DNA of 64,000 bases from Cynocephalus volans (Eukaryota > Chordata > Mammalia > Dermoptera > Cynocephalidae): NCBI RefSeq assembly GCF_027409185.1, contig NC_084463.1, forward strand, positions 47,858,907 to 47,922,906, given 5' to 3'. Each line of letters opens with the position of its first letter. Position 1 is the first letter of the stretch. Below are positions 1 to 64,000 of this stretch, piece after piece. Position numbers and translations under genes: made by a program. Under the pieces are notes generated by a model. That model was not told the DNA's origin. It was given only the letters and a program-made list of their open reading frames with translations, and searched no databases.

Positions 1-290
1 ATTGGATCATGAGGACTACACCCTCAAGAATGGATTCATCCATTCATGGAGTAATGGGTTATCATGGGTGTAGACTGATGGCTTTCTAAGAAGGGAGCTG
101 TTCTTACCTGTGACACCCTACATCACCAGAGGACCCTGTGGAGAGTCCCCACCAAGAAGGCCCTCACCACATGCACCTCCTGGACTGTGGACTTCCCAGC
201 CTCCAAAACTGTAAAAAATAAATTCCGTTTCTTTATAAATGATCTAGTATCAGGTATTCCATTATAAGCTACAGAAAACAGACTAATACA
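1..290 (+). repeat. MaLR-type LTR, 3' portion
   Basis: The text 'attggatcatgagg', a cctcca-aaactgt block, a polyadenylation-like 'aataaatt' and the terminal 'acagactaatacag' are the usual order of MLT1/MST MaLR LTRs. The 5' part lies outside the window. No coding sequence. Confidence 0.7.
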
Positions 291-915
291 GGACTCTGGC
301 ATTACAGGGCCTGCCCAACTTGTTCTGTCACTGCTAGAGTGAGCAGGACTGAAGCCACGTTGGGACCTAAAACTACATGGGCTCCAGGCAAATTTTAAAA
401 GGACAGTTTTTTTCTTGGCATGTATTTCTGAGTTCCTTCATTTCCCATGGTTATTTGATATTTTAAACCTTGATATGGGGCAAGATGACATTATTTACAG
501 AAACGTAAAGCTTTTTTCCAGACAGCCTGAAGCTGCAGACTTGCCAGGATGCACACACTATCCAGACCCTGAGATAACCACAAGGATGGGAGCAGAAACC
601 AGGCGGAGTCTTGGTGAGACCTTGCACCCGGCTCCTTGAACGGAGCCCCCACAGCTCGTGTCCCCCTCCGTCCTGCTTTTCATTTTCCATAGTCCCTTCC
701 CTCAATTCCCTCTTTAAAAACCCCTCAGTAAATACGAGTCTGGCCTTTCTCCTTCAGGTTTATTGGAGAGATGGTTAGCCTGACACCTCTCCTCAGGTCA
801 ATGGTATTTCTGAATAAAAGCTGACTTCCGTCTTTACCACCATTTGACTTTTCAGTGGCTTGTTTTTGAAAGGGAGCAGCCGGACCCGTGCCTGGTAACA
901 ACATGACCCTGGTGA
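291..915 (+). repeat. ERV-like LTR, copy A (pairs with 36190-36770)
   Basis: This block contains a TATA-like 'ctctttaaaaacccc', an 'aataaaagc' polyadenylation signal near 815 and the segment 'cagcctgaagctgcagac'. The same blocks appear inverted at 36190-36770, so it is an interspersed family of LTR structure. I could not name the family. The short ORFs over it are accidental. Confidence 0.5.
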
Positions 916-1239
916 TTGGCACCCACCTCCTAGTGAGTGCGATGCATGCCCACCTTCCCAGGAATCTGGTGGAAATGGTGTTATGTCTGGTGTCTGCAGC
1001 CCAGAATTTTCCAGCCCTTTTGAAGTAACATGGAGCATGTCCTTGACTTCTTCTATCAGATGGAGATCTTCAAATATCTGGTCTCTACTTTATCAACCCT
1101 ACACCTTCTCCCAAACCTTGCTCCCTGACCACCAGGTTGTCCCTTCTTTAGCCCTAATATCTTCATGCCTGCCACAATTTCTTATAGGACCTGGTTTCCA
1201 GACTTTTCGCTAACTAATGTGATTATTTTTTTCTGTACT
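916..1239. other. Unassigned stretch
   Basis: I see no gene, RNA or recognisable repeat here. The 76-codon open frame has no familiar motif. Confidence 0.3.
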
Positions 1240-2480
1240 CAAAGTAGAGCCTGTGCTGTATCTGTCAGGGTTTTGTTGCAGTAACAGACAACCCTGCATC
1301 CTGGAGGCTCACCATAGCAAGGTTATTTCTCACACTTACAACATGTACATCACGGGCTTTGTAGGGGAGGGGGAAAATATCCTGTACACTCTTAGATTCG
1401 GTGACTGGGGACTTCAAATTAAACTGACAAAAGACAGATTAACAGGACAAAAGACATACATGTTTCATCTTTTTAAAAAAATTTACATATGATAACTAAA
1501 AAATCTGCTGTGACCAGGTCAGCTAAATTATAGTGCCTTGGGGGATCTGGGATAAGTCAGCAATCATGTCCACCTGTCCTGGAAAACATTATCATAAGAC
1601 CATTTTACTTAGAAGCAGGTATAATGGCACCAGGAAGCCATACAATAACCTAGAATAATCCTTGTGACCTTCATCCTGGATCCCTGCATGTAGGTTGTAA
1701 CCTAGTAACAATCCCAAATCTATATGTAATGTACAACAAATAGAAAGCTTGATGAAGAGATGAGGTGGGACTGTCTTCTCTCACTGTCCTTTGACCCTTC
1801 CTCCTTCTTGTGGTTATAAATGATAAGTTCTGCTGGTTCTCTTTGGAACTCATTTCTCAGGGTGACCTGACTATGCATTTCCCTGGTTGCAATTGTCATA
1901 TTAGCTCAATAAATTTTTTTTTTTTTGTGGCTGTTTGCCAGTATGGGGATCTGACCCCTTGACCTTGGTGCTGTCAACACCCCCCCACCCCCGCAAGTGA
2001 GCTAACTGGCCACACTGGCTATAATAAATGCTATACTTTTAATATTTGGCCTCAGTTTCTTTTAGGTCAACACATATATGGGAGCTTCACATAAGAGAAC
2101 TGAAAACCTAAAGAGGCAGTTAGACCCAGGGGCTTCTATACCATTTTCACAAAGAGCAATAAATTGTGGAGAAGTGACTAGGGAATGTATGGGGGAAACT
2201 CATGGTAGATAGACTCACCTCTGGTGATGAATCGATCTCCTCTTCCTGGTACGGGAGAGGGGGCATCTGTACAAATGGAAATTTCCTTTACAAAATTTAA
2301 ATTTATACCCTGATTTTAGGTAGAAAGGGGGAGGGCAGGAAACTCCTTATATGTTTGCTGTTTCTCATTGGCCCTCACTCAAAATAATCAATATATGAAA
2401 GTGGCATATTTTAGGGTGGCATGTCCTGATCCATTCAGCCTCCTGGGGGTTTCATGTGACACATGATCACTCAGGAGGCC
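1240..2480 (-). repeat. ERV-type LTR remnant, antisense, with a SINE inside
   Basis: The antisense core 'actgacaaaagacagatt' near 1424 and the blocks 'ctggtgatgaatc' and 'tttagggtggcatgtcctgat' recur at 7641-8090 (same orientation). A sense version of the core is at 5820-6240. The three copies define one LTR family (ERVL-like by appearance). Confidence 0.45.
1913..2021 (-). mobile_element. tRNA-derived SINE monomer (CYN-like)
   Basis: On the minus strand this reads 'ggccagttagctcact', then 'cagcaccaaggtcaagggg', ending in an A-run (a T-run at 1914-1926 on the plus strand). Flanks carry 'aataaat' on both sides (about 1908 and 2022), a likely target-site duplication. Confidence 0.75.
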
Positions 2481-3769
2481 AGTTCATGGCCTCCACCATC
2501 TGGAATGCTTCAGTGATAGGGTTTGGGACACACTATCCCAAATACACATCTTTGGCATAAGGATTATTTTAAGCTGATTATTTGAGGAAATAGCCAACAC
2601 AGAAGAAACCCTGAAAAGAGAGTAGAAGTTACCCTTTTGTAAGGGAAATTTATATCTATAATGAAAGTCTCCATCTGTAAGGATGGCTCTCTCTTAGCAC
2701 CAGGAAGAAGGTGACTAACTCACTAGAGACTCTTAGTGAAAACAGCACTGACTGAGCTCTGCATAATGTTTCTTAGCTGTGTTTAAGGTGCTTTTCCTGG
2801 CCTCCTATCCAGAACTAGTCTCCCCTTTCTTGATTCAGAGAAAGATGGTTATGTAAGTCTGAAGTCAGAGCCACTTTTTGGAGATTTACTCTTGGAGATT
2901 TTCCTGAGTATCGCCCATGTGTACAAAGAGGTATGTGTGTTATTAAACTTCTGTTTTGCTCTTGTTAGTCTGTCTTGTGCCACAGGTAGGCCCAGCTGAG
3001 AACTATGAAGGGTCTGGAGAAAATTATTTTTCCTCCACTTGATATAAACATATTTTTTTCTTTTTGAAAATTTCCTTTTCTTTTCTTTTTTAAATTTTAA
3101 AATCATCATTTTTTACTTTTTTATTTCTTGTGTTTTTTTTCCTTTTTTCTCTGTTTATTTATTTGACCCTCCATATACTGGTGCCTTTTGAACCTGAGCA
3201 ATAGGGCTCTGTATTGATATTTGATGGCATCTGCTCGCTCTTGCTATGAACCTAAAACTGCTCTTAAAAAATAAAGTCTGTAAATTTTTTTTCTGGTTTG
3301 GGAGCCCCACAGACAGTGCATCAGGGAAGGGGAGGCCACAGCAGGGCCTTCTTGGAGGGTCCTGTTGGGGCTGAGGGTGAGGCTAGTGTGTGGTGAGGGT
3401 ATGGAACTTTCATAGCTAGAACTGTCCATTGACTGGAGCACAGCAGGAAGCTTCTAGAAAGAATCCTGGAACCCTCCTGTTGGCCTTACCCTCTGACCCT
3501 TCTTAAGGGACAGCTCATGGTGACCAGACAGCCCCCACCATCCCAGCCCCCAGCCACAGGCTTCCCACTGGGCATGAGCCGCTCCACTCCCCATGGCCAT
3601 CCTGTGGTCTTTGCATGAGATGCAGGTGGACACCTGCCCTGAGCTGGGCCAGAAGGCCTTGGGCTTGATACATAATGTCAGTGCCCAGATCAGAGGGTGG
3701 TCACAGAACATCATAATCTAATGAACACACTTGTACGGTGTCTGCACATGGTGGGTCCCTGTGTTCACT
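2481..3769. other. Unassigned stretch
   Basis: No gene recognised. It includes a T-rich/A-rich low-complexity zone around 3040-3160. ORFs near 3244-3918 on the minus strand have no recognisable domain. Confidence 0.3.
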
Positions 3770-4155
3770 ATCTGTGGTGGGCTGAATTTTGTCCCCTCCA
3801 AATTCATATGTTGAAGTCCTAACAACCAGGACCTCAGAATGTGCCTGTATTTGGAGAAAGGGCCTTTAAAGAGGTGATTAAGATAAAAGGAGGTCATATG
3901 GGTGGGTCTTAATCCCATAGGACTGACGTCCTATAAGGAGATTAGGACATAGACAAGCCCTGAGGAATCACCATGTGAGGACACAGGGAGAAGACACTGT
4001 CTACAAGCCATGGAGAGAGGTCTTAGGAGACACCAACCCTGCCTACACTTGGATCTCAGACTTCCAGCTTCCAGGACTGAGAGACAATGAGTTTCTGTTG
4101 TTTAAGCCATCCAGTCTGCAGTATTTTCTTATGGCAACATGAGCAAATGAATGTA
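3770..4155 (+). repeat. MaLR LTR (MLT1-like)
   Basis: Characteristic order: 'gtggtgggctgaattttgtcccctcc', 'cctaacaaccagg', 'ccatgtgaggacacagg', 'ttccaggactgagagacaatgag', then the end 'taagccatccagtctgcagtattttcttatggcaac'-like block. This matches MLT1-class LTRs in the sense direction. Confidence 0.75.
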
Positions 4156-5819
4156 TGGTCATTACAATTAAAATTAGCATGTAGTATTTCTTTCTTTTCC
4201 TCCCAGGTTTTGGATTTCAGGAAAAAAGAGCATTTCTTGACTGTTGCTCTGGTGGATGAAGCTGGGAAGGGTGAGAAGGCTACAGAACTGTTGTTTGTGG
4301 TGTTTATCGTGTGTGGAGAAAGCCAGATGAATACAGTGGGGGCTGAAAAGAACAGAGCTGGGAGACAAAAAGACGGATTAGTCTGGCACTGGGGCCACAA
4401 TCTTATTTTATCCTGCGGCCCCTGCTTTGTGAGATATCCTAGTAATAAACATGCCATATGCTTGAAACCAGATTGAATTGTCATTTCTGTTGCTTGTAAC
4501 CAAGAGTTCTAAGAAACAGAACACAACCTTTAATGTAATAGACAGTGGCTGGATCAGTTTATTCTAATAAGAACTGCAGAAGATAAAGGACTTTAAATGA
4601 ATGCATTCTAATTCTAGCACACATGGTGAGTCCCAGTGGCCAGTGCCCAGGGTTGTCCCATCAGAGGAAGGGCAGCAGCTGTGCTAGGGGTCCACTCTGA
4701 CCTCAGGTACATCTGTGCCTATTGGGCAAATATAACAAAAAACAAAATCTCTCCCCAACCCAGAAAACCCCTCCACAGAGGGAGAAGAGAAAGAAAACCA
4801 TTTTATTTTTGAATAAGCATTAAACCAGAACATCATGCGCATCACAGGCAACTCACTAAGAGACTGAAAAGATAAACAGCAACCTCACCCTTTCATCAAG
4901 TTGAGTGGATACCACCCATTCAGTACTTCAGGGAGGTTTTGCAGTTCAGAGCCAGGTGACATCTGAAGTGAGGCCCATCTCCTTCTAGGCAGCTGGAAGA
5001 TGGAGTGTTGTCATCACCTCTCATAGAGTGACTGAGATGCAAAGGATTACTCAGAGCTCATGTATGCAGAGCACTGAGAGGCCTGAAGTGTCTGTCTGCA
5101 GGGAGAACTCCTTCAAGAGAGAAGGGTCCCAGGCACAGCACTGGGTCAGGTTTTCTCTCAGCTTTTATTGTACAGGCAAGAAAGTTACAGAAGAAACACA
5201 GGGGGTTAATCAGTCATAGTGAAAACAAACAAACTGGCTACATGACAATCTTCATTAAAGCAGGTGTAACTTAAAATAGTTCAAGCAGTTTACCATCAAG
5301 AGGAGTAATAGAACTAAGCTATGTGACATACAGAAACAATGAAATAATCACTATAGCAGTGCTTAGCTCCCTAAGAAACTCCAAGAAACAGCTGAGGGTA
5401 AGATGTGGAACATCCTCCAACCACTAACTAGCAGAAGAGCCTTGAAGGTTTTAGTTCACATACTTTCCCATTATTTAGGTTTAGCGGCACCAAGGGCAAC
5501 TGCCCCCAGAGCAATCACTTTTGCTGTGTTTCAATTCTCTTATCTACATTAAAGACTTCAGTCCTGTGAAAGTTTTTCTGGTTTTTCCCAATCTTAGCAT
5601 TTCCATGTGTTTTTCTAAAGAGTTGGGCTATGACTTAAACTACAGGACTTTAGTCCTGCTAAACTAAGGACTTTGGTCCTACTACGCTATAGGCTATGGC
5701 CCTGTGAAATGCATGTGTTTATTAACGTCAGTGTCCTCCACAAGGTGCTGTCTTCCTCGATGATTATGAAGGAGATCAGAGTGTGCCATCCCAACATATG
5801 CTATGAGTACACAGGCACG
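4156..5819. other. Unassigned stretch, possible antisense LTR in its second half
   Basis: No gene recognised. Near 5160-5175 the minus strand has a polyadenylation-like 'caataaaag', and 5570-5700 repeats the phrase 'ggacttt(a/g)gtcct' three times. Together these hint at an old antisense LTR, without enough to name it. The overlapping ORFs at 4056-4484 on both strands show no known motif. Confidence 0.25.
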
Positions 5820-6240
5820 GGGATTATTTTGAGCTGAAGACAATTGAAGAAACCTTCTTGGAGCTTCCTTTAACTAAAAGCAGAAACTTTGAGAAATGAG
5901 GACTGCCGGAAATCTCTTCTCTAGGGGAGTTTTTATGGCCACGCAGAAGATGGAAATTCTGCACCAAGAAGAGTCTGCACAAATAATCCTTACTAAACAA
6001 CCCTTGTCTCCTATACATGCCCTAGTCACCTTCCCATAATTCATCACCTGTTAAAAATGGTATCTGAGTGCCTGAGCCTAACAGCGTCGTTGGTTTTTCC
6101 TTTTTCTCTGAAGCCTCCGTGCATGTAAAATTAAAAACTTAAGATGAAAAGTGCATGCTTTTTCTCCTATTAATCTGGCTTTTGTCAGTTTACTTTGTAG
6201 GCCGCAGTTACAAACCTAAGAAGGTAGAGGTTTTTTTCCT
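5820..6240 (+). repeat. ERV-type LTR, sense copy
   Basis: The segment 'tctcctattaatctggcttttgtcagttt' near 6160 is the reverse complement of the core in the copies at 1240-2480 and 7641-8090. The expected 'aagatgaaaagtgcatgc' block precedes it. Best read as the sense copy of the same LTR family. Confidence 0.5.
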
Positions 6241-6371
6241 TCTCTACAATTACATTTCAGAAATAGCTCCAATGTCCTTCAGGATATATTCCTGAGGTAT
6301 CACACTGGCAAGAGGTTTGTTTAGCCATTAACAAGATTTACATACATTTGAATTTGAAAAAGACAGAGAAT

Positions 6372-6462
6372 GGGGCTACTGGCTAGCTCAGTTGGTTAGA
6401 GCACAGTGTTACAGTGCCAAGGTCAAGGGTTTTTATCCCAGTGGCAAAAGAAAAAAAGAGAA
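6372..6462 (+). mobile_element. tRNA-derived SINE monomer
   Basis: It reads 'ggctagctcagttggttaga', then 'gtgccaaggtcaagggttt', then an A-rich tail ('ggcaaaagaaaaaaag'). The tRNA-Ile-like A and B box regions are still visible. Confidence 0.75.
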
Positions 6463-7284
6463 GGACAGAGGAAGAAGTTCTGAAAGAAAGGGTTATATTT
6501 GCCCTTACAGGGTCTCCACCACCCCCAGGAAAATGTGGATATTCAACAAATACTTGCTAAAATACTGCATCAGCCTAGGATTTCAGTATTAATGTTCTGT
6601 TAGGGACCCCTGGTTATTGGGCTGAGATGTTATTTTTCCTTTATGGTAAAACAATTGAAAACAGCCTTAATATCCTGAAAAGGAAACACTATAAAATCAT
6701 TAAGGAGAATCAGAAAGCTCTTATGTATCCTGGTAAGCTGTTAGGTTTACTAAAAGACAGGTCAGACAACATATATGCACATTTCGGTAAAAAGTCATAA
6801 TTAGATGATTGTATATGCACCTCTTGAAAAATATACAAGAAACTCCATCTGAAGGGAAAATTAAGGGCTGAGAAACCCCCTCCAATTGAAAAAGATTCAA
6901 TTTTCACTATATAAACCCTTGAAATTCTTAAATCTTATACCATTTCTATAGATTGTCTTTTTAAAAATAAATAAAATTTTGAAGTGAAAATGTCAGCCAT
7001 GTCAATTCGGAAACCAAGTCTAAACAGTTACAAGGCGGCTGTCCCTTCACTGTGGCGGTCAGTGGCACTCTGTCAGTGTGATGCTGCTCCCTCCAGCCCC
7101 ATGAAGTTATTAACATTGCAGAGAAGACGAGAGAAAGAACCAGGCACTCCTGAAAAATAGTGTGCTCCATTGAATGGAAAGGAAGACGGGCCCCCGGAAA
7201 CAGGACAGCAGGGTCACGGCATCTGTGTTCAACCCTGACTCCTAGTCAGGAAAGTCCATTGTGTCGTGTAAAGACAAATCCAGG
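6463..7284. other. Unassigned stretch
   Basis: No gene or repeat recognised. Ordinary AT-rich DNA. Confidence 0.3.
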
Positions 7285-7640
7285 TTGTGACGGACTGAAT
7301 GTCTGTGTTCCCCTGAATTCCCTATGTTGAAATCCTAACCCCAAGGTGATGGGGTTAGGAGCTGGGGCTTTGGGAGGTGATTAGATCATGAGGGTGGAGC
7401 CCTCATGAGTGGGATTAGTGCCCTAATGAAAGGGACCCTAGAAAGGGTCCTCACCCCTTCCACCATGTGAGGACACATGAAGAAGCTGCCATCTGTGAAC
7501 CAGGAAATGACCTTGAGAAACTAAATCTGCTGGCACCCCATCTATGACTTCCAGCCTTCAGAACTGTGAGAAATAAATTTCTATTGTTAAAAGCCACCCA
7601 GGCTATGGTATTTTGTTATAGCAACCTAAACAGAGTAAGA
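7285..7640 (+). repeat. MaLR LTR (MLT1A-like)
   Basis: Near-complete LTR: 'gacggactgaatgtctgtg', 'gaaatcctaaccccaaggtgatgg', 'gattagatcatgagggtgga', 'gtgagaaataaatttctattg', 'ggtattttgttatagcaacc'. Same family as 25655-26010. Confidence 0.8.
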
Positions 7641-8090
7641 CGACATAAGACAGATTAACAGGAGAAAAGCATACATGTTGCATTTTTATATGTACCAGGG
7701 CACCTTCACAGGAAAATGAAGACCCCCAAAGTGGTTCGGCCTACGTGTTTACATACCAGGTTGAGCAGAGTAGTGACTTGTAAAAAAGTAACTAAATTAT
7801 ATGAGGCTAAACGAAGATACAAGTTATTTTAACAAGGTGTGTATTTTTCTCAGCCTCAAGTCCCCATCTCTGGTGATAAGAATCTTTCTTGTCTCCTGGT
7901 ATAGGAAGGGCATGTTTCCCATGGGAGTCACGTCCCCTGCTTTCAGGAAGAAAACAGAAGTGCCTTTTTAAGTGCCTTTAGCTCAAGGTAATCCACATGC
8001 CCACCTGGCATATTTGGGGTGGCGTATTCTTTCCTCTGATGCCCAGCCCTCTTTCCCTTCCATTGTTTATTTTCAGGGTTTCCGCTGCAT
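7641..8090 (-). repeat. ERV-type LTR, antisense copy
   Basis: Contains 'agacagattaacaggagaaaag', 'ctctggtgataagaatc' and 'catatttggggtggcgtatt'. These are shared with 1240-2480 in the same order. It sits directly against the MaLR LTR on its left. Confidence 0.5.
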
Positions 8091-9538
8091 TCTGCTGGTA
8101 AACGCTCCACTCTGAAGCTGTCTCTGTAGCATTCAGGGGCTCACAGAATTCAGTAAAAGGGGAACAAATGTCTACATTTCAGCTTACTATTCCCACATGA
8201 GTAGGACCGGCAGGACAGCAACAAAGGCCCCAGTCCTAATTGTAATAGTTTCATAGTTTTATACAAATGATTCAAATTTTCCAGGTGGGACTAAATTGGT
8301 TCTCATGACAAACACTTGAAAGCAATTAACTTAAAAATATTCAAGCAATTGTTTCCTACCACAGAGGGCAGCGTTACTTGTCCTGTATTTAGAAGCTATT
8401 TCCTGAGTGACCCCAGTTATATCACAAGGGGGAGAACCTGAGCCTCTCCTATCTCAGTGCTCTCTCCTCTTCCAGCTTTTCTCAAGTCATCTTCTCTCTG
8501 CACCACCAAGTTGGTGGCATGGTATCTGGAGAGTGAGATGGCATCCCCGTGGGGCCCAGTTGGTACATCCCTGTCCTTGGCCACCCTGCCCAGTTCTCAG
8601 CACGTCTCTCCAGCTTTGGGTCCACATGGTTTTGAGTCAAGGATTCACATGGGACCTGACATGCATGTTGCCTGCAAACCCCTGGACGCAAAACCCTTGC
8701 TGGGCTTTATCAGTCCTGCTGCGCTTCCTGGACAGGTCCATGTCTTTCTGCTCAGAATTAACACTGCCTAGTGCAGAGCTGTGCCCCTTCCGCACAGACA
8801 GTCCTGGGGTGTAACACAAATGTGTGTTGGAAAGGCTTCCTTGAGTACTATATTATTAGTCTGCTTCTGTTTATAACAGTCTCTGCGTACTGTTTTCTGG
8901 ACAGTCCTCCAAGGATTTGTCATCAGCTAACTTACGTACATTCTACAAGTGGAGATTTTCAATTGTGTGCGTACTCTTTTAGTTGCTATAGCGTTTGAAT
9001 TGAGTCGGCAGGATATAGGCCGGGCTCAGAGGCTTCCAAATCCCACTATTGCATTCTGAGAGCCTCTTACTCACACCCCTTGCTATTCATAAGAGCACTT
9101 TTTACTATCATTGCTTCTACATGCAATACAAGCCTCCTTCACTCAACTGTAAGCCCCTGGAAAACCGAGTGGCCAGTGACAGTAGGGAATGGATTTTACT
9201 CTGTGTTCTCAGCACCAGACAGTGCCTGGCTTCCAGTAATTTAATAAAGCCTTTAGTGAATAATTGTAATTTGTACCAAAGAAAGAAAATTCTTACATCC
9301 GTATCCTTACAGCCATTCTCAAGTTATCCCGACCTAAACTCCACTATTGGGTTCCGGGCTAACCACCCTGGTGACAGGATTTCTCCTCAAATTGATTCCT
9401 CGCCCCTCGTCCCCAGATTATCAGTCTACTTTATAGGGCTGGGACGCCTGTTTCAACGTGCCGGCATGTGGGCCATCCATGCCAGACACTGCTCAGGAAG
9501 TTAACTACCGGGGTAGAGCAGCTCCTTCCAATTAGGCT
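8091..9538. other. Unassigned stretch
   Basis: No recognised gene. Open frames of 104-151 codons (8407-8814, 8457-8771, 9049-9504) lack known domains and look like chance ORFs. Confidence 0.3.
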
Positions 9539-9815
9539 GTTAACATGTGACTCTGGCCTTCCGGCCTAACTGGAGATGGGATGAGAACACACACGCCTCT
9601 AGCCAGCCCAACAGCAGATGGGCCAAGTTTACAATGCACCCACTCACTGGGCTTCCAACCTAATTGGCACTAAGCCGAGTTAGCGCGCGCCTCACTAGGC
9701 TGCCATCTGAACAGATGCTCCAGTTAGTGCAGACAACTAGCGGGGCTCGTAACCTAACTGGCATCGGGCTGAGTTACCACAAACACCTCACTAGGTTTAT
9801 TACCTACCTAATTGG
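9539..9815. repeat. Degenerate minisatellite, ~45-50 bp unit, about 6 copies
   Basis: Phrases such as 'ctcactgggcttccaaccta', 'ctcactaggctgccatctga', 'ctagcggggctcgtaaccta' and 'ctcactaggtttattaccta' start at about 9641, 9690, 9737 and 9788. Each is followed by an 'aattggca...gagttag' block. Older copies precede. The array begins about 100 bp beyond the H3 stem-loop, downstream of the gene. Confidence 0.65.
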
Positions 9816-9895
9816 TAAGCGAACAGAGGGGACAGAACCGGCACCGACCGCCGGAAGAAGCCCCCTGATCGCCCGGAAACCCGCCATGTTACAGC

Positions 9896-9906
9896 CACTT
9901 TCTGTA
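9896..9906 (-). promoter_or_regulatory. Possible histone downstream element
   Basis: On the minus strand 'acagaaagtgg' lies about 11 nt past the stem-loop. Purine-rich GAAAG-type elements at this spacing pair with U7 snRNA in replication-dependent histone genes. Inferred from position and base content. Confidence 0.45.
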
Positions 9907-9916
9907 CCAAACGAGT

Positions 9917-9932
9917 GGCTCTCAAAAGAGCC
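9917..9932 (-). terminator. Histone mRNA 3' stem-loop
   Basis: Minus strand 'ggctcttttgagagcc': a perfect 6-bp stem (GGCTCT/AGAGCC) with the loop TTTG. Replication-dependent histone genes end in this hairpin, usually with loop TTTC. It lies about 39 nt after the H3 stop codon. The last loop base differs from the common C, a position that tolerates variation. It indicates non-polyadenylated, SLBP-dependent processing. Confidence 0.85.
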
Positions 9933-9971
9933 TTTGGAGTGACAGGACCTCAGGGCGATCGCCCGTGGAGC

Positions 9972-10382
9972 CTAGAAAGGCGTCCCGCGGAGGCGGCGCG
10001 CCAGCTGCATGTCTCTCAGCATAATGGTGACACGCTTGGCGTGGATGGCGCACAGGTTGGTGTCCTCAAACAGCCCCACCAAGTAGGACTCGCAGGCCTC
10101 CTGGAGCGCCATCATAGCCGACATCTGAAAGCGCAGGTCTGTCTTGAAATCCTGCGCGACCTCTCGCACCAGCCTCTGGAACGGCAGTTTGCGGACCAGC
10201 AGGGCGCTGGATTTCTGGTAGCGGCGGATCTCGCGCAGCGCCACCGAGCCGGGCCGAAAGCGGTACGGCTTCATCACGCCGCCGGTGGCCGGGGCGCTCT
10301 TGCGGGCTACCTTCGCGGCCAGCTGCTTCCGCGACGCCTTGCCGCCGGTCGACTTCCGCGTCCTCTGCTTGGTGCGAGCCAT
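9972..10382 (-). CDS. Divergent histone H3 variant (natural Met36), intronless
   Basis: A single-exon 136-codon frame, the exact length of canonical H3, starting at 10382 with MARTKQ and ending at 9972. The histone fold is clear: [44 protein letters not shown]4, K9, K14, K18, K23 and K27 are kept. Differences from canonical H3 include T6R, A7T, P16S, T22A, A24V, K36M, H39Y, Y41F, T45S, E59A, I62V, I74V, S86M, V89M, A98S, P121L, K122R, I124M, I130L and a changed tail (GTPF for GERA). C96 is H3.1-like, V24 and S98 recall H3t, and R122/M124/L130 recall primate H3.Y. TATA, CCAAT boxes and a histone stem-loop surround it, and it has no stop or frameshift, so it looks functional. An upstream in-frame ATG (10589) is ignored because it precedes the TATA box. 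I cannot name the exact orthologue. Confidence 0.88.
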
Positions 10383-10441
10383 GACCACGAAGGGGCTCCG
10401 GCTGTCTCCGCTCCCGACTGGCACTGAGGGGCTCAGTGCTC

Positions 10442-10520
10442 TCGCTTTTATAGACACCGCAGCGCTCCCATTGGTTGGCCGCCGGGTGGCGCGATGGCAG
10501 GCTATGCTCTGATTGGCTCT
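10442..10520 (-). promoter_or_regulatory. H3 variant core promoter (TATA and two CCAAT boxes)
   Basis: Minus strand: TATAAAAG at 10452-10445, CCAAT at 10474-10470 (accaatggga) and CCAAT at 10516-10512 (gccaatcaga). The TATA box lies about 63 nt before the start codon, predicting a short leader of about 35 nt. Paired CCAAT plus TATA is the usual proximal layout of cell-cycle histone genes. Confidence 0.8.
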
Positions 10521-10530
10521 TAAGGCGCTC

Positions 10531-10583
10531 ATGCACTGGGTCCCTGGGCAGGCCCGGAGGTGCTGGCATGGTGTGCCTGGTTT
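10531..10583 (-). repeat. Single VNTR unit of the deleted-L1 family beside the H3 promoter
   Basis: 'gggtccctgggcaggccc' followed by 'ggtgctggcatggtgtgcc' is the reverse complement of about two thirds of one ~80-bp VNTR unit in 16600-17780. It sits about 15 bp upstream of the distal CCAAT box. No further part of the element is visible on either side. Confidence 0.7.
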
Positions 10584-10725
10584 CACCAAAAGAACTTCAA
10601 TAAGCTTTTATGGCACTGCAATTAGAGGAACATTAACCCATAACATGCAACAAAAATGATTTTGCTTTTTGGAACTATTTAACAAATAAATTTGACATTA
10701 CAATTAACAGCAACATACTGTTGTA

Positions 10726-10898
10726 TTTTTTTTTTTAAGATGACTGGTAAGGGGATCTTAACCCTTGACTTGCTGTTTGTCCTCAGCACCACGCTCTCCC
10801 AAGTGAGCTAACCGGCCATCCCTATATAGGGATCCGAAGCTGTGGCCTTGGTGTTATCAGCACCACACTCTCCCAAGTGAGCTACGGGCTGGCCCCAA
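10726..10898 (-). mobile_element. tRNA-derived SINE dimer
   Basis: Read on the minus strand: 'gggccagcccgtagctcact'-like left monomer, 'ggatccctatatagggatgg', a second 'ccggttagctcacttggg' monomer, 'aagatccccttaccagtcatct', and a T-run (A tail) at 10726. The two-monomer structure matches the other dimers in the window. Confidence 0.85.
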
Positions 10899-11715
10899 AT
10901 TTCTTAAATATTTTATAACCAAGTTTATGTCATTTGCAATCAATGACAGTCCTACTTCTTTTTCAATTTTCAGAATTTTGCTTATAATTCTTATGTAAGT
11001 TTTGCTGGCAAAATTTTTAATTCAATGTTAAATAGAATGGTAATAGTGGACATTCATCTTTTGTTCTCCAAGTTTGAGATAAATTAGAGCACAAGGGTTT
11101 CACCATTAAGTATAGCATTAGCTGTAAATTTTTTCTAGGTCCACTTTAGCAGGTATAGAAAGATCCCTTCTATTCCTAGTTTGCCAGCAGTTTTATAATA
11201 AATGGGTGTTGGATTTGGAAAATGTTTTTCTGTGTCTGTTGAGAGAATCTTTGCAATTTTTGTTTAACCTGTTAATATTCTGTATTGAATTAATTGATTT
11301 GGATGTTAAGTTGAAATTGCATCTGTAAAATAATCCCATTTGGTAATGGTGTATAATCATTTTTCCATGTTGATGAACTCAGTTTGCTAGTATTGATTGC
11401 AGATTTCTATATCTGCATTTATCAGGAATTTCCATTTATAGGGCTGGCCCTGTGGCTGACTTGGGAGAGTGCGGTGCTAGTAGCACGAAGGCCATGGATT
11501 CGGATCCTACATAGGGATGTCCAGTGCGCTCACTGGCTGAGCGTGGTGCAGACCACATGGTGCCAAGGGTTGCGATCCCCTTACCGATAAAAAAAATTTT
11601 TTTCATTTATATTATATTTTCATGTGATTTTTTGTCTACTTCTGATATCAAGGTAATTCTACTCTCATAAAATGAATCAAGAAGTGTTATCTAATCTTTT
11701 TGTGTGTGTTTGTGA
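10899..11715 (-). repeat. Old LINE-1 fragment, antisense
   Basis: Antisense L1 ORF2-type text, for example 'ttaaatagaatggtaatagtgga' and 'tattgaattaattgatttgg'. It is strongly decayed and split by the SINE at 11438-11597. Confidence 0.55.
11438..11597 (+). mobile_element. tRNA-derived SINE dimer
   Basis: 'gggctggccctgtggctgac', 'ggattcggatcctacatagg', a second monomer 'gcgctcactggctgagcgtgg', 'cgatccccttaccgataaaa' and an A tail. Inserted in the antisense L1 fragment. Confidence 0.85.
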
Positions 11716-12368
11716 CTAAAAAGGGTTCGTGGACAAAAGGCTTGAGCCAGTACCTCTGTGTTTAGGCATGCTTAGGCAGGTAAAACCCCCAGGTAGCCCT
11801 CCAGCCTGCCTTTACAGAAAGCAGGAGCTAACACCACCATGACCCAGGAGGCCCCACAACACTTCTGTGGAAGTCATCAACAACAGCCAGCACCACACTT
11901 TCTACCACAGCAAGCATGCTTGCCACCACAGTAACAGCCACTACCTCTGTGCAGGTGGCCTGCAGCATATTCAGCTGCACTGAGACAAGTAGAGTCACTA
12001 GAGGAGCCTGGAAAAGGAGAAGGAAGAATTCCTCCTCAAAGTCCACTCCAGAGTGATACAAAAAGAAACTGATCTTCCAGATGACCAGAAATCAATGTAA
12101 AGATACTAAATATATGGGAAAAAAGTAAATGTGACACTAGCAAAGAAAGAAAGTAATTCTCAAGTACTAAACCCTATAGAACAGGAAACCCTTGAAATGA
12201 CTAAAAAGGAATTTCTAGTAACTATCTTAAGGAAACTGAAAGAGATAAGACTCAGTTAGACAATGCAATGAAATGAGAAAAAGTATACAGAATATGAAGG
12301 AGGAAATTTAAAAATAAATTAATACTATAAAAAACAATGCAGCAGATCTCCTGCAAGTGAAAGACATA

Positions 12369-12378
12369 TTCAATAAAA

Positions 12379-12417
<39 letters not shown>

Positions 12418-12419
12418 AC
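12369..12419. repeat. (AAAT)n microsatellite
   Basis: About twelve AAAT/ATAA units in a row, within the LINE-1 ORF1 region. Confidence 0.9.
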
Positions 12420-14413
12420 CCACAAGCAATAGCTTAAGCAGCAGATTAGAGGAAGCAGAAGAAAGAACTTTTGATCTCCAAAATGATCTTTATTAAATAA
12501 CCCAGGAAGACAAAAAAAATTGGGACGGAGGGAGAAAGGAATTTTTTAAAAATGAAGGAGGTCTAAGAGAGCTAGCAGACAGCAGTAAGTGCACAAACAT
12601 CTGAATCATGGGTGCTCCAAAAAGGGAGGAGAAAAGTAAAGACATTGATAATCTATTCGATGAAATAATAGGGGGAACTTTCCAGGTATACCGAGAGACC
12701 ATTGCCTTCAGATTCAGGAAGCTCAAAGATGCCCAAACAGATTCAGTCCAAAAATATCCTCTACAAGACACATTATAGTCAAACTGGCAAAACTGAAAGA
12801 CAGAGAGAATCCTAAAAGCAGCAAGAGAAAAATATCAAGTCACTTATAAGCGAAGCCCCATCATAATAACAGCAGACTTCACAACTGAAACTCTACAGAT
12901 GAGAAGAAAATGGGATGACACATTCAAAATACAAAAACAAAAAAACCTGCCAGCCAAGAAAACTATAACCAGCAAGGCTATCCTTCAGAAATGACAGATA
13001 AATAGTGGTTTTTCCAGACAAAAACAAAACAAAACAAAACAAAAACTGCAAGAGTTTATCACCACATGACTAGCCCTGCAAGAAATTCTCAATGGAGTCC
13101 TGCATCTGGACTCTGAAAAATAATGATCCCTATTATGAATACACAAGAATGAACAAAACCCACTGGCAAAACACAAATGCAAATGAGAAAGAAAAAGGAA
13201 ACTAAGTCTTTCCACCTCAGAAAACCAACAAACATTGATGACTAACAATAAAAGGGGATGAAGGAAACAACATATATTTAAAACATCTAAATGAAATGTG
13301 ATCAAATGCTGGGTGTAAGACAATACCTCTCAATAATAACCCTAAGTGTAAATGAGTTAGTTAAACTCTCCAGTCAACAGACACAGACTGATGGATTGGA
13401 GAAAAACTAGATCCAACTATATGCTGTCTTCAAGATACTCACCTCTCCTGTAAAGATGCACACAGACTATTAGTGAAAGGATGAAAAGAGATATAGCATG
13501 CAAATGGAAACAAAAAAATGAGCAGGAGTAGCTATTCTCATATCACATGAAATAGGTTTTAAACAAAAACCATAAAAAGAGACAAAGAATGCCACTATAT
13601 AATGATAAAGGGATCTATTCAGTAAGAAGACATGACAATCACAAATATATATGCACCCAACACTGGAGAACCCAGATATATAAAGCAAACACTATCAGAC
13701 CTAAAGAAAGAGATAGTCCCAAGCATAATAATAGTGGGGCACCAAACAACACTTGCTCAGCATTGGACAGACCATCCAGGCAACAGATCAACAGATAAGA
13801 ATAGGATTTAAATTATGCTTTAGAACAATTGGACTTGGCAGAGAACTAAAGACCATATCATCCAACAACCACAGAACACACATTCTTATCAGCACATGCA
13901 ACATTCTCCAGGATACACCATGTATTAGGTCACACATCAAGTCTCAACAACTTTAAAAACTCAAAATCACCTCAACTATCTTTTCAGACCACAATGGATT
14001 AAAACTAGAAATTAATAACAAAAGAACCTCATAACACATACAGATACATTGAAATTAAATAACAGGCTTCTGAATGACCTATGAGCCCAAGAAGAAATTA
14101 AACAGGAAATCAAAAATTTCTAGAAAATAAGGAAAATAAAGAAAATCATATCAACATCTGTAGGTTTCAGCAAGAACAGTACTAAGAGGCAAGTTCATCA
14201 CAATAAATATTTACATTGATAAAATAGGAAGATTTCAAATAAACAATTTAATGCTACTCCTCAAAGAACTAGAAAAACAAGAATCATCCAATTCCAAAGT
14301 TAACAGATGGGAAGAAATAATTAAGATCAGAGCAGAAGTAAATGATATACAGACCCCCAAAATTATGCAACAGATTAATGAAACAAAATAGAAAAAGTAT
14401 TTGATAGGTTAAT

Positions 14414-14416
14414 AAA

Positions 14417-14499
<83 letters not shown>

Positions 14500-14545
14500 G
14501 AAAGAAGGAAAGAAGGAAAGAAGGAAAGAAAGAAGAGAAAAGACC
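14414..14545. repeat. (GAAA)n microsatellite with GGAAA variants
   Basis: About 20 GAAA units, then GGAAAGAA variants, inside LINE-1 ORF2. The long antisense S/F/L-rich ORF over it is an artefact of the repeat. Confidence 0.95.
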
Positions 14546-15744
14546 CAAATAACAAAAACAGAAATTAAAAAGGAGATATTACAACTGGTACCACAGAAAT
14601 GCAAATAATCATTAGACACTATTACATACAACTATACACCAACAAATTTGACAGCCTAAAAGAAATGGATAAATTTCTGGACACAGACAATCTGCCAAGA
14701 CAGAACCAAGAAGAAATAGAAAACCTGAACAAACTAGTAACAAGCAACAAGATTGAAGCAGTAATCAGCAGTTTCCCAACAAAGAAAAGCCCAGATCTGG
14801 ATGGCTTTACTGCTGAATTCTTCCAAACATTTAAAGATGAATTAATACCAATTGTCTTTAAACTATTCCAAAAAATTGAAACAGAGGCCACGCAACCAAA
14901 CACACACTATGAGGCCAGCATCACCTTATACCAAACCAAACAAAGGTACAATAAAAAAAAGAAAACTAAACATCAATATCTCTGATGAACATAGAGGCAC
15001 AAATCCTAAATAAATTACTAGCCATCAGAATACAGCAACACATCAAATAAATTATACACTGTGATCAAGAGGAATTCATCCCAGGGAGTCAAGGATGGTT
15101 CAACATATGCAAGTTAATAAATATGATACACCACATCAACTACTTCAAGGACAAAAAAAAAAAAAAACTGATTATCTCAATACTTAACAGATACAGAAAA
15201 AACATTCAACAAAATTCAACATCCCTTAATGACAAAGGCTCTCAGCAAATCAGGCATAAAGGAAAGTACCTCAACACAGTAAAAGCCATAGATGGCAAAC
15301 TCACTGCCATATCATCCTGATAAAAGCTTTCAGCTTTTTTTGAAACAGGAACAAGATAAGGATGCCCACTATCACCACTCCTACTTAAGACAGTATTGGA
15401 AGTACTAGTCAGAAAAATCAAGCAAAAGAAAGAAATGAAGGGCATCCAGATTAGAAAGGACAAATTCAAACTGCTCCTGTTTGCAGATGACATGATCCTA
15501 TACAGAGAAAAGTCTAAAGACCCTAACCAAAAAGTCTTAGAGCAGATTAACAATTTCGGTAATGTTGCAGGATACAAAATCAATGCCCGCAAATCAGTAG
15601 CATTTGTATTCTCCAATAATGAGTTAGCAAAAAATAGATATCTAGAAAGGAAGCCCATTTATAATAGTCACCAGAAAAAATAAAATACCTAGGAATCAAT
15701 TTAAACAAGGAGGTGAAAGATCTCTCCAACAAGAACTACAAATC

Positions 15745-18318
15745 GAATACCAGGGTTTCTAGTCAAGATGGCAGAATAAACGGTTCCCAGCGTCACTCTC
15801 TCCCACAAATCAACCAATTTACAACTGTAAAAATGTAACATCAGCCAAGCTGGGGCTGCTGGAGCACAGGGAAAGAGGAGGAGAGAGACCTATGGAGTTC
15901 ATGAAGGAGGGAGAAACTACAATGAGAGAAAGAAAAAGCTGCTCTGAGAGTTTCTGGCTGCAGCTGCTTTAAGGCTGGGGCTGCTGAGCACACAGAGCAG
16001 AAGCCTGCAGAAGCCACAGCTGTGCACTTCAGATTGTGTTACTTGGAGGCGGCAGGAGAGAAGAGGGCCTCGGCAACCCCCAGGAAAACAAGACCACTAA
16101 TAGATTTCCCATGGACCCATGCAGGAGCGAGGAACCAGAACAACCAGAAAAAGGGAGCCCCTCAGAGGCTGGTGAGTCATTGCAAGGGACAGCACCAGGC
16201 CGGTCCCGTGGGAAGTGTTTGTAGCACAGTCGTTGGGAGAGACATGCCCACCAGGAGAACACTGAGACACAGCAAGGACAGCCGATCTGCCCCCCAATCA
16301 GCACAGGACCACTCAGAGGAGACTGGTCAGGAATGCAGAATTGCATGAGATGCAGTTTGATGAAAAACTCAGGCCCAAATCATAGATTCTACAGAACACA
16401 GATCCACTGGGTCTCTGGAGAGCTGGAAGTACCTATAAGGTCAACCATTAAACCCTGAGCTGCACAAAAAGCCTTCCCTAGGGAAACAGCAGCAAAGCAG
16501 CAATTTAAACAACCACACACTCAAATACTGGTTCCCACAGGAAGTTCCCCCATATTAGAAGCAAAGGACAAAAAATTAGTTCTGGCCTGGGCACACCACC
16601 AGAACCTTGGGGCCTGCCTGGGAACCAGAGGCTTGGATCTGCCGACTGGACCCCACTCCCACTTCCAGGCAAACTGTGTCAGTGCCTCGGGGCCAGCATG
16701 GGGACCCAAGCCATGGAGAAGGGGACTGGACCCTCCTCCCACAACCAAGCACACCATGCCAGCACCTCCGAGCCCACCAGGGGACCCAAGGTATGGAGAA
16801 GGGGACCGGACCTCTCTCCCATAACCAGGCACACCTAGCCAGCACCTTGGGTACTTCCCAGGGATGCAAGGTATGGAGCCAGGGACCAGACCCTCCTCCC
16901 ACAACCAGGCCCAACATGCCAGCACCTTGGGGCCTGCCGAGGGACCCAGTGCTTGGAGAAGGGGACTGGACCTCTGTCCCACAACCATGCACACCAAGCC
17001 AGTGTCTCGAGGCCTGCCAGGGGCCTGGGGCATGGAGAAGGGGACCGAAACACCCTCCTACAACCAGGCACACCATGCCAGCACCTTGGAGCCCACCTAG
17101 GGACCCAGGGAATGGAGAAGGGGACCGGACTTCTCTCACACAACCAGGCACACCAAGCCAGTGTCTCGAGGCCTACCCAGGGTTCTGAAGCATGGAGAAG
17201 GGGACCGGACCTCTCTCCCACAGCCAGGCACACCATGCCAGTGCCTCGGGGCCCACCCAGAGACCCAAGGCATGGAGAAGGGGACCGGACCTCTTTCCCA
17301 CAACCAGGCACACTGTGCCAGCACCTTGGGGCCCGCCCAGGGTCCTGAGGCATGGAGAAGGGGACCAGACCACTCTCCCACAACCAGGCACACCAGTATA
17401 GTGCCTCAGGGCCTGCCCAGTGACCTGAGGCAAGCAGAAGGGGACCAGACCTCTCCCCCACAACCAGGCACACTGTGCCAACACCCAGGGGCCCACCCGG
17501 AGTCCTGAAGCATGGAGAAGGGGACTGGATCTCTCTCCCACAACCAGGCACACTGTGCCAGCACCTTGGGGCTTTCCCAGGGACCCAAGGCATGGAGAAG
17601 GGGACCGGACCTCTCTCCCACAACCGGACACACCATGCCAGCACCTCAGGGCCTGCCCAGGGACCCAAGGCATGGAGAAGGGGACTGGACACACCTCCCA
17701 CAACCTGGCACAAGGCACCAGTGACTTGGGGCCTGTCCACAGACCAGAGACATGGAGAAGGGAACCAGACACACTCCACAACCAGTCATACCGCCAGTGC
17801 CAACGAGCATACCAGAAACGGCACCTCCCTGTAGGTGGCCCACTGCAGCCTCCACAATAACCATGGCTGCTGCAAAAGTGACTAGACATCACAAGCACCA
17901 CACAAATGGTCCACCAACCACTGGAGTGCATTCGCACAAGGAGAGTCACCAGCAGAGTCAAAGAAAAGAAGAGGATGTCTCTCTCCACAAAGCCCATTTC
18001 AGAGTGACAGAAGCAGCATCTGCTCTATGATAATATTGGGGGACCCAATCACATCTCTCAGCATTGGACATATCATCTAGGCAACAAATTAACAGAATAA
18101 CCATGATTCTTTCAGAAGGAGAGAAGAAATCTAGGGTAATTAGAGGGGGGAGGGGGAGGGAATGGGGGATGGGGAGAGATTGGACAAGGGGCATAAAGAT
18201 TAATTAGGATTTGTAACAATACGTATGCTAGTAATATTGATTTGATCAACATATCTCAATGTTCAACCCCCAAAATATAATCGATTTTGATTCAATAAAT
18301 AAAATAAATTTTTAAAAA
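15745..18318 (+). mobile_element. Non-autonomous, internally deleted LINE-1 with ~80-bp VNTR (copy 1)
   Basis: Flanked by the 14-bp direct repeat 'aagaactacaaatc' (15731-15744 and 18319-18332), a target-site duplication inside the host L1 ORF2. Order: L1-type 5'UTR start ('agtcaagatggcagaata'), 5'UTR body, VNTR (16600-17780), distal 5'UTR ending 'cagagtgacagaagcag' like the host L1 at 12050, then about 70 bp of ORF2 endonuclease text ('cagcattggacatatcatc'). It then jumps to a G-rich 3'UTR ('gggggagggggaggg') and an A-rich tail. ORF1 and almost all of ORF2 are missing, so it must move in trans. A second copy at 47446-49061 has the same junctions, so this is a family. Confidence 0.85.
16600..17780 (+). 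repeat. VNTR of the deleted LINE-1, ~14-15 units of ~80 bp
   Basis: Each unit carries 'catggagaaggggaccgga', 'cccacaaccaggcacacc' and 'ccagcaccttggggcc' variants. Unit starts recur about every 79-80 bp (for example 16954, 17032, 17111, 17190, 17270, 17350). Because 80 is not a multiple of 3, the long ORFs over it on both strands (up to 314 codons on the minus strand) rotate frame and are not credible proteins. Confidence 0.9.
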
Positions 18319-20045
18319 AAGAACTACAAATCACTCCTGAATGAAATTAAAGAAGACACAGAAAGGTGGAAAGACATTCCATGCTCTTGAATTGGAAGAA
18401 CCAACATTGCGAAAATGTCCATGCTCCCCCAAATAATTTACAGATTGAATATAATCACCATCAGAATACCAAAGGCATTCTTCACAGAAATAGAAGAGGC
18501 AATCCTAACACTTATATGGAACAATAAACACTCTGAATAGCCAAAGCAATCCTGAGCAAAACATAAACAAATAAATAAATATAGCTGGAGGCATAACATT
18601 ACTTGACTTCAAATTATACTACAAAGCTACAGTAACCAAAACAGCATGGTACTGGCACAAAAATAAGAACTCCGACCAATGAAACAGAATAGAGACTCCA
18701 GAAATCAACCAACCTACTTACAGCCATGTGATCTCTGGCAGAAGTAACAAGAACATACATTGGGGGAAAAACTGCATCTCCAGTAAATGGTGCTGGAAAA
18801 ATTGGACATTCATATGCAGAAGAATGAAACGAGACTTTCACCTCTCACCACCTACCAAAATCAACTCAAAATGGATTAAAGACATAAGACCTGAAACTAT
18901 AAACCTCTTAGAAAAAAACACAGGGGAAACACTTCAGAAAGTAAGACTAAGCAAAGACTTTATGAAGAAGACCTCCAAAGCACAAGCAACAAAAGAAGAA
19001 AATAAATAAGTGGGATTATATCAAACTAAAAAGCTTCTGTACAGAAAGGAAACAATCAACAGAGTGAAAAGACAACCTACAGAATGGGAGAAAATATTTT
19101 CAAACTATATATCCAAAAAGGGATTAACATCCAGAATATACAAGAAGCTCAAACAACTACATAGTAATATATATATACATTCCAATTAAAAAATGGGCAA
19201 AAAAGATGAATACTCATTTTTCAAAGGAAGACATACAAATGGTCAACAGGTACTTGAAAAAATGCACAACATTATTAATCATCGGGGAAATGGAAGTCAA
19301 AAGCACTTTGAGGTATCATCTCATGCCAGTTGGAATGACTATAATGAAAAAGACTGAGTGACAAATGCTGGCTAGGATGCAGATAAAGGGGAACACTTCT
19401 ACACTGTTGGTGGGATTGTATATTAGTGTAGCCACTATGGAAAACAATATGGAGGTTTCTCAAACAACTGGACATAGATCTACCACACATTCCAGCAATC
19501 CCACTTCTGGGCTTATACCCAAAGTAATGGAAATCATCATGTTGAAGGGATACCCGCACTCACATGTTCATCACAGCTCTATGTACAATAGCCAAGATAT
19601 GTAATGAACGTCCATTGGTGGATGACTGGGTAAGGAAAATATGGTATATGTATACAATGGAATACTACTCAGCCATAAAAAGAATGAAATTCTTCCATTC
19701 ACAGCAACATGTAGGAGCTTGGAGAAAATTATGTTAATGGAAACAAGCCAAGCACAGAGAGAAAAATACCACATGTCTTCACTCATAAGTGGGAGCTAAG
19801 ATAGAAAGAAGGACGGGAATAAGACCACAGTGGTGTGTCGGACTTGTACAGGTAGACAACAGATCTAGCATTGCTAGGGTTGCGGGGAAGGGAGAAGGTG
19901 ACACGGGGAATAATTGCAATTGGAAGAGGTGAGCATGCTGATGGCATTAATCTGATCACCACACCTTGCACAGGTGCTGACGGTCAGCTGTGTGCCCCAT
20001 GATATGTACAATCTATAAACATTAAAAACATAATAATAAAGAAGC
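18319..20045 (+). mobile_element. LINE-1, 3' part (end of ORF2 and 3'UTR), sense
   Basis: Continues the host L1 after the inserted element: C-terminal ORF2 text ('gatctctggcagaagtaac', 'ggtgctggaaaaattggaca', 'gtacaatagccaagatatg'), then the 3'UTR ('cactcataagtgggagctaag') and a weak A-rich end near 20040. Several stops interrupt ORF2. Confidence 0.85.
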
Positions 20046-20639
20046 CTACGTTGACCTTCCAGGGAATACTCTTATGAAACACAGTGTAAAAGAAAATAGG
20101 TGAAATTCAGTTTATGCCTTTTTTTGTTTCTTGTCAGCTTGACCTCCAAATAAAATGTTCCAAAACTAAGGGGATAAAGTGGTTTGTGAAGAATTGGCAT
20201 TCCTTACTACATGTGGTACAATCTATCAGTTAAGATATTTAGTTTAACCTTTTCTCTGTGGAAAGATTTAAATTTCTTTATTTTTTACACTTTTTAAAAA
20301 ACAAATTGCCTCGGTGAGTTGATTTGCGCTTACCGTGTACATCTAAACTTATTGGAATCAGCTACAGATTTATACTAACTTAATTCCAGTAATATATTGC
20401 AGCATTATTCCTACATAGCTCTTCATCTTTCTACAGATAGCTTTATATCCCTACATAGCTCAATACCCTTCTCTATATACCTTTTAGGTATTATTCTTAT
20501 ACGTGTTAAGTCCATAAACATACAAATACAACAATAATTATAATAATTATCGAAACCAGGCAGGTACTCTCTCCTCAATAAAGCCTTTCAAAAATTTGTA
20601 TAAAGTTGTGCTGTGACTTTTGTCCCCCAAATTAAAATG
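20046..20639. other. Unassigned stretch
   Basis: AT-rich DNA without a recognised gene. 'ctacatagct' occurs twice near 20413 and 20451, too little to call a repeat. Confidence 0.3.
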
Positions 20640-21225
20640 ATTAAAATCTTGGAACTGGAGTTTCTGATTAAGGAGTTAAAACTCACAACTAGAATTGAAG
20701 AAAGAAGTACAAAGAAGGCAGCTGGGCAGGACGGAATGTTACCTATGATACAGGAAGGACCATAAAACAGTCAGTAATTTCCTGGGTTAAAACACATCAT
20801 CTTGACAAATATCATTAAAATGTCTTTAAGGAACAGAACCTAGAATTTTTGCAGCCCTAGGAATGCACTAGTTGGAGACGGAGTGTCAAGAACCCAGATT
20901 GGTAGGAGCGGGGTGAGTGACAAGCATAGACCAAAGTTTGCTTCTTTATTCTTGGAGATTTTGTTTCATTGCCCTCAAAGACTCAGCAAATCAGAAATGT
21001 TCACTGGCTACCTGCACAGCCCCCATCTTAACACCCAATATTTTCCTTTGAAATTCTTTGCTTGCAAGACATTGGGGAGATCAGAATTTTTTTCACCATT
21101 AGCTGTCTGACTTTTATTACTTGGCCTTGTAATTAAAGCCTAATTTCTGTCACTGAAACCAAGTGTTGGTGTCTTGATTTAGCTGCACTTGGGTGAGTAA
21201 TCCCAGGTTTGGTTTGGTAACATTT
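20640..21225 (+). repeat. Possible ERV LTR, sense
   Basis: A polyadenylation-like 'aattaaagcc' at about 21131 is followed by a GT/T-rich stretch and the terminus 'ggtttggtttggtaaca'. This is the layout of an LTR 3' end. Family not recognised. Confidence 0.4.
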
Positions 21226-21649
21226 TTATATTATACAATTTTATTTCTTTTGAATAAGCTGGGAGAAGAAAAGATAAGTATATATGTCATAATTTTGTTT
21301 TATTAACTTTTCAATTTATAATTTATGATTATCTCTCTTTGACTTATAGATTTGAATTATCACCTGGAGTCATTTTGGCAACCCAATACTGCTTTGCTCC
21401 CATTGGCCTCCTTTGTACTCTTATTGGCAAATATATTGCATTCCTATATATTGCAGGACGAACAATACATTGTATTTATACAATTTTATACAATTGACTT
21501 CTTAATCAGTTAAGAAAAGAAAGTAGAAAAATGTGCATTTATACTGCTTTTTATATTTTCATATTTACCTTTATTGGTGTCCTGTGCTTTTTGTGTGTGA
21601 ATTTGAATAGTATCTAGGGTCACTTGCTTCCAAGCTAAAAAACATTTTT

Positions 21650-24103
21650 TAAATTAATTTATTTTTTAATTTGATTTATCATTATACAATGTAGTTGATT
21701 TTTGTGTCCCTTTACCAATTCCTCTTTTGCCCCTCCATCTTTCCATTCCCACCCATCAACATCATATCTGTTTACTTGTATAAATTCAAGGAATATTTGT
21801 GATTGTTGTGTCTTCTTCCCTGTTCCCCTGTTCGTTTGTATATTTATTTATTTATTTATTTTTAGCTTCCACAAATAAGTGAGAGCATGTGGTATTTCTC
21901 TTCCTGTACCTAACTTATTTCACTTAATATAATTTTTTCTAAGTCCATCCATGTTGCTGTGAATGGTAGTACTTCATTCTTTTTTATAGCAGAATGGTAT
22001 TCCATTGTGTAGATATACCACAGTTTCCTTATCCACTTATGTGATGATGGATATTTGGGCTGGTTCCAACTCTTGGCTATTGTAAATAGCACTGCAATAA
22101 ACATGAGAGTACTGGTATACCTTTGACATGATGATTTCCATAACTCTGGGTATATTCCCAGCAGTGGAATAGCTGGGTCATATGGTAGATCTATCTGTAA
22201 TTGTTTGAGGAACCTCCAAACCACTTTCCATAAAGGCTGCACCATTTTGCAGTCCCATCAACAGTGTATGAGGGTTCCTTTTTCTCTTCCACCTTGACAG
22301 CATTTACCATTCTCAGTCTTTTCGGTATTAACCACCGTAAATGGAGAGAGATGGTGTCTCAGTGTGGTTTTGATTTGCATTTCCCAAATGCTGAGTAATA
22401 TTGAGCATTTTTTCATATGTCTGTTGGCCATTCATATATCTTCCTTTGAGAAATGCCTATTCAGCTCCTTTGCCCATTTTATAATTGGGTTACTTGTTTT
22501 TCTGCTATAAAGCTGTTTAACTTCCTTGTATATTCTGGATATTAATCCATTGTCAGATATAACTTTGCAGATATATACTCCACTCTGTTGGTTGTCTTTT
22601 CACTCTCTTAATTGTTTCTTTTACTGTGCAGAAGCTTTTTAGCTTGATATAATCCCATTTGTTTATTTTTCCTTTGGTTGCCCATGCTTTGGGGGTCATA
22701 TTCACAAAGTCTGTACCCAATCCTACTTCCTGAGGTGTTTCCCCTATGTTTTCTTAAAGGACTTTTATTGTTTCTGGGTGTATATTTAATTTTTTAATCC
22801 ATTTTGAGTTGATTTTGGTATATGGTGAGAAGTACAGGTCTAGTTTCATTCTCCTGCATATGGATATCCAGTTATCCCAGCACCGTTTGCTGAAGAGGCA
22901 GTCTCTTCCCCAGTGTGTAGACTTGGTGCCTTGTCAAAGATCAGATGGCTGAAGGTGTATGGGTTGATTTCTGGATTATTTATTCTATTCCATTGATACC
23001 TGTGTCTGCTTTTGTGCCAGTACCATGCTTTTTTGGTTATTATAGCTTTTTAGTATAGTTTAAAGTCAGTTAGTGATATGCCTCCAGCTTTAGTTTTTTC
23101 ACTCAGAATTGCTTAGGCTATTCATGGTCTTTTGTCATTCCATGTAAATTTAGGAGAGTTTTTTTACATTTCAGAGAAAAAAATGTCATTGGAATCTTGA
23201 TGGGTATTGTATTGAATCTGTAGATCACTTTGGGAAGTATGGACATTTTCACAATGTTAATTCTTCCAGTCCAAGTGTATGGGATATCTTTCCATCTTCT
23301 TGTGTCCTCTTTAATTTTTCTCACCAATGATTTGTAGTTCTCCTCACAGAGATTTTTCACATCCTTGGTTAACTTAATTCCTAAATATTTTATTTTTTTG
23401 GTGGCTATTATAAATGGGCAATCTTTCTCAATTTCTTTTTCTGTATGTTCACTGTTGGAGTATAGAAATGCTACTGATTTTTGTGTGTTGACTTTGTGTG
23501 CTGCAACTTTGTTGAAATCATTTATCAATACTAAGAGGATTTTTGTAGAAACTTTATGCTGTCGGACATATAGGATCATATCATCCACAAACAGGGACAG
23601 TTTGACTTCATCTTTTCCAATTGGATGCTATTTACTTCCTTTTCTTCTCTGATTGCTCTGGCTAGTACTTCCAACAGTATGTTGAATAGGAGTGGTGAGA
23701 GTGAGCATCCTTGTCTAGTTCCTGTTGATATTGGCAGTGGTCTTATTATACATGGCTTTAATTATGTTGAGATTCTTTCTGTCTATACCTAACTTGTCGA
23801 GAGTCTTTATCATGAACAAATGTTGAATTTTCTCAAATGCTTTTTCAGCATCTATAGAGATGATCATATGGTCTTTGTCTTTGATTTTATTGATGTGGTG
23901 TATCACATTTATTGAATTACGTATGTTAAACCAACCTTGCAACCCTGGGATGAATCCCACTTGAACATGGTGTATAATTTTGTGTATGTGTTGCTGTTTT
24001 CTGTTAGCTAATACTTTATGGGGGATTTTTGCATCTATATTCTTCAAAAATATGGGCCTGTAGTTTTCTTTTTTTGTTGTATCTTTGTATATGTTGCAGC
24101 CTC
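21650..24103 (-). mobile_element. LINE-1, 3' half, antisense
   Basis: Minus strand gives ORF2 reverse-transcriptase (MDDMILY near 23588) through the ORF2 C-terminus ('aatggaataccattctgcta'), then the 3'UTR with (ATAA)n at 21840-21860 and its end near 21650. ORF2 is broken into pieces. Its 5' truncated end meets the sense L1 at about 24100. Confidence 0.85.
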
Positions 24104-24640
24104 TATGGATAATGGTATGGAGGTTCCTTAAACAATTACAGGTAGAGCTACCATACAACCTAATGTTGAAGGGATACCTGTACTTACATGTTTATTGCAG
24201 CAGTATTTACAATAGTCAAGAGTTGGAACCAGCCTAAATGCCCATCTTCAGATGAGTGGATAAGGAAACTGTGGTATATCTATGCAATGGAATACTGCTC
24301 TGCTATAAAAAAAATGAAATACTACCATTCACAGTAACATGGATGGACTTAGAGAAAGTTATATTGAGTGAAATAAACCATGCACAGAAAGAGAAATACT
24401 ACACATTCTCACTTATTTGTGGGAGCTAAAAATAAAATAATTAATAAATACACAAACAAATAAACGGGGGGGAATAAGACACAACAATCACAACAATTCT
24501 TTGAACTTGTTAAGACAAGTGAACAGATATGTTGATGGGGAGGGGAGAGAAGGAGGGGAGAAAGTAGGAATTGGTAAAGGGACAAAAAAATCACCTACAT
24601 TTTCTACTGATAAATTAAAATAAAAGAAAAAATTTGAAAC
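24095..24640 (+). mobile_element. LINE-1, 3' end, sense (5'-truncated)
   Basis: 'tatggataatggtatggagg', 'gtggataaggaaactgtggt', 'cacttatttgtgggagctaa', a purine-rich 3'UTR ('ggggaggggagagaagg') and an A-rich tail. It duplicates, inverted, the 3' terminal part of the neighbouring antisense L1. Confidence 0.85.
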
Positions 24641-25654
24641 CTGAACACATGTCTGTATGCAGCTCCTAAATTAAAAACCAAAATATCGTCATCCACCTGG
24701 ATGTGCACTTGAGCGCCTTCACAGTCACTACTCTTAAGAGTAACAAATATTTTGAAATCTAACCATATAGTTTAATTTTACCTCTTTTATACTTAATATA
24801 AATAAAATCACATAGTACTAGGTCTTCAGTATTTAGGCTTTTGTATTTCATATAGTGTTTTAAATTCACTGTATTTTTGCTTGTAGTTGAGAATCACTCA
24901 TTAGCACTGAATTCTATCATGTGTATATCAGACAATTACCTTAATATTTCCACTGTTGATGCATATGTGGGTGTTTTTCAGTTGAGGCTATTAGGAATGT
25001 TGCTGGTTTGCAAATTTTGGAAAGTGTTTTGCTGACATAGAAACAAATTTCTGTCAGTATATTTGTAGTAGTGAAATTTTGTGCAGTATCCTTATATGTC
25101 TTCAACTTTAGGAGATATTTCCATAGAGTTTGGAATTCCACACTGACCACTTCTGAGCGGAATGTGCCTTTGTTTCTCCTAAGAGTAGCCCCAGGCCAGC
25201 CTGCTTCATATGCCTTTTGAGAGATCACTCAGCCATCTCTGTGGAATCAGGCTTAATCTGGGTACTTTGTTTCTATTTTTCCTGAATCTTTTGGATGAAA
25301 TGTCTAAGAGAAAGTAGAGAAAGACAAGAATAAAGGTTAAGTTACAGGTATGTGAATGGGAGACACTGATTTTGTAGATGCATAGGAAGTATAACAACCC
25401 CAAACCTGAGGAGGAAACAACATAGACCCCAGGAGCAGTGGGGAATGCAGGGCCATTATTAACCTTTTGTGTCTATGGTTAACTGTGGGGCCTTCCTTCG
25501 GGGGGAAAAAAAACAAGCAAAAAGCCTTGGCACAAGAAGTGTGAACTGTTAAAACTGTCTTCAGTTTAACTGACCGCTTGATCTGCTATCCATTGCTACA
25601 CAGCCATGACCACGATTTGATTGCCATTCCTATTAACCTTAGAGAGAAGTTTCT
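24641..25654. other. Unassigned stretch
   Basis: 24641-25150 looks like old L1 3' antisense text ('gttgaggctattaggaatgttgctgg' region), too decayed to bound. The rest is unrecognised. Confidence 0.3.
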
Positions 25655-26010
25655 ATGATCTGAATATTTGTGTCCACCCCAAATTTATACGTTGGAACCA
25701 AACCCCTACAGTGATGGTATAAAAAGGTGGGTCCTTTGGGAAGTGCTTATGATATGAGGGCTCAGCCCTTCTGAACGAGATTAATGCCCTTATAAAAGAA
25801 TCCCAGGACATCTCCTTCCCCCCTTCTGCCTTGTGAGTACACAGCTGTAAGGTTCCATTTATGAGGAACGAGCCCTCACCAAACACCTAATCTGCTGGCA
25901 CCTTGAATGTAGGCTTTTCAGCCTCCAGAACTGTGAGTGATAAATTTCAGTTGTTTATAAATTACCCACTCTATGATACTTTGTTGTAGCAGCAAGAATA
26001 AGAAAAAGAT
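25655..26010 (+). repeat. MaLR LTR (MLT1A-like)
   Basis: 'gatctgaatatttgtgtcca', 'aaacccctacagtgatggta', 'gaacgagattaatgccctta', 'cagaactgtgagtgataaat', 'gatactttgttgtagcagc'. Same order as the copy at 7285-7640. Confidence 0.8.
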
Positions 26011-26759
26011 GAAAGTCTCAAAACAGCAGAGAATGGCTCCAGTTCTTGCACCTCACATGTGAGTCACCACCAGAAGTTCTTTTCTTCGCCATCTCAGTCA
26101 TTCCTTTGTGGTGGGTAAATGCCACCTGACCCTTTGCATGGACAGTCAGCACAGACTGGGCTAGGTATCCTCATAGATTTCCTCCAAAAACAAGGACTAC
26201 ACTCAATTATTGGAACAGGATAAATGACTGTCAGGCTTTGTAACCCACCAAGGCAGCACATTTGAGTCACTGTCAGCCTGTACACTATGATTCATGTAAG
26301 AGGATTGTTCAAAAGTGGTATAAAAATAGAATGAAAAGATAATGTGAATCTTTTCATGAAATTTTTGAAGACCCCTTGTACATCCTTCTTGGGAGCCCCA
26401 ACAATTGTAAAGAACACTTTTTTCTTCATGCACCATATACTCCATTGAGATTGTGGAAAACATTCATTGACATCCCTTCCTCCTGAAAATAACGTCACTT
26501 GCACCTCATAGGACTGGTCATTAAACATTTGCCAGTTGAAAAGGAAAAACTCAATCCTGTAAGGTATTTATTCAGGTTAGCCTCAAGTCACTAGTCATGG
26601 CTGTTGTGCCTGAAAGAATAGTCCTAGACTTCCTCCTCCCAGCCAAGGTAATATGCACAATCACTAACACACCCCACCTTGTGTGTTGATACCACAGACT
26701 ACGTGAAAGCTTGTATTCATCATGCTTTATTTTCTGCATTTTATGATGCTTTGACATCT
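26011..26759. other. Unassigned stretch
   Basis: No recognised gene. Minus-strand ORFs of 60-86 codons have no familiar domain. Confidence 0.3.
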
Positions 26760-27220
26760 TGGGGGCTTTATTAATCCCCAGGAGACTTACCCTTTCAGGG
26801 CTAGTTAATTTGCAGAGATAGAAAATGACTACCCATGCACGTGCCTTTCATACGCAAACCAACCAATTCAGAGCCCATTCCTCTAAGCACTTCCTTTATC
26901 TAACTCTCACACACCAAGCAAATAGTTCCTCTGCCTTAAATCACCCTCAGGACTGGGTGCTGAACAACTAGAGAGCACTCCTATAGACCAGAGGGTGAAA
27001 TTATTCAAAATAAGTGGCCCTAATTGTTAAACTGCCCCCACTCCTTCTAGGGAAGTACACGAAACAGGCTCTCAACCATTGTGCTTTCTCCTTGCTTTTT
27101 CTGCCTCCTTCCCGACCTTGGAGCTTTCCCATATGGTTCCACATGGTATGGCTAGACCCTTAGTTTAGGAACTGTAAATAATAAACACTTGTTTAAAGGC
27201 ATTTCTCGCAGTGCCTGTCA
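26760..27220 (+). repeat. Possible ERV LTR, sense
   Basis: A C/T-rich middle (for example 'ctccttgctttttctgcctccttcc') leads to 'ggaactgtaaataataaacactt', an LTR-style polyadenylation region at about 27170-27190. Family not recognised. Confidence 0.4.
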
Positions 27221-28077
27221 CTTTACCATACAAGATTAAAACAAATCCATATACAAATTTAATACGAATCTCAATACAAAAACCTAAGTTAAAAACTACC
27301 TGACTTTGTACGCACATCCTGACGCCTTATGAGATTTGTTCAGTCGGTTGGATCTGGGAGCCTTAGGTGCATTACTGAGCTCAGGACTGCAGATGGCCTG
27401 ATTCTGATTCACGGAGTCCTGTTTGTAAAAATCTTAACCACATGATGAATGAAACATACCAAATGAATTTGGTCTCAGCCTCTGTTTTCTGTGATTAGTC
27501 AGTTTTTAACGGAGATGAATACTCATAATATTTTGCCAAATTCACAACACTATAATTATGAGGAATTTATATCCATGGGGTATTTAATTTTAGTCAAGTT
27601 ATGTGGGCAAGGTCAGTGACAGATTTTGTAACTGTCTTCCAACAGATGTCAGTACAGAAAGAAAAAAATAAGCCCTAAAAATAGGGATAGTGTTTTCTTT
27701 TGGGGCAGAGAACAGATTTGTTGGCTGTCCAGGAATGTGGAGATAATGTCTTCAGGCAAAAGGTGCAAATGTTTGAGGCTTGGAGTTTAATTGAAAAGTG
27801 GGGAAAGGCTTATCATTATTTAATTTTCATTCACTTCAGTACATTTAAATATACTTTCTCGCTCTTCAAGTTGTCAACAGAAAATAATGTACATGTCATG
27901 CTCATGCTACCTGCTGTGCCTTGAATTATTTAGTGCTTTTTTCCCCACCATTTTCTTCTATCTTTATCGTATAAATTTACCTAACTGATTAGTTTGTATC
28001 CAGGATATCTGATTAGCTTGCAATTCATGTACAATCTCAGACTGTTCACTGTTTCTGAAAAGTAACCATATCTGTCA

Positions 28078-28078
<1 letters not shown>
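27221..28078. other. Unassigned stretch
   Basis: No recognised gene or repeat. Confidence 0.3.

Positions 28079-28104
<26 letters not shown>
28079..28104. repeat. (CA)n microsatellite
   Basis: About 13 CA units. Confidence 0.9.
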
Positions 28105-28108
<4 letters not shown>

Positions 28109-29439
28109 TATACACTTTTCTTTGTTAAGGTATTAAATTATGCTATGAGGAGGAGAATCCACTCTCTAAATCGGGATGGGTTTAGGTGTGCAGGTGGAGC
28201 ATAGGTGTGGGAGAGGCAAACTGATCTGTATAAAATGGGAACGAATGGCAGAGCGTGATCAGCAGGTGGGACACTGCACGGGTTTAAGGGGAAGAACTGA
28301 ACGTCCTCATCAGCAGAGAAGCCCAGAAATGACTTTAGAAGAAAAACAGTTACTATGAGAGTTTTAAAAATGGTTTGCTGTGAAATGTGCTGGCATCTTT
28401 TTTTCTATATATCTCCTTATACTGTCTTTGATAAAGGTCATATGACTTACTGAGGGTTTTGTATAACTAGATTATTCATCATATAATTAAACAGAAAAGT
28501 GAATTCTGCATCTGGGTTAACATATTTTGCAGCAAAGGCTAAACTGAGAACAGTAAAGTTCCTGAGTTTAGACTGATGGCAGCTAACAAAAATTCCTGGG
28601 AAAATTTCAGACTATTACGGCCATGGATTGAGAGGGGTCAGACCTGAGATTTCAATGTGTGAAGTTATACACAGGTGATGTTTGGGTTACATGTGGAATG
28701 ACATATGTGGAAGAGCTAGAGAGTTAGTCCCAAGTGCAGTTATAATTAGAGGGTGGGGATGGAAAGCAGAGAGGCCCAGAGAAGAGCTGGGATCATGCTG
28801 AGCCAGGACACCGAGTCAGATGGTAGGGCAGGGGCTGTGGGCTCACGTTCTCCTTTTGGTGCCCCACCTCACACTGAAGGACCTTTTGTGATAGTTTCAT
28901 TGCTCTGTGATTAGGCTTGGGATTCTGGTGGGGAGGTGCCCTCTCAGAGCCCCGCTGTCTGAGGCCACAGTTGCTTCCAGATGATGGAGAACTATTGCTG
29001 TGTTCTGAGCAGACTTAGTACCATGGCTGAGCTTAAGCTGGACTGTATCAGGCATCTGTTCCATTTTCCTCTTCTTTGTGCTGGGGCTTATTCTTCTGTT
29101 TTTCTACCCCCTAGTGATGAATCTATATTTGTCAATGTTTATGTAAATCAGAGTCATGATCAGGTAAGCGAACCCTAGAGCCAGTACCCAGCAGAGCCTG
29201 ATTTTTCCCTATTCTTCTTCCCACTTTCCTTTTCACACATAGAGATACTCTGGGATGGGGCCTCTCAGGACAGATTAGAACATCATACTTCTAGAGAAGC
29301 TTGTTAGACAGTGCAGGGGTCCCAGTGAGGAACAAAGTTTTTGTTTAAACCTCCAGTCTAACTGTGAGATGGGCAAATTCAGGAAAGAACCAAAATCCCT
29401 GAAAGGGATTATGAAGAGAGATCAGGATCCCTGCAGGAG
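28105..29439. other. Unassigned stretch
   Basis: No gene recognised. The 65-codon ORF at 28981-29178 begins MMENYCCVLSRLS and has no known motif. Confidence 0.3.
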
Positions 29440-30010
29440 TGCCACAACACAGGTTCTTCAGTCACCTTCTTGAAAGAAAGCGAGTCGGCATGCTGGGTAC
29501 CGTTCAAGCTTTATTAAAGAAAGAAATCTGGTGGGCTGTATTCAAAATGGAGGACAGCCCAGGGCTGCCCTGAAAATGGGGACAGCACCAGGTGTGGGGG
29601 TGGTAGAGCTTATACAGTGCACCAAGAGCTGGGTGATGTAGTTCTGGGGTGGGGTTTGAGTTAGGTCATGGGGATGGAGAGTTCTGCACGTGTGGAAATG
29701 CCAAACGTTTCATTTTCTCTGAAACCAAGAGGCTTCTTGTAAAAGAGAATGGCAGAGCAGAGGGGAGGAGGTAGACGGTGCCATTTTGTACTTGAGCTTG
29801 TCTAAAATGGTGCTGGTTATGTTGCAGATCTATTACTTCTGAGGTCGGATTATCAGGGCTAAGCCTCTGTGGCAGGGCTGTTCTGCAGCACAGTGCAGAC
29901 CTGGGAAAGCCTCTGATGACCTGCAAAGGACAAAGCTCTGGCCTCAGGGGGAAGTCTCCTATCTGATGGAACCTCATGCCTCTGTGGGTGTGAGAATCTA
30001 CGCCCTTCCT
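29440..30010 (-). repeat. ERV LTR, antisense
   Basis: On the minus strand 'ctttaataaagcttgaacgg' near 29515 is a clear LTR-type polyadenylation signal, followed by 'tacccagcatgccgactcgc'. The GC-rich body (29540-30010) has 'aaaatggc' repeats typical of LTR U3. The 103-codon ORF over it is incidental. Confidence 0.5.
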
Positions 30011-30479
30011 CAGCAGAGCACCACCGACAAAATAATTATTTGAGGATCATGTGTAGCTAAGCCTTAGTAATTTTTAATTTCTCAAAGAAAGAAACATAGA
30101 AAATATTTTATCCACTTTAAAATTGAGTAACGGGGAGCAACACCAACTCTTGAGGGTTGTCTCTCCATCCCCATAAATTTCAAAAAACCCAGTATATCCT
30201 GTTAGAATTAATCTTATCAAAACTTGCATATTTAGTATTTCCTTCTTAGCCATGCAAATTTATCTTTGATTGCACCTTCGTCATCCTATAGGTTGTAAAG
30301 AATAGATCAATTTTTCTACATTTCTGATAGGAACATCAAATTCCCAACACCAGGTGCTAATGATGCCATCCCCACTGTAGCTTTTATTGTTTATATAAAA
30401 TTTCCACACACTTGGGTCTATTTCTGAATTTTTAGCTCCAATGATTCACCAGTCAATACAGCTCATAAGGCAAACCACC
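30011..30479. other. Unassigned stretch
   Basis: No recognised gene or repeat. Confidence 0.3.
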
Positions 30480-30830
30480 TTTACTTTTTTCTTTTTCAGA
30501 ATTTCTTTGGCTATTTTTATTTGTTTTAATCTTTAAGATTTTTACAGTAACACACCTAGTTTCAATACTTAACTGATGACAGCTCTATTGAGATCAAATT
30601 AAATTCATAAAGTAGCTTAATGAAAAGTGATGTGTTTATAATATTGAGTTTTTCTACCCAAGAACATAATATGATCTTTTGTTTATGTCTACTTTCATAC
30701 TGTCAGGAGTTTTCTATGATTTTTCTCAAACATACTTCACAGTTTTGTTACATTTATTCCTAGGTACTTTTTTATTTTATTTATATTATTTATTTTGTAT
30801 TTTTGTAATTATATCCCACACACAACTGTA
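30480..30830 (-). repeat. Old LINE-1 fragment, antisense
   Basis: Decayed antisense ORF2 text ending 'gttacatttattcctaggta', typical of L1 reverse-transcriptase antisense copies. Confidence 0.5.
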
Positions 30831-31256
30831 ACTTGTGAAATATTATTTTGTACATATGTACGTGTATGTTGTGTATAATTTGAAGCTATGTGTTGAATTC
30901 AAATTGATTTGTAATACTTTATTATTGAGTTGACCCATGTACTGCAATGACAGACTGCTGTCCCCCAACTACAGCAACAGCTGTTGGGTCTAGAGTAATC
31001 AGGGTGACTATAACTCAGAAGTAAATAGAAAATGGTGCTCTAACCCGCACAGTCAGTAACAACAACCTCCACATGAATGAACTAGGTAACTATCTAAAAT
31101 ATTAAATACTCAAAAAACATTGATATTTTTCTCATCTCTATGTTAAATGGAAATCATAAGGCAAACGATAAAACAATACTCAACTGATTTTATTTTTCTG
31201 TTAAAAATGTATATACGTTTATGATGAAAGGGTGCATAAACTCAGTGTAAAATGTA

Positions 31257-31422
31257 AATAGAACAATATATAAAATAAAATATAACAATATGTGTATGTA
31301 AGTCAAATGACCATATCTATATTAGATTTCATATTCTACAGTAAAATATGCCAAACTGAAACCTATAAAATGGGGTAATGTTTAAAGTTAGTCATATAAT
31401 ATAAGCCAGCTGAATAATACAC
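31257..31422 (+). repeat. ~166-bp direct repeat, left copy (downstream of FRG2)
   Basis: It begins 'aatagaacaatatataaaat' and ends 'agccagctgaataatacac'. It matches 34072-34237 with about six differences by eye, in the same orientation. The pair brackets FRG2. No known repeat family recognised. Confidence 0.85.
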
Positions 31423-32072
31423 AATACATCAATTAGCATTTACCTACTTTAGCTTAGATGGGACATAAAGGAAACAGAAAGTAAACGATCATGGTGTGGT
31501 GACTGCACCACGAGTTCCTCACACTGAGAACTGTGCACAGCACACTGGAGGACGCTGTCAGTGGTGGGGACGTCAATCCGTCGCGGACTGAGGCGGGACA
31601 GTGAAGAGCTACAGCCTTTTCTCAATTCACAGAGGATATAAATATATACTCATTTTGCTACACTTTAAAATATTCAAACACACGAATTATTATGCTAATA
31701 TTTGTTCTGATTATTAAAAAATGATGATTGTTATAAGATATTTTAAAGATGTCAATGTTTAACATAAAATTTGACATTCGTCTGTAATCTTTGTCCTCGA
31801 TGAAACCCTGAGTGCAGCATTCTGAGTGTATTGTGCAACTTCCTTTCCTACGACCGCCCAGGTTCTGTCAATTATTAACACACTGTGTCTAACATCTTCA
31901 CTGCTCATCACCTGGAGGAAGCCGACGAGGTCTTCATTAGCAGGTCTTTGTTCTCACTCCCAGAGCTGAGTCCTCTGCTGATCAGGGTCAGGGTGCTCAG
32001 CTCAAGCCTAATCGGATAAACTGACAGACTCCACTATCTCCTGTGCAGAGAAGGGGTGGGATCTTCTCCTTC
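31423..32072. other. FRG2 downstream region
   Basis: No gene recognised. Between 32020 and 32072, just past the FRG2 stop, the minus strand can be read in another frame as a relic of the family's C-terminal tail (QEIVESVSLSD then stop). Confidence 0.5.
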
Positions 32073-33675
32073 CTAGGAGAAACTCTGAGCTTTTCCATCC
32101 GGGGATGGATCTCCAGGACCATGCTCTGGGGCTGGGATGAGCCAGCCCTCAGCAGGAAAGACATAGGCCGCCTGGGTGGCCATGGCATATAAGGTCTGCA
32201 CTGCAGTGCACAGAGACCCCCGGAGCTGGGCAAGATCAGAGAACTGCTCCCTGGTCAACGGAGAATGGATTTGCTGGGCCTGTACCTGAGCTATGTCTTG
32301 ATAAGTGACCTCACACGTAGCACGCAGGAAGGTCACCAGGCTTTTCCGAAGTGGTGGTGGGTGGTGTCTTAGGGACCCAAATCTTGGCTTCTTGCTGTGC
32401 CCAGTGTGGGCCCCCTGCAATTCCCAACCGTGGACGTCATAGGTCTCCTCAATTTTCCTGAAGTTCACAGGGTCAGAGGCCTTTGGTTTCTTTTCTGAAG
32501 TCAAGCTGTGCTCATCTCCTAGACAGTTCCCTGGGGAGGAAGCAAGGGAGTGAGAGACTTGCCAGAAAAGTCTCCACAGACCTCTTTCCCGGGATCTCAC
32601 CGTGCACCTTCAGGTGAACTCCACTTGTCTCTCCTCCTCCTTCCTGACCTTCTGAGTCTCCATAATGAAATGAGGCTGAGCTCCTCATAGGTACCAAAAC
32701 ACCCTCTGAGTCCCAGGATCTCTACGACCCTCTCAGACGCTGAGAAACATCCTTTCTGCCCAAGCCCTGTATAAGTTTCCTGCTGGTCTGCTCTCAGGAC
32801 AAAAAAGGACCTACCTGTTCCATCTTGGCCACTGTCCTTGGAACTGATTTTCCTCTTCCTGGACTTCCTCCCGCCTGAGCTGGACTCGGATTCTGTGGAT
32901 AATTGAGAGTTTGAGGGAGTGCCTACAGCTGAACACCTTAGCAACCCTGGTCCATCCTGGACACACAAGCAGCTGAGGCTGCACCCAAAACTCAGTGCTC
33001 TTTCATTCTCGAGTCCAGGATCTGTAAGGCCCGGCCTGCCCAGAGCTCCCAATTCCATGCCCAGGGGAAACTGTGTTAACCCATCCCCTGTCCCTTTCCC
33101 TCCCTGAGAGAATCAAATCTTACCTGATCTGTCAATGCTGTTTCCAGCGTTAAGCTCAGTTTCCTTGGAATTCTCCTTCTCGTTCAGATTAAGTTCTGGT
33201 CCTAGAGGAAAAGGGAGCTTAGGTGACTGGCCTCCTCTTAGGTCCTCAGAGCCCCCTAGTCTGTTCCCAATCTGTATTTGTGGGTCATTCTCTCAACCAA
33301 GGCTGCTCAGTCAGTGTCAAGTGTAAATGGGAAGAATACGCTTCCAAGGGATAATTGCCACATTTCTCAAGGCCCCTGGAGAGTGATGACTCCTTTCCCA
33401 AGCCCAGTCTCAAAGTTAAACTCTACCAAAGAAACATCCTCACTGTCCCTGAGTCTACCTTCCTTCCAGCCTCCACATGGACAGCTCGAGTCCGTACCTC
33501 GCCTCTGAGTGCAGTTCTCACTGGAATGTAAAGACAGAGTCTTGTGTTTCTCTTCAGATGGTTTCTCCTCCTCCTCTGAGCCACTTTCTTTAAAGGAGAG
33601 TTGTTGGAGAGAAGGCTGGTCAGTGCAGTGCTGGAGGGAGCAGTGAGGTTCTGCTTCTTCCGTTCCCGACTCCAT
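32073..33675 (-). CDS. FRG2: FRG2-family protein, four coding exons, intact
   Basis: Four exons on the minus strand: 33675-33498, 33201-33124, 32892-32815, 32530-32073. All junctions have GT donors and AG acceptors in phase 1, giving 792 nt and 263 residues with no stop or frameshift. Exon 1 encodes MESGTEEAEPHC...CTDQPSLQQLSF, like the human FRG2 N-terminus. Exon 3 holds the basic stretch RKSRKRKISSKDSGQD, probably nuclear-localising. Exon 4 carries the family hallmarks LRKSLVTFLRA, QDIAQVQAQQIHSPLT and YAMATQAAYVFPAEGWL. Human FRG2 is about 278 residues; this one ends early because of a changed stretch after DGKAQSFS. FRG2 proteins are nuclear, of unknown biochemical role, and sit beside DUX4/D4Z4 on human 4q35. 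I chose 33675 because it aligns with the human start; an in-frame ATG at 33693 is possible. Confidence 0.92.
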
Positions 33676-33790
33676 GCTGAAGTTCAAGTGCAAGGTCCTC
33701 TCTCCTGCACGTACAGATGCGCAGTGGGGGTCGGCCTCCTGGGCCTGCCTTTGATAAGCCCCTCAGCTGGGCGTGGCTCACTCCTCCTGG
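33676..33790 (-). promoter_or_regulatory. Probable FRG2 5' leader and proximal promoter
   Basis: GC-richer DNA just upstream of the FRG2 start, with 'gccacgccc' on the minus strand (about 33767), a possible GC/KLF-type box. No TATA box is evident. Boundaries are arbitrary. Confidence 0.35.
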
Positions 33791-34071
33791 CTGAAGACAC
33801 TCCTTCCTCCTGCCACGCATCGGCACCTCAATAAGGAATGCTGGGGATTGTGATCGTACTGGGGACCTAGACATGGGTAAAAGGACACTTTTGAAGGGTT
33901 CTGTCATAGAGTCCAAAAGCAGGATAAGTAGCCAGGGGACACAGATACAGGAAGTCAGGAGACAATTTCCATCTGATTTCTGACTCGATTCTCACCCAGA
34001 AGTATTTAAGACCCTGCACAGATTTCAACATGCAGAGTGACACAAACAGTATATCGACATGTATATATATC

Positions 34072-34237
34072 AATAGAACAATATATAAAATAAAATATAA
34101 CAATATGTGTATGTAAGTCTAATGACCATATCTATATTAGATTTCATATTCTACAGTAAAATATGACAAACCGAAACCTATAAAATGGGGTAATGTTTAA
34201 AATTAGTCATATAATATACGCCAGCTGAACAATACAT
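34072..34237 (+). repeat. ~166-bp direct repeat, right copy (upstream of FRG2)
   Basis: Partner of 31257-31422 (about 96% identical by eye). Starts 'aatagaacaatatataaaat' and ends 'ccagctgaacaatacat'. Confidence 0.85.
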
Positions 34238-34257
34238 ATAGCATATATATATATGAG

Positions 34258-34440
34258 GGGTCTTCAAAAAGTTCATTGATAGAGGTTGTAAAACCAAGGT
34301 GAAGTGTTCGGATCCCCACACCATCCAACTGCCAAAACCAAACCAAAACAACACAAAACAAAATGAAACAAAACAAAAACTTGTGGAAAGATTCGTATTA
34401 TCTTTTATTTCTATTTTTTCATAAATTTTTTGAAGTACAC
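34258..34440. mobile_element. Palindromic MITE ('cttcaaaaagttcat' termini) with a nested SINE piece
   Basis: The left end 'gggtcttcaaaaagttcat' and the right end 'cataaattttttgaagtacac' are inverted repeats. The core 'gattcgtattatcttttatttc' lies just inside the right end. Between the arms is a SINE-like fragment ('aagtgttcggatccccacacc') and an A-rich AAAAC tract. Terminal inverted repeats and a TA-rich flank suggest a mariner-like non-autonomous transposon. A second copy is at 61366-61455. Confidence 0.6.
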
Positions 34441-35544
34441 TTGCATATTTTCCACATAAAGAAAATAATGTACAGTTTTAAAATTGTATACATGTTCTAT
34501 TTTCTCTAATGTTTGGAAATGAAAAATACCAAATTATATGGTTTTTTTTTATTAGATACACACCTGTGTAATAAAATAAAAATACAGGAAAAAATACATA
34601 CCAAATAAAATACTCCTTTCTGTCCTAAAAGTGGTGGAGATAATTAGATCAAGTGTGATTTCATTGATGTCACTACGGTAGTACCGATGCTAACCTAATC
34701 AACCTCTGATCTCAGAGGCAACAAAAAGCCCAGCTGGAGAGGAAAACTTTCCCTCTGCCACAGCATTCTTTGGTCATGCTGGGAGCGCCGCTGTGTTCTG
34801 TTGAATCAGCATTCAAAATCTGAGATAGTAAGACAGGTGGATCATGATTGCCATTCTTGTACCTTTGGTGATTTTCTCTTGTTTTCCTGATTAAAGTTGG
34901 TTGTGGATATGACTATTGCATCATCAAATTTCAGACAACTCATGGACCACTTGTCTGTGTCCTGTCCTAAAAAACCAGTAGCTACATACAGAAGACCCTT
35001 AACCTTTTCAAGCTGCCTGTGATTGATGCTGACTCACTGACCTCCCTCCTCCTCAACCCAAAGAGAATTTGAAAAACCGTCAGGCCTTAGAACACTTAGC
35101 AAGGACCAGTAGGTGCCCGTGAACTGCTGGGGTGGGGCCCTTCTCCACAACCCTTGGGCTCTAATAAAGAGAAGAGAAACCTGAAACCAAGGAAGCTTCA
35201 GCAACTCTAGACCTCAGGGTTTTTAACAAGATTAACAGAAGTGAAGCTCACAGACCTTCAGTGCTTCCTTCATTCCAAAACACAAGCAAAGACTGTGTCC
35301 TTGCTTCCCATGACCCAGGTGGGGACAAGAGGTGAGACACATTTAGACACATAACATGGTTGGTTCTGCAGGAAAGAATCACCGCAGAGGAAGATTCCAC
35401 TGTAGAAGTTTCCCAGGGAACTTCAGCTAAAGCATCAGCAAAACCGAGGGGTAATGAGGGAATCTTACGACTCTCTGATGGTGTTTCCTCCCTGGTTTTC
35501 TGCTAATTGCTCTTTACAAGTCTCCTGATTTGCTTCATGTCTAT
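34441..35544. other. Unassigned stretch
   Basis: No recognised gene or repeat. Confidence 0.3.
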
Positions 35545-36000
35545 GCCTGTTTTAGTCTGTTCTCTGTTTCCTATAAGAGAACACCTGGAACTAGATAATT
35601 TATAAAGAAATGAAATGTATTTCTTACAGTTTTGGAAGCCAGGAAGTCCATTGTCCAGGAGGTGCATCTGGCCGGACCTTCTTCTCAGCGGGAACTCTCT
35701 ACAGTTCCTGTGGTGATACAGGGGAGCACATGAAAATGAAGATGAACATGGCATGAGCAAGAAAGCTAACCTACCCTCTCGCTCTCCTTATAAAGCTATG
35801 AGAGCCACGCCCATGATAACTCGTTACTTCATGAGTCGATCAACCCACTAGTGTGGGCACAGTCCTCATGATCCAATCACTGCACAAAGGCCCCACCTTC
35901 AAATACTATGATTGGATTTCTCACTCTTTTAACACTGTTACAATGGAGATGAAGTTTCCAATATACAAACTTTTGGGGCACACGTTTGCCCTATAGCAAT
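35545..36000 (-). repeat. MaLR LTR, antisense
   Basis: 'gttttagtctgttctctgtttc', 'gaactagataatttataaag', 'tttggaagccaggaagtcca', and the far end 'aatatacaaacttttggggcacac' are the antisense order of an MST/MLT1 LTR. Parallel copies: 51435-51850 and 63040-63470. Confidence 0.75.
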
Positions 36001-36189
36001 GCCCTTCATATGTAGGTATTAAAAGTCTGGATGACCACAAAGATTTTTCTCATATGTGTACTTTTCTTTGTTTGTTTGTTTGCTATTATTTACATGTGTA
36101 CCAACACCACGGTGCATGTGCTCAGGTGTTATTATCAGATGCCTTCCAGTGTGACAGGGCACAGTCCAGCTGCCTGGCCCCTTTCAACA

Positions 36190-36770
36190 GCAAATCACTC
36201 AAAAGTCAACTGTTGTTGGAGTTGGAAGTCAGGTGTTGTCCAGGAATCCCAGTGATCTGAGGAGAGATGTTGGGCTAAACTATCTCTCCAGCAACCTGAA
36301 GGAGAATGACCAGACTGAAGCCATCTCCCTGGTAAACCTGAAGAACAGCCGGACCAACACCATCTGAAAGACTCTCCTTTACTGAGTTTTTTATGAGGGG
36401 TTTGAGGGAATAGAATTTGAAAAATGAAAAGCAGGAGGGAGGGGAATGTGCAAGGGGCGAAGTGCAAAGTCTCTCCAAGACTCCATCTGGCTTCTGCTCC
36501 CATCTTTGCTGTTATTTCAGGGTCTGGATAGTTTGTTCCTTCTGGCAAGTCTGCAGCTTCAGGCTGGCTGGAAAACAAACTTTACATTAATGTGAATAAT
36601 ATCATCTTGTCCCATAACCAAGTTTCAAAATGTTAAATAACCACAGGATAAGAGGGAACTCAGAGAAATGCATTCTAAGAAAAACACTGTGTCCTTTTAA
36701 AATCTTTTAAAGCCCATGATGTTTTAGGTCCCAACATGACTTCAGTCCTGCTCACACCAACACCAGAAAG
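36190..36770 (-). repeat. ERV-like LTR, copy B (inverted partner of 291-915)
   Basis: It shares 'cagcctgaagctgcagac', 'cagaccctgaaataacagc' and 'gtgcaaggggcgaagtg'-type blocks with copy A, on the opposite strand. The 127-codon ORF at 36195-36578 arises from the LTR body. Confidence 0.5.
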
Positions 36771-38463
36771 TAGAATCCTATTTGCAAGAGCTTTCCTTTT
36801 TCAACTCTCGATGTCTTTTTTAGTTGTCGTTCCATAGATCACTGGCTGTTTATACTCCCTACAAGCATGTACAAGATGGTGTGTTTTTACTGATTGTAAC
36901 AAACAAACAAACAAAAACAGCATTAGGAAATGTTTTCTTTTTCAAACTGATGTTCACACAAAACACATATATTTTGTAATTTACTTTTTTCAATCATAAA
37001 GTTGAATTGCTTCTTTAAGTAAAAAATGATCATTTGTTTCTATACTGAGTTTGTTTTTATTCTTCTTTGAGAGGAGTTTCCAACATGTTTTATTTTATAT
37101 CATCTCTCCCACATCACCTTAGCAGGCTGATGCCAGTTTATACATCCAAGAATACACCTGTTTTGGATCTGATCTCACAGGCCAGCCACCTGTCAAGAAA
37201 CCTGAGATGAGATCCGTTTACCTGGCAAAGCCTCAACCATGTCATGTACTGGGTTCTCAGCTCAGGGAGAGCTGAAGGATGGGGGGTGGATTTGTTGATT
37301 GGCCCCATGCTGTACCCAAGCACTTTAATCAGAACCCAACCCTCATTGCCAGGCTGACAGCCAACAAAACTCACGTTTATTCTCATGATGTTCACCAGCC
37401 TGCCACCGAGACACCTGTCCGGAGCCACCTGTTCTTTAGTCTCTGGCACAAGGCTATGCTGATGTGGATGCAAACCCAGCTCTCTGCCTGCCAAGCATAA
37501 ATGTGGCCGACTCCACACTGAGCATTCAGGTACCAAGCAACAGGTCTTCCCAGGTTCCCAATCAGACTTTCTAGAATTTCCCAAAGATACTAAGGCTCAG
37601 CCCTTTCAAGATCCCCCCACCCCCCACCCCAAATTAGAAACAGGACCTGGGAGCCATCCAGACTTTCCTGTCTCCTCCCTAGCAAAAACAGACTTCGACC
37701 CAACCAGACACCCTAATTGGTCACAGAACACCAGCCCAGATGCTGAGCATTAACCTCCTGTCTCCCCACAGAAGACCTCAACTGAGTCTCATCAAAGCCT
37801 ACACTGTTCCCCAAACTTCACTGTCCAGACATGTTCCAGAACAGTCCCTCAGAACTGTCTTTATGAAATGGGACAAGGCATGGTGGGGCTCCAGGATCAG
37901 AACAGCTGCCTCATCCTCCCTCCTTAGAAGTCTCTACCTACTGGTCAGAATCCTCACATCTTACAGGGCTAAGCCCATGTCCCAGTAAGTATCCCCTAAA
38001 AGAGCCTTCTGGTGTCCTCCTACTCTGAGGAGAGTGCCCAGGAATAAGAGCCTCTACTGTAGGGAACACTCGGCTTTCCCTCTCTCATGACTTGGCTGCT
38101 GCCTGAGGAGGGAAAAGCTATGCAGGGAACAGCCTGTGTCTGACACATCAGAGTTTCCCCAGATGTGGTGACTGTGCAGACTGTGAAACCCCACATAATG
38201 CCTGCGAGGGGTAGACACGCAGACATTTCCTAACTAAAGTACATAAATTTAAGTTGAATTTAAATAAAACATTATAATGCCATATAAAATTATTTTTATA
38301 TTAGTTGATTTTATAAGACAACTGAGTTAAAATTTGCAACAGCATTAAAATATAATGTTTCTAAGAAGCTATGAAAATCATCTACACTTAGTGTGTAAAT
38401 GACTAAATTTGGGGTAACTCTGTAAAATTCACCCATGGGTGTAAAAGACATCTGTTACTTACT
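36771..38463. other. Unassigned stretch
   Basis: No gene recognised. The 148-codon minus-strand ORF at 37138-37584 is the longest here and shows no known domain; 37130-37720 is moderately GC-rich and may be an old ERV or LTR segment. Confidence 0.3.
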
Positions 38464-38805
38464 TTACAAGACATCTACAATTGGTCGTCCACATCACTGG
38501 GCACCAGATTTGAGGATTCAACCAACTGCAGATCAAAAATACCCCCAAATCAGTAAAAGTTATAATCCACCAATAAAAGTGGTAGAAATTTTTTAAAAAT
38601 ACATCTGGCAACTATTTTCATAGAATTTACATTCTACTTGGTATTATATGTAACATAGAGATGATTTAAAGTATAAGGGAGGATGTGTTTAGGTTATATG
38701 CAACACTACCCATTTAATGTACGGTACTTGAGTATCCCTGGATTTTAGTCGCTACAAGGGTCCTGAAACCACTTTCCTGCAGATGCCAAGGAATGACTGT
38801 ACTGG
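38464..38805 (-). mobile_element. MER2-like (Tigger-type) DNA transposon remnant
   Basis: 'tggtcgtccacatcactggg', 'gaggattcaaccaactgcag' and, at the far end, the inverted 'ggtcctgaaaccac...ctgcagatgccaagg' with terminal 'aatgactgtac' are the ends of a MER2-class Tigger element. Internal 'gggaggatgtgtttaggttatatgc' agrees. No transposase frame remains. Confidence 0.7.
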
Positions 38806-40232
38806 ATATTGTAAGTGCCTTTTCTTCCATGGAGTGCCAGAGTGGTGATAACGTGTTAGAAACTCCTGTGTCTTCCAGCATAAGTCCCCATCCTCTGAGA
38901 GTCCTGAGAAAGACAGCAGATTGGTCCTGGAGTCCTCATGAAAGGAGGGGGTGGTTTCATTGGGTGTAGTATGTGCGACTCAAAACCTGGGTGTGGAGGC
39001 AGAGCAATACCAGGCGGGGTGTGGGGGGTGTGGGCAATGTCCACCAGAGCTGGAGGATCATGTGGGGGTATGTTGGAGTTGGAAGAGACTTCTGCTGCTG
39101 CAGGTGGAAAAAAAGGCTCCTGGCAGTCATAGAACAGGTTCTAGCTTCATCCAAGAGGCTACAGTTTCATTCTTTCCTTTTTCTTTTCCTCTGGCTGCTT
39201 GAAATATTTCTCATTTCACATTGAGTCTGTGGTCATTAATAATCAACTCATTAATTAATCAGCAGCCACTTCTGCAGCCTGCCTTGTTGCAAACTGGGTG
39301 AGAACACACTGCTGTCTCTGTACAACAGTGATGATCGAATTCTCTCTGAACTCAGTAATTGTAATGCCCGGATTACCAACATCTACTGTGGTGATAATCT
39401 TGACCTCTCGTGGGTCCAGACCAGGCACGGTCAAAGCTCACTTTAAAAGATTATCTGCAAAATGGTCATCGATTCCAAAATATTGGCCTTTAGTATTCTG
39501 ATCACCAAGGGTATCACCTGCATCTGTAGGCTTCTCATGTCTGCAAGGACACTTCTCTTCTCTCTTGCACTTTCCTCTCACCCAGAGGGAGCAAATGTGG
39601 GGCCAATTCTTTTTTACTGTAGAATGCGGTCCGGGACAGCCTGAGCAGCCTGTTACAGGTGGATGTGGCTTTCCCCAGCACATCACTTGGCTGTGTTCCA
39701 TCAATAAGAAATCTCTTCCTTCATATTCTGTGTGTGGTTCTTTTTTATTAATTAATTAATTTATTTATTTATTTATTTATTTACTTACTTACTTACTTAG
39801 AGTAGTCAAGAGATACAAACCTAATTGTCACCCCTCCTGCTCATGATGTGAGGGCCAGATTCATACCCGTTATGTGCGTGGTTCTTTTTGTTGACATCTG
39901 ACTGTGGTATGTCATCTTAAGAGAGTTATATCATGAACCTGAATGAGCAGACCATACTCTAGGCCTAAGAGGCAGAAAGGACAGACATTCTTTAATTTAC
40001 TGCAGGTTTGACACACTTCAGTCTTCTAGAAATGCTTGTTGACCCCAGGGCACCAGTGAGACACTGTAAATAGCCTGGGGCTGGCTGTGCTTTCTTTTTT
40101 GTCCTTTTATTTGACTACTAAGATATATGGGTTTTTTTCCAAGGCATATCTGTCACAGAATGAGGAAGTTCACATCCTATGAGTTCTGTCTGTTGTGGGT
40201 GTTGGATCCCAGAGATGTCACCACCTTGAGAG
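38806..40232 (-). pseudogene. RBM22P: RBM22 processed pseudogene, full length but decayed
   Basis: Intronless copy of the spliceosomal RNA-binding protein RBM22. From the 5' end on the minus strand: 'acatctctgggatccaacac' (N-terminus, start ATG lost, about 40230), a [13 protein letters not shown]-like block near 40020, and a CCCH zinc-finger segment at about 39620-39560 ([28 protein letters not shown], quoted in part). It ends with the proline-rich C-terminus [14 protein letters not shown] and a stop at 38856. Frameshifts and stops interrupt it, and the RRM region near 39300-39440 is broken. A ~140-bp insert splits it at 39746-39875. The parent gene acts in the activated spliceosome; this copy cannot encode it. 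Confidence 0.88.
39746..39875 (-). mobile_element. Short retro-insertion with (TAAG/TAAA)n tail inside the RBM22 copy
   Basis: The RBM22 sequence is repeated at both edges: 'gtgtgtggttcttttt' at about 39729-39745 and 'gtgcgtggttctttttg' at about 39874-39890. This is a ~15-bp target-site duplication. The insert is an (ATTT)/(ACTT) tract plus about 75 bp of unrecognised sequence, on the minus strand ending in the tetranucleotide tail. Confidence 0.65.
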
Positions 40233-41149
40233 TGTCCAGAGGCAGTGATAGCTTCTGAGGTGGGAGGTAGGACCACCACAGTCTCGTCAGGCCCAGCCTT
40301 TTCAAAGGAGAAAAATTTATAGTTTACTCTCTTATGGAATCAGGCCCACCCAGAAAGCCCCTGCTTTGACTAATTTAAAATTTTATCTTTGATTACTTCA
40401 GCCAAATCCCTTCGAGGCTACACTTAAACTAGCCTTTGGGTGACTGGAACAGGGTGTGCCTGACTTCCACTAGGGTAGAGATTCTAAAGAATCTGAACCC
40501 CACATCCCCAACTGTAAAGTAAGCCTGTCAAGTCTACAAATGCACACCCACGATTCCTGAATGTATTTTCTACTTCACTGACAGTTTCTAATCAAACAGG
40601 AAGCATCAAAACCCCAGCCTCTAGCAGATTTTTTAAATTCTGAAATTAAAATAGTTCAGGCATTAAAAGTGTTCCCCATGGACATAGCAATAGTGTTCTC
40701 ACAGGCCACCCAGCTTTACTATCCTTGGACCCAGACCAAGTGTCCTTACAGAAGTTCACTGGTTGGAGGGGATTGTCTGGGCTGTCCAGGCTTCTGGGCC
40801 TGTGGTCGTGGTGCGAACCTGCCAGCCACATGTGCCTGAACCCACTCCTGCAGGTGACTGACTTGTCAGTGGACTTCCCATGCCAGTGGGTCCTAGCTGT
40901 GTCCCTCTGCCTGTGATTCAACACACAAGTCAGAGATTCTGAGTTGACCCCCCTCCCAGGTGAGAAGGTTCACTTCTGTCCCAGAGGTGAGATAATGGGG
41001 ACTCTCCAGTGACCAGCAACTGGTTCTCACAGTGTTCGTATTCTTTGTGAGAAAGCAATATGGTACAATAGGCTAAAGTTCTAGTTATTTTTCCTCTTTT
41101 TAGTCATTGTAAAATACATATATTTGTTCTTCCCTGTTTCCTGGCACAC
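40233..41149. other. Unassigned stretch
   Basis: No recognised gene or repeat. Confidence 0.3.
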
Positions 41150-41850
41150 AGCTCCTAAAATCCTAGAAATTGTGGGATCTATAAGGTGTCATTTGTATGC
41201 TAATGAGATGATCTGTGGTTGGGGAACCCTAGATTGCTTCAGAATGGGGACCAGAAAGACCAAGGCATGACTAAAGGGTTGGAATGTTCATCCCAACCTC
41301 CTGGAAGGGGAGAGGCTGAAGGTTAAGTTGATCACCAATGGCCAACGATTTAATCAATGATGAATATACAATGAAGCTCCCATATTAAAAAAACAAAATG
41401 AAACTGGGCTTTGCTAGCTTAGGCATGGCTGGATATGTGGATATTCCTGGAGGGGGTGCACCCACACCTGCAGAGGGCGTGGAAGTGCTAAGCTCCTTCC
41501 CTTATCCCTCGCTCAATTCATGTTTTTCATCTGGCTCTTTATCTTTAACTTTGTAATATTCTTTGTAGTAAAAGACTCAACATATTAAAGTGTATCCCTG
41601 AGTCCCCTGAGCAGCTCTGGCCAATTATTCAATCCTGAGGAGGGGTTGGTTGGACCCCAGGTTTGTATCCAGTCCAGTTGGAAAAACACATGACAACTTA
41701 CTACTTGAAACTGGTGTCTGAAGTGGGGGCAGTCTTGTGAGACTGAGCCTTCAATCTGTGGGTCTGAGGCTCTGCCCAGGTGGACAGTATCAGAATTAAA
41801 TTCTGAAATTCAATTACAGGTTGCCCAGCAGGTGTCCATCACAGAACTGG
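41150..41850 (+). repeat. ERV-type LTR, sense
   Basis: 'ggctctttatctttaactttg' with a degraded 'taatattctttgtagtaaaag' polyadenylation region, then 'ggtgtctgaagtgggggcagtcttgtgagactgagcc', an ending typical of ERVL/MaLR-class LTRs. The left edge is uncertain. Confidence 0.5.
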
Positions 41851-41929
41851 TTGTTGGTGGGTAGAAGTTCCCACACATATATGAATGTGTGTGCCCTCCC
41901 CTTTGTGTTAGAAATGAGAGAACTGTTTG

Positions 41930-44900
41930 TGATGGAGAGGTTCAGGGGAAGAGACCTGCCCCACCACAGGGTGACAACACTTGGGCAGGGGCTGAAAAAG
42001 AGGGGATGCCCTGAGGATGGACCTCAGCCTAGGATCTCCTGGAAGTGGTACACACATATACACCCGCACACTCAGGGATTTTCATAACTGTATCAAGTGG
42101 GCACATGCAGATTTCACACTACAGTCTAGGTGTAAAGTCCACTTGTTCCCTTGGTCAGCTCCTGCTTGTGTGCCTGGAGACAGGAGGTCTACACTGCTAT
42201 AGGGGGAGTGGCCACATGTGGCTTGGATTATTGGGTCGCCCTTGTGCCTGTTGGGTCCCTGCAGTGGATGCTGTAGCCTGAGTGCATAGGGAGCCTGTTC
42301 CTTCAGGTTAGAGGAGTTAGTGGTTGAGGTTTCTGCCACCATGGTCATTCCAGGGTACGTTCATGGGCCGCCAATGCTGTGTTGGGGAGCCAGAGGGGTA
42401 GGAGGTGTTTAACAGGAGCTCTGCTTTTGTTCTTGGCCTCAGGACAGAAGTGGCTGGCTGGTTCTGGGTGGTGGGGGCTGCAAAGCCCCTCAGGACCCTC
42501 TATTTTCAGGGGGTCTTTTCCTTGAGTCCTATCCAGTCTTGACCCACCTGAGCTTATGAGAACAGAGGAGATGGGGCTCCTTCAGATTGTCCTGGCCATA
42601 GAGGTTGGGATGCTGTCATCAAAAGCCACCGAGCCTGCTCACTCAGGTGTGTGCAGTAGCTGTCCCTCTGCTGGGACTCTGCCGGCCCCACCCCCAGTGT
42701 CTGCAATTCAGGGCACCTTGAGCTCACTCCCCATGCCCGAGATGGGATGCTGAGATCCAGAGAGATCTGTCCAGATCCGTCTTGCACAGGAGTTTTTAGC
42801 CTTCAGCATCCTGGGCCCTCAGAAGACCCCTGTGATTCTCAGATTTGCCCGGCCTGGGCTCTGGCTGCTTCTCCATTCTGGGCCCATCTTGACCACATTC
42901 CTACCACCACCATTGCATCCCAGAGTGCCCACATGGTCCTTCTTCCTTCTGCAGAAAGTTCTCCTCCACCCACCCAGGATGGAACCAGACCGTGTGTGCC
43001 CCCTTAGGTGCTAGAAAGAAAAGAACTCTGTCTGAGGAGGAGGCTTGGTTGAAGAGGGCAGTGTTCCTGCCACCCAGTGATGATACTTAAGCTGGTCCTG
43101 CACAGGAGGGCACTGCCTTCATCTGGAATTTGACCCAGAGGCTCCTGAAATGCCAATGAATGTCTCCATGTGGCATTTCCTTGCCTTCTTGGCAGCCAGC
43201 TGTGGGGTACAGCTCCACAGATTTCACAGTGTAGTCTGGGTGTAAGGGCTGTTTGTTCCTTGGTCAGTCCCTCTCATGTAAATCTGGGGAAAAGGAGGTC
43301 TACACTGCCACGAGTGAGGTGGCAGCCAGTGGTACGGAGCTTTGGGGTGCACTTGTGAATATTGGGGCCACAGAGTGGCTGGTAGAGGCCAAGGATATAG
43401 GGAGACTTTTCTTCATGGTGCCAGGTGTCCTGGCATTCTGGTCATTCCAGGGTGTGCGGACCTCTAGTGCTCAGGGCTGATATATTGCTGCCTACCTGTG
43501 AGATACAGGGGGAGCTTTGGGGGAAGAGGAAAGTTTTCCTACCACCCGATGATTACCCTTGGGCCGGGCCTGGACAAAAGCACACAGCCCTGGTCTGACA
43601 TTCAGCTGAGGGGCTCCTGGACATGGTAGGGATGATCTCCTGACATCCATTCCCTGGTCCATTCCCTGACAGTCACTGGCAGAAGGGCTGGTTGGTTCCT
43701 GCAATGGATGTGTGTGTATATGTGTGTGTGGGGGGATATAAATATAAATATATACACACAGAGGACTTTCCCTAAATATATATACATGCATATATTTATA
43801 GATAAAGAGAAAGTCATTGCTGCACCTGTCTCTGAGTGAAGTACCCAGGACTGGTCGACAAGACCGTGCTGTGTTTGGAGCAGTGGCGATGAACAGGCAC
43901 CAAGGCCTGAGACCTTGAGGGGCCTTGGTCTCTGCAGTCTAGTGCACAGTGGACTCCTTTTTTCTCTTGGTCAGTTTCTGTAAAGCAAGTGTAAGGAAAG
44001 AAGGTCTACTGTGCCACAGGGGAAGTGACACTCAGTGGTTTGGACTTCTGGGGCACACGTCTACATTTTGGGGACCTGGGGTAGCTGGTAGAGGCCAAGA
44101 AAGCAGGGGGACTTTTCCTCCTGGTTCAGGGTGTCAGAGTGTGGGGTCCTGATGCTCTGGTCACTCCAGGGTATGGGGGCCTCCAGTGCTCAGGGTGAGG
44201 ATTCTGCTGCTGCTGCATGGTACCAGCTGCCAAGCAGGTGCTGGTACACAGGCTGCACTGTGCAGTGGTGGGGAAGCAGAAAGTAGACAGTGCTTGCAAG
44301 GAGCCACGCTACTGCTCATGGCAGTAGGAGAGAGAAGGGGCTGGCTGGTTCTGGATGGAGGGGGTGCCCAAAGCCACAAGGACCTGGTATTATCAGATGG
44401 TCTACATTCAAGTCTTCACCTATCTTGATCCACCTGAGCTTTAAGGAAGAGAATAAATGGGGCTCTTTTTGGCTGACCAGCCCTAGAGGCCCACAACCTC
44501 GCAGGGAAGAACCAAACTGGCCCTGAATCTCTGAGCTGCTGCAGGCTCAGGGCTGGAAACCTGGCCTATGGCCTTGAGCTCTCAGCAGCCTCCTGGCAAA
44601 CACATGTGCAGTTGGCATCCCCAGCTCCAGACTTTGCAGTCCCAGCCCCACTCCACCTGCTGGTCTCAGGGGCAGTCCTGTTCACAGGGCCATCCAGTTG
44701 GGGAAGCCAAACCTCAGGATTCTGCTTCTTGCCTAGTTCCCTTCCTCTGTCAAATCTATCAATGGCCAAATGTGTTTGTCAAGGTTGGCCCCCTTCCGAG
44801 GTGCAGCTCAATTCGGAAAAAGAGGCTTCTTTTACCTGGCACCCCAGGTATCTCCAATTCAGTCACTCATCTGACCCTCCCACCAGGGCTTCAGAGATCC

Positions 44901-45125
44901 ACCTAGATCTGGCCAAATCTGCTTGCTCAGGGGTGCGTAGCCATCAGTGTCCTTGGCGTTTCCCCACTACTCCAGAATCCTCAGGCCCTGGCTGCTCCTC
45001 TATCTGGATCTCACCTTGTCCCTCCCACACTCCCACTGCCACCAGTGCACCCAGAGGGCTTTGACCTAGCCCTTCCCCCTTTCCTAGGACAGTCCCTGCT
45101 CAACTCATCCAGGACCAGGACTTGA
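41930..45125. repeat. Degenerate tandem repeat, three unequal copies
   Basis: Three ordered modules recur. X (about 41940, 43060, 43540) has 'ccacc(c)...gatga', 'ctgg' and 'ggctcctg' blocks. Y (about 42110, 43220, 43935) has 'cagtctaggtgtaaag', 'ccttggtcag' and 'aggaggtctacactgc'. Z (about 42450-43010 and 44330-45125) has 'ggttctggatgg', 'cacctgagctt', 'gcctgggctctggctgcttctc'. Copy 2 lacks Z, and copy 3 has an AT/GT microsatellite insertion (43705-43810). GC-rich, with no convincing long reading frame. It lies between FRG2 and the DUX relic. Confidence 0.6.
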
Positions 45126-45731
45126 TCTTGTGGGCCCTTTTCCAGTGCTCAAAGGGACAGAACTATTTCTTTAAAAAAAAAAAAAAAACATGACATATAA
45201 TTTATTTTTTATAAAATTGGCAGCTTTATGGGTAGATAGGTACGTACATATATGTAAAAATGCTATCATTGTGGGAGGATTAGCTTTCATAGGCTTATGT
45301 TCAATGATTTCATCAAGTTGCTATTTTAACTTTTTCAATCTTTTTTCATTACTTATTTACTACACATCCACCTGCCTTCAAATTTGCCAGAAAGGACAGG
45401 AGTGTAGACGTGATCCCCTTAGACCTACTCTTGATTCAGTGGGTTCCAGCTTGTGCACTGTCCGGATTGCCCAGGGGGTGATGCGCACAGGGAGGAGGTC
45501 ATGCTTGTGATGAAAATGCTTTATGTCACCAGAATTCACCAAAGGCATCCACTGCCTGGTGCCCGGTGCCCCCAGAGGCTGTATGGAGCTTGGAAACAAT
45601 CATTTAAGCCACTAAGTGAGAACAGAAGTTAAGTGCTGCCCACAGGACAGAGAAAAAAGTTCCTTTTTGGTTTCCACATGGTTGGTACTTCCTCTTGTGT
45701 TAGTCTGGCTCCCAAACAGGATGTGTTCCTT
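45126..45731. other. Region downstream of the DUX relic
   Basis: It holds an A-run (45171-45188) and no recognised gene. The part next to 45732 may be old DUX 3' flank. Confidence 0.3.
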
Positions 45732-46658
45732 CTACATTGTCCTCTTTTGCATCACACTGATTCTGCCCCCGTGGGAAGGAGGCCTGGATTGGAGTGGTGA
45801 GGAGGACCCCATCCTTTCCTCCAGCTGCTGCCCTGGTGAGCTCTGCAGCGTGTCGAGCAGAGCCCGCAATTCTTCCTCACTGAGAGGTGGATCGGGTGGT
45901 AGAGGGGCTTCCTGCTGTGGATCCAGATTCACCACAGGATACTGTGTGGGTGCAAGGGGCCATCTCAAAGCTTGAGGTTTGTGCACGATGCTGGTCTGCC
46001 TGCTCACGAGATGAGATGGCTTCTTAGTTGGTACTGGCTGCTGCCACCACACGGGTGACTGGGTGTGTGCGGGCTGCTGAGGTGCCCTTTCTCCAGATTC
46101 CTGCTGGACCATCATGTCCTGGGCTCCTCACTGCACCACTGCATGAGGTGGGATGTGCTGAGCCAGGCCCTGTGAGTGTTCCTCAGTGTTATCTGTTTGA
46201 GGCTGCCCCTTTATGGGCAGAACTGCCCGGCCAGTGTGCCCATTGTCCTTGTCATCCCGGCACTTTCCTTGGTATGCACACCAGAAAGGAGTCTGAGTAT
46301 GTGACAGCCCCCTCCTAGAGCTGGTGCCAATGACGTGTGACTCATAAGTGTCAGAACAGGTTGAGAGAGTTCTCCTGGCATAGCCTGGGTGAGCTGGAGC
46401 ATCATGAGCCTCGGTGCCTGCTCATTCAGCCCCCAGAGGGATCCCAAAGACCAAAGGACATGTGGGGTGGAGGAAGAGCTGGCACAAATGACTTCTTGCT
46501 GCTGAAAGAAGTGGAAGGAAGAAGACAATGGTCGCTGCTTGGGGCAGTGCACAAGCCGCTTTGCTGCAGCTGAAAAGTCAGGCGAGGTCTCTGATGTGGA
46601 CCTTCTGCCAGGGAATTCATGGGTCCACTTCTGCTCTGGCCTGGGTGCCAAACTCCTT

Positions 46659-47021
46659 TGTCCCGTCCTGCGGGACAGGTAAGAACGTGGGCTCGAGGAG
46701 GACTACCTGTAGCTGGTGAAAAGGGGGAGGGACAGGAGACACGCAGAATGGAGGCAAGACAAGATTCTGATCAAGCCTCAAAATTTTATTGTTAGGCGAT
46801 TGCTTATATACATAGTGAAGAAGGGGCGGGCTGTCACAGAGTGTGGCAGCTTATGATAGGCGGAAAGGCAGGGGGGTGATAGTGGCGTGGTATGAGAAGA
46901 GGAGGTGGGAGGGGTGTTGGCTTGGCGAGCGCGGGCTTTTCTGAGGAGGAAGAGAAAGGCTTACATAAAATGACTGTTATTTGTTAAAAATGGCGGCTAT
47001 TGTTAAATATGGCTCCCGACA
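46659..47021 (-). mobile_element. Solo ERV LTR with 6-bp target duplication inside DUX homeodomain 2
   Basis: Minus strand 'tgtcgggagccatattt' to 'cccgcaggacgggaca', beginning TG and ending CA, with 'tatataagcaatcg' and 'caataaaattttgagg' as promoter and polyadenylation signals. Flanks are aaggag on both sides (47022-47027 and 46653-46658), exactly rejoining the DUX reading text. A 6-bp duplication fits class II (betaretrovirus-like) elements. Confidence 0.88.
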
Positions 47022-47445
47022 CTCCTTGGTTCTAAAACTAGATATGAATTCTTGATTCTGGAAAGCCTGTTTCTTTAGCCAGTTCCTCCTTAGTGGCAAT
47101 TCCAGGGAACCTGGTTTTTTCTCTTTTCAAAAGCTTGAAGCAGGATGCTGTTTTGTGCTCTTGTAATGGATGTCCACTGTCATCTGCCTTCTCTGGGTAA
47201 GGTTTCCTGAGTCCGAGGCCGAGGTGGCTCCTGCTGAGGAAGTTGCTCTCCTCTCGAGGAGCCTGCAGACCCCGACTGGCTCTGCCTGAGGCGTCGTCCT
47301 CTCTGGTTTTGAAACAAATCTCTTTTCTGACTCAGGAACACCAATTTCTTTGGCCACTTTTTGTCTGGTGGTTATACCAGGGTAGGGGCTCTGTTCAAGC
47401 AATGCCTGCAGGGCATCCCTTTGACTTGGGGTCAGAGCCATCGTC

Positions 47446-49061
47446 TTTCTTTCTTTTTTAAAAAAATTAATTTTTATTGAGTCAAAATTGATTATTCTTT
47501 TTTGGGGGTTCAACATTGACATATGTTGATCAAATCAATATTACTAGCATATATATTGTTACAAATCATAATTATTCTTTTTGCCCCTTGTCCAATCTCT
47601 CCCCATCCCTCTCTCCTTCCTCCCTCCCCCCTCTAACTACTCTAGATTTCTTCTCTCCTTCTGAAAGAATAATGGTTACTCTGTTGATTTGTTGCCTAGA
47701 TGATCCGTCCAATGCTGAGAGGTGTGATCAAGTCCCCCAATGTTATCATAGAGCAGATGCTTCTTCTGTCACTTTGAAATGGGCTTTTTGGAGAGAGACA
47801 TCCTCCTTCTTTCTTCATCTCTGCTGGTGACTCTCCTTGTGTCAATACACTCCAGTGGCTGGTGGACCACCTGCATGGTGGTTGTGGTGTTAGCTGCTTT
47901 TGTGGCAGCCATGGTTATTGTGGTGGCTGTGGTAGGCCATCCACATGGAGGTGATGTTTTGGGCATGCTCCTTGGTGCTGGTGCTGTGCCTGGTTGTGGG
48001 GAGTGTCTGGTCCCTGGATCCATACCTTGGGTCCCCGGGTGGGCCCCGAGGTGCAGCGTGGTGTGCCTGGTTGTGGGAAAGGGGTCCAGTCCCCTTCTGC
48101 ATGACTTGGGTCCCCAGGCAGGCCCTGAGGCACTGGCATGGTGTGCCTGGTTGTGGAAGGGAGGGTCCAGTCCCTGGTCCATGCCTCATGTCCCCTGGTA
48201 GGTCCCAAGACACTGGTGGTGTGCCTGGGCTGGAACTAATTTTTTGTCTTTTGCTTACTTCTAAAATGGGGGAATTTCCTGTGGGAACCAGTACTTGAGC
48301 TCTGTGGTTGAGCTAAATTGCTGCTTTGCAGCTGTTTCCCTAGGAAAGGCTTTTTGTGCAGCTCAGGGTTTAACGGTTGACCTTAAAGGTGCTTCCATCT
48401 CTCCAGAGACCCAGTGCACCAGGATTGTATAGAAACTCTGGTCTGGGCCTGAGATTTTCATCAAACTGCACCCCATGCAATTCTATATTCCTGACCAGTC
48501 TCCTCTGGCTGGTCCTGTGCTGATTGGGGGGCAGATCGGCTGTCCTTGCTGTGTCCCAGTGTCCTCCTGGTGGGCACATCTCCTCCAACATCCGTGCTGC
48601 AAATGCTTCCCATGGGATGGGCCCTGCACTGATCCCTTGTGATGACTCACCAGCCTCTGAGTGGCTTCTTTTTTTCAGCTGTTCTGGCTCCTCACTCCTG
48701 CGTGGGTCCATGGGAACCCTATTAGTGTTCTTGCTGTCCTGGGGCCACAAGGCCCTCTTCTCTCCTGCTGCTTCCAAGCATCTCCATCTGAAGGGCACAG
48801 CTGCGGCTTCTGCTGGTTCCTGCTCCATGCGCTCAGCAGTTCCAGCCTTAAAGCGGCAGCAGCCCAAACACTCAGAGCTGATTTTTCTTTCTCTCATCGT
48901 GGTTTCTCCCACCTTCATGTACTCTGTAGGTCTCTCCTCCTCTTCCCCTGAGCTCGAGCAGCCCCAGCTTGGCTGATGTTACATTTTTATGGTTGTAAAT
49001 TGGTTGATTTGTGGAAGAGTGACGCTGGGGACCATCTATTCCACCATCTTGACCAGAACTC
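47446..49061 (-). mobile_element. Non-autonomous, internally deleted LINE-1 with VNTR (copy 2)
   Basis: Same architecture as 15745-18318, on the minus strand: L1 5'UTR start ('ctggtcaagatggtggaata', 49055), a short VNTR of three to four ~80-bp units (about 48000-48240), distal 5'UTR, the ~70-bp ORF2 piece ('cagcattggacggatcatc') joined to 'attctttcagaaggagagaag', a purine-rich 3'UTR and an A tail at about 47452. The flanks gacggctttga (left) and gacgatggctctga (right) look like one diverged target duplication. Confidence 0.85.
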
Positions 49062-49144
49062 TCAAAGCCGTCCTCCTCCTCCAGGATTCCCTAGGGAGAG
49101 AGCTGCTTGAAGTGCTCACCAAGTCCATAGCAGAATGACTCATA

Positions 49145-49725
49145 TTATCCATTGGTAAATAATGATTACAAGCTCCATTTGTTTGCACCAGACAGACTTA
49201 TGATCACTTATCACACATTCACCTGTAAGTCATGAGGCACTAGTGACTGCCGCCTGTTCTCATCCAAACACCATGAAGTGTTACAGGAGCCAGAGCCTTA
49301 ATAATTGCTGGGGGCCTCACATCATAAACACTGCTCTGTCTCAAAAACCCAACTATGAATCAATCCATATCCCAACTATGCTATTATCTCTCAGACTAGA
49401 CATTACTTCCTCTAATAGTAACATGAGGAACACTGGCTAGCTTAACCAACCTAACTTTACCACCAACTAGTTACCTAATTGGAGAAATATTTGAGGTTCT
49501 AGCATTAGTTTTATGATCGAATTTTACAATTACCCTAATAGGACTTAATATAGTAAGAAGAGTTCTGTATTCCTTCTACATATTCTTCACAACACAATGA
49601 GGCAACTTACATATCACATTAACAACATTAAACACTCACACACAAAGAAACTCTTATATTTATACATCTTCCACCTCTATGACTCCTCACTTAATCGCAA
49701 CATTATTGTAAAACCCATACACTGT
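49145..49725 (+). pseudogene. mt-ND4 C-terminal part (numt)
   Basis: Text encodes ND4-like TSSICLRQTDL, then AAVLIQTPW..ATALMI, NYESIHIPTMLLS, and TNLTLPPTSYLIGEIFE with frameshifts. ND4 is a complex I membrane subunit; this copy is dead. Confidence 0.88.
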
Positions 49726-49732
49726 AAATATA

Positions 49733-49919
49733 GTTTAAATATTAGTTTGTAAATCTACTAATAGAAGCTTAAAATGTTTTATTTACTGAGAAAATATGCA
49801 AGAACTGCTAAATCATGCCTCCATGAATGACAACATGGCTTGTTCAACTTTCAAAGGGTACAAGTAACCCATTGATCTTTGGAGCCAAAAAATTGGAGCA
49901 ACTCCAAATAAAAGTAATA
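49733..49919 (+). pseudogene. mt-tRNA-His, tRNA-Ser(AGY), tRNA-Leu(CUN) relics (numt)
   Basis: Successive blocks 'gtaaatatagtttaaat...tttgtaaat' (His, about 49733-49795), 'gagaaaatatgcaagaactgc' (Ser AGY, about 49788-49848) and 'caagtaacccattgatcttt' with 'ggagcaactccaaataaaag' (Leu CUN, about 49850-49919). This is the standard order between ND4 and ND5. Nuclear copies, not functional mitochondrial tRNAs. Confidence 0.85.
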
Positions 49920-51434
49920 AATATCTTCTCTTTTTAATTATAATTTTACTCACAATACTAATTTTACTAATTACCATAACCATTACTAACATTTATAAAA
50001 ATATCTTCTACACTTCTATGTAGAAACATCAATTTCATATGCTTTTATAATCTGCCTAAATTTAACCCTGATATTTATTTATTCATACCAAGAAATAATC
50101 ACCTCAAACTGATATTGAATGACTATTTAATCCTTAAATCTTACACTTGGCTTCAAGTTAGATTATTCCTCAATAATATTTGTGCTCATAGCACTTTCTT
50201 GTCATAATGATTGATCATATAATTTTTAATAAAATATATACATTCAGATCCAAACATCAAACCATCCAAATGAGTTCTTTAAATATTTACTTATGTTTTT
50301 CATCCCCATACTAATTTTAGTTACTGCTAACAGCTTCTTCTGACTCTTCATTAGGTGAAAAGTAGTAGAAATTATACTATTTTTACTTATCAAAGAATAA
50401 TATGGCTAATTAGATACAAATATAACAGCAACTTTATATAATCCTATTGGAGATATTGGACTTGTTCTATCAATGCCATGATTTGTATTACACTCAAACA
50501 CTTGAGAATTTTAACAGATTTTCGTGCTCAACCCTACCCTGATATTCTCCAATTAATCAGCCTTTTTCTGGCAGCAATGAGTGAATCTACCCAACCTGGC
50601 CTTCACCCATGTCTACATTCAACAGAAGGAGGCCCCGCATCAGCCTCAGCCCCACTCCACTACAGCACAGAAGTTGTAGCAGGAATTTTCTTATTCATTT
50701 GCTGTTACTCATTAACAGAAACAACAAAACAAACACTAATGGTATGCCTAGCTGCAATTGCCACTTTATTCAAAGAAACCTGTGTCCTAACACAAATGAC
50801 ATCATAAAATTATTGTGCATTTTTTGTCAAGTCAAGCAGGTCTCATGATAATTGCTATCATCATCAATCCACTACATCTAGACACTCCTTACATTGCACA
50901 TGCATTCTTTCAAGCTCTGCTGCTCATACGCTTTGGATCAATTATTTATAACCTTAATCACAAACAAGCTATTTGAAAAACAGGAGGCCAGTTCAAAGCT
51001 GTACCTGTCACCACTTCAGTCAGTGTCTGAAGCCTGGCACTTGCGGCTGTGCCCCTTCTTACACGCTTCTGCTCCAAAGACTCAAATACTGAAACCACAA
51101 ACATGTCCTATACTAATGCCCAAGTCCTGGTAATCAGACTTAATGCCACCTCCCTAACAACTGTCTGTGGTACTCTAGTTATTTTCTTTGCACTTCTAGA
51201 ACAACCTCAGTTTTCAACTCTAATTCATGTCAATGAAAACAGCCCCCTTTTAATTAATTCAATTGAGTATCTAATGATTGGTAGTATTTTTGCTAGATTT
51301 GCTATCTCTAACAACATTACTCCTATAAATATTTCACAAATGGCTATGCCACCCTACCTAAAGCTCTCAGCTCTTGCCATAAGTATCTTAGGCCTTACTA
51401 TAGCATTAGAATTTAGCCTAATAACATATTGGAT

Positions 51435-51850
51435 TAGTCCATTTTGTTGCATATAAAAAAATACCTGGAACTGGGTGATTTATAAAGAAAACTGACAGTT
51501 ATTGTTTACAGTTTCTGAGGCTGGGAAGTCCAAAGTCTGTTGATGATGACACTGACCCAGGGGTCTCACACGGCAAGATGGTGGAAGCAGAGAGAGCAAA
51601 TGAGAGAGAGACAGATTCTTCTCTTAAAGCCCTCAGAAACACTCCCTTGACCACAATGTTTAATCAATTCACTACTGCATGGCCCTATAATCCAATCACC
51701 GCTTCAAGGCTCCACCTTTCAATTACCATAATAGGATTTCCCACCCTCTTAACAGTCACAGTGGGGGCTAAGTTTCTAAAGCATAATGCTTGGGGGAAAT
51801 AATTCAAGCTTCAATGAATTTTGGGGGGACATAATTCAATCTACTACACA
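51435..51850 (-). mobile_element. MaLR LTR, antisense, inside the numt
   Basis: 'tggattagtccattttgttgc', 'ctggaactgggtgatttataaag', 'ttctgaggctgggaagtcc' and the far end 'gggggacataattcaat' are the antisense order of an MST-type MaLR LTR. It interrupts the ND5 relic between its LMT and LNLRF parts. Confidence 0.8.
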
Positions 51851-51905
51851 CTTAATCTCAGATTTGAATCCTACTCATACAAACATAAATTTTTCAACCT
51901 CCTAG

Positions 51906-52419
51906 TGTTGTGAGGAACCTTCCCACAAGAAGTGCACTTACACGCCACTTGTGCAGAAAAGGGCAGTTTATTCACTCCAGCTGGCCAGTGTCCATCTTCC
52001 AAGGAGCAACCAAGGAAGAGCAGCCTTGGGCCTTGGTCTTTGGGATTTTTAAAGGCAAAAACTACATCCTGTTGGCACACGGGTTTGTCCAGGTGCACAA
52101 AGCAAGCCAGGGAGCTAGGTCACAGAAGCCAAGAATGAGCCGTTAGAGCAATCAAGCGTACAACTTTTCATTGTGTATGTTCCTATGCAATAGTTCACTG
52201 CGTATGGTTCCTGTTACCATGTAATACTTTACTGTGTATGGCTCCTGTTTCTATGCAATGGCTTTTGTTTCTATGAGAATGTCAACAGTATGTCATGCAG
52301 AAGCGGGTGGGGGTAGTCTGTAGGTCAGACAGGGGGTAAAATGGAGTTACTTAGGTTAAGCAAGCAACTCTACAGAAGCAGATAGCGTACGTTATGAGGG
52401 TGTAGGGAGCTCTATTTCA
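51906..52419 (-). mobile_element. Solo ERV LTR inside the numt, 4-bp target duplication CTAG
   Basis: Plus strand begins 'tgttgtgaggaacc' and ends 'gagctctatttca' (TG...CA). It is flanked by ctag at 51902-51905 and 52420-52423, and the ND5 text rejoins exactly across it. On the minus strand a TATA-like 'ctttaaaaatccc' and 'gtgaataaactgccc' give the orientation. A 4-bp duplication fits class I (gamma-type) ERVs. Confidence 0.87.
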
Positions 52420-52634
52420 CTAGGTTTCTTCCAACATTTGTCACCATGTATAAACCTATCAAAAAGCCAAAACACAACATAATTTTTATTAGACTTAACC
52501 TGACTAGAAAAAGTAACTCCAAAAAATATCTCTCATTTCCAAAAGATAACTTCAACATTCATTTCCAACCAAAAGAGCCTAATTTAATTATATTTTATCT
52601 CCTTTCTTTTTTCACTTTTACTAGCCATGCTTCT

Positions 52635-53157
52635 AACCACCTAACGTTTTTGAGTAATTTCAATAACAATGAAAATACTAACAAAGATTGACCAGCCACA
52701 GCTATTAATTGGCTTTCGTAAGAATAGAACATGGTTACATTCATAGAATCTTCACTAAGATGCCCAATCTCTTCATTTTCAGAAATTAACCAGTTCTCTA
52801 GGTTTTTAAAATCACTAAAAATCTCCACTCATCATAGCCTATCATTTGTATAATCATAAATAACTCTATTAATAAACCTCGTAGTAAAACTCCCCAGATG
52901 ACAATACTAAAGCCTCAAGTCTCAGGTTATTCTTAAGTAGCCATTTCTGTAGTACACCCAAACACGACCACCATCTCTCTAAATATGTCAAAAATATTAT
53001 TAATTCTGAATAGACCCCTTAAATTTATTACAATTTGATAACTAAAACCACCACTGATAATTAATTCTAAACTACTATAATTAGGCAAAGGTTTTAAAGA
53101 AAACCCTACAAAACCTACAAAAAAAATAGTACTTATTGAAAATACAAAATACATCAT
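52635..53157 (-). pseudogene. mt-ND6 (numt)
   Basis: Minus strand starts MMYFVFSISTIFFVGFVGFS and continues LIISGGFSY, matching ND6. It is encoded opposite to ND5, as in real mtDNA. Later frameshifts are visible. Confidence 0.87.
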
Positions 53158-53164
53158 AATTCTC

Positions 53165-53275
53165 ACACAGAATCTAAACACAACTAATGAAATGAGAAAT
53201 TATCGTATTTCAACTATAAGTACTTAAACGACCAACGTTTGAAAATCTTACGCTGTAATCAAAATTATTAGCGCC
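53165..53275 (+). pseudogene. mt-tRNA-Glu and first codons of CYTB (numt)
   Basis: 'aaattatcgtatttcaactataag' is the antisense tRNA-Glu relic (53195-53222). 'accaacgtttgaaaatctta' begins the CYTB N-terminus (TN.-KS), which stops after about 15 codons at 'caaaattatt'. Confidence 0.75.
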
Positions 53276-53562
53276 AAACCAGCAAAATAATTATACTTAT
53301 TTTAGACCCAAACATCTGAACACCAAGAAGTATAAAAGATCATTTTTTTTTTTTTTGGCACAATAGAAGAATTACCAGAAGAGAAAGATAAAAGAACAAT
53401 TTAAAGTACAAGAAAGTAAAGCAAACCTCTTACACCTTTTGCATAATAAGTTAACTTAGAACAATGTCACAAAACGAACTTTAACTAAAAACCCCCAAAT
53501 CAGATGAGTTACTCACGGACAAATGCAAGAACAGTCTTCTCCGCGAAATAACCGTAACATAG
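53276..53562 (+). pseudogene. mt-16S rRNA fragment joined to the CYTB end (numt)
   Basis: 'agacccaaacatctgaac', 'gaagaattaccagaagagaaag', 'tttaaagtacaagaaagtaaag', 'ccttttgcataataagttaact' and 'cagatgagttactcacggac' follow mammalian 16S rRNA in order. In mtDNA this region is far from CYTB, so the junction near 53275 is a rearrangement. A T-run (53344-53358) interrupts it. Confidence 0.85.
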
Positions 53563-53589
53563 ATTAGGGTTGGGGTTAGGGATTAGGGC
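53563..53589 (+). repeat. Interstitial telomere-like repeats
   Basis: 'ttagggttggggttaggg' followed by 'attaggg': three TTAGGG units with one TTGGGG variant, at the right end of the numt. Confidence 0.75.
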
Positions 53590-53755
53590 TGTCTAGACAC
53601 ATCACAACTCACCAGTTCTTACGTTCCTTCTGAGTACGTAGATTAAATACTTAGAACCTCAAAGCAATCAGATGAAGCCAGCAGAAGTCACATTTGACAA
53701 GCGAGCCAGAAAAAAAAAAGAAAAGAAAAAAAGAGAGAGAAAGAAAAGAGTGGGG

Positions 53756-53925
53756 CAGGGCCAGCCCGTGGCTCACTCGGGAGAGTGCGGTGCTGACAAC
53801 ACCAAGGCCCCGGGTTCGGATCCCATATAGGGATGGCCGGTTCGCTCACTGGCTGAGCGTGGTGCTGACAAGACCAAGTCGAGGGTTAAGATCCCCTTAA
53901 CGGTCATCTTAAAAAAAAAAAAAAA
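53756..53925 (+). mobile_element. tRNA-derived SINE dimer
   Basis: 'gggccagcccgtggctcact', 'cgggttcggatcccatatag', second monomer 'gttcgctcactggctgagcg', 'gttaagatccccttaacgg' and an A tail followed by (GA)n. The best-preserved dimer in the window. Confidence 0.9.
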
Positions 53926-54495
53926 AGAGAGAGAGAGAGAGAAAAGAGTGCCGCACTTGAGGGGGATGCATCAAAGGCCACTAATTAAGATAAATAGAAA
54001 TAGAAATAATTCCATATTTAAAAAAATCAGAAGCAATTCAAAAAAGTTACAAAGAAAAATGATCAAAACTTCAAATAAAGGTAGGACCTGTAAAAAAAGA
54101 AAAGGTGTGTGTGGGAGAGGTGGATACCAGTTTTGTGGGGCTTGAAACATAAAAAAGGGAGGGTGCTTTTTTAACTAAAAAATACAAAATTATAAGTAAC
54201 TAAATTAGGCGATAAAAGAAATATTTCCTTAGAAAGAGAAAATAAATAATGAGTACACACTTTAACATCTGACATTCACCACAAACATTGCAAAATCCAG
54301 AAAACGTATTGTTTTGGTTAAATCCCTGAAATGCTTCTATAATACATTTTTTCCTCACGAATTTATAGAAAAAATTGGGAAACTGAAATCAAGTTTTCTT
54401 CAGCTATCAGCTATAAAAGACGTGCGTGCTGCTTGTAGATTTGCATAGGTTTGCAGCAACTGGCAATGTGTTAAAAGTTATTATTAGGGAGGCCG
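53926..54495. other. Unassigned stretch
   Basis: A-rich DNA after a GA tract. No recognised gene. Confidence 0.3.
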
Positions 54496-54499
54496 TTAG

Positions 54500-54625
54500 C
54501 CGGAGTCCTTTCGTGCCTGGCTTATTTCATTTAATGTGACATCTGCGAGGTTTACCCTGTTGCAGCAAGTGTCAGAATGTCCCCCTCCCCCCTTTTAAGG
54601 CTGATATTTTACCACAATTTTGAAT
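54500..54625 (-). repeat. Old LINE-1 3' fragment, antisense
   Basis: 'ggcttatttcatttaatgtg', 'ttgcagcaagtgtcagaatg' and 'ttttaaggctgatattttac' are antisense L1 3'-end phrases. Confidence 0.55.
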
Positions 54626-54644
54626 TTAAAATAAAAAGACTTGT

Positions 54645-54845
54645 GATAGAGTTTGGATGTTTTGTCCTCCCAAAGCTCATGTCAAAATCGATATCAAACT
54701 TGGGATCGTTTGGGAGGTGTTTGGGTCATGGGGGCAGATTCCTCATGAATAGATTAATGCCCTCAGTGGGGGCGTGGGGGTAATGAGTTCTCACGCTATT
54801 ACTTCCCGTGCAAGCTGGTCGTTTAAAGGAGCCTGGACCCTTTAC
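54645..54845 (+). repeat. MST-like MaLR LTR, 5' part
   Basis: 'tgatagagtttggatgtttt', 'gtttgggaggtgtttgggtcatgggggc', 'cctcatgaatagattaatgcc' and 'gcaagctggtcgtttaaagg' follow the 5' half of MST LTRs. The 3' half is replaced by unrelated DNA. Confidence 0.7.
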
Positions 54846-55179
54846 AGAAGCCTGGAACCTCACCACTGGAGCAGTGATAGAGATGTGGCTGACAGAGTAC
54901 ACAGGCCCAGTACTGAAACTGGGCCCCCATAATGCTTCTCTTAAAAGCATTTCTTTTCTTCGTTGTGCTCATTTACACGGCCTCTGTATATTTATGGGCT
55001 AAGAATCAAGTTGAGTCTCCTGCTTTTCTAATCAACCTCCATGAATAAAGGCACTCCGAAGAAAAGCCAAGCTGATTATTAACCTATGATTTTGCTTAAA
55101 GAAAACCTTGTTGTACACGTACATTAACCAAGGGTCCAAGTCAGTTATTTTAATGTTTCAGTAATGCTTGGCTGTGGTT

Positions 55180-55495
55180 ATTGTCTTTGAGGTTCCCCCC
55201 ACAACGGAATACATCGAAGGAATACTACCAACCACAGATTCCATGGTGCAGCGACCCTGTCCATCACGCAGTCATTACGGCTGACACAACCCACCTACTA
55301 ATCCCGTGACAATCCCTGTCACTACCTCATTGCACTCACCTGCATTCCTTCCCTCCCTTTAAAAACTCTAAACTTTAGTAAGTCCAGGAGGTGGGCTGAC
55401 ACTGTTCTCTTGTTTTCTCAGCCGTAATAACATTCTTCTCCCCAACACTACTTTTGTCTCACTTATTGGCTCTCAGTGCGACAAGTAACCGAACT
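55180..55495 (+). repeat. Possible ERV LTR, sense
   Basis: A C/T-rich run ('cctgcattccttccctccct'), TATA-like 'ctttaaaaactctaaac', a polyadenylation-like 'gccgtaataacattc' and 'tcagtgcgacaagtaac' are arranged as in an LTR. Confidence 0.4.
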
Positions 55496-55549
55496 TAATT
55501 AGATCTTTACTGCTCAGTTACAGTAACAAAGGTGTATACAGTGACAACA

Positions 55550-55625
55550 GGAATTCTGGGAGTTGTAGTTTCCTTACTTTGCGCATGCGCACTTCCCATC
55601 TAGGTATGGCCCGAGGCGGATCTAG
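55550..55625. promoter_or_regulatory. Promoter-like element with NRF1-type site
   Basis: 'ttgcgcatgcgcact' (about 55577-55591) is a palindromic NRF1-like site. The minus strand 'aactacaactcccagaattcc' just before it resembles the ACTACAAYTCCC promoter motif. Both are typical of CpG-type housekeeping promoters. No exon is assigned; it lies about 760 bp upstream of the zinc-finger first exon. Confidence 0.5.
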
Positions 55626-56089
55626 ACTCCGAGGAGGATGCCCTAGGGAGGCCTTCACATGATGGACAAGGGAGTGGGAAGGTGGGTTGGCCGGGGTGGG
55701 AACCAGACAAAGGACAGAAGCTAGTGGGGGACCGTAACCCACATGAGTTTGGAGCGTGGGGCTGCAGAAGCTGGGGCCTCACAGCTGCTGCTTCTCCCTG
55801 CTGAAAGCCTGGCCGAAATATTGGTCAGAGACCTGCACTCACAAAACCAGAGGCCGGGAAGCTTACGAAATCGGAAATTTAAAAATCTCATTATAACGTT
55901 TCCACTTTTGAATAACATATATGTAAGTATATATTATTTATAAGTGGATATAACCTTCTATACAAATACAAATATGCCCCCTGGCAGGGTAAGGTCCTAG
56001 AGCAGGGAGGAAGCCTTGCCTGAAAAGGGTTGCAGCCAAAAGTCTGTGATTCTGGCCTCATCCAGCAGCGTGTCACACTCCCATCTCCT

Positions 56090-56720
56090 GTCACTCGGGG
56101 CCTGAGGGAGGCGGGGCCTGGAGCTCTGTCCAATCAGGTGCGCAGCCGGGGAGGAGGGGGCGGCCTTCCACAATCTCGCGGGATCTTTGTGTCTGGCGCC
56201 CACTGAGTTTAGTCCAGTCCCCACAGCTGTGTCTTCTTCTCTGAGTGGCCCAGGTGGCTCCTTCCTGGTCTCTGTCGCCTGTGACTTGCAGGTCCTGGGA
56301 GCTCCTTAGGGAGGACGGGGGACCCGCCGGAAGCCAGGAAATGGTGAGTGTGCGGGGCAAGGCGTCCTGAGATGCGGAGGGGGCGCGGATGGAAACCCCG
56401 GGCCGGGCGGGGAGACCCGGGCCTCCCCTCGGTCAGCTCTGGGGTCTGTCTGCGGCCGAGTCTTCCGCTGGCGCCGCTCAGCTCTCGGTCCCCTGAGGCC
56501 GTTGGGTGGGCACTGGGCGGCAGCCGAGGCCCCGGGCGTCCTGTCCCGACCCTGAACGGTGACTTCGGCGGCTCGGATCCCGCTCAGGGCAGCTCCGTGC
56601 CCGCAGCCCCGCGTCTCCCCAGATCGTGCTGTGACGGCGGGAGGGTCGTCGGGAGAATCCCCACCCGGTGTGTGGGGCTCAGGCATGGGAGGAACTGCGG
56701 TGCGTGGGGTCCCCAGTCCC
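56090..56720 (+). promoter_or_regulatory. CpG island / promoter of a zinc-finger gene
   Basis: Dense in CpG and G+C compared with its surroundings, with a CCAAT box ('tccaatcagg', about 56130) and GC boxes ('gaggcggggcc', 'gagggggcggcc'). It covers the exon described next and the start of its intron. Confidence 0.75.
56190..56343 (+). CDS. 5'-UTR/ATG exon of a probable KRAB zinc-finger gene
   Basis: The exon text 'ctgtgacttgcaggtcctgggag', then 'gacccgccggaagccaggaaATG' directly followed by the donor gtgagt at 56344, has the layout of the first exon of KRAB C2H2 zinc-finger genes, where only the ATG (and no more) is coding. The start of the exon is approximate. No KRAB box or zinc-finger exon is found in the remaining 7.6 kb, so the rest must lie downstream of the window, or the exon is orphaned. 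KRAB zinc-finger proteins repress transposons through TRIM28. The call rests on layout, not on protein domains. Confidence 0.6.
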
Positions 56721-56744
56721 TCCTTTCTCCTGTTAAAAATGGAA

Positions 56745-57130
56745 CTGAGGCGCCGGTTAAAATATTAGAGAGTTTATTTGAGCAAACAACCAGTCGTGAA
56801 TGGGAAGCACCAGCCGTGGTGTGTGGTTTGGGGTCCACCAGAGGGGCTTGAAAGAAAGGCCTTTATGAGGTTCTGGTGAAGCAAACCAAAGTAAATCTTA
56901 CAAGTCACTGATTGCAGTTATCCGTCGCCTGTTTGGACTATCTGGGTGGAAATTTCCTGGTTGTGTAATCACAGTTCAGTTGGAGGATTCTGGTTACTTA
57001 AGCCTAAATTTCTTTCGTTTTTCTCTAAGTAATTTATGAGAAATGCATTTGAGTTAGATTTCCTTTTCCTTAGGGAGGAGCCCAGGGCAGGACAGCCACT
57101 TCATTCTAACTGCCTACTATTTAACACTCC
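56745..57130. repeat. Probable interspersed repeat, unnamed
   Basis: 'gagagtttatttgagcaaacaacc', 'ttctggtgaagcaaacc' and 'cagccacttcattctaactgcc' read like a known mammalian interspersed repeat; I cannot assign the family or strand. Confidence 0.3.
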
Positions 57131-59099
57131 AAAGGGGTACTGGTCTCCGTCTGCCTTTTCCAAATATATGGGAGGCAGGGTCTCCAATCCACCACCCTGT
57201 GCTTCATTCTACCCTTTTCTAGGGCTTGCAGTAATATCCTAAATTTCCATTTCCTTCTCCGCATTCCCAGTTCTCCAACTTCCCCTCTCCAATTCAGAAC
57301 ATTGTCAACTATTTGTCCTTTATCGTACATTTCAAACAGACACAGTATTTTAATTGTTCATCATATTTTCACACAGCAATTGATGGCTCATTTTAAAATA
57401 TTTGTTTTTGCTTTTTTAATATTTCACATGACAGGAAAGCATAGAATAATTACCTCACACTCTGCTATATATAAAAAAAATCTTTGCTCCTCCTCTCCTC
57501 TTATCTTCCTTAGGCACAGACGCCTTATCAGAATGCCTTTGGGTTGAGGTTCCCCTTTGGAAACTTGACAGGATAATGTGTCCTCAGCCACCCTCCTATC
57601 CTCGGTGTCAAAGCTGTGTGGGGTTGAGACAAGATGCCCACAGCAGCCGTATCTCTTGGAGTGTGTGGTGAACATCAGCCCCTGGTTCATCTCCCAGAGG
57701 ACAGCCTGAGGTATGGGCCTGGATGGAGCCTCTCAGGGAGCAACTGGATGTGTTGGGTCTGGTGGGAAATCTGGTCTGCCCTTCACCTAAAAAGCTAACC
57801 CCTTGGACATTGAGATTTTCTTTCCCTATCCCCACTTTTTATTCCTTCATGATCAGCCAATCAGATGCTGGTACTGAGAGGAAAAGACAAATTATTTCTG
57901 CCTTCTGGAGATTCTCAGGTTTGTGAAGGAAGAAAAACTATTCCAAAGGATAAGGGAAACCCACCCCAGCAAGGTGGTACAGGAACTTTGGGCACAGGGT
58001 GAGGATTGGTGGACAGAGCAGAGTGTCTCCTGGGAGGGTGGTTATTAGGCATTTTAATGAGCCAGATGCGGGGGAGAGGATGATCCAAGTGATAGGATGG
58101 CCTGACTTGACACTTGTGTTTGCTGTTCTTGTTTGTTGAGGGCTGTAGCTGTCCATTTTCTTAGTGGCTTTTCCAGGGTATTTCTGCAGAGACCGTATTA
58201 CTTGGTGTGTGCAGTCACTGCAGTCTTTGTTTTCTTGGCATGTGTTCAGCCAATGTTTTTCACAGAGATTTTCTTGAATACCAGGTGTTAAAAAAAGAAA
58301 AAGAAAAAGAAAAAAGAAAGGAGAAGAAACAAAAAGCCTCACCTCTTTTAGTTATTGTGGATGTCTCTGAGCTGGGGCATTTCTTTTAGACAGGCTGCTT
58401 AAAACTCAGCTTCATTCAGCCTTTACTTCCTGCTTAACTCAATCTAGAGATTAGCCAGTGCTTAAAATGAGGGTCTTTTCTGAAAATGTGTTTTTTCCTG
58501 GGCATGCAACAGGGCTTTCTCAGTATCACAGTGTATCTGGATTGCTATGAATATTCTAATTTTTGAAAGAAACTTTCACTGCAGCTTTAGGTGGTCTAGT
58601 GTATGTGTCAACTGTAATTTATTGTTCCAGACTGCTGCAGGCTTTTTGTTTACTTAGCAGCATTTTCAAGCCATTCCTGCCAATTTTTTACACCAATTGC
58701 CTTCTGACTTAGACAAAACAGAAAACTGAAGCTTTTTTCAGATCTTTGGGTAGCCCCCAGACAGATTGTAATACATAAACACAATGATTTGCATATAAGA
58801 TCTGCACTGCTCTTTCTGGAATCAGTGACCAGAGGGACTAGGAACTAGGAATGTTGTCTTCAAGACTGGCACCAAATCAGGGAGGGATTGGGGCAAGGAC
58901 AAGTGAAAACTCCAGAAGGCTTTCCTACCATTTCTCTTTTTAAAAAAAAAATTTTGCATCAACATCGTTGCTATAAACCTTCAGTCTTTTTCAAGAGTTT
59001 AGAAAATCTTGTTTCCGGCAGTTCTTGTTTTTCCATGTTTCTGTCAGGGAACAGGTGTTTGGAGCAGCTCACTCTGCCATTCTGCTGACCTCACTGTCC
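57131..59099. other. Probable intron of the zinc-finger gene, otherwise unassigned
   Basis: No KRAB, zinc-finger or other domain in any frame. The 134-codon minus-strand ORF at 57938-58342 is unrecognised. Confidence 0.35.
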
Positions 59100-59710
59100 C
59101 TGGTCTCTGTGGTATTTGATTATCTAAATGAGTTTTCTTGTGCCATTACTATACTATCTTGATTAGTGTTGGTTTGAAGCAGGTTTTAAAATTATGAATT
59201 GTGAGACCTAGTTTGCTCTTTTTCATGTTGTATTCTGAGTCCCTTGTGATTTCATATGAATTTCAGCATCAACTTTTCAGTTTCTATAGAATAGTCACTG
59301 GGATTCTGATAAAGATTGCATTGAATCTGTACATTGTTGTGGGGAGTATTGCCATCTTAATAATATTTAGCCTACTGATCCATGAACATGAGATGGTTTT
59401 CCATTTATTTAGATCTTTAGCTTTTTCCAACAACGTTTGTAGTGTTCAGAGTATGAATTTTGTACTTTTGTTAAAATTTTTCCTATGTATTTATTTTTTG
59501 GGTGCTATCACAAATTGTTTTTTCCCTTAATTTTATTTTCAGATATTTTATTGCAAATGTGTAGAAGTACAGTTGTTTTTGTATATTAACTTTACACCTC
59601 TGACCTTGGTGAACACACCTTCATCTTGGTTGCTTCCAAGTTATGAAAATTATGAACAATGCTGCTATCAACATCCTTGTGCAGGTTTTTGTGTGGACCT
59701 CTGTTTTCAA
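59100..59710 (-). repeat. Old LINE-1 fragment, antisense
   Basis: 'gcattgaatctgtacattgttgtgggg', 'tttccatttatttagatc', 'aattatgaacaatgctgctatc' and 'caggtttttgtgtggac' are standard antisense L1 phrases from ORF2 and the 3' end. The 109-codon plus-strand ORF here is an antisense shadow. Confidence 0.7.
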
Positions 59711-59843
59711 CTCATTTGCATAAACCCACCTTTGGGGATTAGTTTGGGGTCCAGGAGACACCTCTCATCCCCATGGGATGGGGATGAAAACAATTCCCTC
59801 CATGAAAATTAAGTTGATATGGGTTTATGATGAGGTTTATGTA

Positions 59844-59850
<7 letters not shown>

Positions 59851-59875
<25 letters not shown>

Positions 59876-59890
59876 ATTTGTGTGTGTGTG
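59851..59890. repeat. (GT)n microsatellite
   Basis: About 17 GT units, imperfect near the end. Confidence 0.9.
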
Positions 59891-60309
59891 TTGGAACCCA
59901 GTGATTTATCACAAGTGTTACTCTTCTGTGTGACAGGCCTTCTACTAGGTGCTGTAGTGAATAAAACTGAACAAATATCCCTGTTCACTTGAAGCTGGCA
60001 TAGGAAACAAGAGATGAGGGGTAGAAATAAAATACACAGTGTATCAGATGGTGATTACTGCTAAAGAGGGAGGGAAAGTTGCTGAAGAGTTCAGTGGCCG
60101 GAGCTGTGTGTGTGTCTATCAGAGCATTTCTTGAGGTCCTAAGGTTGTTATCTCTGAGGGTTAGTGAACTTTTGTGTTTGTGTGGGTGCACCCACCTGTA
60201 TGTGCAGAGACATAGTCTGTGAGATTTTGTATGTCTTTCTGGGTGGCTATGTGTGTATACTCTTTAAAATCTGGATTACTTTTCTTTGTTCCTATTTTCC
60301 CTGGTAGCA

Positions 60310-60700
60310 CCTTTATTTCCATGTTTGAGGAGGATTGGTATTAATTTTGTTTTTTAATGTTTAGTAGATATCAGGAGTGAAAGTATTTCATCCTTGGTTT
60401 TTATTTGTTGAGGGGTTTTTAATTTCTACATTAATCTACAACTGTAGGTCTGTTTAGATTTTCTATTTCTTCATGACTCGGTCTAAGTACATTGTGTGTT
60501 TCTTGACATTATCCACTCCACCAGTGTTATCCATTTGCTGGCATACCGTGAGAGATTTCTTCCATATGGTCTGAGGCATACAGATTTTGTAGTTGTGCTC
60601 TGCTGTTACTATGCATGAGTTCTGCTGCTATTGATGAGACACTTAGTTTGACAGTCTCTCTCATATATTTCTGTTAATATTGAGTTCTGGGGGCTTGTAT
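60310..60700 (-). repeat. Old LINE-1 fragment, antisense
   Basis: 'aggagtgaaagtatttcatcc', 'ttttatttgttgaggggtttt' and 'tccaccagtgttatccatttgc' are decayed antisense L1 ORF2 phrases. Confidence 0.5.
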
Positions 60701-61365
60701 GCATTAGCTAGCATTTGCTAGGTAAGAAACTAACCAAAATTCAATAGCTTAAAAAAAATTTGCTACAAGTTCTGTGGATACACATTTTGATGTGCATCCA
60801 GCTGGGCTTTTTCTATGCTAGAGTTGCCTGGATTACAAAAGAGACTTTAGTCACCTGGTGTCTTTACTGAGACTGGTTCGTTCAAGATGGCTTCATTCAC
60901 ATGTCCTATGGTTTGTGCTGACTCTTGGCTAGACCCTGTGTCTCCAACAGGATAGCTCCTGGTGGCTTCCTTATGATATGACTCTGTTTAAGAAGGAAAG
61001 AACCAGTGGCAAGTACCTTTCAAACCTATGTTTGCACCACATTTTCAAATGTCCCATTGGCCAAAGCAAGTCAAATGGCAAAGCACAAAGTTGACTGTAG
61101 AATCATACTGTAGGAGGACTTGGATACATGGAGACCTGTCACTGGGAAACATTACTGAAGAGTGTACCACAAGAAATATACATTATATACATTTTTGAAT
61201 ACATATACACGATCATTCATAGAAAATGTTGGGTTGCACAGTTTCCTTATGTTTAGGTATATAAAAGCTAGATGTGTTTTAGTGGGAACACGCATTTGTT
61301 TATTTGTTTTTACTTAAATGATTGCATTTTTAGGTAAAATTAGTTGTTGCTGAAGCAGTAGGTAC

Positions 61366-61455
61366 TGTACAAGTTCTTCAAAAAGTTCATGGAAGCATTC
61401 ATGTTATCTTTTAATTCAATTTTTACATGAACTTATTGAAGTACCCTCATATGTT
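61366..61455. mobile_element. Palindromic MITE, second copy
   Basis: 'gttcttcaaaaagttcatgg' is inverted as 'catgaacttattgaagtacc' about 60 bp on, with core 'tgttatcttttaattc'. It lacks the nested SINE of the copy at 34258-34440. No coding sequence. Confidence 0.65.
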
Positions 61456-61536
61456 TTCATTAACCGCCCCAAAAATTGTTTATCTAATTTCTACCAATTA
61501 GTATATTTGTAAATGCATCTTCAATGGGATGTTTGT

Positions 61537-61567
<31 letters not shown>

Positions 61568-61619
61568 GAGACATGAAGAACTACTCTCCCATAAGGCATC
61601 TTTAAAAAAAATTTTTTTT

Positions 61620-61768
61620 GGGCCGAGCCCGTGGCGCACTCGGGAGAGTGCAGCGCTGGGAGCGCAGCGACGCTCCCGCCGCGGGTTCGGATCCCATATA
61701 GGAATGGCCGGTTCACTCACTGGCTGAGTGCCGGTCACGAAAAAGACAAAAAAAAAAAAAAAAAAAAA
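61620..61768 (+). mobile_element. Young-looking, CpG-rich tRNA-derived SINE
   Basis: 'gggccgagcccgtggcgcac', 'gcagcgctgggagcgcagcg', 'cgcgggttcggatcccatat' and a shortened second monomer ('ggccggttcactcactggct'), then a long A tail (61741-61769). Both flanks carry an 'aattttttttt' run. It keeps many CpGs, unlike the other SINEs here. Confidence 0.85.
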
Positions 61769-61769
61769 A

Positions 61770-63039
61770 TTTTTTTTTTCCGGGTGTATGTGCAGACAGT
61801 TTTTTTCAGGAGAATCTACTCCCAAGCCACCCCCGTTCTCTGCTTTATTCACTTCACTTGTCTTCATTTTCAGCTGTACTGCCACAGTGTTGTGTGCATT
61901 TCCAAGAGCAACACAAAATGAATAAATCTTCAGTGAGCTGTTTATTCCTCACTTTGTTTTACATTATATTTTATGAGTTTTGTAGTGTCAATGAATTAAA
62001 ATTAAAAAGTATAAGTAAAACTCAGCTTGAGGGAAATGAGCATACATAAGATAAAATTGCCATATAGATATAGCAAGTTGTAAAACCTTAAAGTCGTCCA
62101 AATTGACTACAAACTTGTGTCTGATCTTTCTGGTGTCATGGCCAAAAGGCATTTCATTTATTCCATGATTGGAATGGAATTGGAGAGGAGAGTAAGCTAA
62201 ATTCTCATAGGACATCAAGACTTGATGACACTAGAGTTGGACAGACCATCTTCACTGGTCACAGAAATACTTTTAGTTTTCTGCAGTTGAAACGTTGTTT
62301 GTTTTGTTTTGTTTTTTGAAATCTCTAAAATGGTGTGGTCTCAGTCAGCTTTTGGAAGGCTGTACTTTTTCATGATTAAACCTGGATCATCTACAGGTTT
62401 GTGTCAAACAGGGGCACTTAAATAACTCTTCATGTTCCTCTCACCTCATCTGTACCTGCAGGTGTGTAGAACACTATGCAAAGTTATATTTTCTGGCAAA
62501 TATTCCCACTGTTCACTTGCCTTTTAACTCCTCAGCAGACCCTTGACATAGACCCCTTTCAGTTTTCCATGTTATGGCAGGCAACGGTGTGGCTCACAAT
62601 CCTTCAGAACATAACACACACTCCTTTTTCTCCTGTTTCTAATGACATTTTCTCAAGTCCTTCAGTTTCTCACCAAGAGTCTTGACACCCTTTCAGCCTG
62701 CACAGATGGTCTCCTGGAGGCCCAGCTTTTGCTTGGTCTCATAGTCAATGCCACAAATTGTTGCCTTTTATTTCCACAGCACCCCATTTCCTGGCATCAA
62801 ATTCTATTCCAGTTACCTGTTCTGCTTAGAAAACCACCCTCAAAACTTGGCAGCTGAAAATGGCTTCTTATTACTTCTGGTTTTGGCTTAGAGAGTCTCT
62901 CTCGCTGGCTTATCTCCCACACAGGTGCAGTAAGGTAGCAGTTAGGGTGGACCATGTGAAAGTACAGCTCGGCTGGTGGCCAAGAAGGCTCACTGGTGGC
63001 TCCAGTGGGTGCTGCTGGAGATTTATAGGGACTGACAAC
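61770..63039. other. Unassigned stretch
   Basis: No recognised gene. A (TTTTG)n tract is at about 62296-62317. Confidence 0.3.
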
Positions 63040-63470
63040 ATGCATATCTTCTGTATTAGGCGGTTTCGTGTTGGTTATAACAGAATACCTGCATCTGGGT
63101 AATGTATAAAGAAGAGAGGTTTATTTCTTACAGTTTGGAGGCTGGGAAGTCCACAGTTCAGGGGCACATCCGGTGATGGCCTTCTTATTGGTGGTGATTT
63201 CCTACAGATATCACAATGTGAGAAATGGCGAGAGCAAGAGGGCTAACGTCCCTTGCTCTCCTTACAAAGCCATTAGAACCATGCCCACGATAATTCATTA
63301 TTTCATAAATGGATTAATCCATTCATGAGGGCACAGTCCTCACAATCCAATCACCTCTCAAAGGCCCCAACTTTCAAATACCACAATTGAATTTGCCAAC
63401 TCTTAACACTGTTACAATGGGGATTACATTTCTAGTACATGAACTTTTGGGGACACATTTGACACATGAA
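63040..63470 (-). repeat. MaLR LTR, antisense
   Basis: 'cgtgttggttataacagaatacctgcatctgggtaatg', 'cagtttggaggctgggaagtcc', 'tgagggcacagtcctcacaatccaatc' and the far end 'tgaacttttggggacacatt' give an antisense MaLR LTR, nearly full length. Confidence 0.75.
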
Positions 63471-63779
63471 TCTTCTCATGGTCTTTCCATGTGACTCTCT
63501 ACTAGGATGGTCTAAGGGTGGTTTGGTTTCCTACACGGTGACTAGCTTTCCCCAAGATAGTGTTCCAAGTTACACTAGTGAAGTTGCACATCTTTTTATA
63601 GCCCTGCCTCTGAAGTCCAAAAATGACACTTTTGTTACATTCTGTTTGCCAAAGGATTCACTAAGGCCAGGCCAAGCAAGTCTCAAGGGGAATTAGTTTC
63701 CACCACAAAAGGAGGAGTAGGAAAGAAATCACGGCCACCTTTAATCTGCCAGAAATATCATTGTTACAATGTGTTTGTT

Positions 63780-64000
63780 CCAAATTCATTTAAATTTTTC
63801 CAGTGAGCACTTCTTTAAGTCACAGGTTATTTCAGAGTATATTATTCAGTTTTCAAACATTTGAGGTTTTTGTGGATATATATATATTTTTTGTTAGTTT
63901 CTAATTTAATTGCATTGTGGTCACAGAACATACATTACAAAGATTTCAAGTCTTGACATTTGTTTTATGGCTCAATGAATGTATGCTGTCTTGGTGAGTG
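63780..64000 (-). repeat. Old LINE-1 fragment, antisense, runs off the window
   Basis: 'tctaatttaattgcattgtggtcacagaac' and 'gctcaatgaatgtatgctgtc' are antisense L1 ORF2 phrases; it continues past the right edge. Confidence 0.6.

Follow-up and report, generated by a model that had tools for sequence, protein, structure and literature searches.

Histone H3 genes derived from H3-4 (H3t) and carrying methionine at residue 36 on one chromosome of the Philippine colugo: a candidate germ-line K36M family

Replacement of lysine 36 of histone H3 by methionine (K36M) is the dominant mutation of the human bone tumour chondroblastoma. The H3K36M tail binds in the pocket of SETD2 and traps the enzyme, an inhibition that is relieved by G34R or P38V. 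K36M did not inhibit NSD1 or ASH1L in vitro, so that some K36 enzymes may be unaffected (PMC5335568). SETD2 reads G33, G34, V35, P38 and R40 of the H3 tail, and a side-chain contact at residue 39 is not inferred in the sections available (PMC7495481). A second system of relevance here is the testis histone H3-4, which is defined by its linkage to TRIM11 and TRIM17 and by a valine at position 24. Its product, H3.4, is described as the main H3 of differentiating mouse spermatogonia, where it builds up genome-wide, and the gene as essential to spermatogenesis; the same report mentions H3K36 as a target of PRDM9 (PMC13396413).

The window analyzed here is a stretch of 64,000 nucleotides from the Philippine colugo, Cynocephalus volans (C4:47858907-47922906). 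On its minus strand, at 9972..10382, lies an H3-4 (H3t)-derived histone H3 ORF of 136 codons plus TAG (ATG at 10382, TAG ending at 9972), with a Pfam Histone match of 1.8e-42. Direct reading of that strand gives GTG-ATG-AAG-CCG for residues 35-38, as an earlier note on this DNA had claimed: codon 36 (10272..10274) is ATG (Met) instead of AAG (Lys), and codon 39 (10263..10265) is TAC, tyrosine replacing histidine. Lacking Lys36, the protein does not count as a K36-methylatable H3. Compared with H3.1 of the same genome (L034), 23 of the 136 aligned positions differ: T6R, A7T, P16S, T22A, A24V, K36M, H39Y, Y41F, T45S, T58S, E59A, I62V, I74V, S86M, V89M, A98S, P121L, K122R, I124M, I130L, E133T, R134P and A135F. 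K4, K9 and K27 are retained and the C-terminus reads GTPF. The description in the earlier note (an intact germline H3 of canonical length with Met36, about twenty substitutions, altered residues 6-7, the GTPF tail and the three conserved lysines) is thus borne out, and the gene turns out to have many copies in the genome. Its interpretation stands only in part: the gene was correctly recognized, while the strand, the H3-4/H3t origin and the family were missed, and the fixed partner change H39Y and the K36-bearing parental gene were overlooked.

The window protein is identical at 131 of 136 positions to another copy of the family (L010), at 122 to the colugo H3-4 (L020, see below) and at 113 to H3.1. 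V24, C96 and S98 are all present. The closest PDB sequence is the H3t of 5b1l, which we take to be the mouse protein, followed by 7e8d and by H3.1t (8z50, 3a6n). The 7e8d entry is H3.1 itself with M36, presumably made for the structure of NSD2, which we assume to be its partner.

A search of the genome returned 118 matches, among them 25 full-length H3t-like copies at C4:39.9-50.9 Mb. None of the 25 holds an internal stop or a frameshift; stop codons in relatives had been named in the earlier note as a finding that would speak against the gene. Methionine 36 is present in 24 of the 25, the exception being L020, which has K36 and H39. The alignment comprised 24 family loci, including L020, plus the window copy and seven canonical H3 genes, from 40 loci fetched; left out were the distant L033, L040 with its altered C-terminus, the H3.3-like or diverged L043-L047, and L042 and L048, which are canonical H3 loci containing masked stretches. 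Besides L020, which stands alone, the copies form group A (n=13, including the window copy), group B (n=6, L022-L027) and group C (n=5, L028-L032). M36 and Y39 occur in 24/24 copies of these groups and are the sole fixed residues found neither in L020 nor in H3.1. The invariance of M36 is not significant in itself because, of the 129 residues present in every one of the 24 copies, 58 vary and 71 are invariant. A7T and P16S are found in the window copy only, among the 24 M36 copies.

In group A, the residues read by SETD2 (G33, G34, V35, P38 and R40) are kept in 13/13 copies, so Met36 is everywhere accompanied by the intact G34 and P38 that inhibition by H3K36M requires; G34C is seen in a single copy of group B and G33S in a single copy of group C. 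C96 and S98 are also found in all 13 group A copies, as in L020. Residue 24 is V in 14 of the 24 copies (10/13 in group A), G in eight and L in two. Y41F occurs in 10/13 group A copies, P121L in 12/13, and R128L in 7/13, the window copy excepted; core changes such as the last two may weaken the histone fold. Group B combines K9N, R26C and K27Q with K36M, K4 being kept and the frames open, and group C has a deletion of seven residues near 106-112, yet its frames are open and its 3' stem-loop pattern is retained. Since group B has lost K9 and K27, and group C lacks seven residues, neither is expected to act as a normal histone. In the tree, drawn with a midpoint root, L020 adjoins group A; a single branch separates group B (100/100), and likewise group C (100/97), from all the other sequences, which is not so for the subgroups A1 and A2. 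A single origin of K36M and H39Y is compatible with this tree when rooted on L020.

L020 lies at C4:50874339 and has V24, C96 and S98. SPRY exons are found about 25 and 36 kb downstream of it, with a RING/B-box exon between. The first, whose best PDB matches are other SPRY proteins, is taken here to be TRIM17 from its position; for the second, the PRYSPRY domain of TRIM11 (7qs1) gives a match of 379 bits. Because V24 and the TRIM11 linkage agree with the definition of H3-4, L020 is the colugo H3-4/H3t. The HIST3 location beside TRIM11/TRIM17 is found for L020, as regards TRIM11, and not for the window copy, which is 3 Mb away and is a paralogue, not an orthologue, of H3-4. No H2A or H2B partners of HIST3 were found in the pieces searched, which cover part of the L020 neighbourhood and in which the H3 positive control worked. 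As a side observation, SPRY families of the TRIM/butyrophilin type are expanded in this genome, at C15:146.5-148.0 Mb and at C4:33-37, 57-66 and 83-86 Mb (150 matches scored).

Groups B and C are about 94-95% identical to L020 over 3.9-4.5 kb, of which 2.6-2.8 kb lie upstream of the gene, lengths that are lower bounds since the compared stretches end there and the true extent may be larger. Group A is alignable to L020 only from -150 on, with 92.9-94.1% identity over 1.8 kb and 88-90% over the next 1 kb. The homology to the parental locus therefore ends about -151 from the ATG, at position 10533 of the window (minus strand), and different DNA lies beyond. An origin as retrogenes is ruled out: the promoter and, in groups B and C, about 3.9-4.5 kb of DNA with the gene are common to L020, and the copies are thus DNA duplications. 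With a mammalian substitution rate of 2.2e-9 per site and year, a divergence of 5% would correspond, as a crude estimate, to roughly 12 million years.

An intronless ORF followed by a 3' stem-loop, as in replication-dependent histone genes, is what the window copy presents. The stem-loop, GGCTCTTTTGAGAGCC, lies at +39 from the stop (9917..9932, minus strand) and agrees with 15 of the 16 consensus positions, one loop base being off. The same pattern is found at +39 in 25/25 copies, with 16/16 positions in 23 of them and 15/16 in the window copy and L009. The Rfam family Histone3 (RF00032) matches 9891-9937 (minus strand) with 32.0 bits (E 1.7e-07 for 401 bases), under the gathering score of 34; a scan of the window at the gathering threshold returns no histone stem-loop, and the weaker match appears with an E-value threshold. 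Among the 20 family loci searched in this way (L029-L032 were left out), 13 exceed the gathering score, namely 11/12 of group A (not L009), L020 and L028, and none of the six group B loci does. A putative histone downstream element, CAGAAAGTGGCTGTAAC, is assigned by position at 9888..9904 (minus strand). Upstream, on the same strand, sequence patterns correspond to a TATAAA at -70 (10447..10452) and to CCAAT at -92 (10470..10474) and -134 (10512..10516). The TATAAA is in the same place in 13/13 group A copies and at -69 in L020 and groups B and C, and all three boxes (TATA at -69/-70, CCAAT at -91/-92 and -133/-134) are present in 25/25 copies.

The window gene is part of a larger repeat unit. 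On the minus strand, the same unit holds an FRG2-like exon at 32073-32600 (Pfam match), a weaker FRG2-like frame at 32597-33058 (under the Pfam cut-off) and half of a homeodomain exon at 47127..47522 (21.4 bits against a cut-off of 22.9), of an intron-type DUX-like gene, which matches an array on C12. An ORF at 45732..46115 (minus strand), with no Pfam match, contains a motif resembling the DUX C-terminus, LSEEELRALLDTL. Both are assigned to DUX by motif, and the exon also by its matches to the C12 array. C4 holds seven long matches to the FRG2-like sequence, each adjoining an H3 gene of group A1; three have no stop in the stretch and four have one. In 7/7 A1 copies the DUX-like exon match, the FRG2 match and the H3 gene have one orientation, the distances from H3, according to the coordinates, being 4-26 kb for FRG2 and 18-43 kb for the DUX-like exon. 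None of the 25 copies has the DUX4-type site TAAYYYAATCA in the 1.2 kb upstream of it, so that control by DUX is unsupported and the link is positional only; the window holds two such sites, at 34691 and 51688. The array on C12 (89.97-90.33 Mb), together with C96, is a large tandem array of about 4.3-kb units, whose frames, mostly of 460 aa, match the DUX-like exon, and is probably a DUX macrosatellite. Elsewhere in the window, an ND5-like frame at 51049-51456 on the plus strand (3.1e-19) is probably a nuclear mitochondrial insertion. A weak tRNA match at 53835-53906, also on the plus strand (32.4 bits), is possibly a tRNA-derived SINE, since similar matches recur in L022, L024, L025 and L027. 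Long overlapping frames at 16500-17800 and 47770-48200 resemble a G+C-rich minisatellite, and similar minisatellite words are seen by eye just upstream of -151 in the group A H3 genes.

The selective regime differs among the groups. The ratio omega of group A is 0.306, 0.419 and 0.496 under the F3X4, F1X4 and FQ codon models, each of which rejects a value of 1 (2dlnL 22.65, 12.54 and 8.17, respectively). For group B (0.53-0.69) and group C (0.75-1.09) omega is not distinguishable from 1; any codon gapped within a set was excluded from the tests of that set. The dN/dS comparison proposed in the earlier note, in which neutrality would have counted against the gene, favours constraint in these codon models for group A and not for B and C. 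The codon-model value for canonical H3 is 0.002, and published values for H3-4 are 0.46 for pseudogenes and 0.024 for coding genes (PMC13396413). A column count with CpG, transition and transversion classes is only marginal for group A: 34 nonsynonymous against 38.7 expected (P 0.11) with stops in the draw, P 0.02-0.06 over 13 reference choices without them, and P 0.006-0.03 minus the last codons, which were chosen after seeing the data. The divergence of the coding sequence is at least that of many flank stretches. Regarding intactness, neutrality predicts for group A 5.9 frameshifts and 1.8 stops, that is 7.7 disabling events, and none is seen (P about 4e-4); the indel expectation comes from flanks of the same copies and that for stops from the column counts, noncoding indel rates may exceed coding ones, unalignable flanks (up300-1200 in A, dn300-1500 in C) are omitted, and the totals of indels and substitutions were added up manually. 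The corresponding probabilities for groups B and C are 0.06 and 0.12. These values suggest that group A is under moderate constraint, weaker than that of a canonical histone.

Judged from sequence and descent, these copies most likely form an H3-4-derived family, probably expressed in testis, whose normal sequence is K36M. We tentatively lean towards a fuller reading, in which the window gene is one of an amplified family of replication-type germ-line H3 genes with K36M as their regular state and with an inhibitory group A. The intronless stem-loop genes descend from the colugo H3-4 by segmental duplication; one founding copy would have gained K36M and H39Y, and the K36M family would then have spread across about 11 Mb. 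Group A, with its 13 genes, would most likely be expressed in the male germ line, the setting of the parental H3-4, and its products would enter chromatin there as replication-type H3; the resulting nucleosomes could not receive methyl groups at K36. Given that all the tail residues read by SETD2 are kept, group A is predicted to inhibit this enzyme if made; its Met36 tail would probably fill the active site of SETD2/NSD and lower K36 methylation on neighbouring H3. Several points speak against a germ-line histone: the omega of group A, near that of H3-4 pseudogenes and far above that of coding H3-4, the marginal column count, the neutral look of groups B and C, the loss of the native upstream sequence at -151, the window stem-loop below the Rfam gathering score (L009 and the six group B loci being likewise absent at that threshold), the core changes that may weaken the fold, and the retention of V24 in only 14/24 copies. 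A bolder version, in which the colugo evolved and amplified its own K36M oncohistone, is rather unlikely; group A, expressed in the testis and/or the early embryo, would then poison SETD2/NSD and possibly PRDM9 as well, the effect growing with dose, with H39Y as a tuning change, and the remodelling of K36/K27 methylation would be a normal or a selfish trait.

The pseudogene-like omega of group A, the neutrality of B and C, a coding divergence not below that of many flanks and the breakpoint at -151 would suit young passengers of segmental duplications, not usefully expressed, in which K36M is founder drift and which are too recent to have broken. The A1 copies travel with FRG2 and DUX-like fragments, with stops in 4/7 of the FRG2 stretches and one or more of the DUX-like copies broken. 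This is a serious possibility, against which stand the lack of any disabled copy where several were expected in group A alone, an omega below 1 in all three codon models, and the stem-loop pattern and core promoter boxes preserved throughout. The fixation of H39Y alongside K36M in every copy, and the frequent Y41F of group A, could instead point to a structural "blank" germline H3, in which the loss of K36 methylation is the point and H39Y/Y41F, or a low dosage, prevents enzyme trapping. We consider this improbable, as a specific side-chain interaction is not inferred for residue 39 (PMC7495481, in the part available) and group A keeps the residues that SETD2 does read. Only one assembly was examined; an assembly or sequencing artefact is nevertheless very improbable, for 24 separate loci on one chromosome, with distinct coordinates and divergence, agree on M36.

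Regarding novelty, only the window protein and two clusters, P0042 (12 members) and P0124 (four members), carry M36 among 131 proteins (the best 120 of about 8,000 matches per search, plus translations), in a database clustered at 90%, where a canonical H3 with K36M as its single substitution would escape notice. Both clusters are public Cynocephalus gene models and are not independent of the C4 loci; Galeopterus is not named among the protein matches listed (again the best 120 of about 8,000 per search). Among the papers listed in a search of the literature, judged by titles and the first part of abstracts, none deals with a natural K36M H3 or with colugo H3, and the main text of the paper on H3-4 evolution (PMC13396413) mentions neither colugo, Dermoptera nor Cynocephalus. 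The family is a new H3-4 variant; should it prove active, no earlier natural K36M oncohistone is known to us. About two dozen intact germline K36M genes, millions of years old by their divergence, would show that K36M can be tolerated or used, and through them nature offers an experiment on what K36 methylation does in spermatogenesis or in early development.

Compared with the H3K36M oncohistone, the window copy shares the Lys-to-Met change and its G-G-V-M-K-P context; unlike it, the colugo gene is germline-encoded, has an H3t backbone with 22 further differences from H3.1, H39Y and Y41F included, and its inhibitory action is predicted. H3.Y and H3.X are primate histones induced by DUX4. The window gene is, like them, a lineage-specific extra H3 gene, and a 10-residue run of its product is presumably also found in H3.Y; unlike them, it derives from H3-4 and not from H3.3, and its family lacks the DUX4-type motif in the proximal upstream DNA. 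The closest relative is the eutherian testis histone H3-4/H3t (H3.4, HIST3H3), with which it shares the intronless stem-loop structure, V24, C96 and S98, and the window copy descends from the TRIM11-linked L020 by sequence and locus. In the sections available, the published account presents H3-4 as a single HIST3 gene of eutherians with no V24 paralogues outside (PMC13396413); the colugo is an exception to this single-copy view, adding 24 copies elsewhere on the chromosome that carry K36M and H39Y. A precedent for a natural "oncohistone" strategy is EZHIP, a germline protein described as blocking a histone methyltransferase by a Lys-to-Met-like mechanism, although it is not a histone and targets PRC2 and K27 rather than the K36 enzymes (PMC6513997, PMC12713659, PMC12842176).
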